Of a stretch of DNA of 64,000 nt, positions 1 through 64,000 are shown piece after piece. Under the pieces are notes generated by a model. That model was not told the DNA's origin. It saw only the letters and a list, made by a program, of their open reading frames with translations, and made no database searches. A program made the translations under genes and the position numbers. How positions within the stretch are numbered: position 1 is the first letter of the stretch; each line of letters starts with the position of its first letter. The stretch is from Heterohyrax brucei (Eukaryota > Chordata > Mammalia > Hyracoidea > Procaviidae): contig CM053148.1 of NCBI GenBank assembly GCA_028571685.1, positions 85,086,001 to 85,150,000 on the forward strand, in the 5' to 3' direction.

Positions 1-1210
1 CTTGGGTCAGGGGCACCTTAGTCTTCAAGGTAACATCTTCACTTTTCAATACTTTAAAAAGTATCTTTGCAACAGATTTTCCCAGGGCAATGCACCTTTT
101 GATTTTCGACTGCTGCTTCTATGGGCATTGATTGCAAAGCAAAGTAAAATGAAATCCCCGTTAAACCCAGTCTTCTTCTCCATTCATGTTGATGCTGCTT
201 ACTGGTCCAGTTGGGAGGATTTTTGTTTTCTTGATATTGCAGGTACAATCCATGCTGAAGGCTATGGTTTAGAGCTTCATCAGTAAGTATTTCCAATCCT
301 CTTTATCTCCAGCAAGCAGTGTTGTGTCATCTGCATAATGCAGGTTGTTAAGGAGTCTTCCTCCAATCCAGATACTTCATTCTTTTGCATATAGTCCAGC
401 TTCTCAGATTATTTTACTTAGCATACAGATTGAAAAGGTATGGTGAAGGATCCACCAACCCAACCCACACCTTTCCTGTCTCTAACCTCTGTGGTGTCGT
501 CTTGTTCTGTTCACATTACTGCCTTTTGATCCATATACGGATTCCTTATGATCACAATTAAGTCTCTGGAATTCCCATTCTCCAAAGAGTTGATCCATAA
601 TTTGTTATGGTCTGCACAGTCAGATGCCTTTGCATAGTCAACGAAACACAGTAAAGCATGTTTCTGGTATTCACTGTTATCAGCCAAGATCCATCTGACA
701 TCAGAAATGATATCCCTGCTTCCACATCCTCTTCTGAACCTAGCTTGAATTTTTGACAGTTCTCTGTCAATATACTTTTGCAATCACGTTTGAATGATCT
801 TGAACAGAACTTTGCTTGCACTTGATATTAATAATATTGTTTGATAGTTTCTGCATTTGCTTGGATCACCATTCTTGGCAACAGCCACATGCATGGATCT
901 CTTCCAGTTCATTGTCCAGGTAACTGTCCTCCAAACTTCTTGGCGTCAGTGAGTGAGCTCATCTATTGGTGCATCTGTTTGTAGAAACATCTCAGTTGAT
1001 GTCGGCTGAGTTCCTGGAGCCTAGTTTTTTGCCAGTACCTTCAATGGAGCTTCAACTTCTTCATCCGTACCCTCAGTTCCTGATCATATGCTACCTCTTG
1101 AAATGGTTGAAATTCAACCATTTCTGGTATAACGGCTCTGTGTATTCTTTCCATCTAATTTTGATGCTTCCTGAGTCATTTAATATTTTCCCCGGAGAAC
1201 GCTTCACTAC
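1..1210 (-). mobile_element. RTE/BovB LINE fragment, reverse transcriptase region
   Basis: On the minus strand it encodes broken pieces of the RTE reverse transcriptase, for example IQARFRRGCGSRDIISDVRWIL and FVDYAKASDCADHNKLW, with stops and frameshifts between. It is cut by the window's left edge. RTE/BovB elements are abundant in afrotherians. Confidence 0.85.
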
Positions 1211-1221
1211 TAGATCTGACA

Positions 1222-1394
1222 ATTAAGTTTGCAAACACATCCCAGAAAAATATGTTACATATCTCACTGCTGAATATCACTATGATCAGCTTTAAAGTAC
1301 TCCCCTTGGGAAGCTATGAACCTAATCCACACCAGAACCTAGTCTACCCTTCAAAGCAATTTTGGAACTCTTTTTCTGGAAGGCCATCAGAGTC
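1222..1394 (-). mobile_element. Mariner-derived element, single arm
   Basis: It matches the left arm of the elements at 24603, 30630, 48610 and 52150 (GCTGAATATCACTATGATC, CCCTTGGGAAGCTATG, CAATTTTGGAACTCTTT). It ends at a SINE-type tail (1395-1445). Confidence 0.65.
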
Positions 1395-1445
1395 CCTGTG
1401 AGTTGGAATCCACTTAACAGCAATGGGTTTGTTGTCTTTGGTTTT
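1395..1445 (+). repeat. AfroSINE tail fragment
   Basis: GTGAGTTGGAATCCACTTAA and CAATGGGTTTG are the 3' end of an AfroSINE. Confidence 0.55.
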
Positions 1446-1954
1446 TGGAAGCTGCACAGAGTGAAACATAAAGTCAACTAATTACAACTAAGCTAGAAAA
1501 TATTTTCCAGAGCATATGGCCAGAATAAGGCCTTTTCCAAAAGAGAATAATTTTCTTATATTCGAGTTGGATCCAACTCGACAACACTTGGTTGGCTTGG
1601 CTATATTCTTACCATCTTAGAAAAAGATGAGAAACTGCAGCACTTTTTACATACAAGGTGTTTCCATGAAGTCTTTTCCTAACTATGCTTGTCCTTTTCC
1701 TATCCACTGCCCTGCACATTTGAACTAGTTCTCTCAGGTATACTCATGCCATTTTTCTTATCCCCTGTGCCCTATGATCTCTAATTTCCCATTATTATTA
1801 CACATCATGCACCACAAACAGCCTCAAAACCTTCTCTGTTTGGTGACCCACTGATTGACAGAGATCTTAAAGTGAAAGAATATCAATCTGATTTCATTCA
1901 TGTATAAAATTATAACTGCCTCTTGCCAGACCCCCTTTTAAGTGTTTTATGGCA

Positions 1955-2075
1955 ATAAGATGGATTGACACAATGCTGAGACAGTGGGCTTGAGCATAGC
2001 AGTGTTTGTAAGGATGGCACGAGATGGGACAGTGTTTCATTCTGTTGCACACAGGGTCACTAACAGCAACAACAT
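1955..2075 (+). mobile_element. RTE 3' end fragment
   Basis: It holds the C-terminal coding end and 3' tail of an RTE (GATGGATTGACACAATG, GGGCTTGAGCATAGCA, GACAGTGTTTCATTCTGTTG, ending in an AACAGCAACAAC repeat). It is also present in block X's other copy near 63260-63415. Confidence 0.75.
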
Positions 2076-2211
2076 GGCATAGATACAAAATGCCTGGACA
2101 GAATTCAGTAGCTATAGCTTCACTGATTCCCTTGACTTTTAAAGTTCTTTATAATAATCGATTTCATTTATCCACTAACTACTGCATGCCACAGTTATCA
2201 TGTATCATAAA

Positions 2212-2370
2212 TTATTAAGCACTCACTACTAACTGTAAGGATGGTGGTTCAAATCCATCACCTGCTAACCAGAGACCCCGTGTAGGTAGTTCTACTCTGT
2301 CCTGTAGTGTTACTGTGAGTAGCAGTTGACAGGATGGCAATAGATTTGGCTTTTGATTCATTGTGCGTGG
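2212..2370 (+). mobile_element. AfroSINE, sense
   Basis: A tRNA-like head (AAGCACTCACTACTAACTG, GGTTCAAATCC) is followed by TTCTACTCTGTCCTGTAG and the GAGTAGCAGTTGACAGGATGG tail. It is strongly diverged. Confidence 0.7.
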
Positions 2371-2759
2371 GTAGGAAGGGAGCAAAATCTCACCTCTTAG
2401 TCAGTTCATCAAAAAACTCTAATCTGAAAGCGGAGAAGCAGCAGTTAAGGGGTTTGAAATTTCTTATTCTGTGGTCTGATGTGCCCTCTGCTGGCTAACT
2501 TTGTCTTGTTTCAGACTTACTAAACTAGGGCTTATTAACAACCATAATATTAACTCACTTGAAATAATGAAATATGTCCTGATATAACTTTAATATTTAT
2601 CACACTTACAGCTCTTATTTGGGACAAATGATGAACAAAGTACTAGTCTGAGACATGTATGGGCAGAGAGGAATAGTGTGCTGTCACCGGGCAGGGAGAG
2701 CAGTTGAAGCTGCATATAGGTGGGCATGTAAATTTATACGGGAATGTACATTTTCACTC

Positions 2760-2815
2760 AGTCATAATAATAAATAAACAAGTAAGTAAGCAAATAAATA
2801 AGCTATCTAAAAAAA
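2760..2815. repeat. A/T-rich simple repeat
   Basis: An imperfect TAAA/TAAG tetranucleotide run. Confidence 0.6.
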
Positions 2816-2829
2816 TATCTATGCATATT

Positions 2830-3955
2830 TTAGCATGCTTCGGGACTTCATTTCTCCTACTAGCTGTGTGGTATTAAAAAAGAAAAAAGAAATTTTAAAT
2901 CTTATCACAACACCTTGTGGTGCTGTAATTTTCTCTCCCCACTCCTTAAGTTCTTTGCTGTTATTGTTGTTATTAAGTAAAATGCCTAATATAAGAAAAC
3001 CAGTTAACTTTAGTATTGTTAGAAAGTTAGTTATGCGTGCCAAACATATTGCAGGCACTTAATGAATCTTTGTTAAATTGATGAATGAGCTTCATTTGTT
3101 TTAGTAGATTGCAACATCCATGATTTTTTCATTGAATTGCATGAGACTCTCAGATACTACAGAAAGCCATTGGCCATGTTATTTCATCAGAGGCACATTT
3201 TTTTTTTTTTTTTAAGTTTAATTGATACTGACTTATCGGATCTGACTCGACGGCACTTGGCTTTGGCTTGGCTGGCTTATGCTAATAGTCAAAGCCAAGT
3301 GCCGTGGAGTCGGATCCGACTCATGGCGACCCTAGAGCTAAGTGTTTAAAATTTGTTGGCTGATGTATTTTTATTTTTATTTTAAGAATACACTATGTTT
3401 AAAGTTGCAGTGTTGAAAAAATATTTTCCATGGTCCCAAGCTGTAAGAGAAAATCTAGTAACATATTTTTAGATATGAACAAGAAGCTGGAAAATAATTG
3501 GAAATTCCTGACCTGAGTAATAGGGAAAGCCAAGTTACATATTATTTGTTGTGAAATGTTGCTGCATTGCAAGTTGAAAGAGAATTGCTAAAACCTATGA
3601 ACATCTCAAGGTAGACATTTCATATCACCAGAAATTAGCTATTTAGAATGAAAAGGATATGTAATAATTGGAAAGAACATTAGTAGCAAGTCTGGCAGCA
3701 TACTTACTGAACAATCAGATATGCTAAAATTCTAAATTGTATTGAACTTTAAATTTTGAGAGTCAGATTTGTTTTTCTTCCAGTGTGACTCTGGTTGTAT
3801 CATTTTGGTTAAAGAAACTCTTTGAGGCTCAGTTCCATGTTTGTCAAACAAAGTGAATGGACTATACAGATGATACTATCAGTTCTTCAAATGCATGATT
3901 TTGAAACGATAAACAAGGAAAACCACCCCCACTGCTATCATTTCCTGCTCAGTGC
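2830..3955 (+). repeat. Upstream block, copy 1 (truncated)
   Basis: It aligns with 33960-34990 (the TTAAATTGATGAATGAG block, the AATAATTGGAAAGAACATTAG block, GTGTGACTCTGG, TCCATGTTTGTCAAACAA). Homology stops near 3930, before the equivalent of the promoter proper. An AfroSINE fragment follows. No coding remnant was found. Confidence 0.72.
3236..3336. mobile_element. Fold-back pair of AfroSINE tails
   Basis: A sense tail (CGGATCTGACTCGACGGCAC then TTGGCTTTGGCTTGGCT) is followed after about 13 bases by an antisense tail (AAAGCCAAGTGCCGTGGAGT then CGGATCCGACTC). The two can form a hairpin of about 37 bp. The paralogous site near 34345 lacks it. Confidence 0.75.
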
Positions 3956-3959
3956 TACA

Positions 3960-4078
3960 TGTAGGGCAACAGTGTAATTGTCCCTATAAGGATTCCAAGA
4001 AGTGGCTAGTGGTTTCAAACTGCTGACTTTTGTTTATCAGCTATAACTCTTTAACCACTGCATCACCAGGAAGCCATA
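3960..4078 (-). mobile_element. AfroSINE fragment, antisense
   Basis: ATTCCAAGAAGTGGCTAGTG, AACTGCTGAC and TTAACCACTGCATCACCAGG are the antisense SINE body and head. Confidence 0.65.
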
Positions 4079-4079
4079 G

Positions 4080-5200
4080 CTATCTGAAATCCAAAATGCA
4101 GTAATTTTTTGTCTTCAAATATTTGCTGTTGAGTATGGCTATGTATCTCGCTGAAAATAGATATTTTCTAACCATTTTCTTATGATAAAGTTGCAATATC
4201 CTTTTGTCCAGTATTACTTTATATCACCATATGTTCTCCAAAGGAATGTTAAAAAGCTTTTAGTTTTAAATGTGTAAATCCTGTGGTGGGAAAATACAAA
4301 TAGCATTGAAATGATTATGAAATACATACACTAATAATTATTGTAGACAATTTTTCCACTAAAACAATGCTAATAGCTCTTGTAGATCATCAAATTCCCT
4401 TATTCCACACCTCTACACCTCTTGAGAATTGTAAGGAGTATTATGACTGTGATGCAAAAAATGAAACAAAGCTAATGTATAGATATGAATAAAAGCTGAC
4501 ACCTTTGTGCTTGTTGATTTTATTCTTTTAAATAAAGCACAAGACATTGTCTTTTTTCAGAGTCCCTCTGCTAAATGAGAATGAGATTACTTTTAAAAAG
4601 TCACATTCTTAGTTGTGAGAACATATTACTATCAATCACTTTGCTTCTGTTATGTCATTTCTACAACTAACAAAAAATTCATTCAAGTCTACAAATTAGG
4701 ATACATCAAGGATTATTTTTACATAAGCACATATGTATTCTGTAAAAAGAAAACCGTAAACTTGCTATGAGTTAGGGCAGAATACAACGGATCATTTGGA
4801 TGCATGTTTAAAACAAAAAGGAAACATTTAATAAGTGTGGGAGTGTGAAATTTGCTTATGAGGGTCCAGTGTTACCTGCCGCTCTTTGGTCTTGTTTCTA
4901 CATTAGTTCTTTTTTCCAATGTGTCATCTTCTTCATATATATAAACATGCAAGCTGTATATATATTTCTGCTTAGTAACAAAACATCTGAAGACAATCAG
5001 ACTTTAACAAAGTAACAAATGAATAAAATATAAATGGTTGGAATAAACTTCTGAGTAGGATGGAGTTCTTCAAGTTGGTAATAGGCACGTCGTATATCCA
5101 TGTCTCTGCTGAAGCAGTTTAAGAATCATTCCGAGAACTAAGAGATTGAAGTAATGACGTAAAAGTACAGAAACCATTATTGCCACTCCTGCTTATTTGT
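4080..5200. other. Unannotated A/T-rich interval
   Basis: No open frame of note, no recognised repeat and no ADAMTS exon remnant on either strand. Short AT-rich runs only (for example the TATATATAAAC area near 4935). Confidence 0.5.
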
Positions 5201-5204
5201 TGCT

Positions 5205-7790
5205 TGCTTTGTAAGTTTTTTCCCATCCTTTTAACTTTCAAATTTTGTCTTAAGTTTTAGTTTGTGTGTTCAAGTCTAAGCTGATTCTTTTGTAGGCAGC
5301 ATATAGACAGAGTGTGCCTTTTTAAAATCCCATTTTGCCAATCTCTTGCTCTGCCTTGGTGCATTTAATCCATTTACAGTTTATGTAATTATTGATATGC
5401 ATGAACTTAGTGCTGTTCTTCTGACGCCTTGTTGCTGTTGTTGTTTTTTACAGTTCCTTTATTCCATATAATTTTCTGTGCTGATTCACTTTTCTTTATG
5501 CAAGTTTTCATTTCATTGATCTTTTGCATTGTTGTTGATTTTGTATTTGCTGAGACTTCATGTTTTTTTATTGTGATGTGTCCAAAAAACCACTGTCATC
5601 AATTCAATTCTATAATCTTTTACATATTGACATCATTTTCTTTCTATTTTCAATGTTTATTTGTGAAATTTCTCTGTCAAGGTTAATACTTACTTGCACT
5701 GTCCTGCATTCTAGTCTTGGGTATTATATGATGTTATTGATTTTCTAACCCAACCACTACCTAAAATATTTCATGTAATTTTTGATTGGATGTTGCCAAT
5801 TTCCTAAATTTCTGTTTATCTGCAAATGTCCTAATTTCACCACTGTATCTGAGAGTCACTTATACTGGATATACAGTTCTTGGCTGGCCATTATTTTCTT
5901 TCAAGACTTTGTATATGTCATCCTACTGCCTTCTTGCCTGCACAGTTTCTGCTGAGTAATCTGAGCTTAGTCTTACTGACTCTTATTTGTATGTTATTTT
6001 TTTGTTTCACCCCAGCCACTTTTAAAAAGCTCACCTTATCTTTGATTTGATCGTAATTGGTCTTGTTGTCTTTCTTTTCAGGTTTACTTTATGTGGAGTT
6101 TGATGATCACCTTGCAGAGACTTCTTCTCATCTATCCTGATATCAAGGAAGTTTTGTTTTATATGCAAGTCTTCATCAATTCTATGTTTTCTGTTATCTT
6201 GCCTGTTCTAGTATTCTAATCATTTGTAAATTGCTTCCATTGATAGAGTCCTGTATAGCTCTAAGTGTTTCTTCATTTTTTTTTTTTAATTCTCTTACCT
6301 GACTTTTCCTCAAATGCATTAGTGACAATTGCTTCAACTTCAGTGCCACTAATTTGGCATTCCATTGCCTGAATTCTGCTCCTTTGATTTGCCATTGATT
6401 CATCTGATTCTGTAATTTTATTATTAATCTGCAGGATGTGTGATTGCTGGCTCTCAATGATTTATTGAAACCTGCTCAATTTATCACTATGCTGTGCTTC
6501 ATTTTGTCTGATGTCCTTCCTAATCTATTGAAGGGCTCTAAATATTAATCTTTTGTATTCTACCTCTGATAATTTCAGGAAGTTCTCTTTCTCTGGAAAA
6601 TTTCTCGATCTTTTCTTTTGGGAACTTTTTGAAGCCATCATTGTCTGCCCCTGTAAGTGATTTGACATTGACTGTCTTCTCCAAGCCATCAGTAAGTTGT
6701 GTTTGTTTATGTTTGCTTAATGTGTTATAACTTCTTTATTTATTTTGTCTTGAAATGAAAAAAGTAGGTTAGTTGTGTGAGCAAGTTTGATTGTTGGTGC
6801 CTTAGAGGTTCTAACATCCTATCACCAGGTGGTTAGAGCTGTTAGTAGGCAGGAGGGACCGGATGTTCATTTACTTGCCTTGTATGTATTCAGCCCAGGT
6901 GTCCTGCTAGTCAGCCCAGAAGTATTGGGACAGGTTCTCCTCTACAGGCCCAGATGGACAGGAGAGATTGAAGGAGGGGCAGTTAAGAGGCTGAATATGC
7001 TGAGAAAGGTAGGATACTGGCAAATGGTCTGTGAGTGTCTGTGAGGTAGGCTTGCCCCTATTTCTAAGTGTGGGTAGGTAGATAGCTTTTACGGCAGGAT
7101 GATAGGTGTTCTAGCTGCTGTATGCAGTGCTGAGAGGCATTCCAATTCTTTTGACCCTGTATGCCTATACAGAGGTAGAAGACTTGTATCCACTCTGAGC
7201 CCCCAATTCAGGAGCTGGAAGATTTTATTTTTCTGTTTATTAAATTTTTCCCTCTCTGTATCTGAGAGAATGGCTCAGGGTAGAAGGAAGGGGCCCTACT
7301 TCTGGCCCAGATGGGGCCTCAGAATATGGAGCCTGGTACAGTACAGAGAAGGTAAGGCAAAACACTGGGAATATTCAGAGAGGTTTAGCCTGAAAGAACC
7401 ATTTTAGATCTATATGTGACAGTTTGGAAACAGGCTCTTTTCCTTTGACGATCAAAAGCAGTTTTTTACTGACTCTGGAGATGTGAGCATTTCTCTGCCC
7501 TTCCAGTCTCTTCAGCTGAGGAAAATTCTCTCCAAATGCTATTGTTTCTCATACAGCACTGGCTGCCACCAATCCTCCTGTTGGGTGTAGATTCCTGCTA
7601 TGTCAGGTTTGCCCAGTCTTAAGTACCTCTGAACTTAATCTCACTTCTCTGTTTCTCAGTCTAGTATATAAGTTTCCCTTTTGATGTTCTGGCCTCCTAC
7701 AGTATTATATAATAATTGATTCATTTGTGTTTTAGGATATATGTTGTTAGAGGCATCATAGGAATCATCTGACCACTCCATCATTTTACC
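5205..7790 (-). mobile_element. L1 LINE, 5' part (ORF1 region and 5' UTR)
   Basis: It is collinear with 57700-60890 of the longer L1. It starts in the end of the inter-ORF/ORF2 start region (GGCAGCATATAGACAG, CATTTAATCCATTTACA), passes through ORF1 (CTGGATATACAGTTCTTGG) and its coiled-coil region (CTAATTTGGCATTCCATTGC), and ends in a GC-richer 5' UTR (6780-7790). Many stops; inactive. Confidence 0.75.
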
Positions 7791-8054
7791 TCCTAAAAGT
7801 AAATTTAATCTATGAGTTGATCATCCAACTTTCAACTGCAACAGCAACATGAGGAAACTAAAATCACGTTTAATAAAACAGCTTTTCTTCTCTAGTAAAA
7901 GACTAGATTTGATGGTTTGACAGACAGGAGGATCCCTGGAGGTCAAGGACTCTAGAATCTCTATTAGCCTGGAACTGAGACCATTCCAGAAGCAAACACT
8001 TCACAAAAAGATTAGAGTGGACTATAAGGCATAAAATGATGCTGGAAAAGGTGC

Positions 8055-9090
8055 CAGGTCCCGTGACACCTTCCTAATCCTTGCTATGCTTGAGTCCATT
8101 GTCGAAACCACTGTACCAATCCATCTTGTTGGGGGTCTTCCTCTCTGGTTCTCTACCAAGCAATCTGTACTTCTCCAGGCATGGATCCTTTCTAATAATA
8201 TGTCCAGGAATGTTAGCTGAAGTCTCTGACAATCTACTTCTCAGAAGCATTTTGTCTGTACTTCTTCTAAGATGGATTTGTTTGTTCTTTTGGCAGTCCA
8301 GAGAATAATCAACATTGTTTACCAATATCATAAGTCAGAAGTATCACTTCTTCTTTGATCTTCTGTCCTCATTGTTCAGCTTTCACATACATGTGAAACA
8401 ATTGAAAATACCATGGCTTGGAAAGGTATACCATAGTTTTCAAAGTGATATCTGTGCTTTTTAACATTTTATTATAGTTATTTTTAATGTTTATTGTGCT
8501 TTAAGTAAAAATTTACAATCTAAATCAGTTTGTCACATGAAAACTTACATGCATGTTGCATGGAATTATAACTACTCTGCCAAGACTGTGATAGTACATT
8601 TGTCCTTTCCACTCTGTATTTCTTGTGTCCATTCAATCGGCTCCTGTCTCCCTCTGTGCTGTCATCTCGCCTTCTGGCAGGGGCTACCCATGTAGTCTCA
8701 CTTAGGTTTAAGCCAAGAAGTACTCTCTTTACCAGTATCGTGTTATGTCTTGTAATCCAGTCAATCTTTTTCTGGAATAGTTTCAGATCTGGGCTTACAG
8801 AGAGAGAGTCCAGGATCCATATTGTCCAGGAACCCTCCAGTGTGTTGTACCAACAAATCTGGTCCTTTTAATTGAGTTTAAGGCCTGCACCTCATTTTTC
8901 TTCTGCTAAAATCAGAGATTCTTTGCTTTTTAACACTTTAAAGAGCTCTTTTACAACAGATTTGCCTAATGCACTGCATCATTTGAAGTCTTGGCTGTGG
9001 TCTCCATGGGCACTGAGTGTGGATGAAAAGAAAATGAACTCCTCGACAACTTCAGTATGGATAGCTTCAATATATTCACTACTAGAATGG
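8055..9090 (-). mobile_element. RTE LINE interrupted by an L1 3' end
   Basis: 8055-8465 is the RTE C-terminal region (minus strand: the ATCTTGTTGGGGGTCTTCCT and AATGTTAGCTGAAGTCTC blocks). 8890-9090 is the next RTE segment (CACTTTAAAGAGCTCTTTTA). Between them, 8466-8885 is an L1 3' UTR (TTATTGTGCTTTAAGTAAAA, then the TTCTTGTGTCCATTCAATCG block). Confidence 0.75.
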
Positions 9091-9200
9091 TGATTAAGTG
9101 TTATAACTGCTAAACTAATCTATAGAGCAGTTCTACTCTGTACTATAGTGTTGTCATGAGTTGGAATCGACTCTAAGACAACAAGTTTTTTATGCCATAG
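9088..9200 (+). mobile_element. AfroSINE, sense, partial
   Basis: It carries GTGATTAAGTGTTATAACTG, AGCAGTTCTACTCTGTACTA and GAGTTGGAATCGACTC; the centre is deleted. Confidence 0.7.
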
Positions 9201-9559
9201 CTTATGTAGAAATAGGTTGATGCCCTGGAGGCATTTTGAGTTTGTCTCTCATTCTCAATTATGTAAGAAAAATTTTATGGAGATATGTAAGCTATCGAGT
9301 AAAAAACGATGCCTTCTTAATTACATTTAGAATAAACAAATGGAGACTCAAATTCTCCAGGTGTTTCCCTTGCTTGTGGGGAACACTGCGATCATTCTGA
9401 CAAAACCCTGTGGATGTCCTTTTGTAAATCCCTATATTTAAAATACTGACTAGTACCTCAATGACTTTAGAAATTCACATTGCATCCCTAGTAACAATAT
9501 TTCACTCAGGAAATAATTTTTTGGTTACTCACCACTACACACTGCAGTAGAGAGCATTC

Positions 9560-9690
9560 TGACTCACATCACACCTAGAGGACAAAGGAAAACTGCCTCA
9601 TAGTGTTTCCAAGGAGCTCCTGGTATATTCAATCTACCAACCTTTCGGTTAATAGCTCATCTTATCACTGCTATGCCACCAGGGTTTCCT
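9560..9690 (-). mobile_element. AfroSINE, antisense
   Basis: TTTCCAAGGAGCTCCTGGTA, CCAACCTTTCGGTTAATAGC and GCCACCAGGGTTTCC read as the antisense body and tRNA-like head. Confidence 0.8.
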
Positions 9691-10304
9691 GGAAGACTTA
9701 ACATATGTGGTTATCCAAAGACATTTCCACCTTCACTGTCTAGTTCCTCCCCTCCACGTTATTTGGACACAATTGTTTTCTCAAATAATTCTAAATATAA
9801 CACTAATTTCAAATTTAGATAATAATTTCTAACGTTCCTTTAGGTTAGTAAAACTGTCTTTTCCATAGCAGCTGTATATAAAGCTCTCAGGAATCCAATG
9901 CACAGATACAGAGCTGGGTGGGAGGGGGAGCTTTAACATATAGAAGGCACGCATGTGTCCTGGGAGCCACAAGGTGTGAAAAGACATTTCAAGGTGCCAC
10001 CGACATGAAAGGTACCTGACTGAGGGAGCCAGACACCAGGGGGAAGACCTTTCACTGTTGATGTTTGACCACTGTCAGAGCCTATTCATCCTGAAACCGG
10101 CAAGGATGCAAGAGAGAGACTGCCCTTGGGCATGCCTTATATCACTACAGGCCCAAAGGTAGCAATTTCAGTGCTTGGCACGACACTATTTTTCATAGCT
10201 ACGTCTCTGAGGAAAAGCTGTGCTAGTTACCAAGAGTTAAGTTAGTTAGCTGTGTTAGGACTGGACGGTAGGAGTCAAATCTTCCCATTTGCTTGAAACT
10301 CTCT
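9691..10304. other. Unannotated interval
   Basis: It contains mixed-composition sequence including a G-rich patch (9920-9940). I recognised no gene, repeat or regulatory element. Confidence 0.4.
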
Positions 10305-10465
10305 TTGTTGGTGTAACAGTTAAGAGTAATGGCTGTTAACCAACCAGTTTGAATCTATCAGGTGCCCTTTAGAATCTCTGTGAGGCACTTCTTCTGTCTC
10401 CTGTAGAGTCACTGTGAGTCCAGAATGGACTCAACCTCAAGGCATTTGGTTTGGATTTTCTTGGT
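10305..10465 (+). mobile_element. AfroSINE, sense
   Basis: GGTGTAACAGTTAAGAGTAA, GGCTGTTAACCAACCAG, TAGAGTCACTGTGAGTCC and GGCATTTGGTTTGG mark head, body and tail. Confidence 0.75.
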
Positions 10466-11439
10466 CCTACAAAACTTGCTTAAACATTGAGGTAAGCCTT
10501 GCAAATCAGTGGCCTAACATGGCTTTTACATCAGCATCTTCAATTAAAATGACATAAATACCTGTTTTACTGTGTATTATGATACAAAACCCCATAGTAA
10601 GTGGCATGGAGGAGACATACGTAATAGAAATGCCCTTGTTCTCAATTACTGTACACACCATTTAAAAAAATGAGATAAATATACCTAAAACGATAGCTAA
10701 TGACATAAAGAAGTTATTTTTAGACTTCTGATTCATAGAAGCATTCTTTCTCCTTCAGAGGCTTAATTTGGTTAGATGAAGTTAGCAAGGAGGCTGAAGA
10801 TCACAAATGAAGAGATAGAATCAGTCAAAAGATTGTCAACTCTTCTCTTTATTCTTAGTCCAAGGAAATGAAAAATAACTTTTGTGTATTACCACATGGT
10901 TCTTCAGAATATGCTGGTAAGCTTTTTCTTTGCCCAGTAAACTGATAACTTGAAGATCCTCTGTATTTTTGCAGGAAACAGATTTGTTCTAATCAAGTAG
11001 CTTGATTCTGTACTCTTAACCAGGCACCAGCATAAAACGAGGAGGGCTTTTCTAGCCTCTCATGATGTGGGCATAAATGATGAATTGGGGAGATATTCAG
11101 TACTAATTCAAATGCTGAATTGGAGAAATGCACAACACTAGCATTTCAGTAACCACCAAGAAGAGTAGTTTTTTATCAGAAATTTCATACAAGAATGGAT
11201 ACTCTTTCTAACTTTTGCTCTTGTTTAATTTTTCTGCCTAGAAATGGGCATTATGGATCTCAGTGCAACTTAGGAACATTAAACAATAGTTAGAATTTGG
11301 TAACCACAGTTTGACTTCCCAAAAGAAAATAAATAAAATCATTAACATAAGGATCATAAATCTTAGTCCCAGTAAAGAAATTGCACAAAGTTATCCCAGT
11401 ATTTATCAAATTTCATTGACGAATTTGTCACTGTGAAGT
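10466..11439. other. Unannotated A/T-rich interval
   Basis: No reading frame or repeat family was recognised here on either strand. Confidence 0.4.
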
Positions 11440-11990
11440 TGTCATGATTTCATTCTGCTTGGATCAACAATCAGTGCCCATTATACCAGCTGTCAAGAAA
11501 TTGAATGACATAAAGAATTGGCAAACTTATGTAAAAGATTTCTTTATAATTTCAAAAAAGCAAAGCTATCTCTTTGATGACTAAGGTGCCTCTGACCCAA
11601 GTCATGGTATTTTTAATTTCCTCACATGCATGTGAGAGCTGAATAATGGTAAAGGAAGATAAAAAAAAGAACTGATGATTTTGAACAGTGATATTGCCAA
11701 AGAATCCTGTATGCTCTGCTAGAATGAGCAAATCAGTCTTAGAAGAACGTTCCTTAGAAGTGAAGATGATTACAGCTTTGACTGGCTACTTTAGAAATGT
11801 CACCAGGGAAGAATAATCACTGGAATAGGATATCATGTTTGGTAGAAGGCCAACAGAAATGAGGGAGATCTTCACTGGGGTGGATTGACTATGATCATGA
11901 AGATGGTGCTAGACAAAGCAACACTACACAGAATGTCACTAAGACCCGGAGGTGACTGTAGGACAACTAATGGCAACCCTACGATACAAG
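11440..11990 (+). mobile_element. RTE LINE, 3' end
   Basis: It encodes decayed C-terminal RTE sequence: AGTCATGGTATTTTTAATTT, CACATGCATGTGAGAGCTG, GATATCATGTTTGGTAGAAG, GGTGGATTGACTATGATCAT, followed by the SINE-like tail AACTAATGGCAACCCTACGA. Confidence 0.75.
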
Positions 11991-13169
11991 TTGTGTCTGT
12001 TCTGTGCTACGCATATTTCGTTTACATGTCTGGGCTCTGATGACACTGGCAAAAGGGAATGTTTTCAGTAAAGCAGGATGCCACTTGGGTTCATCCACAG
12101 AAATTCCCAATGAGGAACCCTTTTGTGTCTTCTCTCAAGAATGGCTGAACGTAAAATATACTGGTTCATGAACACAGCAAGTGAAAGAGAAGCACATAAC
12201 TGTACACAAGCCCAGTCACTCCATTTGTTTCATTTGGCCAAAACAGTCTTGGAAGTGATTAGTGTGCGCTTTGTCCAATTTGTTTGGTCTCTGTAACTAA
12301 GAAGCCTGAACTTTTTCTAACAGCATCATTCTCTTGGCCACAGTCTCTATATTTAAGTCTAGGTTTCTGTAACTAGTACACAAGTTTAAAATTTAGCATA
12401 TTTGCTACTTATATAAGTAGGATTTTTGTTTGTTTTTTTTTTAGGATTCTTGTTTTTAGTTAGTGGATTGTTATACAAATGGAATTTAGTGTTTTTTTTT
12501 AATTCACGCAAGCACTATTTTTGTTTGTTTGCTTTCTTGCCTTGTTTTCCATAATGGGAGGATTTACAGGAACTCATTGTATCAGTATTTACTTTTACAA
12601 GAATTGCAACATTCTTGTGATAACCAACAGAAAAACAGCAGCATGTAACAGCAAGCATTTAATCTTATTTGTATGCCACCAGGTTGGTTGGGATTCCTCT
12701 GATGTACACTGAGCTCACTTGAGTTTGCCTCAATATTCAAGACAGGTCTAGTGGCAAGACCTGTTAGGAAGTATTGATTCGTATGTGTATCTGTTTAAAG
12801 GACATCAAATTTGGAAAACATTTAAGTACCTACAAAATGCATCCTTTTTTTAAAGGAAGGGCAATAGAGTAAAAACAAATGTAGTCCTCAGAAAAATACT
12901 GCTTCACTTACAAGTGTTGAGAAACAAAGTTCTCCAGGCATAGTGAGTAAGATAAACCATCTTATTATGCCTATGGATTCTCTGTGTCAAAAATTTGGAA
13001 AAGGCAGGGTGTAAGGAGCTTATCTCTACACTGTGATGTACAGGGCCTCAGGTGAGAGTATCAGAAAGCTAGGGGGACGTCAGTGACCTCACTGATGGAG
13101 GCTGAAATCATCTTAAGTGATCTCTAATTGTCACTTGAGGTATTTCTCTCGGAGCAGTACTGGAAGACT
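11991..13169. other. Unannotated interval before the orphan promoter
   Basis: It holds T-rich runs (12424-12500) and otherwise unremarkable sequence. The short open frames show no codon-level signature of a gene. Confidence 0.4.
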
Positions 13170-14334
13170 AAGTCCCTGTTGAACAATCAGATCTGTTAAA
13201 ATTCTAAGAACTATTGGATTTAAACTGGTAAGGTCACATCAATTTCTCTTCCAATTTAATTTTGGCTGTGATATTTTGGCCAGTGCCCTCTGCCGTCTAG
13301 TTGCTTTTGACTCATAGCAACCCTATAGGGCAGAATAGAACTGCTCCATCGAGTCTGCAAGGAGTTCTTGATGGATTCAGACTGCCAGACTTTTGGTTGG
13401 CAGCTGTAGCGCTTCTTCACTACATCACTAAAGTTTCCTTTTGGGGGCAAGGCCACTCTTTAAGTTTCTATTCCATGTCTGTCAAACAAGAATGATGGAT
13501 AGACGAATTATAGTGTCAATTCTGTATGACTTTGAAACGGTAAACACTGGCACCTCTCCTAGATTGGAAAGGAGGTTGCTCTAGGCAGGCAAAGGGATGT
13601 TAGGACAGTCGTCCAAGCAAAGAAACCTTGGAGAAGGGACTCAGGTCTGCAGCCTGATCCTCCCTCCTGGGAAGAAGCTTCCCAGCACTCTAAAGCCCCT
13701 TTTGGAATAGGACTGTTGAGGGAAAAGAATGTGGTCCTAGAAGTCAATGGACGGGAGGCCTCAGTGGAAGGCAGACTTTTCTCCTCTTAGTATAACCAGT
13801 CATAAAATGTACTGGTTTGAGTCCCTTCTGTGTCTTCTTCCCCAAGACTGCCAAACAGGTGGCTAGGATCCAGTGCTTAGACTTTTGTCTCCTTGCCTAT
13901 GTCCACAGCAAGGAACAAGGTTTAGCAACAACTCAGCTCAAGGGGTGGTGTCTTCAAGGATGCCGAGGCCACCAAGAGGGAGGACAGTGTGGGGACAGGG
14001 AGGAAACATATTCTGGTAAAATGTAAGGAAGGCTAGGGTTGCCCATTTTTTCACTCCCTTGAAAACTGGTGTGACTCTCCAGTGAGTATAGAACCAGGGC
14101 AGGCAGTGGGGCTGAGAGGGTAGACCCCTGCCGTGTGAGCCCACATGCTGCTGAGCAAGGAAGCAGGAACCAGGCACCAGGCACAAATCTGCACCACTAC
14201 CTCCAGCAAGGTTCCTCAAATCTGTCACTGAAGGGAGTCTCTCACCCAGCAGAGCTGACGCACTTCCTCTGGGGTGACTCCAGAAAATCTGGCTGCCCCT
14301 GGCTCGGTGCTCGGTTTCAAAGAATAAATTTCCA
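13170..14334 (+). repeat. Orphan promoter/5'-leader block, copy 2
   Basis: It matches 34760-35751 base for base over long runs: the enhancer-like segment, the CCCCAAGACTGCCAAACAGG block, the GGTGTCTTCAAGGATGC block and the leader to the SINE at 14335. No exon 1 follows. The TATA box is degraded and an AfroSINE (13285-13440) splits the upstream part. It is probably a duplicate promoter whose gene was lost or never copied. Confidence 0.8.
13285..13440 (-). mobile_element. AfroSINE, antisense, inside orphan promoter block
   Basis: It reads TGACTCATAGCAACCCTATA, GGGCAGAATAGAACTGC and TTTTGGTTGGCAGCTGTAGC. It is absent from the equivalent place in copies 1 and 3 (around 3790 and 34860), so it inserted after duplication. 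Confidence 0.8.
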
Positions 14335-14482
14335 TTGTTGTCAAATGGTTTCTGACTCTTGGCAACTTTATAGCACAGAGTAGAACAGCCCCATAGAGAT
14401 TCCAAGGAGCACCTGGTAGATTGAACTGCCAACCTTTTGGTTAGCAGCTTTTGCCCTTAACCACTATGCAACCTGGGTTTCC
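14335..14482 (-). mobile_element. AfroSINE, antisense, shared with the live gene's leader
   Basis: It sits at the same relative position and orientation as the SINE at 35752-35886 (GTTTCTGAC, ATTCCAAGGAGCACCTGGTA, TAACCACTATGCAACC). Homology between the two promoter blocks ends with this SINE. Confidence 0.82.
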
Positions 14483-15059
14483 CCATGGTTAGAAAGGGGT
14501 GCTGACGTGAATTTACAAATGGATGAATGTGGTCATTGTTAACAGAGCGATCATCAATTGCACAATTTGTGTTTTTATGGATGAGTCCCATTTCTATCAG
14601 TTTTCTGCAAGCTCTGTCTCAACACAGGTAAGTGCCTAACCAAAGACAAAGTCATACATTCTTACAGAACTACATAGCACTGAAAGATTCCTGCATCTGC
14701 ATGTCTTTGAAAGGCTATTTTGTAATCTTTTTTACCTGTTTTACCATCTCCCACAATTTTCCTCTAGATCTTAAAAATATCATCATTATTAATTTAACCA
14801 GTAGGTCCCACCTTGGTTTTTTAACATATGTACAAGTGGTTAACATAGTAAGAGGATATAAGCAAAAATGATATAATAATATGATAATAACAATATTGAA
14901 TATACTATGGACTGTGAAAAGAACACACAGATGTGACTTAAATGAGGTACAACCACTGCACTCCTAGAAACAAGGAAGGTGAGACAAGCGATCAGTCACT
15001 GAAGAAGGATATTATACTTGATAAAGCCCAAGATCACTGAAAAAAGAGGAAATCCTCAA
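14483..15059. other. Unannotated A/T-rich interval
   Basis: If copy 2 had kept a gene, exon 1 should lie here. I could not find the [14 protein letters not shown] or FYLQGEA signatures in any frame. Confidence 0.45.
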
Positions 15060-15215
15060 GAAGATAGGTTGACACTGTGGCTTTAACAATGGGTTCAAGG
15101 ATAATAGTAATTGTGGGCATGGCATAAGACTGGGCAGTGTTTCCTTCTATTGTACATAGTGCCACAATGAGTTGGAACTGACTTGATGGCACCTAACAGC
15201 AACAATAATCAGATT
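15060..15215 (+). mobile_element. RTE 3' tail
   Basis: It carries GGTTGACACTGTGGCTTTAA, GGGCAGTGTTTCCTTCTA and GAGTTGGAACTGACTTGATG, ending in AACAGCAACAATAA. Confidence 0.75.
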
Positions 15216-15458
15216 ATAAAACCAGAAAAACGACTAGAAAGAACAGGAAATGAGGGAATTCCTTGCTATTTTGTCTGTTCACATATGCATTCATAAAGAT
15301 TGCATTTGTTATATTTCTCCCAAGATTTTTTAGTGATTTTTAGCAGACCTGTTAAGGCAACCTAATTTCAAAAAATACTTGAACCATAACTAGAAACCTA
15401 TTAATTCTAAAAGCCATATTGTATTAGAAATATGAATATTATCTAAATATAGAATTCA

Positions 15459-18400
15459 TACACATCAACATCCTAGGCATTAGTGAGCTGAAATGGACCA
15501 GCACTGGCCATTTTGAATCCAGAAATCATATGGTCTACTATGCTGGGAAGGAAAACTTGAAGAAGAAGGGCATTTTATTCATCATCAAAAAGAACATTTC
15601 AAGATCTGTCCTGAGGTACAACGCTGTCAGTGATAGGATAATATCCATATGCCTACAAGGAAGGCCAGTTAATATGCTATGCACCAAACAGTAAGGCCAA
15701 AGATGAAGAAATTGAAGATTTTTGCAATTCTTCTACAGCCTGAAATTGATAGAACATGCGATCAGGATGCATTGACAATTACTAGTGACTGGAATGCCAA
15801 AGTTGGAAACCAAGAAGGATCAGTCATTGAAAACACAGTCTTGGGGATAGAAATAATGTTGGAGATTGTGGAAAGAATTTTGCAAGACTAATGACTTCTT
15901 CATCACAAACACCTTTTTGAATCAGTACTAATGGTAACTGTAAACATGGACCTCATCAGATGGAATACAAAGGAAATAAATCAGCCATATCTGTGGAAGA
16001 AGATGATGAAAAGCTCCATGTCAGTAGTCAGAATAAGACCAGATGCTGACTGTGGCACAGATCATCAATTGCTCATATGGAAATTCAAACTGAAACTGAA
16101 GAAAATTAGAAGAAGTCCACAAGAGCCAAAATACGATCTTGAGGATATACCTTCTGAGTTTAAAGACCATCTCAAGAGCAGATTTGTTGTGTTGACCACT
16201 AATGACAAAAGACCAGACGAACTGTGAAATGACATCAAAAACATTATCTGTAAAGAGAGCAAAAGATCATTAAAATGACGGGACAGAAACAAAAAAATGA
16301 AATTGGATGTCAGAAGAGACTCAAAAGTGTGCTCTCAAATGTCCAGCAGACAAAGAAATACAAAAGGAATGGCAAAGTAAAAGACCTAAGTGGAAGATTT
16401 CGAAGAGTGGCTTGAGAAGACAAAAGAAAGAATTATAATGACATGTGCAAAGAGCTGGAAATGAAAACTGGAAGGGGAGAGTATGTTCTACATTTGTCAA
16501 GCTGAAGGAACTGAAGAAAAGTTAAAGCCTCCAGTTGCAATAGTGAAGGATTCTACAGGGAAACTATACGACTCTGGGAGCATCAAAAGAAGATGGAAGG
16601 GATACATACAGTCATTGTATCAGAAACAGCTGGTGGATGTTCAGCCTCTTGAAGAGGTAGCATATGACCAGGAACCGAAGGTGCTGAAGGAAGAAGTTAA
16701 GATTGCATTGAAGGCATTGCCAAACAAGGTTCCAGGAACTGTTGGAGTATGAACTGACATATTTCAATAAACAGATGCAGAGCTGGAAGTGCTAGCCTGT
16801 CTATGCCGAGAAATTTGGAGGACAGCTATCTGGCCAACTAACTGGAAGAGATCAATATTTATGCCCATTCCAAAGAAAGATGATCCAACTGAATGCAGAA
16901 ACTACCGAACAATGCTATCAATATCACATACAAGTAAAATTTTGCTCAAGATTTTTCAAAAAAGACTGCAACAGTGTACTGACAAAGAATGGCCAGAAAT
17001 TCAAGCTGGATTCAGAAGAGGATGCAGAATTGGGATATCATTGCTGATGTCAGATGAATCTTGGCTGAAAGCAGAGAATACCAGAAAGATGTTTACCTAT
17101 GTTTCATTTTCTATGCAAAAACATTTGACTATGTGGATCATAACAAATTATGTCTAACATTGTGTAAAATGGCAATTCCAGAACTCTTAAATGTGCTTTT
17201 AAGGAATCTGTATGCAGATTAAGAAGCAGTTGTACAAACAAAACAAGGGGACACTGCAAGCTTTGAAGTCAGGAAAGGTGTGCATCAGGGTTATATCCTT
17301 TCACCATACCTTTTCAATTTGTATGCCAAACAAATAATCTGAAAACCTGTGTTATATGTAGAAGAATGAGGAATCAGGATTGGAGCAGGACTCATTAACA
17401 ACCTGCATTACACAGACAACACCACCATTACTTTCTGGAAGTGAAGAAGATTGGAAACACTTACTGATAAAGATCAAAGACCACAGCTTTCAGTATGGAT
17501 TGCACCTCAACATCAAGAAAGCAAAAATCTTCACAACTGGACCAGTTAGCAACATCGTGATAAATGGACAAAGGATTGAGGTTGTCACAGATTTCATTTT
17601 ACTTGGGTCCACAATCAACAACCATGGAAGCAGTAGTCAAGAAATCAGAAGATGCGTTGCATTGGGAAAAAGTGCTGCAAAGATCTCTTTCAAGTATTGA
17701 CAAGTAAAGATGTCATCTTAAAGACTAAAGTGTGCCTTACTGAAACCATGGTCTTTTTAATCACATCATATGCATGTAAAAGCTGGAGAATGATCAAAGA
17801 ACACAGATAAAAGAGTCATGGCTTCGAATTGTGTTGTTGGAGAAGAATGTTCAACGTACCACAGACTGCCAAAAGGACAAACACATCAGTTGTCGAATAA
17901 GTACAACCAAAGTATTCCCTGGAAGTAGAGATGGCAAGACTGAGTTTTACACACTTTGGACATGTTGTTAGGAAGTATCAGTCTCTGGAGAAGGACATCA
18001 TGCTTGGTAGAGTGGAGAGTCAGAGAAAAAGAGGAAGATGCTCCACAAGATGGATTGAAACAGTGGCCACAACAATGGGCTTAAGCATGAAAACGATCGT
18101 GGACCTAGTGCAAGACTGGGTAGTGCCGGGAGCCGGTCCCAGCACTTTGTAGGGTCCCGCACGGAGGGAGGGAAGACGTCGGCGGGAAATGAACAAAGGA
18201 GACAGGAAAGAATTTTCTGGTTTAAGGCAGCCCGACCAGCAAATGATCTCAGTGTCTGTTTGTCTGAGTCAAGAGCTGTCGTCTTTATTTTTTATAGGTG
18301 AGGTGAGGTAGTTGGTCACCCTATTTTCTTTATTATACAAACTATTGGTTAACAAGAAACTGACCCCTCATTATTGGCTAACAGGAAACTGCCCCCTCGT

Positions 18401-19225
18401 GGTCTTTTTCTTCTAATTAATTGCCAAGGCTTTTTGGATACTTGTCTAAGCCAGGTGTCCGTGGTGATAAATGTCAGGAACACGATTAATGGTTTTATTC
18501 GTACCTCAAAGTGGAAGGCACAGAGGAGTAAACTTCTCAAGGCCTAACCATTTGGCTGTCTCCCTTTGTTTCTCTAAGTTCTTATTTATATCTTCCTGTG
18601 CAGATAGTAAGCGCCTGCCATTCTCTAATTAAGCCAGCTGCACTAAGAAAGATGTTTTTTTAGTGTTTATCAGTTTTCCATACCAACTATAAAGAACCTA
18701 AAAGTTTATCTATTCTTCCAGCTGCAAGGAGAAAGGATGCTTTGTAGTTTTGATGGCTATGTGGAGAATTGTCCTTGAGAGCTTCTTAAGGGTTAGCTTG
18801 CAAACTTGTGTGTGTGAAGAAAAAGGAGGGGGGAATGCAATTAGTGGGGAGCCAGTGAAGCTGGGCAGGCCTCAGTGTTATTAGGCATGCTGCATTGAAA
18901 TCCATTTCTCTGATCTCTATTCCTCAGAAGTTCCTGGTCAGATTGCCCCAATATAGTCTCATAAACCGAGGGGTTGAAGCCCCTCTTAGAAGGCACCTCC
19001 TTGATCCTTATGTTAGGAGGGGATATCTTTTTAGGAGAATTTAATTAAGAAGCAAAACACCATCAGGGGTAATAGGCCAAAAAACATATTACAGGTGAGA
19101 TGCCTCGGCCTGTCACCTACAGAAGCCCGTGACTTTGTCTACAATGACCTACGTGGAATGGCGGGCCTCCGCAGGGTAGTGTTTCTTTCTGTTCTGCGTA
19201 GGATCACTATGAGTTGCAACACTTT
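15459..19225 (+). mobile_element. RTE/BovB LINE, near full length, split by an LTR
   Basis: The decayed ORF runs from the endonuclease (NILGISELKW-like start, TSDWNAKVGNQ, DCGTDHQLLI) through the reverse transcriptase (WKRSIFMPIPKKDDPTECRN, then the EIQAGFRRGC motif) to the C-terminal block (MARLSFTHFGHVVRK, MLGRVESQRKRGRCSTRWIE). A TGA at 16753 and frameshifts make it inactive. The 3' end resumes at 19174 after the LTR. Confidence 0.88.
18124..19173. mobile_element. Solo LTR of an endogenous retrovirus (class II/ERVK-like), 1,050 bp
   Basis: It begins TGCCGGGAGCCGG and ends CCTCCGCA, so it has TG...CA termini. It is flanked by a 6-bp target duplication GGGTAG (18118-18123 and 19174-19179) and interrupts the RTE 3' end exactly. 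No viral internal sequence is present. Class II is inferred from the 6-bp duplication and the terminal sequence. Strand is uncertain, though a G-rich start suggests +. Confidence 0.85.
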
Positions 19226-22200
19226 GGTTAAACAATGTATTCCTAGAAATTTGCCCATTCCTTCTAGGTTTTCAAATTTATTACAGCACAATTTTTCATA
19301 CAGAGCATAGTCCATTCTGTTAGGATTTTTTAAATTTCGTTTGGGTCTATGGTGATATCACTCATCTCATTTCTTATTCAGGTTACTTACTTCCTCTTCT
19401 GTTTTTGTTTTGTCACTTTGGTCAACAGCTTATCAAATTTGTCGATTTTTTTTTTTAAACAACATAAAACAACAGTTTGGGGACTTTTTAACTCTTCCTA
19501 TCATTTGCCTTCTCTCTAAATCATTTAGTTCTGATCTGATTTTTATTATTTCTTTTCCTGAGGGGTTCTTTTGACGCTCTTTTTCAACTTCTCCAAGTTT
19601 TAGGTGTAACACTTGGATTGAGTGCCTTTCTGTTTTGGATGTGTACATTTATTGAAATAAATTGACCTCCGAGCACTCCTTTTGTTGTGTCCTATACGTA
19701 CTGCTAGAATGTTGTTTTTATTTCCTTTGGATTCTATGAATTTCCCTATTCCATCCTTAATTTCTTCTATAAATTCAGTCTTTTTTGTTGTTCAGTTTCC
19801 AGTTGTTTTATACTTTTCCCTTTTGATTTTTCTGTTACTAATTTCCACTTTCACAGCTTTACAGTCTGAAAAAGATGCTTAGTAATATTTCAGTATTCTG
19901 AATTTTGTGAACAATTGCTTGTGACCTAATATGTTGTCAATTCTGGAGAAACGTACATGTATTACATACATTGAAAAGGAAAGTGTACTTGGCTGCTATC
20001 GGGTGTAGTGTTTCGTATATCTCTATGAGGTCATGTTGGTTGACTGGAGCATTTAGATCTGTGTCTTTTGAGCTTTTCTCTGGATATTCTAGCTTTCATT
20101 GACAAGGGTGTGTTGAAATCACTTACTATTATTGTGAAGCTGTCCATATTTTTAATGCAGTTCGTGTTAGTTTTATGTATTTTGAAGCCCTGTTGTGAGT
20201 ATACATATTTAATATGATTACGGCCCTCTAAAGTATTGATACTTTAATCATTTTATGCTGTCCTTCCTTTACCAATGTGGTGGGTTTTACATTAAATTCT
20301 ATTTTGTTGAAATTATTATTGTCATTCCCACTGGTTTTTGAATGCTATTAGTTTTATATATTTTTTCTATCCTTTGAGTTTTTATTTGTTTGTATCTCTG
20401 AGTCTAAGGTGCATCTCCTGTAGGCAGCATATAGATGGGTCATGTATTTCTCTCTTGTTTGTTTTTTAATCCAAATTACCACTCTCCATCTCGTTATTTC
20501 TCCATGTAGTCTGTTTACATTTAGTATGATTATGAATAGGTATGAGCTTACAGCTTCCATCTGGATGTCTATTTTTGTGTGTTGTAGACGATTCCTTGGT
20601 TCCTTTTAATTTTCTGTGCTGAGTCTCTTATCTTTATGTATTTTCTTTTCATCTTTTTTAAGGTTGATGATGGTGATTTAGCATTTGCTGACACTTCATG
20701 TTTTTCTTGTTTTTTATTCTGACCCCTAGAATTCATAGTTTCTATGTGGTTATCTTTATATTTACCCTTATTTTTCAAAACTTAAACTGGTCTTTAAATT
20801 CTCAATCTCTTCCTCTCCATATAAAAGATCTATGATTACATTTTCTTTTGAGTCCTTCTGTTTTGTTATAATGATTACATAATAACATCTATTTCCCTAT
20901 TTTCAGTGTTTTTGCCTATGATTTATTTTTGTGATCCTCCTCTTTGGGTTCATATCTAATTGTTTTGTTCTGTTTTCAGGCCTAAGGCTGATACCTGGTA
21001 TTACTGATTTTCTAATCAAAGGACTCTCTTTACTGTTTCTTGTAATTTCTGTTTGGTCTTTGAAAATTCTCTGAATTTCCTTTCATTGGAAGACATCCTA
21101 ATTTTGCCATCATATTTGAGAGATGATTTTGCTGGATATATAGTTCTTGGATGACAATTAATTTTCTTCAAAGCTCCGTATGTGTCTTCCCATCACCTTG
21201 TCATTTGCATGGTTTCTGCTAAGTAGTACAAGCTTAGTCTTAGAGATTCTTCTGTGTTGTTTGTTTTCTGTTTATTCTCGAACACATTTAAAAGTGTCTG
21301 CTTATCCTTAGTTTTGGCAAGCTTGATCATAACATGTCTTGGTGTGTTCTTTATCTTCATACCTTGTGTGGAGTTTTATAAGTATCTCCTGTGGATCTTC
21401 TCATCTTTCATGTCAAGTTTTCTGTCAAGAAGTCCTTAACAACACTTTCTGTATTTTCTCTTATCCTCCACTGTTTGGGTATTCCAGTCATTCGTAGGTC
21501 ATTCGCCTTCAGAGTCTCACATAATTCTCAGTGTTTCTGAAGGTTTTATAATTTTTCATGCAAGTTTTCCTCAAATATATTGATGTCACATACTTTATCT
21601 TCAACCTTACTAATTCAGTCTTCTATTGTTTCAGTACTGCTCCTTTGACTTTCTACTGAGTAGTCTAATTCTATAATGCTATTATTAATTTTTTGAAATC
21701 TAATTATTGCCATTCTCTTCTCTTGCAGCCTGTTTAATTTGTCTTTGTATTCTTCTACATTTTGCCTTCTCTCCTTCTTCATCTCTTGAAGAGTTTCCAA
21801 ATATGAATCTTTTCTATTCTACCTCTGACAGTTCTTAGAAGTTCTCGTCCTATAAAAATTTGATTTTTTGTTTTGAGAAGTTGCTGAATAATTTATTGTC
21901 TGCTTCATTAAGTGCTTTGATATGGAATGTTGTTTCTGAGCCATTAGGAAATTGCATTTATTTTCTTTCTGTTTGACTGCTGTGTTCTACCTTCCTGTTT
22001 TGAAATGGACAGTTAGGCTGGTTGCCTGTGGTAGTTTGGTTATTGTTGTCTTTGAAGCTCCAAAGTTCTTTCACCAGGTCATTAGAGTTGTTCCTAGACA
22101 GAGGAGCCCAAGAGTCTGTTTCATATCCTTTGTATTCATTCAGCTCAGGTATCCAGATAATAGGTCATCAAGTGTGTGGTGCAGGCTCTCACGTACTGTC

Positions 22201-22985
22201 ATAGATGGGCAAGAGTGACTGATATAGGCACAGGTGTTTGCTTGAATCTGCTGAGCAAGGCAGGGGTCTAACCACCATCTATGGGTGTCTGTGAGGATGA
22301 CCTATCCTCTTAGGTCTGAATCTAGGTGAAAAAACGTTTCTCATTTGATTTTTAAGGCTTAGGGGAGTGGGCCAAATTTCCACTTCCCTTTTCCTGAGTA
22401 TACTAAATGTTTCCCCCTCAGAGTCTCAGAGAATGGGTCAATGAGTTCTACTTCTGGCTCAGTCAATGGCATCAAATGCACGTGCAGGGTGGCTGCAGAG
22501 CAGAGAAGGGAGTTATCAATGGCTTCAGTGGCCTTTAGGACTCCTACTACCAGTTTAGCTCATGGTGTCACACTTTAGTGCTGGGTGCAGTGCTGAGAAG
22601 GTAACAGGTAGTGCTCCAAGAAGGGAGACAGGCCTACCTCAATGGATACATTTAGATTTAGGTTATGCACCGAGACTTGCTTTCAATGATATAGCATTGC
22701 AGTGAAGGCCTCTGAAGGCAAGAGTGGGTTCTCCACTGAGGAGAATGTCCACCAACCTCCATGGCTCACTCCACCATGCTGTGGCTGTAGCCTTCTCCCA
22801 GCAGGTCAGGTCTGTGGAATTTTACGTACTTCTGTCACGACTCTCCCTCTGTCACTACTCTGCCTCTGCCACTGCTCTCTCTTCCCAGTTGATCAGTCCA
22901 ATTTCTCTCCTTTTCCTTTGATATTCAGGACTCCTAAGATGTCATGTCTACTGAATTCATCTGTTCTTTTGTGTCTTTGTTGTTA
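19226..22985 (-). mobile_element. L1 LINE, 5' half
   Basis: It is collinear with 56540-60890: reverse transcriptase start, endonuclease, inter-ORF region, ORF1 (21000-21800) and 5' UTR (21850-22985). The minus strand holds short decayed frames, for example the ORF1 coiled coil at 21615-21800. Inactive. Confidence 0.78.
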
Positions 22986-23158
22986 GAGAAAACCCAAAAC
23001 CGAACTCCCTGCTGTCAAGTCGATTCCAACTCACAGAGACCCTAAAGGACAGAATAGAACTGCCCTATAGAGGTTCCAAGGATTTTGTGCAGATGTGTAA
23101 TGCCGACCTTTTGATTAGGAGATGTAGCACTTAACCATTATGCCATCAGGTCTTCTGT
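22986..23158 (-). mobile_element. AfroSINE, antisense
   Basis: AAGTCGATTCCAACTCACAG, GGACAGAATAGAACTGCCC and AGCACTTAACCATTATGCC show an almost complete copy. It lies at the end of the L1 5' UTR. Confidence 0.85.
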
Positions 23159-23269
23159 TGTTAGAGGGGTCCTGGAAAACACTCTTCTTGTCTGTCACCT
23201 TGGACCCATCTCCTGCTATAAATTTCTTTCATAGAGGGCAATGAGATTTCGCTTTGCAAGGTCACGAGT

Positions 23270-23432
23270 AAGATATTGTAGTAAAGGTTCTTGTACACTA
23301 ATCAAGAGGTCAACAGTTCCAGTTCACCAGCAGCATCTTAGAAACACTGTGGGATGGTTCTTTCCATCATCAGGCATACCTTGTGTCAGAACCAGCCCCA
23401 AAACAACAAGTTTGTTTTGGTTTTCTATTACA
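23270..23432 (+). mobile_element. AfroSINE, sense, diverged
   Basis: TATTGTAGTAAAGGTTCTTG, AGGTCAACAGTTCCAGTTCA and a CAACAAGTTTGTTTTGGTTT tail support an old copy. Confidence 0.6.
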
Positions 23433-23925
23433 CCTGACATATGTTATTATTTTTATTGACATTACTATCTGACACACATGGTGGGCTAGAGTCGTTTCTT
23501 AGATGATTCAGTGGGCCCCCAATCTCATCCTGAATTAGAATGAAACTCAGTTACTTCAGAGGGTATCTTCATTACCTACTGTTACTACAACAGAAATACA
23601 ACCCGTGTGTGGGTTTTGAGAAAAGCATTTTATTTTCTCACGGTTCAGAAAGGTAGATGTTCGAACCCAAGATGCTGGTTCTAGACAGAGCAACTCTCTT
23701 GTCTATTTCAGCTCCTAACAGCTGTCAGCAATTCTTAGCGTTCTTGGGCTTGTAGTTGCATTTGTGTCCGTTGTCCTTCTTCTCCTTACACCTAGGTATA
23801 CCTCTTGGTCTATTCAGGTCTGCTTTTTTTTCAAGTGAAATATCTTTAGGTTTAGAACCCACTGTGGTAGGACCTCATTCACACAGCAAAAGAAAACCAC
23901 AGTTTCCATGTAGGGTTTGTCTATA
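23433..23925. other. Unannotated interval
   Basis: It resembles parts of a diverged dispersed repeat (AAAATACAACCCGTGTG-like region) but I cannot name it. No gene signature. Confidence 0.35.
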
Positions 23926-24012
23926 GGTACCCGTTGCCTATCAGTCAGTTGCAACTTCAATTCTGTCCTATAGGTTTGTTATGAGTAAGAACTGACTCAA
24001 TATCAATGGGTT
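23926..24012 (+). mobile_element. AfroSINE 3' part
   Basis: TTCTGTCCTATAGGTTTGTT and AAGAACTGACTCAATATCAA are the tail; the same fragment is found at 29930-29995. Confidence 0.6.
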
Positions 24013-24199
24013 AAATCTCTGAATAAGAATTGCATGTCTGTTTTCCTTGGTTTACACTTTAAAATTACAAAATAAGTAGCCAATGCTTTTAACCAATCAG
24101 CTTAACAGTGGAAAACCACAATATCATGAGAAGGAAAATCGTGTTCACAATAAATTGTATCTGAAGGTAATTATAAAAAATTTAAAAAAAATCAGTAAA

Positions 24200-27060
24200 C
24201 AAAACCAAACTGTGTTTCCCATTTTTTTCCCATCTTTCTGCAGTAATAAAATTATTTTTATCTCTTTAGATTCACTTATGCAGAGTATGGTGACTTTCCA
24301 AAAAGATATCTTTGAAAGGTGGAAGTTTTAAGAGGAAATGTACAATGGTTTAAACACCAGGAAAAAAACTACCAGAACTTGCTGTGTTTTATAATGGATT
24401 CTAAAAATACGGTTCCTGTGGTGATTGTTCTTTTTGGAAGCATTTTGCTCTAAGGCCGTCTGCATCAAGTAGCAGCATCTGGTTGGTCTTGGAAAAATAG
24501 ACTACAAACTGAGCCCCCTAGTAATGATAAGTGGGAATTGTTCCTCCTAAGACCCATGATTTAGCTTGCAGGTCCTTTCTCAAACAGTACTATACAAGAT
24601 CAACAATTAAGTCTGTGAACTTAATTGTTCTAAGTACTACATACCTCATTGCTGAATATTGCCTCCAAGGTAGCCCCACTGGGAAGCTATGCACTGATGC
24701 CAGGGCCTGGTCCACCTTTTAATGCAATTTTGGAACTCTTTCTAGATTGGCCAATGTGCACGATGGCACAGTGGCAAGTTTGTGAACTTAGTTACATAGT
24801 TGTCTGGGCAGGAGTTTTAAATTAGTAAGCAAATGGCTGTATTGGAACACACTTCCTACTCACCTGATCTAGCCTCGATGACTTTTGCCTTTACTGAAAG
24901 ATAAAGGAAATACTTAAGCAAAAGCATTTGGGTGATATTCAGGATATTAGGGTAATACAATGACCTCTCCAATAGCCATTTTAGGAAGTGAGTTCCAAAA
25001 TTGCTTTAAAGGGTAGATGAGGCAATGACATCCATGCATAGTTTACTAAGAAGAGTACTTCAAAGGTGACTGTAGTGATATTCAGCAGTAAGTTATGTAG
25101 CACCTTTTTTAGGATGAGTTGGCAAAATTAATTGTCAGTCCTTGCACTGTTTTCTAGACAATTTGGAGTCCAGTGACGTTTAAAACTTTAATATTTTTCT
25201 TTGTAAGTGTTGGTAGCTTTTTACAGAGTTTTCACATAAGTAAACAATTATAACACATGTAAACAAATACCTGTAATCAATTTGAGAAACCTGTGATACA
25301 AAAGACATAGGAAAGAAACAAGTGAGATACTGTAAATGCTTTAGGGAACCTAACGTGCCATGTGAAAACATGGACATTTCACCAACATTTGCATGGCAGC
25401 TCTATTATTCCCTCACGATAAGATTCTCTGTAAGTTTTCTACTCTGGAGATGAACTGCACACCAGGAGACTGAAGCCCAGTGGCATAGATGATGTAGATA
25501 TAAGAGATACTTGACATTTGTATGTTGCCTGACATACTGGGACTTGAAAGTGGTGCTGAAGTGCTGGATCACTATCCTACCGCTCCCCAAAAATGATGCA
25601 CATGCAAGTGCCTCCTGTGCAAATGACAAAACGGCTCAAAGAAAGTTCTACAGAAAGTTAATAAAGACATTGTGAGTGAAATTGTTGTTCTGCACTGATT
25701 TAAACAGATGTGTATGCCTTGGTTGAAGAAATAAGTTAGATCATGTGAGTTTTTGCATGTACTTTCATTTGGTTTTATTTACTTGTGCTCTGTGAGGAAT
25801 AGCAGATTGAGCCTGTAAGGACATTCCCAAAGTTATCCTTTACTGATAACTCTGGCTGGAGTTAGTCCAATGCAGCATAAAACTAATCAGCTTGATAAAT
25901 GCCATGTTCACATGAACAGCTATGAATTAGAGGAGAAAAACAAATGTTGTATAGACAAGCATTTCATATGATCCCAAAGTGACTGAATGTGGTTCCCAAA
26001 GTCACTAATAAATGTAATACCAATAACACTTATGTACCATGTGTATGCTCACTCCCATTCCAAAGTTCAGAAATGCACAAAACAGGTTTTACCTGAACAT
26101 GATCACGGTATGTTTTTATTACTTCTTTGTTGTGAAAATATTTAGTAAGTAAACTGTTTTGGCTTATGTGGGAGTGGATGGTAAGGCAGTTGAATGTTGA
26201 ATTCCTCCACATGTACATTATTCTTCAGGAAACTGATTTTCCTGAACACAATTGCTAAAGAACAACCAAATGTAGCATATCCTTTGGTATGACTACACCC
26301 ACCTTAAGTGTCACAGATAAGACAAACAACAGGGTGGACAGACAGTCACATAGATTGCAATGCCTGAGAAAGTCTCTGTGGAGGGAGAAGAACTAGATTT
26401 AGGCCCTAAACAATGGAATAGATCAGGATGGGCTACACGTGGTGTGGTAAGTTGTGTGCTAGACAATAGAGCAGAATCTAAGAGACAGAAGTGAAGTTAT
26501 AACAAGGATTTCTTTGAAAGAAATCACAGAAGAAAAGGAAGGGAAACAAAGAGGTGAATTAAATGCCTTTGAACTTGGGATGAAATGGAGATAAAACATT
26601 AAGCAAGAAGGATCCTTAAATGCCCAGTGGATGCAACAGAAGGGAGACTGGAGACTTCAAGAAGGAAATCAGCATTAACCCCAAGAGCCTACAAAAGTGC
26701 CTTACCAATATTAGCCGACCAGTGCCTTGCTCTGTCTGCTGTAATACGTAGTATTGTGAAGGTGTTTTTTAAAAAAAATCTTGATCAAAACTTGAAGAAA
26801 AGTATTTAATTTGTTAACGTAAAAATCATACTAAAGGTTATTTGGAAACACATAAAAATAATTGAGAACTAGAATTAATGATGAATATAAGTCAAAGACC
26901 AGGAAATGATGATCCAAATGAGATTGGGGAACTTTACTTTCTCACAAACTCACCCCTTTATGAATGAAATGCACTGTGGATGGGATTGTTAGAGAAGAGA
27001 GTGTTATAGCAGACAAAGGCAGCAAACAATTCCCTGCAAGCAGGTCACTTCATCAGGAAT
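24200..27060 (+). repeat. Segmental duplication arm A
   Basis: This arm aligns with the reverse complement of 50210-53066 over about 2.85 kb, including a mariner-derived element (24603-25160) and an RTE junction at its right end. Shared landmarks on the + strand are TGTGTTTCCCATTTTTTTCC at 24211, the ATGTTGCCTGACATACTGGG block at 25523 and GGAATTTGATCCATTTGTGG near 27056. No gene was recognised in it. Confidence 0.8.
24603..25160. mobile_element. Palindromic mariner-derived element in arm A
   Basis: The left arm (24603-24765) and right arm (24965-25145) are inverted copies of the same mariner 3' terminal region (TTCTAAGTACTACATACCTC against its complement near 25095). The loop reads as mariner transposase on the + strand, including TYSPDLA-like residues near 24870. 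No intact transposase frame. Confidence 0.72.
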
Positions 27061-28070
27061 TTGATCCATTTGTGGAAACATTCCAACTGGTGCTCTGTAA
27101 CATCCCAGAGCCTTGTTTTTGTCAATGACTTTAGCACAATTTGTACTTCTTCCTGCAACACCAGAGCATTTTGACCACATGTTACCTCCTAAAATAGTTG
27201 CAATTCCTTTTTGTGCTGTAACTCAGTGCTCCTTCTATGATCTTTAGAAAAAGTTCTGCGTTGCTCAGTAGTTTTGCCCACAGAGCCCTATAAAGTTGCA
27301 CCTCAGACTTGAAATTTTCTTCCATTCTTTAGGCTTACAAAATGCAGAGCATGTTATTTCCTTTGATTTCCTAACTCCAGGTCTTCTGCACATTTTATTA
27401 CGCTATTTTACCTTCAAAGTAACATCCTTACTTTTTAATACTTTTGAGAGTTACTCTGCAGCACACTTGCCCAGTGCAATGCATCTTTTGAATTCCTGAC
27501 TGCTGCTTCTGTGGGCATTGATTGTGGATCTCAGTCCTTTCACCATTTGTGACAATGTTGCTTATTTGTCCAGTTGTGAGGATTTTTGTTTTCCTGATGT
27601 TGAGGTGCCATCCATATTGAAGGCTGTGGTCCTTGGTCTTCATCACTGTGTCTCAAATCTTCTTCACTTTCAGCAAGTAAGGTGGTGGCCTCTGCACAAC
27701 GCAGATTGTTAATGAGCAGTCCTCCAATGCTGATGCCTCCTTCTTCTTCGTAAAATTCAGCTTCTCAGATTATTTGCTTGGCATACAGATTAAAAAGGTA
27801 TGGTGAAAGAATACAACCGTGACACATGCCTTTCCTGACTTTAAATCATGCAATGTCCCCTTGCTCTGTTTGCACAACTATCTGTTGATTCATGTACAGA
27901 TTCCTGAAAAGTACAGTTAGGTATTCTGAAATTCCCATTCTCTGCAACATTAGCCATAATTTAGTATGATCCACACAGTCTAATGCTTTTGCATAGTCAA
28001 TCAAACACAGTAAACATCTTGCTGATATACTTTCCTTTCAGCCAAGATCTATCTGACATCAGTAATGATA
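27040..28070 (-). mobile_element. Two adjoining RTE LINE fragments
   Basis: 27040-27420 is the linker between endonuclease and reverse transcriptase (CATTTGTGGAAACATTCCAA). 27421-28070 is the reverse transcriptase (for example SLQYGWHLNIRKTKILTTG). The order is not collinear, so two insertions or a rearrangement are joined here. Confidence 0.75.
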
Positions 28071-28074
28071 CACA

Positions 28075-29932
28075 ATCTTTTATTCCCTTTCTTCTGGTTC
28101 CTGAGGGGTTCTTTTACTGCTCTCTTTCAACTTTTTCAAAGTGCAGGGTTAATTCTTTGGTTTGGTCCCTTTCTGTTTTGGATGTGTACATTTATTGAAA
28201 TCAATTTTCCTCTGAGCACTGTTTTTGTTGTGTCTTATGGATACTGGTAGGATGTCTTTTCATTCTCATTGGATTCTCCGATTTTCCTTATTCCATCATT
28301 AATCTCTTCTATAGTCCAGTCATCTTCAAGCAAGTTGTTGTTCAGTTTCTAGCTCTTTGATGTTTTTCCTTTTTGTTTAATCCTGTCACTAATTTCTACT
28401 TTTATGGCTTTGTGGTCTGAAAACATGCTTTGTAATATTCCAGTACTTTAAATTTTGTGAAGGATTGCTTGTGGTCTGATATATGGTCAATACTGGAGAA
28501 AGTTCCATGTGCCTTGGTAAAGAAAGTGAACTTGGATGCTGTTGGTTGTAATGTTCTGTCTATGTCTATGTGGTCAAGTTGGTTGATCATAGCATTTAGA
28601 TCTTCTGAGTCTTTATTGACCTTTTTTCTCTGGATGTTCTGTCCTTCACTGAGAACGGTATGCTGAAATCTCCTACTACTATGCCGGAGCTGTCTATTTC
28701 TGTTTTTAATGCAGTTTGTGTTAGTTTTTCTTATTTTAGAGCCCTGTTGTTGTGAGGCAGATATTTAGTATGATTATGTCCTTCTGAAGTATTGAGACTT
28801 TATTCATTGAATAAGGTCTTTACCAGTGTGATATATTTTAGTTTAAAGTCTATTTTGTCACAAATTATTATTGCTGTTCCTGCTGTTTTTTCAGTACTAT
28901 TAGCTGGATGTACTTTTTTTGGTCCTTTGAGTTTTTATTTGTTCATGTCTTTGAGTCTAAGACGTGTCTCCTGTAGACAGCACACAGATGGGTAATGTAT
29001 TTATTTTTTGTTTGTTTTTTGTTTTTTGTTTGTTTTTTAATCTAAATTATCACTCTCTATTTCTCTATCACTGCAGTTAGTCCATTTACATTCAGTCTGA
29101 TTATCAAACGGTATGAGCTTAGTGCTGTCATTGGGATGTCTGCTTTTGTGTGCTGTAGACAATTTCCTGTTTCCTTTTAATTTTCTGAGCTGAGTCACTT
29201 TTCTGTATGTTTTCTCTTCATCTTTTTTAAGTTTGATGATGGTAATTTTGTATTTGCTGAGAATTTGTGTTTTATTTTTGTTTTTCATTTTGATCCCTAG
29301 AATTGATCACTTCCTTTGTGATTACTTTGATATTTACCCCTATTTTTCTAAATTCAAACTAGCGTTGACTTTCTTTAGATATTCCACTCCACATGAAAGA
29401 TCTATGATTACATTTTCTTTTGGTTCCCTCTTTTTTCTTATAATACTTACATAGTGACATCTTTTCCCATTTTTAGTGTATTGCCTATGATTTAGTGTTG
29501 TGATCCTCCTGATTGGGTTCATATCTGATTGCTTTGTTCTGTGTTCTGGTCTAAGGCTGTTACCTTGTATAATTGATTTTCTAATCAAAGGACTCTCTTT
29601 ACTATTTCTTGTAAGTTTGGTTTCGTTTTGCTCAATTCTCTGAATTTCTGTTTATCTGGATACCTCCTAAATTTGCCATCGTATATGAGAGACAACTTTG
29701 CTGGATATATACTCCTTGGCTAGCAATGAATTTCCTTCAAGGCTTCATATATGTCTTCCCATTGCCTTCTCACCTGTACGGTTTCTGCTAAGTAGTATGA
29801 GCTAAGTCTTACGGTTTCTTCTGTGTTGTTAATTCCCAACCACTTTTAAAAGTAACTCCTTACCTTTAGTTTTGGCAGGTTTGATTATAACATGCACTGG
29901 TGTGTTCTTTAGGGCTTTACCTTGTGTGGAGT
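28075..29932 (-). mobile_element. L1 LINE, middle segment
   Basis: It is collinear with 56836-58640 of the longer L1 and with 19550-21370: endonuclease (KVNLDAVGCNV region in antisense), inter-ORF and start of ORF1. It ends at CTTACCTTGTGTGGAGTC, where a SINE tail begins. Confidence 0.78.
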
Positions 29933-30935
29933 CAATTCCAACTCTGTCCTATAGGTCTGCTATAAGTCAGAACTGACTCAGTGTCAGTGGGTTAAATCTC
30001 GAAATAAAATTGCATGTCTTTGTTTTCCTTTGTTTATACTTTAAAATGAATTGCAAATAAGTAACCAGTACTTTTAACCAATCAGCTTAATGGTGGAAAA
30101 GAACATCATGAAAAAGAAAATCATGTTCATGGTAAATTGAGCCTGAAGGTCGTTATCCAAAATGAAAAGTCACTAGACAAACCAATGTGCTAAACAAAAT
30201 AATGTTTCTCATCTTTTCCTTCTGTTCACAGGAATAAAAGCATTTTTATCTCTTTTTTCACTGATGCAAAAAGTATGGTGACCTTACAAAAAATATTTTT
30301 TTATATCTTAAGTATATCTTAAAAAGATATTTTTAAAAAGTGAAAGCTGTAAGAGGAAATGCACAATGGTGTAAGTGCTTGAAAAAGAAAAAAACTAGAA
30401 CTTGTTGACTTTTATAATGGATTCTAAAAATGTGGTTCCTACGGTGATAGTTCTTTTTGGAAGTGTATTGCTCTTAGGTCATGGGCATTAAACAGTAGTA
30501 TCTCTGTTGTCCTCTGAAAAATATACTATAAACTGAGCTCCCTAGTGAAGATAAGTAGAAACTGTTTCACCTAAGACCCCTGATTTAGTTTGCAGGTCCT
30601 TTCTCAAACAGTAATTTACAAGTTAGACAATAAATTCTGTGAATTTAATTGTTTTAAGTGTAACATACCTCGTTGCTGAGTATCACTACAGTCACCTTTG
30701 CAGTACTCCCCTTGGGAAGCCAGGGTCTAGTCCACTCTTCACTGCAATTTTGGAATTGTTTCTTGAATGGCCATTGTGCTAGGTGGTACAGTGGAAGATT
30801 TGTAAATTTAATTGTATAGTTATCTATAAGGGAGTTTGAAGTCAGTAGGCAAATACTGTATTGGAACAACTTCCTACTCCTCTGATCTGATCCCCTAAGA
30901 CTTTTGCCTTTACCCAAAGATAAAGGCAATATTGA
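29930..30935 (+). repeat. Partial direct copy of arm A (copy B)
   Basis: It aligns with 23955-24960: a SINE tail (GTGGGTTAAATCTC), the TTTTAACCAATCAGCTTAA block, the ATAATGGATTCTAAAAAT block, then the left part of the mariner-derived element. The copy is cut at about 30940 by an L1 3' end. Confidence 0.75.
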
Positions 30936-30940
30936 AAGGA
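30630..30940. mobile_element. Mariner-derived element, truncated by an L1 3' end
   Basis: It holds the left arm and part of the loop, equivalent to 24603-24915. It is broken at about 30940 by an L1 3' UTR insertion. Confidence 0.7.
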
Positions 30941-31822
30941 AAACTTTTTTTTACTGTGATTGAGCACAAGTTTACAGTACAATTCAAATTTGCATGCCCT
31001 CCTATCTGCAACTCCCTCTGCTCTCCTTGCCCAGTGACAGCACACTGTTCCTTTCTGTTCTATACGTGTTGTAACCTCTTAACAATCTCCTGTCCACTTC
31101 AACCTACTCTTTCTACTCCCCTCTAGTAAGAGGTCAGTGGGATAACATCCTATAGATGCATAGAATCATAAAGTGTACACACAATATGGTCACTCTGTGT
31201 TCCCAAGTCCAATCCATTCCTATCCAAAGAACTCATTAATAATCTACGATCTGGGGCAGCATCATGTCTAGGGGCCATGTTCCCAGGGAAATTTCTAGGC
31301 CTTCAGAGCATGAGTTGCCATCTTCTAGTGGAGTTCTTAGGGTGGATCCTTATTTTTTTCTTACGTTGTCACTGGATTCATTGTGAGCCTCATCACAGCT
31401 GTCATTGGTGGTGGCCAGGCACCATCTAGTTCTTCTGGTCACATGTTGATGTAGTTATCCATTCATGTGGGTCTCTCTGTCTTGTGGGTTCTTTATCCCT
31501 CATGTCATTGTTGTCCTTAGTGATCAACTATTCCAGCTAGGTTGAGACCATTTGATGTTGGGACCATTTGATGTACGTCATATGGTGGCTTATAGCTTTT
31601 AAGATCCCAGACACCACTCACCAATATGGGGTGAAGAAGACTCTCTTAGCAATAGACTAGTTATGCCAGTTGGCTTCGATGTCCCCTGAGAGCATAGTCC
31701 CCAGATCCCCTCCCCTTCTACTCTATCCTTGCAATATTTGGTTAAAATTGGAAGAGTTTTTGAGTTACGTTGAAGTTCAATTAAACTGATCTTCTTTCTA
31801 ACGTGTGTTGCCACTGGTTTCT
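30941..31822 (-). mobile_element. L1 3' UTR fragment
   Basis: A poly(T) run then ACTGTGATTGAGCACAAG, the CCCTCCTATCTGCAACTCCC block and CCCTCTAGTAAGAGGTC match the 3' UTR at 53080-53950. Confidence 0.78.
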
Positions 31823-33325
31823 CCCAACCAGATTTAGACGACAGAATGTTATGATAGATAAAGGCAGCAGACCATTCCCTGCAAGCCCATAACCCCATCA
31901 AGAACTTTATCCATTTGTGGAAACATTTCAACTGGTGTTCTGCCTTGTTCTCTGTCAGTATCTTTAGCACAACTTGTACTTCTTCCTGAAATACCAGAGC
32001 TTTTCATCATATGTTACCTGCTAAAATAGTTCTAGTTCCTTTTTCTTCCGTAACTCTGTGTTCCTTCTATGTTCTTTAGATCTTTCCTGTGTTGCTCAGT
32101 AGTTTGCCCACAGAATTCTTCAATATTGCACCTTGGGGATTGAATTTTTCTTGCATTCTTTTGGCTTATGAACTGCAGAGCATGTTCTTTCCTTTTGGTT
32201 TTCTAACTCCAGGTCTTCTGCACATTTCATTATACTATTTTACCTTGTCTTCTTCAGCTGCCCTGTGAAATCCTCCCTTTGGTACCATTACGTGGTCGTT
32301 TCTTCCTTTCACTTTAGCTACTCCGTGTTCAAGAGTAAATTTCAGAGTCTTTTCTGATATCTCTTTTGGTTTTCTCTGTTTTTTCTCTCTTTTTAATGAC
32401 TTTTTTCTTTCTTAACATACGATGTCCTTAATGTTATTTCACCCATGTGAGTTGGATCTGACTCAACGGCACTTGGCTTTAATGTCATTTCATTATGTCA
32501 TTTCATTAATGTCATTACTAATGCAGTCTTCTGACATTAGTTTTCATTGTGTCAAATCTATTCTTGAGATGGATTCTAAATTCAGGTGGAATACATTCAA
32601 GGTTGTACTTTGGCTCTAGAGGACTTGTTTTAATTTTCTTCCACTTTTATCTGAGTTTTTGTGTGACCAGCTGGTGGCCTATTCCACAGTCAGTCCCTGA
32701 CCTTGTTTTGACTGATGAATTAGATTTACTCGTGTATTTTCCTGCTGGTGAGTTCCATGTATACAGTTGTCATTTATTAAAGTGTACTCAGGAATAAGTC
32801 TTCAATGTTGCAAAATTCTGTCATATTTTTCTCTGGTGTTTCTGTCACTAAGGCCATATTTTCATTCTTATTTGTTTGCAACTTTTGAGTTCTAACCAGC
32901 ACTAATTGTCAATGCATCCTAATTGCCTGTTTGTTCAAATTCAGAATGCAGAAGTTGATTTTTAAAAAGATTCCGTTTCTTTATCTTTGGATTCAGCGTT
33001 TGATGCACGAATTAGAGCAATAGTCGTATTAATTGATCTTCTCTGTAAATGTGTGTCTATTACCCTATCACTGACAGCACTGTTCTTTACCAAAGATCTT
33101 GAAACATCCTTATTGATAATGAATGTGATGCCATTCCTCTTCAATTTATTATTCTTGGCATGGCATACAATATAAAAGTGCCCGTTAAAATGGACAATAT
33201 AAGTCAATTTCAACTCACCAATGCCTAATATGCTCATTGTTATGTGTTCCATTTCATTTTTGACAACGTGCAATTCCTTTATTTGTTTATTCTTTGTACA
33301 TTCCACATTTCGATAATTAGCAGAT
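31823..33325 (-). mobile_element. RTE LINE, endonuclease half
   Basis: On the minus strand it encodes the RTE 5' coding end, including MEHITMSILGIGELKLT and FIINKDVSRSLV (33306-32962), then the linker. A 39-bp SINE-tail insertion lies at 32442-32480. Confidence 0.8.
32442..32480 (+). mobile_element. 39-bp AfroSINE-tail insertion with target duplication
   Basis: The insert holds GTTGGATCTGACTCAACGGC then ACTTGGCTTT. It is flanked by AATGTTATTTCA (32430-32441) and AATGTCATTTCA (32481-32492), one mismatch in 12. Confidence 0.75.
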
Positions 33326-33925
33326 GTTTGCAGCTGTTTTTTCTACTTTTTAGTCATGCCACACCAGCACATGCAGGTCCAAAATGCTTTCTTCCCACCA
33401 TGTCATTAAGGTCACTCTTCTCTGAGGAAGCAGCTCTTCACCAGTTGCATTTTGAGTGCCTTGGATCCCAGGGTCTCATTTTCCACTGGTGTAGCAGACA
33501 TTGTTCTGATGCTACCCGTAACGTTTCCACTGGCCAGTTTATGTATATACGCACTTAGAATATTGTAGTATTTTATAACTCATTGTTGCCAAAAGAGTTT
33601 TAATTCATTAGAAATATTCAAAAGACCGATTGCTTTGACAAGATATGTTGGTCATTTCTTGCTGCAAAGAAGCCACTCCAAAACATAATAAGCCAAAGCC
33701 AAGTAATGGAAACGTCAATAATCATTTGTTTACTAACAGATTTTCAATTTGGATAAGGCCTGGTAGAAATGATTCATTTAGGATCCATGAAGCTGCAACT
33801 GGAATTCGAGGTGGAAGACCTACATCCAAGAGAACTCACCCACAGGATTGGCAAGCTGGTGCTAGTTACAAGTTCATCAGGAGCTGTGAGACAGAGCTTT
33901 GGTTCTTTACTTGTATCTGCAAAAA
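33296..33925 (+). repeat. Direct repeat R, left copy
   Basis: It aligns with 44131-44760: ACATTCCAC, AGTCATGCCACA, GAAGCAGCTCTTC, TTAGAAATATTCAAA, the TTGCTGCAAAGAAGCCAC block, CTACATCCAA and TTGGCAAGCTGGTGC. The right half resembles an ancient dispersed mammalian repeat, but the left half does not, so a local duplication is more likely than two insertions. Confidence 0.6.
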
Positions 33926-33956
33926 AGAAAAAAAAAAGAAAAAAAAATTGCACAGA
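33915..33956. repeat. A-rich simple sequence
   Basis: A run of A with scattered G. Confidence 0.7.
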
Positions 33957-34242
33957 GTACTAGTCTTTTAAACAGTTTAAATTCTATCTTTTTCTGCAAT
34001 ACGTTCTGGTAGAGCATTTTCTCTTTCTTTCCTTTCCCTCCCCCCCAAGTTCTTTTTTGTGTCTGATGACACTGTCTAAACCATGAAAATCAGTTAAATT
34101 TTACTAATTCTGGTAAATTAGTCATATATACCAAACATACTGTAGGTATATAAAAAATATTTGTTGAATCAATGAATGAGTTTTTAATTTGTCTTTGTGG
34201 ACTAAAACTTTTTTTTTTTTTTGCCATTGAATTTCAGGAGAC

Positions 34243-34275
34243 TTCGACTCGACGGCACTTGGCTGGCTTGGCATT
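34243..34275 (+). mobile_element. Short AfroSINE-tail insertion
   Basis: CGACTCGACGGCACTTGGCT with GGCTTGGC follows GGAGACT. The matching place in copy 1 (3146-3153, ATGAGACT) has no insert. Confidence 0.7.
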
Positions 34276-34547
34276 ACTTATGAGACAGAAAATGGGAGGC
34301 AGTATTATCTCATCAGAGTTTTTTTTTTTTTTAGTGTCATTGATTTAGGTTTAAGTGATTATATCTATACGATTAAAATGTAATTGGCCACAGGATTCTT
34401 TTTTATTATTAAAGTTGCAATGTTGACAAAACTATTTTGCAGGATCTCAAATTAGAGGAGGGAATTTAATAACTAACATACTACTAAATATCACTGGAAA
34501 GGAAAATCATTAAAATTTTTGACCTAATTTATTAGGGAAAGCCAAGC

Positions 34548-34588
34548 CAAGACACAGCCAAGTGCCATCGAGTGGGATCCGAAAAGCC
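34548..34588 (-). mobile_element. Short antisense AfroSINE-tail insertion with target duplication
   Basis: The insert contains AGCCAAGTGCCATCGAGTGG and GATCCGA, between two AAAGCCAAG-type copies. Copy 1 has a single AAAGCCAAG at 3526-3534 with no insert. Confidence 0.75.
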
Positions 34589-35432
34589 AAAGCGTACATT
34601 TTTTATTGTGAACCACAGCTGGCCCCTGAAATGGGAAAGAGTTAATTAATGGCCATTAACCTCTTAAGTTGCAAGTATTATATGGCCTGAAATTTCCTGT
34701 TTAAAATGCAAATGGAATGAAATAATTGGAAAGCAAGTTAATAGCAAGTCTTACAATAAACTTACCTAACAAACAACTGGATCTTAAAATTTTAAGAAAC
34801 ATCCAATTTACAATGATAGACATTCATTTCTCTTCCAGTTTGACTCTGACTGTGACATTTCTGTCAAGGCACCTCTATGAGTTTCTGTCCATGATTGTCA
34901 AACAAGGGGGATGAGTTCGAAAGATATTATTAATTTCTTATAATCTTCAAATCATAAACCTGAGCACCTCTTCAAAATTGAAAAGGAGTTTGGGGAGGGG
35001 GAAGGGGAGGAAGGGAGAGAGGTGCTGATACAACCCTCAGAGCAAGGAAACCTTGGAGAAAGGGACTCAGATCTCCAACCTGACTCTTCTCCCGGGGAAG
35101 AAGCTTCCAGTCACTCTAAGGCACACTGGTGCTAGGGGTGCTGAGGGAAAGGAATGTGGTCCCAGAAGTCAGTGCAGGGGAGGGCACAATGAAAGGCAGA
35201 CCCTTCTCTACTTGGAAACCCCAACCATGCAAAACACTGGTCATGGATCCTTTCTGTGCCTTCTTCCCCAAGACTGCCAAGCAGGTGGCTAGGATCCAGC
35301 GCTTAGACTCCCCACCCTTCCACAGCTAAGAGGAAGGTTTAGCAACAGCTCAGCTGAGGGGCGGTGTCTTCAAGAATGCAAAGGCCACCAGGAGGAAAGG
35401 CAGAGGGGGAGGGGGAAAACCCATTCCAGCAC

Positions 35433-35440
35433 TATATAAG
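35433..35440 (+). promoter_or_regulatory. TATA box of the ADAMTS1-like gene
   Basis: TATATAAG lies about 690 bases before the chosen start codon, so transcription should begin near 35465. It follows a purine-rich G/A tract (35399-35418) and precedes a GC-rich leader. The paralogous leader at about 14010 has lost this box (it reads AAATGTAAGG). The call is inferred; no transcript was seen. Confidence 0.65.
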
Positions 35441-35464
35441 GAAGGCCCGGGCTGCCCACTTCTC

Positions 35465-36119
35465 GCACTGCCCTGGAAGCCGGTGTGACTTCACCGCGAC
35501 TGCAAAGCCAGGGCAGGCAGCACGGCTGAGAGGGCAGAGCCCTGCAGGGGGAGAGAGACCGCTGAACAGAGGGAAGGTAGGAGCAAGCCGCTGGGTGCCT
35601 ATCTCCGCCAATGTCCTCTGCAAGGTGCCTCCAAACTCTGCGCTGAAAGAAATCTTGCACACAGGCTGAGCTCAGAGCCTCCTCTCAAGTGACTGCACTA
35701 GCCCTAGCTGCTCCCTGGTTGGCAAGCAATTTCTATTCATTGCCTTCAGGGGGTTTCTGACATTTAGTGACCCTATAGGGCAGAACAGTACTGCCCCATA
35801 GTTTCCAAGAAGTGCTTGGTGGATTCGATCTGCTGACCTTTTTGTTAGCCAACTTAGGGCTTAATTGCTAAGTCACCAGGTGCTTCCCACGGAATAACAG
35901 TAATTGGTTGATAGCTTTAGGAATACAGAGGGAGGCCTTCGAGGTTTTGAGCTCAAGCCTCAGACAATGGTCCCTTTGATCACTGTGCTGAAACAGGCAG
36001 TGTCTCCTGGAGCTAGAATCCAGAGAGCTACCCACAAAGATTCCCAAAGGCATGAGCTAAGAAGAGATGTGGGGAACACAGAGTCCAGGTGGTGGCTCTG
36101 GAGCTGGCAGCCTGGGCCC
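35465..36119 (+). promoter_or_regulatory. Predicted 5' leader with SINE insertion and upstream ATGs
   Basis: This is the stretch between the predicted transcription start and the ATG at 36120. An antisense AfroSINE occupies 35752-35886. Downstream of it, 36018-36119 still reads like the ADAMTS1 N-terminus (IQRA at the family MQRA, VGN at MGN), so former coding sequence has become leader. Upstream ATGs, two of them in frame (35904, 35967), could limit translation. Confidence 0.5.
35752..35886 (-). mobile_element. AfroSINE, antisense, in the gene's 5' leader
   Basis: ACCCTATAGGGCAGAACAGT, CCCATAGTTTCCAAGAAGTG and GCTAAGTCACCAGGTGCTTC identify it. It is the same insertion as 14335-14482. Confidence 0.82.
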
Positions 36120-36744
36120 ATGTTTCTGTTGGTCACAGCAGCTGCTGGGCTGCTGACCATGCCAGGCGTGATGGGCAGCCCTGAGGACAAGGACGAAGAG
36201 TTGGTGCAGCCTGTGCTGGAGCTCGCCAGGGGAAACCAGACCACGCGCCTTAGCCTGGATGCCTTTGGTTTTCATCTGCTCTTGGAGCTGCAAGCTGACC
36301 ATGGCTTCCTGGCACCTGGCTTCACACTCCAAACCATGGGGAGCATACCACGCCCTCAGGTGCTATACTCAGAAACAGTAGGGGACCTGGAACGCTGCTT
36401 CTACTCTGGCATAGTGAATAGAGATCCGCACTCTTCAGCAGCCCTCAGCCTCTGCGACGGCGTGCATGGCGTCTTCTACCTGCAGGGTGAGGCATTCTTC
36501 ATCCAGCCCTCACCCACCAATGACACCGAGCCTTTTGACCCCTTGGAATCCCAGGAAGTACAGCCTCAGCAGCTGTCTTTCCATCTCCTGCAGCGGAGGC
36601 AGCAAGGTGGAGGTCCAGGCGGAGGCAGAGGTGAAGGCTTAGAGTGTATTGTAGGGGAATATTCAAGTGACTCGGACCCTGATGTCCGGGATGAATGGCG
36701 TCAGTGGCATTACAAAGACTGGGAGGACGATGAAGAACCAACAG
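36120..36744 (+). CDS. ADAMTS1-like: ADAMTS1-like exon 1: signal peptide and prodomain
   Basis: I chose the ATG at 36120 because it begins a hydrophobic stretch ([12 protein letters not shown]) followed by SPEDKDEEL, a normal secretory start. In-frame upstream ATGs at 35904 and 35967 would add 72 or 51 residues ahead of the signal sequence. The prodomain keeps [30 protein letters not shown] and [12 protein letters not shown], and a candidate cysteine-switch Cys in LECIVGE. NQT and NDT are potential N-glycosylation sites. The donor is at 36745 (phase 1). The start context has C at -3, which is weak. Confidence 0.88.
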
Positions 36745-39700
36745 GTACCAGCCAGAGAAGAGCTTTTCTTCCTATCTTTCCATTTTTCTCTTTCTCCATT
36801 TTTTTTCACTGCGAACAGCTTTCAGATAGATCCCTGTTCTCATGTTTAAGTATGTATCTGCTGAAGAGACAAAGACTTGGAACTTAGAAAAGTGGTTGGA
36901 ATTTCAGGGTGGTGAAATCAGGAGTGACTTAGAGAGCTCTGCTGGCTGCCCTCCCACCAAGATTTTACTTTATCTTGGGGAGGAAAAGATGTATTGTACC
37001 TGGTTAAGATTGGAGGATTTCAAAGAGGGCCCAAATCCACCCATCTCATGCCACTTATAGTCTAGCCCTTCAAATGAGCACCAGCCCTCTTTATTTGTTT
37101 TTGTTTCTGTTGTTCTGTGTGTATTTTTGTTTTCTTTGACCTGTTAGGCTTTTATTACATGCTCTGGAAAGGTATGGAAACCTTGGTGGTGTAGTGGTTA
37201 AGTACTAAGTCGGCTAGCCAGAAGGTTGGCAGCTCAAATCTGCCAGAAGCTCCTTGAAAACTCTATGGAACAATTCTATTCTGTCCTATGGGATCACTAT
37301 GTATTGCAATCAACTCAACAGCAGTGGGTTGGGTTTGTTTTGGGTTATTTGCTTTGGCCCATTAGGCTTTCTTTGTTACTCTGCAAAGATACATATTCTT
37401 GGAGAGACTGCCTGTGGAGCAAATGACTTTCCTTGTTTCCTTACAGGAACTGAAAGTAGACGAAATAAGCGTTTTGTGTCCCGCCCCCACTTTGTGGAAA
37501 CCATGCTTATGGCTGACAGGTCAATGGTGGATTTCTATGGTGTTGGCCTGAATCGTTACCTTCTCACCTTGTTCTCGGTGGCCTCCCGGTTGTACAAACA
37601 CCCCAGCATTCAGCATTCAATTAACCTGGTGTTAGTGAAGATCGTGATCATCTATAATGAATGGGAGGGGCCAATTATAACGTCTAATAACGAACTTACG
37701 TATGAAGACTTCTGCGACTGGCAAAGGTATCACAATCCACGCGGTGACCAGCATCCAGAGCACTACGACACAGCTGTTCTTCTCACCAAACAGGTGCGCC
37801 AAAAAATGTACCTCTTATGACAGAACCATCTGAGGTTCAGTCTGCTTTGTACCAAACAGATATGTATAAAGAATTGCCACCAATGTTTTTGCACAGAAAT
37901 ATTATCTCTGTAAGTTTTACAACGTCTTCCTAAAAGACAAGTCAACAACAGCAAACGTAGATGCTTGAAAAAGCATGTGAAGTCACTCCACTGAACAGTT
38001 TGACCCCAAAGCTCATGCTTTGTCCCAGTTAATAAGACTACATCTTTGTCTCTCCTAGGACCAATGTGACTCTCGTGGGTGTAATGTTCTGGGGCTAAGT
38101 GATGTGGGAAAAATGTGTAGAAGAGGGGACAGCTGCTCAATCCTGAAAGATCATGGTTTACGAACTGCCTACACCATGGTCCATGAGTTAGGTAAGTTAG
38201 CTTTCTAGTAAGGGCTAGGCTCCATTAATGAATTCAAACACATAAACAAATATATTAATTTAAAAGGTAGTTTTCAAAAGGTGCGCTGGCTGTTTTATGT
38301 GTGAAAACATTTTAGAAACAGAAGATGCATTTTTCACAGTTTCAAAAAATATGATCTCATTATAATATTAAATACAGTAGTAGAAGCCATGGACATTTGG
38401 AGGTACCTTGGTGACACAACTGTCAAACACTTGGCTCCTCACCTAAAGATCAGCCGCTCCAACCCGAAAGATGTGGTAGCTGGCTCCTTTGAAGATTCAC
38501 AGCCTGGAAGCCCTATGAGGCAGCTGTATAGGGTCATTATGAGTCAGGATTGACTCAATGACTATTTTTTTTTAATGGACTTTTCTTATCACCCCATGTA
38601 AAGTAGATACTGTCTCCCAAAATAAATCTCTTTCTCTAGTTCTGTTACTTTAAGACAAATGACTTCCTGTTGGGAAAAAATAATAATAATTCTGGAGATG
38701 ACCTGCATTTTAATGTGTTTTTTGCATTGCTTCTTAGGCCACTTGTTTAACATGCTGCATGATAATGCGAAGATGTGTGCTGACCTTAATGGTGATAATG
38801 TGTATTCCCACCTCATGTCCCCGATAAGGGACAAAATGGACCTTAGCCCATCTTGGTCTCCCTGCAGTGTAGACAAACTTACTACATTTCTGAATGAAGG
38901 TTATGGTAAGAAACCCAAGCTGTTCTTTCCAAATGAAGTCCTAGCCTCCAGCTATAGACTTCTGGCTCAACAAGATGTATTTTTTCATTCTGCTTCCTTT
39001 TACCTCCTTCAGAATTAATCTTCACTACAAAAACGACCAGTTTTTGCATCTTAATTCCCATTGCAGTGTGGTGCTTCAATATGAATAGGTCCCAAAGTGG
39101 AGCAATTGAAATTTCAGCATAACAATAAACCCGTGTGGTTATTAACAGAGTAATGCCCCATTATTCATAAAATCTTTCCCAAAATTTTCAATTTTGTGTT
39201 TACAATCTCTATAGTTTTGAAGTCGCTTTGCTTTGTTTACACTACCTCACTTGACAAGTATGCTCTGAAAATGTGATCTAGCCTCTGCATGCTTTCACTA
39301 GTTGTTTACTTACGCTTGGCTGGCCTTTTCTTTACAGGGCAGTGTTTGCTCGACCCACCCCAAAATCCCTTAAAGGTACCATCCGACTTCCCAGGGACCT
39401 TGTATGATGTTGACAAGCAGTGCCAATTTGCATTTGGGGCTGATTCCAAGCACTGTCCTGATGCAGCCACTACGTGCCAGTCCCTGTGGTGTACCACCAT
39501 CTTCAGCAACATAGTGATATGCAAAAAGAAAAATATTCCTTGGGCAGATGGGACCAGCTGTGGAAACAAGAAGTGGTGTATCAGTGGCCAGTGTGTGAGC
39601 AAAACTGAGAGCAAGCCATTTCGTGTAAGTTTTTCTACTGGCAGGTTCATGGGCCTTCAAAAGCTGAAATTAAAAAGAACAGTCGCTCCAGATGAAGAGA

Positions 39701-42676
39701 TAACTCTTTGTCACCTAGTTGACTCTAGCTACTGGCACCACTCTGGGTTTCAAGAGTAGAATTGGGCTCCAAAATGTTTCTGAAATATATGATAACAAGT
39801 TGAACAAAACCTATCTGTGTCCTCCAGCAACAGTGTGAGAGTGATAGTTTTCGTAATTAATCCTGCATTCCGTAACTTTTTCTTTTAATCTCTGAATGTT
39901 CTCTTTGCAGAATTCTAACACTGGTGATTTGTGTTCCCAATTAGACTCCTGTTAATGGAAGGTGGGGCCCATGGGGGCCCTGGGGAGACTGTTCGAGGAC
40001 TTGTGGTGGAGGAATTCGGTATAAGATGAGGGAGTGTGACAACCCGGTCCCAAAGAATGGAGGAAAGTACTGTGTAGGCAAGAGAGTGCGCTACCGATCC
40101 TGCAACACTGAGGAGTGCCCAGATAATAATGGTGAGTCAGCATGAACTCCAAGGTTTTGCAAGTGATGGAAATGAGATACCAACTAACTGGAGATTAAAA
40201 CTAAAGACTGAAATATTCACATTGTCATTCTCTTTCCAGGAACAACCTTCCGAGAGGAACAGTGTCAGGCTCACAATGGTACTTGGCAATTGTTCTTTAA
40301 GAATGGGTCTGCCGTGGAGTGGACAGCAAAGTACACTGCCATATCTTCAGTAAACAGGTGCAAGCTCATCTGTGAAGTCAAAGGCCTTAACTATAGCTAT
40401 ATTTTGGAGCATAAGGTAATTGCATGCAGGCTTATTATCTACCTGGAAGCCAATGTCTTGACTTACACATTCTCATTCAACCTTGATTAATAGGTTTATT
40501 TAGTTTGTATATAAACAAGTATTCAATTTCAAATCAGCTACTGACTGATTTGAAACCCTGGTGATGCAGTGGCTAAGTGCTATAGGTGCTAACCAAAATT
40601 CTGGCAGTTCAGATCCACCAGGTGACCTTGAAAACTCTATGGGGCCATTGAACAGCAATGGGTCTGGTTTGATTTAGTTGACTATTTTGAGTTTGATGTT
40701 ATTTTCACTTATGAATGAAGCTTGAGTCAATTAATGATTTGTGATTCATCCAGCTGCTTGCTGTTTCTCTTATATTCAAATATAAGTAGCCGTACTGGCA
40801 AAGTAGTTAAGTTCTTGGCTGCTAACCAAAAGGTTGGTGGTACATATAAGTCCAATAGCTCCCCTGGAGAAAGACATGGCAGTCAGCTCCTTAATGATGA
40901 CGGCTGAGTTTTATTCTGTCTTGTTGGTGGTGCCATGAGTTGGCATCAATTCCATGGCATCTAATAACAGTGTGAAAGATAATCTCCTTGAAAAACTAAG
41001 CATTTCTCTGCACAACTAGGTTTCATGTATGACTCATGGTTAGATAGTTCATAAACTAAAACAGTAGTCAGTGCTTTGGGAAAATATTTTAGACACAGTT
41101 CAAACTACTTGCTCCTGGGTAACTAGCAGTAGCATGTGCAAATGGACTTGCTAAAAACGAAATCTGAGCATTGACACTTGTAAGGTTTCAGAACATATAT
41201 AAAACAGTAGAAATATCCTGTGTTTTGCAGTTTTCTTAGGGTGAGAGTTTAAATCTGGATCTGAACTAGAAAGGCTAAGTTAGTTTGATTGAGATTAGCA
41301 CATGCCATTAAAACTGTGGGCTGTGAACATACCTCAAAGCTGCAGTAAATAAACCGGCCAAAGGCTCTGCTTTCACTGACATTAGCTATTGGTCGGAGTT
41401 CACTACAAGCAACTGGTTTTTTGCCTGCCATCATTCTAGACACAGAGGGTACACCAGTAAATTAACTGGCCAAAGGCTCTGCTGTCATTGACATTAGCTA
41501 AAGAGGAGATAAGAGCAATACACAGATAATAAAACAATGCTTTGTTTTTACAAATATCTAAGGCATATGAGCCCTTGGGTTGTATAAACGGTTTATGCAT
41601 TTGGCTACTAACGGAAAGACTGAAATGTTCAAGTCACACAGAGTGCCTTGAAGAAAAGACCGTGCAAGCTACTTCCCCAAAGTCAGCCACTGCAGGTCCT
41701 AATAGAACCCAGTTCTGCATTGATACATATAGTGTCATTGTGAGGCCTAAGGAACCCAGTTGCAACTGCTGAGCTTGGACAAGTACTGTAGCCGTGGAGC
41801 AAATCAGAAAGAGAGAAGACAACAGGCGTAGTCAGTTGGTTTCTAATTCAGTCATAAAAGCGGAGCTTGGCCTCTTATCCATGTTATTGCCACGGCCACT
41901 TCTAATGCTAATGAGAGGAAGTCTCTCAGTTAGGGTTGCGCTGATTGCTTTGTTCATATGTAACAACAGATACGTGTTCCCTTTTCCAGGTTGTAGATGG
42001 TACTCTGTGTAGCCCAGATTCCACCTCTGTCTGTATGCAAGGAAGGTGTGTGAGAGCTGGCTGTGATCGTGTCATAGACTCCAATAAGCAGTTTGATGAA
42101 TGTGGTGTCTGTGGAGGCTATGGATCTACATGTGAGCAAATAATGGAATCAGTCACTAGTACAGGGTAAGTTTAAAAATGACCTGATCTCAAATTAGTTT
42201 ATAACCGAGATATAACTTGTTTACAAGTCTGGTTGAAAATGTAATAGTGACCAATTATTAATGTCTCTTTAGTGAACTCATGGAATCAGCCAGTGGATGA
42301 CAGCTCATTATATCTGTTTTTCCTCACTTGCAGACCTGGATATCATGATGTTGTCACAATTCCTACAGGAGCTACAACCATTGAAGTAGAACAACAAAAT
42401 CAGAGGGGATCTACAAATAACGGAACCTTTCTTGCCATCAAAGCTGCTGATGGCACATATGTACTGAATGGTAACTTTACCTTGTCCACTTCAGAGAAAA
42501 ACTTCATGTATAAAGGTACTTTTTTGAGGTACAGTGGCTCCTTGGCAAAGGTGGAAAAAATTGTCAGTCCTGGCCCACTCAAAGAACCTTTAATCATCCA
42601 GACCCTTACTCTGGGCAATCCCCCTCCATCTGACATTGATTACACTTATTTTGTGAAGAGGAACGAAATTTTCTAA
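36120..42676 (+). CDS. ADAMTS1-like: ADAMTS1-like secreted metalloproteinase, nine exons
   Basis: CDS is the join of 36120-36744, 37447-37793, 38059-38191, 38738-38905, 39338-39624, 39945-40131, 40240-40415, 41990-42165 and 42334-42676 (2,442 nt, 813 aa). Every intron is GT-AG and phases match, with no internal stop. Domain order: signal peptide (about 1-20), prodomain, furin site RRNKR (213-217), reprolysin-type catalytic domain with [12 protein letters not shown] (366-377), disintegrin-like domain, TSP1 repeat (about 521-583), Cys-rich domain with the TFREEQC start, and spacer ending in YTYFVKR. Family knowledge: such enzymes cleave extracellular proteoglycans (versican, aggrecan). Human ADAMTS1 is 967 aa and has two further TSP1 repeats, which are missing here. 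The sequence is clearly closest to ADAMTS1 from memory, yet too diverged to be its simple ortholog, so I infer a paralog. The conserved catalytic residues and clean splice sites argue for recent or current function; expression is unknown. Confidence 0.9.
37165..37340 (+). mobile_element. AfroSINE, sense, intron 1
   Basis: It is a well-preserved copy: ACCTTGGTGGTGTAGTGGTT, AAGTACTAAGTC, GGTTGGCAGCTCAAATC, TTCTATTCTGTCCTATGGGA and a GGGTTGGGTTTG tail. Confidence 0.88.
37447..37793 (+). CDS. ADAMTS1-like: ADAMTS1-like exon 2: furin site and first half of catalytic domain
   Basis: It follows a pyrimidine-rich tract and CAG acceptor. It encodes GTESRRNKR then [18 protein letters not shown], so the proprotein convertase site RNKR is retained and the mature enzyme would begin at Phe218. 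[17 protein letters not shown] and NWQ/HNP-like blocks match the ADAMTS catalytic fold. The donor follows CAG at 37793, phase 0. Confidence 0.9.
38059..38191 (+). CDS. ADAMTS1-like: ADAMTS1-like exon 3: catalytic domain up to the zinc motif
   Basis: It encodes [17 protein letters not shown] through TMVHELG, containing the first zinc-ligand His (366) and the catalytic Glu (367). The acceptor is CTCCTAG and the donor GTAAGT, phase 1. The cysteine spacing matches the ADAMTS1 segment that begins DLCGSQTCDTLG. Confidence 0.9.
38394..38577 (+). mobile_element. AfroSINE, sense, intron 3
   Basis: TACCTTGGTGACACAACTGT, CACTTGGCTCCTCACC, GGTAGCTGGCTCC and GGGTCATTATGAGTCAGGAT mark it as a distinct AfroSINE subtype with a longer body. 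Confidence 0.75.
38738..38905 (+). CDS. ADAMTS1-like: ADAMTS1-like exon 4: zinc motif, Met-turn
   Basis: It completes [12 protein letters not shown], so all three zinc-binding His (366, 370, 376) and the following Asp are present. SHLMSP supplies the Met-turn, where ADAMTS1 has SHMMAS, and SWSPCS follows as in the family. Conservation here is the best sign that proteolytic activity was kept. Confidence 0.9.
39338..39624 (+). CDS. ADAMTS1-like: ADAMTS1-like exon 5: disintegrin-like domain
   Basis: It encodes [11 protein letters not shown] through [41 protein letters not shown] and KTESKPFR. The cysteine pattern of the ADAMTS disintegrin-like domain is complete. The donor is a perfect GTAAGT at 39625, phase 0. 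Confidence 0.9.
39945..40131 (+). CDS. ADAMTS1-like: ADAMTS1-like exon 6: first (only) thrombospondin type 1 repeat
   Basis: It encodes [17 protein letters not shown], then [15 protein letters not shown] and CPDNN, almost identical to the central TSP1 repeat of ADAMTS1. The Trp and Cys residues of the module are present. The acceptor is CCCAATTAG; the donor is GTGAGT, phase 1. Confidence 0.92.
40240..40415 (+). CDS. ADAMTS1-like: ADAMTS1-like exon 7: Cys-rich domain, part 1
   Basis: It encodes [14 protein letters not shown] through [10 protein letters not shown] and [10 protein letters not shown] to EHK, matching the start of the ADAMTS1 Cys-rich domain. NGT is a possible glycosylation site. 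Acceptor CTTTCCAG, donor GTAATT, phase 0. Confidence 0.9.
40545..40682 (+). mobile_element. AfroSINE, sense, intron 7
   Basis: ACCCTGGTGATGCAGTGGCT, GCTAACCAAAATTCTGGCAG and AACAGCAATGGGTCTGG; the middle is deleted. Confidence 0.8.
40788..40972 (+). mobile_element. AfroSINE, sense, intron 7, longer subtype
   Basis: TGGCAAAGTAGTTAAGTTCT, GCTAACCAAAAGGTTGG and GCCATGAGTTGGCATCAATT. Same longer body type as the intron 3 copy. Confidence 0.75.
41352..41500 (+). repeat. Local duplication in intron 7
   Basis: A 36-base segment at 41352-41387 (GGCCAAAGGCTCTGCTTTCA and on) recurs at 41465-41500 with a few mismatches, 113 bases later. Confidence 0.8.
41575..41772 (+). mobile_element. AfroSINE, sense, diverged, intron 7
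   Basis: GGTTTATGCATTTGGCTACT, GGAAAGACTGAAATGTTCAA and AGCTACTTCCCCAAAGTCAG fit the longer subtype, heavily mutated. Confidence 0.6.
41990..42165 (+). CDS. ADAMTS1-like: ADAMTS1-like exon 8: Cys-rich domain, part 2
   Basis: It encodes [35 protein letters not shown] and GSTC, the hallmark end of the ADAMTS Cys-rich region. The donor GTAAGT at 42166 gives phase 2, joining to PGYHD in the next exon. Confidence 0.9.
42334..42676 (+). CDS. ADAMTS1-like: ADAMTS1-like exon 9: spacer domain and stop
   Basis: It encodes [43 protein letters not shown] in its blocks, and [14 protein letters not shown] to [11 protein letters not shown], then TAA at 42674-42676. The stop falls where ADAMTS1 reads FNAI: the Asn codon has become TAA. 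The spacer is therefore complete and translation ends before the last two TSP1 repeats. Confidence 0.9.
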
Positions 42677-43015
42677 GCTATTCGTGTGCCTCAGAGTGAG
42701 TTATTGAAGAATGAGGAAAGTGTTTCAAGTCATGTGGATCCTGGTGGCAGCAGAGATGGTGGAACACAGAGACTTCAACACGCAGCCAGCTTCAGAGTGT
42801 GTCAGTGAAGCCAGCCAGCGCCAAGCCATGTGAACACTGGGACTGTCCCTACTGGTATCTTTGGGAGTGGTTGCCGTTGTTCTAAGAGCTTGGGGCAGGG
42901 TTTCAAATAGGAAAAACCAAGTTTCTTCTGTTCCATGATGGAAGTTGTTGGTACATGAGAGCTGTAACCCTTTAAATAAACATAATCATTTACAAAAAAC
43001 TGTGTACAGTGGCAG
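42677..43015 (+). pseudogene. Decayed remains of TSP1 repeats 2 and 3 (now 3' UTR)
   Basis: Translation past the stop still resembles the C-terminus of ADAMTS1. In one frame it reads stop-VIEE-stop-GKCFKSC where ADAMTS1 has WVIEEWGECSKSC, so two TGG codons have become TGA. The next frame gives HRDFNTQPASEC (ADAMTS1: CRDINGQPASEC), then the earlier frame resumes with VKPASAKPCE and DCPYWYLWEW. Weak matches to the third repeat (FHDG, CTVAES) follow between further stops. At least three frame changes and several stops are visible, so this cannot be coding. Confidence 0.82.
42975..42980 (+). terminator. Poly(A) signal AATAAA
   Basis: A canonical AATAAA lies 299 bases after the stop codon, inside the decayed TSP1-3 remnant. 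A second AATAAA at 43646-43651 is a fallback. Which is used is unknown. Confidence 0.5.
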
Positions 43016-44130
43016 AATCCAATTGGTAGAATGCAGTTAAGCAGGCTCAGGGATGAGGAAGAAGCAAAGTACGTAAGTGCTGGCACCCAGAAATCAAGTA
43101 GCCTGGAAGGCTCTAGTATATCTTGCGGGCTGGTGATGAGGAGAAATCAGTGAGATGGTAGGTTGGGACTAGACGTCAATCCCCTGCCACTGACAAATTT
43201 AGCAGGATAGTTAACGAGGATTTTTAAAAGATGACAAAGCCACAGGGTGTCATTATTATTTCTTACATCTGTTACAAGCTTTTTGAAAAAGATGGGGGAG
43301 AAGGAAAAGACTGCTAGTTCAATAAGGATTAGAACCACTGTTTCCTGGTTCTAATTATATCCTTTGTATGGTGGCAACTGATAAAGGACAAAACGGAGAA
43401 AGACGAGATTTTAAGTTTCAATCATGGCTTCCCTTTACCCCACTGACCCTGGGGGAGAAAGCAGTAGACAGGATGTTTGCCCAGTCTGATGTTCGGCTGC
43501 TATAGTTTCAGAGAAGTTTTGGTTCCAGTTTTACTACTAAGCTGTAAGAATTCAGATTCTCCAGCCTGAGGCAGGCTCAGCAAACCACAAAAGGCTGCAA
43601 TGCCCCATCTTTACCTGTGTGTATCATCCTCACCTTTACTTGTGTAATAAATTCTGATGAGTAAATAATGACATGGTTTGTAAGAATGCATTAAGCTTTC
43701 AAAGGCAAAAAACAAGCAGTGACAAATCAGATGTTAGAAAAACTAGAGCCATGGTGCACTTGGTACCTCCTGCCCTTCTTTCCTCCTACACAAGCATGCT
43801 TTAGAAATAACGTACATGAACATCGAATGTCTCTAGAAAGTCAAATCACATGAAAAGAATGTAATGTTAGAATAAGAATGGGGTCTGTAGAGTGGGTCAC
43901 ATGCGTACAGGGATTTTAAAGTGACTTGTTTCATGATATGGAGGCTACTGAAGGGTTGCAGGTCCATCTCCAGCAACTGCTCCAACAGTTACGTCCTGGT
44001 GACGTTCTCTTAGGTTCTTCAACTATGACAGCGAGAACATCTTTTTCCATGTGTATATAGTGAAATATATTGCTGTAATTTATACGTACTTTATAAGTAT
44101 TTACTTGTGTTTCCCTTCTAACAAAGACTA
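43016..44130. other. Region downstream of the gene
   Basis: It probably includes the distal 3' UTR (AATAAA at 43646). No further exon, repeat or frame is recognisable. Confidence 0.4.
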
Positions 44131-44760
44131 TGGTACATTCCACTTTTCAATTACTAATGGATGTCTACAGCTCTTTTTTCTCATTCATAGTCATGCCACA
44201 TCAAAAAATGCACATTCTAAAAGATTTGTTCCATCCCCGTTAATTAAGTTCACTTTACTTTGAGGAGGTAGCTCTTCTCTAGTCACGTTCTGTGTGCATT
44301 TCAACCCACCACTGTAGCACACAGTGTTCTGCTGCCACTCGTAAGGTATTCATTGGCTAACTTACGTGCTTTTATTTAATATATTGTAGCATTTTCCAAA
44401 ACATCATTACCAGAAGCATTTTCATACATTAGAAATATTCAAAGCACAAATTATTAGAAACACCTGCCATAACAAGACATATTGATAAGTTGTTGCTGCA
44501 GATAAGCCACCCAATAAGATAATGGCTTACAACAGCTGCCGATTGTTTATTTTCTAACACAATTGTAATGCGAACAAAGCTTGGTGGGAAAGGCTCACCT
44601 CAGCTCTGTGAAACTTCAGCTGAAACAGCTGCAATTTGAGCTGCAGGAGCTACATCCAAATGAAGTCACTAAACATAACTGGCAAGTTCATGATAGCTAT
44701 ACACTCATCTGAAGTTATGGTCAGGAGACTTGGCTCCTTTACACATAGACCTTTCCAGCT
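44131..44760 (+). repeat. Direct repeat R, right copy
   Basis: It lies about 1.1 kb downstream of the ADAMTS1-like gene in the same orientation as 33296-33925, with clear but old divergence. Sequence beyond it (to about 44890) looks like the continuation of the same ancient dispersed repeat. Confidence 0.6.
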
Positions 44761-45440
44761 GATCCTCTCTCTAAACTACTCGGGCTTCCTCAAAACCTGA
44801 CAGCTGGATTTCAAGAATGATAGTCCCAACAAAATACCTTTCATGCCTTGACACTGGAAATCACACGGGATCACTTCTACCATAGAGTTATAAATTTTCA
44901 TCAATTGAAACTAGGAGTCCTTATACACCTATGCTTCACTGGGAAGAGTGCCAACACCACAGTGTCTCTGGAACATGTGAGATAGGAGATGTAGTCATTT
45001 CATAAAGTACAATCTTCCTCACAATTAATATATCACAATCTTAGAGAAAAAAACACACATAAACAAAAGTGAAATGAGTATAATTAATTTTAAATTATAA
45101 TTATGAATAAATACACAGGGGAAGTTAAAATTTTATACCACAGAAACTAAATCAACGCATTCAATTCTCCTCCTACTTTACCCATTCCCCTTTGCCTTCT
45201 GATGTTGTACATGAGAATTCTTAAAGCTTCACCATCTCTGCTGCTGCAAATGGCCTTCTGATAATCATGGCTTTGGGTGCCCTAGTATCTATCATTCATC
45301 TGTGCTACCCTGATATTTATCTTGAACCTTATATATCTTTATCTATTATACAAAACCAATGAGTAGCTTGTAATATACTACTTATTTTAAGTGAGAAATT
45401 TTAGAAGAGGATGGTATCATAACACTGAGTGTTGTTGTTG
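44761..45440. other. Unannotated A/T-rich interval
   Basis: The first 150 bases look like an old dispersed repeat continuing from block R. The rest shows nothing recognisable. Confidence 0.35.
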
Positions 45441-45462
45441 CCAAGCTAAAGCCAAGCGTTGT

Positions 45463-45960
45463 TGTTAGATGCTGTTAAGTCACTTTCCGCTCACAGTGAC
45501 CCTATGTACCACAGAACAACACATAGCCTGGTCCAGTGCCATATTTACTATCCTTCCTACTTCAGAGCTCATTGTTGCAGCCACTGTGTGAATTCATCTC
45601 ACGGAGAGTCTTCATCTTTTCTACAGACCCTCTACTTTATCAAGTCCTTCCTCAGGGACTGATCCCTCCTAATGACACATACAAAGTATGTAAGATGAAG
45701 TCTTGACGTATTTTCTTCAAAGGAACATTCTGGCTATGCTTCATCTAAGGCAGGTTTGTTTGTTTTCCTGGCAGTCCAGACATATTAATATTTTTTTTTT
45801 GTCACCACAGCAATCCAAAGACATCAATTCTTCTTTGGTATTCCTCATTCATTATCCAGCTTTTGCATGCATATGAGGAGATTGAAAATATCATGACTTG
45901 GGTCAGGTACCCTTTATTCCTCAAAATGACTTCTTTCTTTTTGGGACTTTAAAGATAACA
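45463..45960 (-). mobile_element. RTE LINE, 3' end
   Basis: Minus-strand tail and C-terminal region: CACAGTGACCCTATGTACCA, GTTGCAGCCACTGTGTGAAT, GGAACATTCTGGCTATGCTT. Confidence 0.72.
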
Positions 45961-46029
45961 TTTCCAGCAGATTTTCTGAATGCAATATGTCATTTATTTA
46001 TTGACTGCTTTTTCCTTAGCTTTGGTATT

Positions 46030-47510
46030 TTTGTTGTTGTTGTTAGGTGCCATTGAGTTGATTCTGACTCACAGTGACCCTGTGTACAATAGAACAATAT
46101 ACTGTTTGTCTTGCACCACATGCACAATTGTTGTTATGCTTAAGCTCACTGTTGCAGCCACAATATCAATCCATCTCATTGAGGGTCTTCTCCTTTTCAC
46201 TGACCTTCACTCTACCAAGCATGATGTTCTTCTCCAGGGACTTATTCCTCCTGCTGACATGTCCAAAGTACATAAGACGCAGTCTTGCCATCTTTTCTTC
46301 AACGTAGCACTCTTGTTGTACTTCTTCCACAACAGATCTGTTTGTTTTGGGGGCAGTCCACAATATATTGAATATTCTTCTCCAACACCAGAATTCAAAG
46401 GTGTCAATTCTTCTTTGTCTTCCTTATTCATCATCCAGGTTTTGCGTGCACATGTTGTGATTGAAAATACTGTCTTAGACTGGGTTTTTCTAGGGAAGCA
46501 AAACAATCAACACATATATGTACAAGGAAAGATTTATATACAAAGTACAAGCAAAGATTTATATGTAAACAGCTCTTGCAATTGCAGAAGCTGAATGTCC
46601 CAAGTCCTGTCACAAGGCTCACATGGCCACAGGAGCTGGTGAACCCAGAGTCAGCAGGTCAGAGACCAGAGATCTAGATCACTGGTTGTGTAGGTTGGCA
46701 GATCGCCAGCTGGCAGCAAGAAGGAGCTGCAGAAGTTGGCGTACACATGATTGGCAGGTCAGGGAGCAGGACTCTCAAGCATTGGCTGTAAGGGTTGAGA
46801 AATCCAATAGCTTCTAGGTCAGGTCCAGGAACCAGACACCAGAAGGCAGCAGGAGCTGCTGGCTATGTGAGCACACTGGCAGTAGGCAGTGGAAGGTGGA
46901 GAGACAAGAGCTGGGGGACAGGAAGCAGCACCACAGGCCCTGCCCTGCCACTTGATACAGCAGCCAAACCCGGAGTAGCCAAGTTGACATAATCCTGACC
47001 ACCATAAATACCAGGGCTTTGGTCAGACACACCTTAGTCTTCAAGGCAGTGTCTTTAATTTTCAATATTTCCCCAAAGCTATGCACCCTTTGATTTCTTG
47101 ACTGCTCTTACATGGGTATTGATTGTGGAACCAATGAAATAAAACCTTTGACAACCTCAAGTCTTCATCTGTTTATCACATTATTGCTTAATGGCCCAGT
47201 TGTGTGGATTTTTGTTTTCTTGATGTCCAGTCACAATCCACGCAGAAGGCTGTCCGCCATGGGTGACTTTGCTGGCATCTAAATACCAGTGACATAGCTT
47301 CCAGCATCACAACAACTTGAAAGCCCCCACAGTAAGACAAACTGACAGACAAGTAGGAGATAACTGATATTGTATCCAAGGAAAATGAAATCCTTCACAA
47401 CATCAACCTCTTCTCAGCTTATCTTGTCTGATAAGTGTGGTAAGTGATCCTGCTTATTGATACAGTTCTGAGTGGTTTTATTTTCTTTGTGTTGAAGTTT
47501 AAATCCATAA
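46030..47510 (-). mobile_element. RTE LINE interrupted by an LTR-like insert
   Basis: 46030-46481 is the 3' part, with frames such as MARLRLMYFGHVSRRNKSLE then KNIMLGRV on the minus strand. 47012-47300 continues upstream into the reverse transcriptase (CACACCTTAGTCTTCAAGGC). 47380-47510 is a partial repeat of the same segment. Confidence 0.78.
46482..47011 (+). mobile_element. LTR-like insertion inside the RTE
   Basis: It starts TGTCTTAGACTGGG directly after AAAATAC and ends ACCACCATA before AATACC, so a short AAATAC-type target duplication is likely. It is G/C-rich and noncoding. Family not identified; a nonautonomous LTR is my best guess. Confidence 0.5.
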
Positions 47511-47524
47511 TGATGGCTATAGCT

Positions 47525-47560
47525 TTGTGTGTGTGTATGTGTGTGTGTATCTACATTTGT
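47525..47560. repeat. (GT)n microsatellite
   Basis: Two runs of GTGTGTGT separated by AT. Confidence 0.85.
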
Positions 47561-47689
47561 AAGTGTTACAAAAACTCTTTGCTTTCTGCTATCAAGGCTT
47601 TGTCAATCTGCATAATATTGTAAGTCTTATTCCAATCCTAACTGCTTGATGCAGGATGCCTAGCTTTCAGGCTGCCTGTCTTTCAGCAT

Positions 47690-48221
47690 GCCTTATGATT
47701 TAATCAGGAAGGACTTTTCTAACAGAAATACCACGTAAGGGATGGCTTTAACAAAGGAAAGTTTATTCTTATATAGTCTGGTAGGCTGCAGTCCATATCT
47801 AGGGTGTCTGCTCCAGAGGAAGGCTTTTCTCCCTTGACGGCTCTGGAGGAAAGTCCGGTATTGCCTCAGTCTTTGTCCAGGGAGCATCTTGGCGCAGGAA
47901 CCTCAGGTCTGAAGGACGCAGTCTTCTCCCGGTGCTGCTTTCTTGATGGTACCAGGTTCCTGATTCTCAGCCTGCTTCTCTGTCCTTTTGTCTCTCATAG
48001 GATGAAAGGATTAAGGGTGGGGCAAGCCATGCTCCAGGGAAACTCCCTTTACAGTGGAGCAGGGAGGTAATCTCATGAAGGGATTTACAGCCCTACCCTA
48101 ATCCTTTAACATACAGTTTAGGGAAACCACAAAACAGAGGACAGTCACAAGATACTGGGAATCATGGCCCAGCCACATGGCTAAGCATATTTTTGGGGGG
48201 ACACAATTCAATCCATGACAC
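47690..48221 (-). mobile_element. MaLR-type LTR
   Basis: Its minus-strand start is TGTCATGGATTGAATTGTGT, typical of MaLR (ERVL-MaLR) LTRs, followed by the CCATGATTCCCAGTATC block. It runs to about 47690. No internal region is seen. Confidence 0.65.
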
Positions 48222-48604
48222 CTTACTCACTAAGCTTAATCATTTCTAGCTCTTCAAAGAGAGTGAAAGATGTGTGACACATCCTGTCACTTGAACACTT
48301 AGAGGAAATGCTAAGGGTTGATTTCAATATTGTCCTATCACAGGGGCTAAGGAGTGCCAAAGAGAGAGGGAGAGATGGGATAATAGACAGTCAGTGGTGC
48401 AGCCAAAACAGACACAATATTTATGGACTAAATTTGCCCTCTTGTACTGATGTGTTTTGTGGTGCTCTAGAAACAATTACAATTGTAGCATCAAAAATCC
48501 CTGACCACAGATCACTGTAACAGATATAGTGATAATGAAAAAGTTTGAAATATTGCTGTGAATCACAGACATGAAGTGAGCATATGAGGACTGCCAAATA
48601 AGAT

Positions 48605-49140
48605 GGCGAGCTCATCCTGGAAAAAGTGCTACATAACTCATTGCTGAATATCACTATCGTCACCTTTGAAGTACTCCCTTTGTGAATCCATGCATTGACT
48701 CCAGAGCCTAGTTCACCATTTAAAGAAATTCGGAACCTTTTTTCCTGGAATGGCCATCAGAGATATCATCATATTATGCATGATAGCCCAAAAGTCCTCG
48801 AAGTGTCTTCCTTCCAATAGTCCCTTTAACTCCAGGTAGAGAAGAAGGTCACTGGGGGCTAATTAGGTGAGCAAGGAGGATGTTCCAACACAGTTATTTG
48901 TTTACTGCCTGAAAATCCCTCACAGACAACTATTCAATTAAGTTTGTAAAATTACCACCTTGCCACCATGCACAATGGCCATTTCAGAAAGAGTTCCAAA
49001 ACTGCTTTGAAGGGTGGACTAGGTGCTAGCTTTGGTGCATAGCTTCCCAAGGGGGGTACTTTGAAGGTGACTATAGTGATATTCAGCAGTGAGGTATGCA
49101 GGAGGTATGTAGCACTTAGAACTATTAAGTTCACAGACAC
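48605..49140. mobile_element. Palindromic mariner-derived element
   Basis: The left arm (48615-48770) and right arm (48985-49120) are inverted copies: CATTGCTGAATATCACTATC against GACTATAGTGATATTCAGCA. The loop carries mariner transposase sequence on the minus strand. Confidence 0.75.
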
Positions 49141-49379
49141 AATTGTGAAACCACATACACTGTTGGGAAAGCAACATCACAAAACTGCTATTTGTAAAAA
49201 ATGCACAATTTTCAAAGTGTAGTAAACTGAAGTGCAATAGAACAAAGAGATCTGTTTTCTCTTAAAACAGAACAAAACAAATGCTTACTGCACCATGGAG
49301 GGATATGAGTCTGACTTTGCTTGATCAGATACCACGGAAAGTTTTACTGAGTATATCTGTTTTATCTTTGTGAAAGTAA

Positions 49380-50285
49380 AGTCCCTCACGATAGAATTTT
49401 GCAAGACCAAAGACATTCTTGTATATACATGAAACTTACCAGCAGGAAAACACATGAGTCAAACCAAATACGTGGGGGTAAAATAGAAGATGGAGAAGTC
49501 CGATATCATCAGTCAGACCAAGATCAGGGACTAACTGCAGAATAGGCTATCAGTTGCTCACACAAAAATTCATGTGGAAACAGATAATTAAAACAAGTCC
49601 ACTAGAGCCAAAGTACAACCTTGAATATATTCCACCTGAATTTAGAATCCATCTCAAGGACAGATTAGACACACTGAACACTAATATTAGAAAACTGCTT
49701 AAGTTGTGAGATAACATTAAGAGCATATATGAAGCAAGCAAAGTCATTAAAAAGAGAAAAACAGAGAAAACCAAAAAGGATGTCAGAAGAAACCCTGAAA
49801 TTTGCTTCTGAACACAGAGTAGCTAAAGTGAAAAGAAGAAATGATCATGTAAAAGAGCCAAATGGAGGATTTCACAGGGCAGCTGAAGAAGACAAGGTAA
49901 AATAGTACAATGAAGTGTGCAAAAGACATGGAGTTAGAAAACCAAAAGGAAAGAACAAGCTCTGCATTTCATAAGCTGAAAGATGGAAGAAAACTTCAAG
50001 CCCGAGGTTCAGTATTGAAGAATTCTGTGGGCAAACTAGCGAGCAACACAGGAATTATCTAAAGAACGTGGAAGGAATACAGAGTTACAGAACAAAAAGG
50101 AACTGCAACTATTTTAGGAGGGAACAGATAATCAAAAAACTCTGGTATTGCAGGAAGAAGTACAAGTTGTGCTAAAGACTGGCCACAACAAGGCTCTGGG
50201 ACGTGACAGAACACCAGTTGAAATGTTTCCACAAATGGATGAAATTCCTGATGAGATTATCTGCTTGTAGGGAATTGTCTGCTGC
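49380..50285 (+). mobile_element. RTE LINE, endonuclease-to-RT linker
   Basis: It is a decayed + strand copy: CCAGATCAGGGACTAACTGC-like endonuclease end, GAGCCAAAGTACAACCTTGA, GGAAGAAGTACAAGTTGTGC and GAAATGTTTCCACAAATGGA. It meets arm C at its 3' end, as the RTE does in arm A. Confidence 0.75.
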
Positions 50286-53066
50286 CTGTATGTCCTATAA
50301 CATTCTCTCCTCTAACAACCCTGTTTGTGGTGCATTTCATTCAGAAAAGGAGTGAATCTGTGCAAAACTAGAATTCTGAAACCTCACTCGGTTCATCATT
50401 TCCGGTCTTTGACTCGTCTTAATCATTAATTTGAATTCTCCGTTATTTACATGTGTTCCTAAATAATTTTCGGGACGATTTTTACCTTAACAAGTTAAAT
50501 ATTTTCCTTAATGTTTTGATCAGAATGTTTTCAAAAACCTCTTCCCAACAGTATAGCGGTCAGCCAACATTGCTTCAGTACATCTATCAGCTCTTGGGGT
50601 TAAGGTTGATTTCCTTCTTGAAGTCTCCAGCCTCTCTGCTGTTGTATCCATTGGGTGTTTAGTGATCCTTCTTGATTAGTGTTTTACTTTCATTTCACTC
50701 ACTCCAGATCCAAAGGCATTTAGGTGATTTCTTTGTTTTCCTTCTTTATTTCTCTATAATTTCCTTAAAAGAAATTCTGTTGTAACTTCCTTTCTGCTTC
50801 TTAGCTTCTGCTCTATTTTCCGCCATACATGTGGCAACACCACATGTAGTCCATCCTGACCTCATCCATTGTTTGGGGCTTAACTCTGGTTCCTTTCCCT
50901 CCACAAAACCTTTCCCAGACATCTCAATTTTTATGACTTTCTGTCTACCCTGTTGCTTGTCTTATCTGTAACGATTAAGGTGAGCATAGTCGTACCAACA
51001 CATATGCTACGTTTTGTTGTTATTTAGCAATTTTATTCTGGAAAACTGACTTTCCAAAGAATGATGTAGATGTGGAGGAATTCAATATTTATCTGCCTTA
51101 CCTTCTCTCTCCCATAAGTCAAAACAGGTTATTTACTAGGTATTTTCAAAACAAAGACTGAATAAAAACATCCCGTGATCATGTTTAGGTCAAGTCAGTC
51201 TTGCATATTTCTGAACTTTGGAAGGGAAACGAGTGTATACGTGGTAGATAAGCATTTTGATCATTACATTTATTTGTGACTTTGGGAGCCACATTCAGTC
51301 ACTTTGTGATCATGTCAAATGCTTATCTTTACAACATTTGTTTTTCTCCTCTAATTCATAGATATTTCATGTGAACATAATGTTTGTCAAGCTGAATAGT
51401 TTCGTTTGTATTGGAAACCCTCCAACAAGAGTTATCTGTAAATGATAACTTACAGAATGTCCTTACAGACTCACTCTGCTATTCCTCATAGAGTGCAAAT
51501 AAACAAAATCACAAATGAAAGTATGTAGAAAAACTCACACGATCTGAGTTATTTCTACAGCTAAGGCACAGACATCTGTTTAAATCTGTACACTACTACA
51601 GTTTCACTCAGAATATCATTATCAACTTGCTGTATAGCTTTCTTTAAACCATTTCCTCCTTTGCACAGGAGGCATTTGCATGTGCATCATTTTGTTTGGG
51701 ATTAGGATAGTGATACAGTGCTTCAGTACCCACTTCCGGGTCCCAGTATGTCAGGCAACATACAAATGTCAAGATTTTCTAATATCTGCATCTTCCTTAT
51801 TACTGGGCTTGAGTCTCCCAGTACGCAGTTTTTCCCTGGAGTAGAAAACTCACAATGAATCCTATCATGAGGCAATAATAGAGATTTCTACACAAAAGTT
51901 GCTGTAATGCTCATGCCTTCACATCATACTTTAGCTTCTCTAAAACATTTATGGTATGCCACTGGGCTTTTTCCTTTGTCCTTTGTATCACAAGTTTTTA
52001 AAATTGAGTACGTATTTGTCTATATCTGTTATAATTGTTTACTTATCTGAAAACCCAATAAAAAGTTACCAGCACTTAAAAAGACAAATATTAAGGCTTT
52101 AAATGTCACTGGAACACAAAATTTTCTACGGAAGAATACAAGGACTCACTGTTAAGTTTGCAAGCTCATCCTAGAAACAGTGCTGCATACCTCAGTGCTG
52201 AATACACTAAGCTTTGAAGTCCTCCCCTTGGGAAGCTATGCACTGATGTCACTGCCTAGTACACTCTTCAAAGCAATTTTGGAACTCTTTCTGTAATGCC
52301 CTCAGAGCTGTCATCATACTATCTTGATGTCCTGAATGTCAACCAAATGTTTTCCTTTCAATATTTCCTTTATCTTTGAGTAAAGGCAAAAGTCATTGGG
52401 TGCCAGATCAGGTGAATAGGGAGGGTGTTCCAATACTGTTATTTTTTCACTGGCTAAAAACTCCCTCACAGACAACTATACAATTAAGTTCATGAACTTG
52501 CCACCAAGCACAATGGCCTTTCGAGAAAGAGTGCTAAAATACCATTGAAGGGTAGACTAGTCCCTGGCATCATTGCATAGCTTCCCAAGAGGAGTCCTTC
52601 GAAGGTCACTGTGGTGATATTCAGCCATGAAGTATGTAGCATTTAGAATGAATAAGCATGAAGACGTAGTTGCTGACTTTGTATAAGACTATTTGAGAAA
52701 TGACCTATAAGCTGTAACCAGGGTATCAGGTGGAACAATTCCCACTTATGATCCTAGGTGGCTCAGTTTACAGTATATTTTTCAGTGACCAATGATGTAC
52801 TAATGTTTAATGCAGATGACCTAACAGCAAAATACTTCTAAAAAGAGCAGTCACCATAAGAACTTTTTTCAGAATCCATTGTAAAAAACATGTTCCAGTA
52901 TTTTTTTCCAGCATTTACACAATTTTACATTTCCTCTTACAACCTCCTCCTTTCACAAATAGTGTTTTTGAAAAGTTGCCATACTCTTTGTATAAGTGAA
53001 CAAATAGAATTAAAAATGCTTTTATTTCTGTGAAAAGATGGAAAAAAATGGGAAACACATTGTGGT
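50210..53066 (-). repeat. Segmental duplication arm C (inverted copy of arm A)
   Basis: It is the inverted counterpart of 24200-27060. The order of landmarks is reversed: the RTE junction near 50260, CCCAGTATGTCAGGCAACAT at 51743, the mariner-derived element at 52140-52660, and GGGAAACACATTGTGG ending at 53066. An L1 3' end abuts it at about 53080. Confidence 0.8.
52140..52660. mobile_element. Palindromic mariner-derived element in arm C
   Basis: It is the inverted counterpart of 24603-25160. Arms: 52150-52320 and 52495-52640. The loop shows the minus-strand mariner motif around AGATCAGGTGAATAGGGAGG (SPDL-type residues). Confidence 0.78.
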
Positions 53067-54289
53067 TACCTCTAGTGATTTTTTAAATTTATTTTATTGT
53101 GATTGAAAGTATACACTCGAAACTGAATTTTTATGCCCACCTATCTGCAGCTCCTTCTGCTCTCCCTGTCCAGAGACAGTGCATTTGTCCTTTCCATTCT
53201 ACATATGACATATCCTCTTAACAATCCTCTGTCCCCTCCTCTCCACTCCCCTCTAGTAAGATGCCAGGACTACAGTATCCTATAGACACACAGAACCATA
53301 AAGTATATACACCATATGGTCGCATTGTGTCCCCAAGTCCAGTCCATTCCTGTCCGAAGAGTTAACTTCAGTAATGTTTTCTGCTCAGGGGCAGCAGCGA
53401 GTCAAGGGGTCATGCCCCCAGGGGAACTACCAGGCTGCTGGCCCATCAATTACAGTCTTTCAGTGGAGTTCTTGAGGTGTCCCCCTCTTTTTCTTCTGTT
53501 GCCACTGGAACTCGACATTGTTTGTCCCATCACAGCTGTCTTTGGTGGTAGCTGGCACTATTCTAGTTCTTCTGGTCATAGGTTGACACATTCACCCGTT
53601 CACTTGGGTCTTTCTGTCTTCTGGGCTGTTTTACCCTCATGTCTATGTTGTTCTTGGTAGTCGACTGTTCTGGGTGATTTGGAACAATTTGGTGCACCTC
53701 AGATGGCAGCTTCCTAGCTTTTAAGTCCCCAGATGCTGCTCACCAATATAGGGTGCAGAACAGTCTCTTAGCAATAAGCTAGCTATGCCAATCGGCCTCA
53801 CTAGCATGGCCTCATGACCATGAGAGCATGGTCCCCAGAACCACACCCTTGCTATGCTATCCCTGCAATGCTGGGTTAAGATGAGTTTTCAGCTTATGTT
53901 GAAGTCCAGTTAAGTTGATCTTTCTACTGTTTGCTGTCACTGCTTTCACCCAAACAAAATTCTATCACCTGTCTAATCTATGACCAGTCCTTTTCCTCCA
54001 CCCCTCCCTTGCAGCCATCAAAGAGTCTTTTCTTCTGTACATAAGTTTGTTTTTAAGTTCTTACAGTAGGGGTCTCGTACAATATTTGTCCTTGTACTGC
54101 TGACTGATTTCACTCAGCATAACGTCTGACCGTTGAAACCAGATAATGAGATGCTTCCTAAAATCATCATTGTTCTTTATTGTTGCATAGTGCTCCACTG
54201 AGAATACATACTGTCGTTGGGAATCTGGGTTAACTCCATCGTTTAGCTATTGTGGGCTGTGCTACACTGAACATTCTTGTGCACGCATT

Positions 54290-57200
54290 TGTTCATGTGG
54301 CTGCCCTTGATTCTGTAGGATACAAACTGAGAAGTGGGATTGCTGGATCAATTGCTATATCTATTTCCAGTTTTTTAAAGAAGTGCCAGATTGCTTTCCA
54401 AAGAGAATGTACCATTTTACAATCCCACCAGCAATGTAGGAGAGTTCTAATTTCTCCACAGTCTCTCAAGTATTTGTTGTTCTGCCTTTTTTGCATCATG
54501 GTTTACCTTGTTGGGGTGAAACACTATCTCAGTGTAGTTTTGATTTGGATTTCTCTAATAGCTAATGATTGTGAACATTTCCTCATGTGTCTTTTCGCTG
54601 TCTGGGTATCCTCTTTGGCGAAGTGTCTGTCCATCTCCTTTGCCCATTGCTTAATCAGGTTATTTACCTTTTTATTGCTGATATTTTGCAGTACCTTGTA
54701 GATTATGGAGATCAGACATCAGTCCAGCTTGTAGTTGGCAAATATTGTTTCCCATTGTGTCCAGCCAAGCCAAGTGCTGTTGAGTTTAATTCTTTCGATA
54801 TTTGAATGAGAAAAGGTGTTTGATTCTTAGTAGTTCTGACTTACCTACTTTCTCTTCTGTTGATAGTGCTTTGTCAAATTTTGAAGTCTGTCTAAGCTGT
54901 GTATTAAAGCTTCCATTGTTAACTCTATTTTTTCTTCCATGATCTTTATCATTTTATGTTTGGTATTTAGCTCTTTTACCCAATTTGAGTTAGTTTTTGT
55001 GCAAGGTGTGAGATACTGGTCTTGTTTTAATTTTTTTGCGGATGGATATGCAATTTTGCCAACACCATTTGTTAAAGAGAAAGTTTTCACTCCACTTTAC
55101 AATCTTAGGGCCTTTGCCAAGTATCAACTATTCCTAAGAGGATAGTGGCATCTCTGGGGTCTTAACTGTGTTCCATTGATCTATATATTTCTTTTTCTAC
55201 CAGTACCAGGCTGTTTTTACTACTGTGACAGTGCAATAGCTTCTAACATTGGGTAGTGTGAGGCCTCCCACTGTGTTTCACTTCTTCAGTAGTGCTCTGC
55301 TTATCTGAGGTTTCTTCCCTTTCCAAAGTTGATGATTTGTTTCTCCACCTCACTTTAAAATGTCACTGGAATTTGTATTGAGATTGTATTGTATGCGTAG
55401 ATTGCTTTGGTAAAATAGACATTTTCACAATGTTAAGTATTTCTGTCTACGAGCAGGGTAGGTTTCTTTATTTATGTAATTCTGTCTTGTGTTCTTGCAG
55501 TACAGTCTTCTGGTTCTCTTTGTAATGGTCTCATATTTCTCTAGTTGGACTTCTTCCTAGGTATTTTATCTTCTTGGGAACAATAATGAGTGATATTGAT
55601 TTAGTGATTTCTTTTTTGATGATCTCTTTGTTAGTATAAAGGAATCCTACTGTTTTACTTATGTTTATCCTGATACTTTGCTGAACTCTGCTATTAGTTC
55701 AAGTTGTTTACTTAATGGATTCTTTAGAATTCTCTGCATATACAATCATATCATCTGCGAATAGGGAGAATTTTACTTCTTCTGTGTCAGTGACTATGCC
55801 CTTTGTTTCTTTGCCTTGTCTAATTGCTCTGGCCAGAACTTCTAGTACAATGTTGAATAGAAGTGGTGAGAGCGGGCATTCTTGTCTAGTTCCCCTCTCA
55901 AAGGGAATTCTTTCAGTCTCTCTCTCCATTTAGGATGAAGTAGGTGGTTGACTTTGCATAGATGCACCTTATTACATTGAAAGATTTCCCTTCTATTCCA
56001 ATTTTGCTGAGAGTTATTTAGCACGAATCAGTGTTGGATTTTGTCAAATGTCTTTTCTTCATTAATTGACAAAATCAGGTGATTCTTATTTTTTGTGTTA
56101 CTTATGTGGTTGATCACATTAATTGCTTTTCTGATGTTGAACCAGACTTGCATCCCTGGTATGAATCCAATGTGGTCATGATGAATTTTTTTTTATATGC
56201 TGTTGAATTTTATTGGAAAGGATTTTGCTGAAGATTTTTGCATCCAGATTCATGGAGGATATTGGTCTGTAATTTTCCTTCATTGTTGGATCTTTCCCTG
56301 CCTTTGGTTACTCTGTCTTAATAGAAAGAATTGGAGAGTATTCCATCCATTTCTGTGCTGCGAGATAGTCTCAGTATTAGAGTTAACTCTTCTTTAAAAC
56401 TTTTGTAGAATTCTGCAGTGAAGCCATTTAGGCCAGGACTTTTTTTGGCTGGTAGTTTTTGGATGAATTTTTCAATCTCTTCCTTTGTGATGGATTCATT
56501 AAATTGTTCTATTTCTCCTTTTGATAATTTTCATAGGTTATATGAATCTAGAAATTTGTCCAATTCCTCTAGGTTTTCAAATCTGTTAGAGTAAAGTCTT
56601 TCATCGCATTCTGTTATGATACTTTTGATTTCAGTTGGGTCTGTTGTGACATCTCCCATATCATTTCTTATTCAGGTTATTTGTTTCCTCTCCTGTTTTT
56701 CTTTTGTAAGCTTAGCAAGTGGTATTTTGTTGATTTTTTTGAAGCACCAGCTTTTGGTCTTACCATTTTTTTTCAATTGTTCTTTTATTCTGTGATTCAT
56801 TTAGTTCTGCTCTAATCTTTATGATCTGTTTTCTTCTGGTGACTGAAGGGTTCCTCTGTTGCTCTCTTTCTACTTATTCAAGATGTAGAGTTAATTCCTT
56901 GATTTGGGTCCTTTCTTTCTGCTGGATGTATGGATTTATAAAGATCAATTGACCTCTGAGCACTGCTTTGGCTGTATCTCATAGGTTCAGGTAGGATGTG
57001 TTTTCATTCTCATTTGAATCTGTTAATTTCTTTATTTCATCCTTGATTTCTTCTATAACCTATGGCTTTTGGGGCAAGGTGTTCAGTTTTTATGAGTTCC
57101 AATTGCTATCTACGTTTTTTTTTCTGCTATTGATTTTGACTTTTATGGCTTTTGGTCTGAGATGATGCTTTGCAATAATTCAGTGGTCTGGATTTCACTG

Positions 57201-57960
57201 AGATTTGCTTTGTGTCCTAACACATGGTCTATTCTGGAAAATGTTCCATGCACATTGGAGAAGAAGGTGCACTTATCTGACAATGGAAAAAAAGTTCTGT
57301 ATATGTTGATGACGTCCAGTTTGTTAATTGTCACAGTCCCAATAAGGTCCTCTGTGTCTTTACTGAGCTTTTTTCTGGATGATTTGTCCATTACTGAAAG
57401 TGGAGTGTTGAAGTTTCCAACTGTTATTGTGGCGTGATCAACGTCATTTTTCAGTGTAGTAAGTGTCTGTTTGATGTTTTTAAATGCTCTGGTATTGGGT
57501 GCATAAACGTTTAATATTATTAAGTCCTGCTTGTGTAGTGAACCTTTCAGCAATAGATTGTGACCATCCTTGTCCACAAGAGTGGTTTTACATTAAATAG
57601 ATTGTGACCATCCTCATCCACAAGAGTGGTTTTACATTAAAATCTTTTAAATCTGGGTTTAGTATTGCCACACCTGCTCTTCTTTCTATGTTGTTAGCTT
57701 GTTAATCTTCAGTTTGTTCATATCTTTAAGTCTAATGTGTGTTTCTTGTAAGCAACTTATATATAAGTCATGTCTTTTGATCTAGGATGTCACTTGCTGT
57801 GTTTTTATTAGAACATTCAGTACATTTACATTCAGTATAGTTTTTGATAGGTATGTGTTTAGTGATGTTGTTTTCGTGCATTTTTTTTTTTCTTGATGTT
57901 TTCTTTGTTACTCTTAATATGCTCTCTGGGTCAGTCTTCTTTATGTGTTGACTTTTCATC
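54290..57960 (-). pseudogene. L1 ORF2 remnant (endonuclease and reverse transcriptase)
   Basis: The endonuclease part includes LIILNVYAPNTRAFKNIKQ and GNFNTPLS (57577-57143). The reverse transcriptase part includes [20 protein letters not shown] and the FADDM catalytic box (55929-55708). The C-terminal piece with WWDCKMVHSLWKAIWHF lies at 54499-54293. Multiple frameshifts and stops; inactive. Confidence 0.88.
57553..57639. repeat. Tandem duplication of about 44 bp in L1 ORF2
   Basis: AATAGATTGTGACCATCC through GTGGTTTTACATTA occurs twice back to back with few differences. Confidence 0.85.
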
Positions 57961-58296
57961 TTTTTGAGTGTTGATTTTGTGTTTGTTGAGACTCCTGTAT
58001 TATGTTTCTTGTTTTGATATGTTGAAATGTTATTGCGCTTTGTGGCTACCCCTATTAACCCCTTAATATTCTAAGTTTAAACCCAATTTTAACATTTGTA
58101 TATCTTTTTAACTTCTGCTCAATCTGAAAGGAGTATAACTACAGTAGTAGTGATGGTGCCATAGTTTTCTTGATATGTTCACTGGTTCACTTCTTTTAAT
58201 ATTGTAGCTTTGTTTGAGCTTCATGACTTCCCTAAACTGAGTAGAATTCTGGATGCTGTGTCCTGTATTGCCTCCTTAAATACACAATTAACAGTT

Positions 58297-59100
58297 CTAT
58301 TTTTCTAAGCAAAGAGCTTCTTTCAGTATTTCTTGTAGCTTGAGTTTTGTTTTTATGAAGCCTCTAAGCTTCTGTTTATCTGAAAATGTCTTAATTTCAT
58401 CTTCATATTTGAGAGACAGTTTTACAGGATGTATAATTCTTGGTTGCAAGTTTTTCTCCTTCAGGGCTTTGAATGAGTCATTCCACTGCCTCCCTGTCAA
58501 CATTGTTTCTACTGAGAAGTCAGACAAAAGCCTACAGAGCTTCCTTCTGAATGTTAGCTTTGTTTTGAGCCTGGCTGCCTTTAAGAGAATCTGTCAATGT
58601 TTCATTTTATCAAGCTTGGTTATAATATCTCTTGGTGTCTTTCTTTTGGGATCTAATTCTTGTGGTGTTCGATATGCCTCTAGGAAGTCTGTTCTCTTTT
58701 TTTTGTAATTTCAGGGGAGGTTTCTGTCAGCAACTCAACAACAGCAGTATTTTCAGATATCTCTCCCTGTTCAAGAACTCCAATTAATCATAAATTATTC
58801 CTCTTAATCGAGTCCTACATGTTTCTTAATGCTACTTCATTTTTCTTATTTCTTTTCTCTGATTTTGCCTCATAAATGCTAGTGCCAGTTGCTCTGCTAT
58901 CAGATTGCTAAGTCTGACTTCCATCTTCCCAATTCTGCTCTTTTGGCTTTGGACTGAGTTGTCAAATTCTGTAAGTTTGTTGTTGATCTGCTAGATTTCA
59001 GATCATTGATGTTTTGTCAATTCAAATAGCTTGCTTAATTTTTCATTTGGCTCTGTTGTGTTTTGTTTAATCTCTAGGAGGACTCTTTATCTAATTTTTT
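58297..59100 (-). pseudogene. L1 ORF1 remnant
   Basis: The C-terminal RNA-binding end is recognisable: MSDFSVETMLTGRQWNDSF, IIHPVKLSLKYEDEIKTFSD then KQKLRGFI. The upstream coiled-coil part is decayed. Confidence 0.8.
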
Positions 59101-59774
59101 TGTACTAGACCTCTTATATTTTCATAAGGACATCTTCACCTGGGAAGTGAGGGAAATCATGTTAAACACTCTTGACATAAGTGAAGCCATCTTGGATGCT
59201 GAACCGTTACTTCAACTCTGTGTAACCTCTTGTACTGTTTGTGTACTGTAACCTAGAGGCAATCTGGGAACACCTCCAAGCCCTTGGCCCGAACATGTGG
59301 AACAATGTATGACCGAAACTGTAAACACCTGACTTAGCTACTGTATGTTTCAGTTCCTTGTATTCTAAGTTACCAAAAGGGTATAAATACTCTAATAAAC
59401 CTTTGCCCTGGGCTCTCGGCTGGCGATTGCTGTTAGCCCCCTGATCTCAAACTGTTTCATGTCTATCCTTTCTTAGTCTCGGTGTCGCTCTCCTCCGCCC
59501 ACCATGTTCATCGGAGAATTCTCTGATCTCCAACATCTGACTTCAATCTTCCCAATTCTGCTCTTTTGGCTTTGGACTGAGTTGTCAAATTCTGTAAGTT
59601 TGTTGTTGATCTGCTAGATTTCAGATCACTGATGTTCTGTCAGTTCAAATAGCTTGCTTAATTTTTCATTTGGCTCTGTTGTGTTTTGTTTAATCTCTAG
59701 GAGGACTCTTTATCTAATTCTTTTGTACTAGACCTCTTATATTTTCATAAAGACTTCTTCACCTGGGAAGTCTC
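58912..59774. repeat. 235-bp direct duplication flanking an LTR
   Basis: 58912-59148 and 59536-59772 are nearly identical (TCTGACTTC then ATCTTCCCAATTCTGCTCTT through TTCACCTGGGAAGT). The LTR-like segment lies between them. Confidence 0.88.
59160..59535 (+). mobile_element. Solo LTR of an endogenous retrovirus, 376 bp
   Basis: It has TG...CA ends (TGTTAAACACTC and GATCTCCAACA), a TATAAATA box near 59383 and an AATAAA signal at 59395, followed by a CTCGGTGTCGCTCTCC segment. No matching short target duplication flanks it. No viral gene is present. Confidence 0.75.
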
Positions 59775-60890
59775 TTGATTATTTTGGGAGTTCTATGGAA
59801 TTGTGGTGGACTGTTTCTTTAAATGGTTAGAAATGGTTTGTAGCCTTTGCACCATCTAGAGGTTGTTCAGTTTCTCTAGTGTTACCTCAACAAGAGCTGA
59901 GACATAGTTTTGAGAATGGAGTTGGTCACCAGCTGTGTCTGTGTACTCTAGTGACTGGCTCTAGTGGACTCTCTGGGGTGGCAGGCTCCACCTCCTCACT
60001 GGCAAAGACAGTGCCCTACTTACGGAGTCACTGGGGGGCTGTCAGCCAATCCTATGATGTGGGTCAGTAAAGGCTGGAGGAGATGCTGCTGGGCCACTCA
60101 GCAGCTTTTTTCCAATCTGCCATATTTTTAAAATTTAGGAGCTATCTCACAGCTGCCAGTATCAGTCAGGCTGTCAGGTGAGGCAGCCCTGTCTTTCAGA
60201 CAACAATAGAAGAACCTCTTTGGCCACCCCCAGATGCTATAACATAGTTCAAAGTAAGGAGGGGTTATGGCCTTGCTGTCAACCTCAGCTAGGCCTTACC
60301 CTTAAGGTAACTTTTTGCTAAACACAACCTTTATTCTGGAAAAAATTGCTTTTCCAGAGTGGCACTGCTTCTTAGCTTGGGAATTAGCCCCTGCTGAGGC
60401 CTCCAGTTGGGTTACTCCACTTCCCATCCTACCAAGATGGTGTCTCAGCCAAGCTGTCCTTCCCACCATGAAACAGCAGAATCTATGGCACAGCTCAGAA
60501 AAGAGAAGGTGGAGGGGCAGTGGTGCCCTCAGTTACCAACTAGGCTGCCATACACTGTCTCTCTGCTGCACTTTACACTGTTTACTTTAGCACTTTGGTT
60601 CAGCATATTTGCCTGTTTTTTGCCAATCCCCTGCCTTCTGGATGACAGTGAAGGCCCAAGTGGTGAGTCAGCAGGCAAGGGGCTCAGTGTGTGCTGCCTC
60701 ATATTATAGCAAGGCAATTTCCTGTTTAGTGGCATGTAGTCCAATCTGCCAACCCTGTTCCATATCTTAGGGTTCCTTAGGTGTCCAGAGTGCTCTCTTC
60801 AATTATCACTCCAGGCCTTACTTCTCAGAGGTAATTGAGGAGACATTTGTCTAGGCTACCATCTAGACCTTGCCTCCCTCACTTGTCTTT

Positions 60891-62450
60891 TAAGTGACAC
60901 TTTTGACCTTTTTTAATAATGTATATGTAAAACAGAAATTTATAAATGTGATATAGAAGTTCATTGTGTTTTTTAGACTTTCGATATTATTGGATACTGT
61001 ACAAATTTTATTAAAGCAGGATTAAAAGCCCATATGACAACTCTCTTTCATTGTTCACATAAGCAGCTTTGTATAAAAATGTGCTGTGATGGAGCTGTAT
61101 ACAAAAATTTATTATAAAAGTCTTGGTAATATGTACATGCATTTTTGTTTTCTTTCATTATAGTATTTAGTTTGTGATGAATATCTGACTGTGCTCTAAA
61201 TGACAACAGAAGTCCTGTATTACAATACACATTGTTACATGTAAAAGGAAAAAAAAATTACATAGTATCACAGATAAAATTGTTCCTCCAAAAGAAATTA
61301 GCTATCAACTTGGTTAAGTCTTGATTCTCAGTACTGTGTGATCCTCCACCATTTCATCATTTGATGTGATTTTCTTGTGTGTCATAAACCCTGTCACTCT
61401 GATGTAATGAGATAGGTTATCAGCAGTTGTCTTGATCTACAAGATTAGACAATGTATTCAGTTCATCCTTTTTGTGATATAAAAAAGAGAGAGGAGCAGA
61501 CAGACAAAGAGACCTCATGCCACTAAGAAAGAAGTGCCAGGAGTGGAATGTGTTCTTTGCCTCAGAGATCTCTGCACTAAAATGTTCCCAGATCAAGTGA
61601 AGACCTGATGACAAAGATTTTCCTCCAGGAATCATACAGATGGAAAACCTTCAATTGCATTCTGTGACCTGAATTTGGACTTCTAACCTGCTGGCAGTGA
61701 GAAAATAGATTTCTCTTCATTAAAGCCATTCACCTGTAATACTTCTGTTATCACAGCCCTAGTTCTATGGTTTCTGCTTTATACCTTGGTTTCATTACTA
61801 ATTATTATTGGTTTTGGTTTTTTTTTATGTTCTAATGTTGCTCAAATAGAAAAAGAAGGATAGTTTGCTTGAGTTTTAACATTGGGTGTTTTCCCTCGTT
61901 ATAAGTCATACCTCCTCTGGCATCATGTCATACAGGTGTTCAGAGCTCTTATATTTAAAGTGTGCTTTGATGCAGATCTCTTGCAATATTCTTTTGGTTT
62001 CATCTGCTTCCTTTGACTTCATCTCTCAAAATTACATGAAATAATATAGCCTTATTTACTATTTTATATCATCAGTTCCTGCCACTAGTGAAAACAACAC
62101 CATTAGATATTGTAAGTTCCTGGAAAGGGTATAAATGTATCATGAAAAATCCTATCATTCTTGAAGAGTGATTTCCTGACCAAGGCTTCAGAACACATTG
62201 AATCACATCTACAAAAGAGTATGCCAGGCACATGAATACAAAAATACAAAATGTGTACCTCTATAGTCATTCAGAGCTTAACAGCTACACTAAAAGCTGT
62301 AGGCAGTAGAGCTGGGGCAGTCCACTTCCCTTATTTCACACATTTAGAAACTGAGTTCCAGAGTCCATGACTAAGGTAGTGGCACCAAATAGTTTGACAT
62401 CTGAAAGCAAGTTGTTTCCTTGACTCTTATAACTGATCCTCTTTAATCAA
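60891..62450. other. Unannotated interval
   Basis: No gene or repeat was recognised; A/T-rich with scattered short frames. Confidence 0.4.
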
Positions 62451-62454
62451 TATT

Positions 62455-62660
62455 CCACCAGTTGCCCTCAAGTCAACTCTGAGTCATGGAGACCCCATAT
62501 GTGTCAGAGAAGAGCTGCACTCCACAGGGTTTTCAATTACTGACTGTTCTGAAGTAGACTCCCAGGCCTTTTTTCCAAGGCAGCTCTGGGTTAACTTAAA
62601 CCTCCAACATTTCAGTGAGATCACAGTTTGACAACAGTGAGCACTACCCTGGGCTGCCAT
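62455..62660 (-). mobile_element. AfroSINE, antisense, longer subtype
   Basis: CAGTTGCCCTCAAGTCAACT, GAGTCATGGAGACCCCATAT, ACTCCACAGGGTTTTCAATT and CAAGGCAGCTCTGGGTTAAC identify it. Confidence 0.75.
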
Positions 62661-62664
62661 TATA

Positions 62665-62880
62665 GACTAGTGTTTGGACAGTGTGGATGGTTGTACATGG
62701 TTACTGATCAAAGGGTTGGCAATTCAAGTCCATCCAGTGGGGCTGTATAAAAAAGGTATGATTATCAGCTTCCTTAAAGATACAAGCATTGAAAACTCTA
62801 TGGACTGCAGTTCTGCACTGACACACGTGGAGACTCCATGAATTCGTATAGACTTGACAGTAACCAGTTTTGTTTTGATA
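62665..62880 (+). mobile_element. AfroSINE, sense, longer subtype
   Basis: ACTGATCAAAGGGTTGGCAA, AAAACTCTATGGACTGCAGT and TGACACACGTGGAGACTCC support it. Confidence 0.65.
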
Positions 62881-63259
62881 GAGTGATTAGAACATAAAAA
62901 CGATGCCTAACACTGCAAAATGAAATTCAACAGCTTTAACTAAAGGCAGTTCACAAGCAGAGGTCATTAAGGGATCACAGTGGAAAGCCCTCTTCCCCTA
63001 ACTCTGCTTTCACTTTTCGAATCCCCTGCCCCGCACTTCTGAACTAATTCTCTCAGCTATTCTCATACAGCTCTTCTGCCATGTCCTCTGTGATCTTTGA
63101 CTTCCCTTGATCATTCCATATATACTACCACTAACTACCTTGAAACATTCTCTGCTTTGGTGTCCCACTCAGGAATTTAGGAGTTTGTGAACTGAATGAA
63201 GAACATCCACTTACATCATTTGTTTAAAAAATTATATCTGCTTCTTTCCAGCTCTTGTT

Positions 63260-63415
63260 TTAAAACCTTCCATGGCAACGAGATGGAGTGGCACAGTGGC
63301 TGCCACGATAGTCTCAAGCATAGTAACAATTGTAAGAATGGCAGGATAGGGCAACATTTCTTTCAGTTGTACATGGGGTCACTATGAGTAGGAACTGTTG
63401 GCATCTGATGATATG
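63260..63415 (+). mobile_element. RTE 3' tail in block X
   Basis: It contains GCAACGAGATGGAGTGGCAC and CAGTTGTACATGGGGTCACT, the counterpart of 1955-2075. Confidence 0.65.
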
Positions 63416-63539
63416 ACAGTGATACAAAATGCTTGGCCAAATTCAGGAGCTACAGCTTCAATGATCCCCTTGACTTCAAAAGTCCTTCATAATAGTCAGT
63501 TTCATTTATCCATTAACTGCTGTATGCCACAGTCGTTAC

Positions 63540-63702
63540 AAAACACAAACCCAGTGCTGTTGAGTCAATGCTGACTCAAAGTAGCCCTATTGGACAGAGT
63601 AGAACTTCCCCACAGAGTTTCCAAAGAGTGTCTAGTGGGTTTGAACTGCTAACCTTTTGGTGAGCAGCTGTAGCACTTAACTACTACATCACCAGCCATA
63701 GT
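63540..63702 (-). mobile_element. AfroSINE, antisense, only in the right copy of block X
   Basis: AACCCAGTGCTGTTGAGTCA, GTAGCCCTATTGGACAGAGT and TTTTGGTGAGCAGCTGTAGC. The left copy lacks it at about 2200, so it inserted after the duplication. Confidence 0.82.
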
Positions 63703-63709
63703 CATTGGG

Positions 63710-63865
63710 TATCCTCAATGGTTAAACACTCATTACTAACTTCAAGATTGGTGGTTCAACTCCATCATTTGTTCCTGAAAGACCCAAAGGACAGTTTTAC
63801 TTTGTCCTGTAGCATCAGCATGAGTAAGAAATCACTGGCTGGCAGTGGGTTTGGTTTTCCATCTG
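63710..63865 (+). mobile_element. AfroSINE, sense, shared by both copies of block X
   Basis: AATGGTTAAACACTCATTAC, GGTGGTTCAACTCCATC and CAGTGGGTTTGGTTTTCC match the SINE at 2212-2370. Confidence 0.7.
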
Positions 63866-64000
63866 TTGGGGGCTAGTCGGGGAGGCAGAGAGGCATAAAA
63901 GCCAGCTTGTAGCTCAGTCAGCTAATCAATAAACTTTAAGCTGGAGGGGAAGATAAGCATCAGTAAAAGTTTTTAAGTTTCTTATTCTGTGGTTATTGTG

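Follow-up and report, generated by a model that had tools for sequence, protein, structure and literature searches.

The window analysed here, a stretch of 64,000 nucleotides of Heterohyrax brucei DNA, carries a nine-exon gene related to ADAMTS1, and raises the question of what this gene is and whether it still encodes a working protease. The initial annotation had described it as a single long-standing ADAMTS1 paralog held under constraint. The observation itself was confirmed; the interpretation was too narrow, as both a large array of related copies and the loss of the last two thrombospondin-type repeats (TSR2-TSR3) had been missed. From its sequence and its relatives, the gene is probably functional, encodes a secreted ADAMTS1-branch zinc metalloprotease and belongs to a lineage-specific expansion that arose in an afrotherian mammal through DNA-level duplication.

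The nine exons (Table 1) join, as first reported, into one open frame of 2442 nt encoding 813 aa plus a stop, with canonical GT...AG boundaries at 8/8 introns. A second in-frame ATG is also present upstream of the modelled start of exon 1. These eight introns rule out a retrocopy, in agreement with the earlier reading, and their retention indicates that the copies arose by duplication of DNA. Behind the stop codon, a tblastn search with the C-terminus of tenrec ADAMTS1 matched TSR2-TSR3 from 42691 (E 1e-15, 38% over 117 aa). The matching sequence contains stops and lies in pieces in two frames. This broken relic points to a founder of ADAMTS1 architecture, with the last two TSRs lost in the window copy; an ADAMTS1 ortholog with two C-terminal TSRs is not what the window holds.

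Table 1. Features of the window gene and of the sequence directly behind it (window positions).
Feature	Position	Strand	Description
Exon 1	36120..36744	+	Start Met, signal-peptide-like stretch, propeptide
Exon 2	37447..37793	+	Propeptide end, furin site, catalytic domain start; M8a vs. M8 P 7e-12 (15 copies)
Furin-type site RNKR	37461..37472	+	Sequence
Exon-2 codons 69-90	37653..37718	+	8/10 exon-2 positive-selection sites with posterior >0.9
Exon 3	38059..38191	+	Catalytic domain, S2' loop, zinc motif start; M8a vs. M8 P 1e-7 (nominal)
S2' loop CDSRGCNV replacing CG..TCDT	38065..38088	+	4/5 exon-3 selected sites inside
Exon 4	38738..38905	+	Zinc motif remainder (motif split over exons 3/4), Met-turn LMSP
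Exon 5	39338..39624	+	Catalytic domain end, disintegrin-like/CR2 domain
Exon 6	39945..40131	+	Central TSR1
Exon 7	40240..40415	+	Cysteine-rich domain
Exon 8	41990..42165	+	Cysteine-rich domain end
Exon 9	42334..42676	+	Spacer domain, then stop codon
TSR2-TSR3 relic of ADAMTS1	42691..43037	+	Outside the open frame; stops and frameshift; tblastn
AATAAA	42975..42980	+	Candidate poly(A) signal, sequence only

The remainder of the window was also surveyed. A 204-aa open frame with a hydrophobic start lies 3.3 kb behind the gene (45980-46591, +) and had no Pfam match. Pfam searches of ten long window ORFs for neighbouring genes gave weak matches below curated cut-offs only, among them reverse-transcriptase/endonuclease matches at 16771-17154 (+) and 57146-57592 (−) that fit old retroelements. 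Repeat motifs gave 8 and 7 hits over both strands of the window versus 1 and 0 on one strand of one shuffled sequence. These repeats look like AfroSINEs.

Within the predicted protein, Pfam identified propeptide, reprolysin, ADAMTS_CR_2, TSP_1, ADAMTS_CR_3 and spacer domains above cut-offs. The features that define the ADAMTS family are present: a reprolysin HExxHxxxxxHD motif with Met-turn, a propeptide with furin site, and disintegrin-like (Dis), central TSR, cysteine-rich and spacer domains. The zinc motif, the Met-turn LMSP and the RNKR site are kept, as had been claimed. No cysteine shared by 15 or more of the 18 therian ADAMTS1 rows was lost within the frame and none was gained; 12 more conserved ADAMTS1 cysteines fall in the C-terminal TSRs that the protein lacks. 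Among solved structures, ADAMTS1 was the best match (425 bits), followed by ADAMTS5 (385) and ADAMTS4 (327). The sequence is thus of ADAMTS1 type, which rules out an ADAMTS4 ortholog.

Divergence from ADAMTS1, previously thought to be spread over the protein, proved uneven. The protein carried the therian majority residue at 53% of positions in the propeptide (101/190), 56% in the catalytic domain (122/216), 60% in Dis (52/86), 64% in the cysteine-rich domain (78/121), 72% in the spacer (80/111) and 85% in TSR1 (51/60). Across 35 vertebrate ADAMTS1 rows, 47 of the 252 aligned invariant positions were changed in the window protein: 26/95 in the catalytic domain, 10/48 in the cysteine-rich domain, 7/33 in the spacer, 3/25 in Dis, 1/28 in TSR1 and 0/23 in the propeptide. 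Residues unseen in these rows occurred about equally at invariant (47/252) and at the most variable sites (50/213), a measure biased by the greater number of residues that variable columns show. Such near-equal rates would fit relaxed or positive selection rather than strict constraint. The Glu of the SVIED stretch, which we take to be a calcium ligand, is replaced by Lys in the window protein and by Lys or Arg in 7/15 copies; this change would count against intact function in the window copy.

Database searches gave no close relative among the matches listed. Leaving aside an unverified 1284-aa sturgeon entry, the window protein was best matched by placental ADAMTS1, at 60%; none of the best 120 of 502 matches exceeded 61%, and these 120 held ADAMTS1 entries and no ADAMTS4-named entry. 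The catalytic piece gave 37 matches, none above 63% identity, and a copy ending at TSR1, used as a query, gave none above 65% among the best 120 of 647. For the window and TSR1-ended queries, scoring covered the ~8000 candidates sharing most words. Tenrec was the only afrotherian named among the matches listed, and no annotated ortholog of the window gene was found among them, in line with the earlier statement that no named gene of this kind was known.

Relatives were then sought in the assembly that contains the window (3.49 Gb, 62 contigs). Tenrec ADAMTS1 gave at least 52 matches (48 of 564 candidates scored), 47 of them on contig C9, with 44 at 83.59-85.18 Mb and three at 120.0-120.1 Mb. 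The full-length ADAMTS1 of the host lies at C9:83588963-83598423, 1.53 Mb upstream of the window gene on the same contig, where the array begins; outside the propeptide, most of its exons share 80-96% identity with mammalian ADAMTS1. This upholds the view that the window gene is a paralog and not the ortholog. A second TSR-bearing copy, c85172, occupies C9:85172503-85181113. An exon-2 query of the genome returned 47 rows from 67 scored candidates; we set aside seven as other ADAMTS genes, presumably so from their identity (47-54%) and place. The other 40 rows represent 38 ADAMTS1-derived loci, 32 in the main cluster and four at 120 Mb (both on C9) and two on C7, so that the supposed single paralog is one of 38. 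The exon-2 match was free of stops and frameshifts at 28/38 loci, including one (C9:84574257) that matches residues 23-114 of 115 only, and 10/38 carried one. Locus c85156, in which exon 2 is lost, was left out of the count. These ten disabled loci and the wrecked c85156 indicate that the array loses genes. By sequence, this is a large afrotherian expansion of ADAMTS1, of which our paper searches found no description; in the main text of PMC7952090 the word ADAMTS occurs 0 times. Elsewhere in the genome, three reprolysin frames of 750-841 aa are open and lie close together, with 19 more reprolysin matches, 15 of them with stops (G000:C21:10.13-10.18 Mb and C21:52.5-65.2 Mb), which suggests other metalloprotease clusters. 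A search for cytochrome b gave 18 matches, every one of which bore marks of a nuclear copy or a fragment, and none lay on a contig recognised as mitochondrial.

An array of this size could in principle be largely false duplication in the assembly. The four exon-2 loci at G000:C9:120.03-120.12 Mb form a satellite block in which the protein of c120033m is identical to that of c84194 across exons 2-6, and this block is therefore either a segmental duplication of very recent origin or a false duplication. The other modelled copies differ widely, even the window and its nearest copy being separated by 222 of 2427 aligned coding bases, and architecture varies between copies. We regard an artefact on the scale of the whole array as extremely improbable.

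Seventeen loci, the window included, were modelled. They lean towards intact copies because they were chosen for exons that showed in the tenrec ADAMTS1 search, c85156 having come with flank. Exons 1-5 were open with splice sites in 15/17; the exceptions were the wreck c85156 and c120033m, in which exons 2-6 were open and exon 1 was not found within the fetched piece. All 15 copies have an in-frame ATG, either at the modelled start or upstream of it. All nine exons were found in 6/17 loci (ADAMTS1, c85172, the window, c85066, c84542 and c84442m). In the remaining nine, exon 6 was open with splice sites in five, and exons 7-9 were broken or not found, some fetched pieces stopping short of the expected exons 8-9; c84882m had the sole open exon 7. 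The frame stops a few residues from the end of TSR1 in c83663, c83844, c84117, c83736 and c84686m, and after a short tail in c84194 and c83893m; that of c84766m stops inside TSR1, whereas that of c84882m runs past it. Two shortened architectures therefore recur, one ending after the spacer, as in the window, and the other at about TSR1. HExxH was kept in 14/15 copies and RxKR in 10/15, the window among them. Copy c84442m (G000:C9:84436700-84443700, L052) has nine open exons and the motif HKIGH, in which the catalytic Glu is lost, and is a possible pseudoenzyme inside the array.

A tree of 36 protein rows (quick search, SH-aLRT support only) placed host ADAMTS1 and 14 copies in a single clade (97) with tenrec ADAMTS1 as its sister (99), consistent with the afrotherian-type host proposed at the outset. 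The four spacer-ended copies formed a clade (94), as did eight TSR1-ended copies (98), with c84882m unplaced. In a 40-row tree the window protein had fallen among tenrec and rodent sequences, its branch 1.8 long; once the paralogs were added, it grouped with them. With the window nested among the copies and a full-length ADAMTS1 elsewhere, the window gene is not the host's only ADAMTS1. The expansion would date to after the split from tenrec, the one other afrotherian in the tree, unless tenrec lost copies.

Comparison with the nearest copy, c85066 (L049), showed how unevenly the gene has changed. Exons 2-9 had 0 gap columns, and gaps were found in 7/8 introns. Identity was 84-91% in seven of the eight introns, 86% in the TSR relic, 77% in exon 3 and 82% in exon 4. 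From the start of exon 6 to the end of exon 7, intron 6 included (39945-40415), it rose to 98-100%, and this stretch is likely a gene conversion patch between the two copies. In exons 3-4, dS was raised as well (0.415 ± 0.103). We therefore set aside positive selection alone as the reason these exons outran the introns, and exchange between copies may contribute.

Over the whole frame, the window and c85066 gave a dS of 0.149 ± 0.018, a dN of 0.083 ± 0.007 and a dN/dS of 0.56; by part, dN/dS was 1.13 in exon 1, 0.56 in exons 2-4 and 0.34 in exons 5-9. The exon 1 value counts against a functional gene. Against host ADAMTS1, the window gave a dS of 0.58, a dN of 0.27 and a dN/dS of 0.46, and c85172 a dN/dS of 0.23. 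The claim of constraint thus held as far as the pairwise ratios below 1 go, and gave way in the catalytic exons, which partly look positively selected.

The open frame could also have survived by chance in a recently silenced member of a birth-and-death array. The exon-2 stops and frameshifts at 10/38 loci, the decayed TSR2-TSR3 of the window copy and the lost catalytic Glu of c84442m are in keeping with such an origin. Under random substitution at the observed amount, however, the frame stayed stop-free in ~2% of simulations, dN and dS against c85066 are more than three standard errors apart, and the splice sites and cysteines are all retained. The window gene has neither a disabling change in frame nor a dN/dS of ~1, and we consider silencing unlikely and a functional gene the better reading.

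Across the 15 copies, GY omega for exons 1-5 was 0.58, 0.59, 0.94, 0.61 and 0.53. Site-level tests were run with a custom M7/M8 programme, which agreed with IQ-TREE on omega in exons 2-4 (0.698 and 0.695). With exon-specific trees, M8a vs. M8 gave P values of 4e-4, 7e-12, 1e-7, 0.012 and 3e-5 for exons 1-5, and statistics of 3.6, 6.5 and 0.8 for exons 6, 8 and 9 (11, 6 and 6 copies). Null simulations, 12 each, reached maxima of 3.6 for exon 2 (observed 45.7) and 10.5 for exon 3 (observed 27.1); three of the 12 exon-3 runs passed the nominal 5% line, which makes the exon-3 P optimistic. Conversion within exons between copies could inflate the M8 tests, and the site posteriors are naive. Catalytic exons 2 and 3 show site-level positive selection, including the S2' loop. 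The selected exon-3 sites correspond to ADAMTS1 363-366 and 370, and the exon-2 group listed in Table 1 to ADAMTS1 313-334.

The position of these sites bears on what the protein may do. In ADAMTS4 the S2' loop reads CGVSTCDT (PMC9620172). Its Asp can bind zinc in the uninhibited enzyme; the corresponding residue in the window is Asn. For human ADAMTS1, PMC10033314 describes spacer versican exosites at R756/R759/R762 and loop 828-835, an enzyme that is still active with modestly raised versicanase when the C-terminal TSRs are removed, and one that loses versicanase 64-fold and retains peptidase activity when cut back to TSR1. The window has Q, R and T at the three Arg positions and LGNPPPSD at the loop, with K795 kept. 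The window protein would be a secreted enzyme, synthesised as a zymogen that furin cleaves. Its altered S2' loop and spacer exosites would give it another bond preference than ADAMTS1 and make it a poor versicanase, and we infer an active protease with weak proteoglycan targeting. A changing target may have diversified the family, and the likeliest candidates are perhaps matrix or inhibitors found in the placenta or reproductive tract. We guess at these tissues by analogy because ADAMTS1, a developmental gene, acts in ovulation as well as organ formation, and ovary and placenta are among the tissues that express it (PMC10033314).

The copies might instead act chiefly as binders or decoys without catalysis, for instance of TIMP3 or matrix, with the catalytic changes reflecting relaxed enzymatic constraint. 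The HKIGH motif of c84442m, the RxKR site missing in 5/15 copies, the basic residue at the SVIED Glu and the 26/95 changed catalytic positions of the window would suit that role. It is at odds with HExxH in 14/15 copies, with the zinc ligands, Met-turn and furin site that the window retains, and with positive selection, not relaxation only, in exons 2 and 3. We find decoys improbable and prefer an active enzyme.

Compared with known systems, the window gene shares with host ADAMTS1 (G000:C9:83588963-83598423) its order of domains as far as the spacer, the placement of its introns, its zinc and furin sites and its cysteines, and differs in its ~60% identity to placental ADAMTS1, its missing TSR2-TSR3 and its altered S2' loop and spacer exosites. 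Copy c85172 belongs to the same array with the full nine exons and, unlike the window gene, keeps TSR2-TSR3 and ADAMTS1-like catalytic exons. Ending after the spacer with no further TSRs recalls ADAMTS4, as described in PMC4349717; the window sequence is nevertheless of ADAMTS1 type, and because its relic remains, its TSR loss is secondary and separate from ADAMTS4. The same source describes mammals with 19 ADAMTS enzymes. A 38-locus expansion of ADAMTS1, with its recurrent truncations and selected catalytic sites, would supply naturally occurring variants in which catalysis is uncoupled from exosite targeting. Snake venom metalloproteinases evolved by local duplication, stepwise loss of C-terminal domains and fast change of the protease domain. 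The window gene is not one of them, as it descends from ADAMTS1 and not from an ADAM-type ancestor, and the array is likened to them in evolutionary mode only and differs in founder gene and mammalian host. Tentatively, one mammal lineage may have built up, independently, a large repertoire of secreted proteases from ADAMTS1, in the same mode and from a different founder, with C-terminal targeting domains shed stepwise and active-site loops changing under an arms race, be it sexual, maternal-fetal, between host and parasite or of protease against inhibitor. The array would then be a mammalian parallel to other fast-evolving families of secreted proteases.
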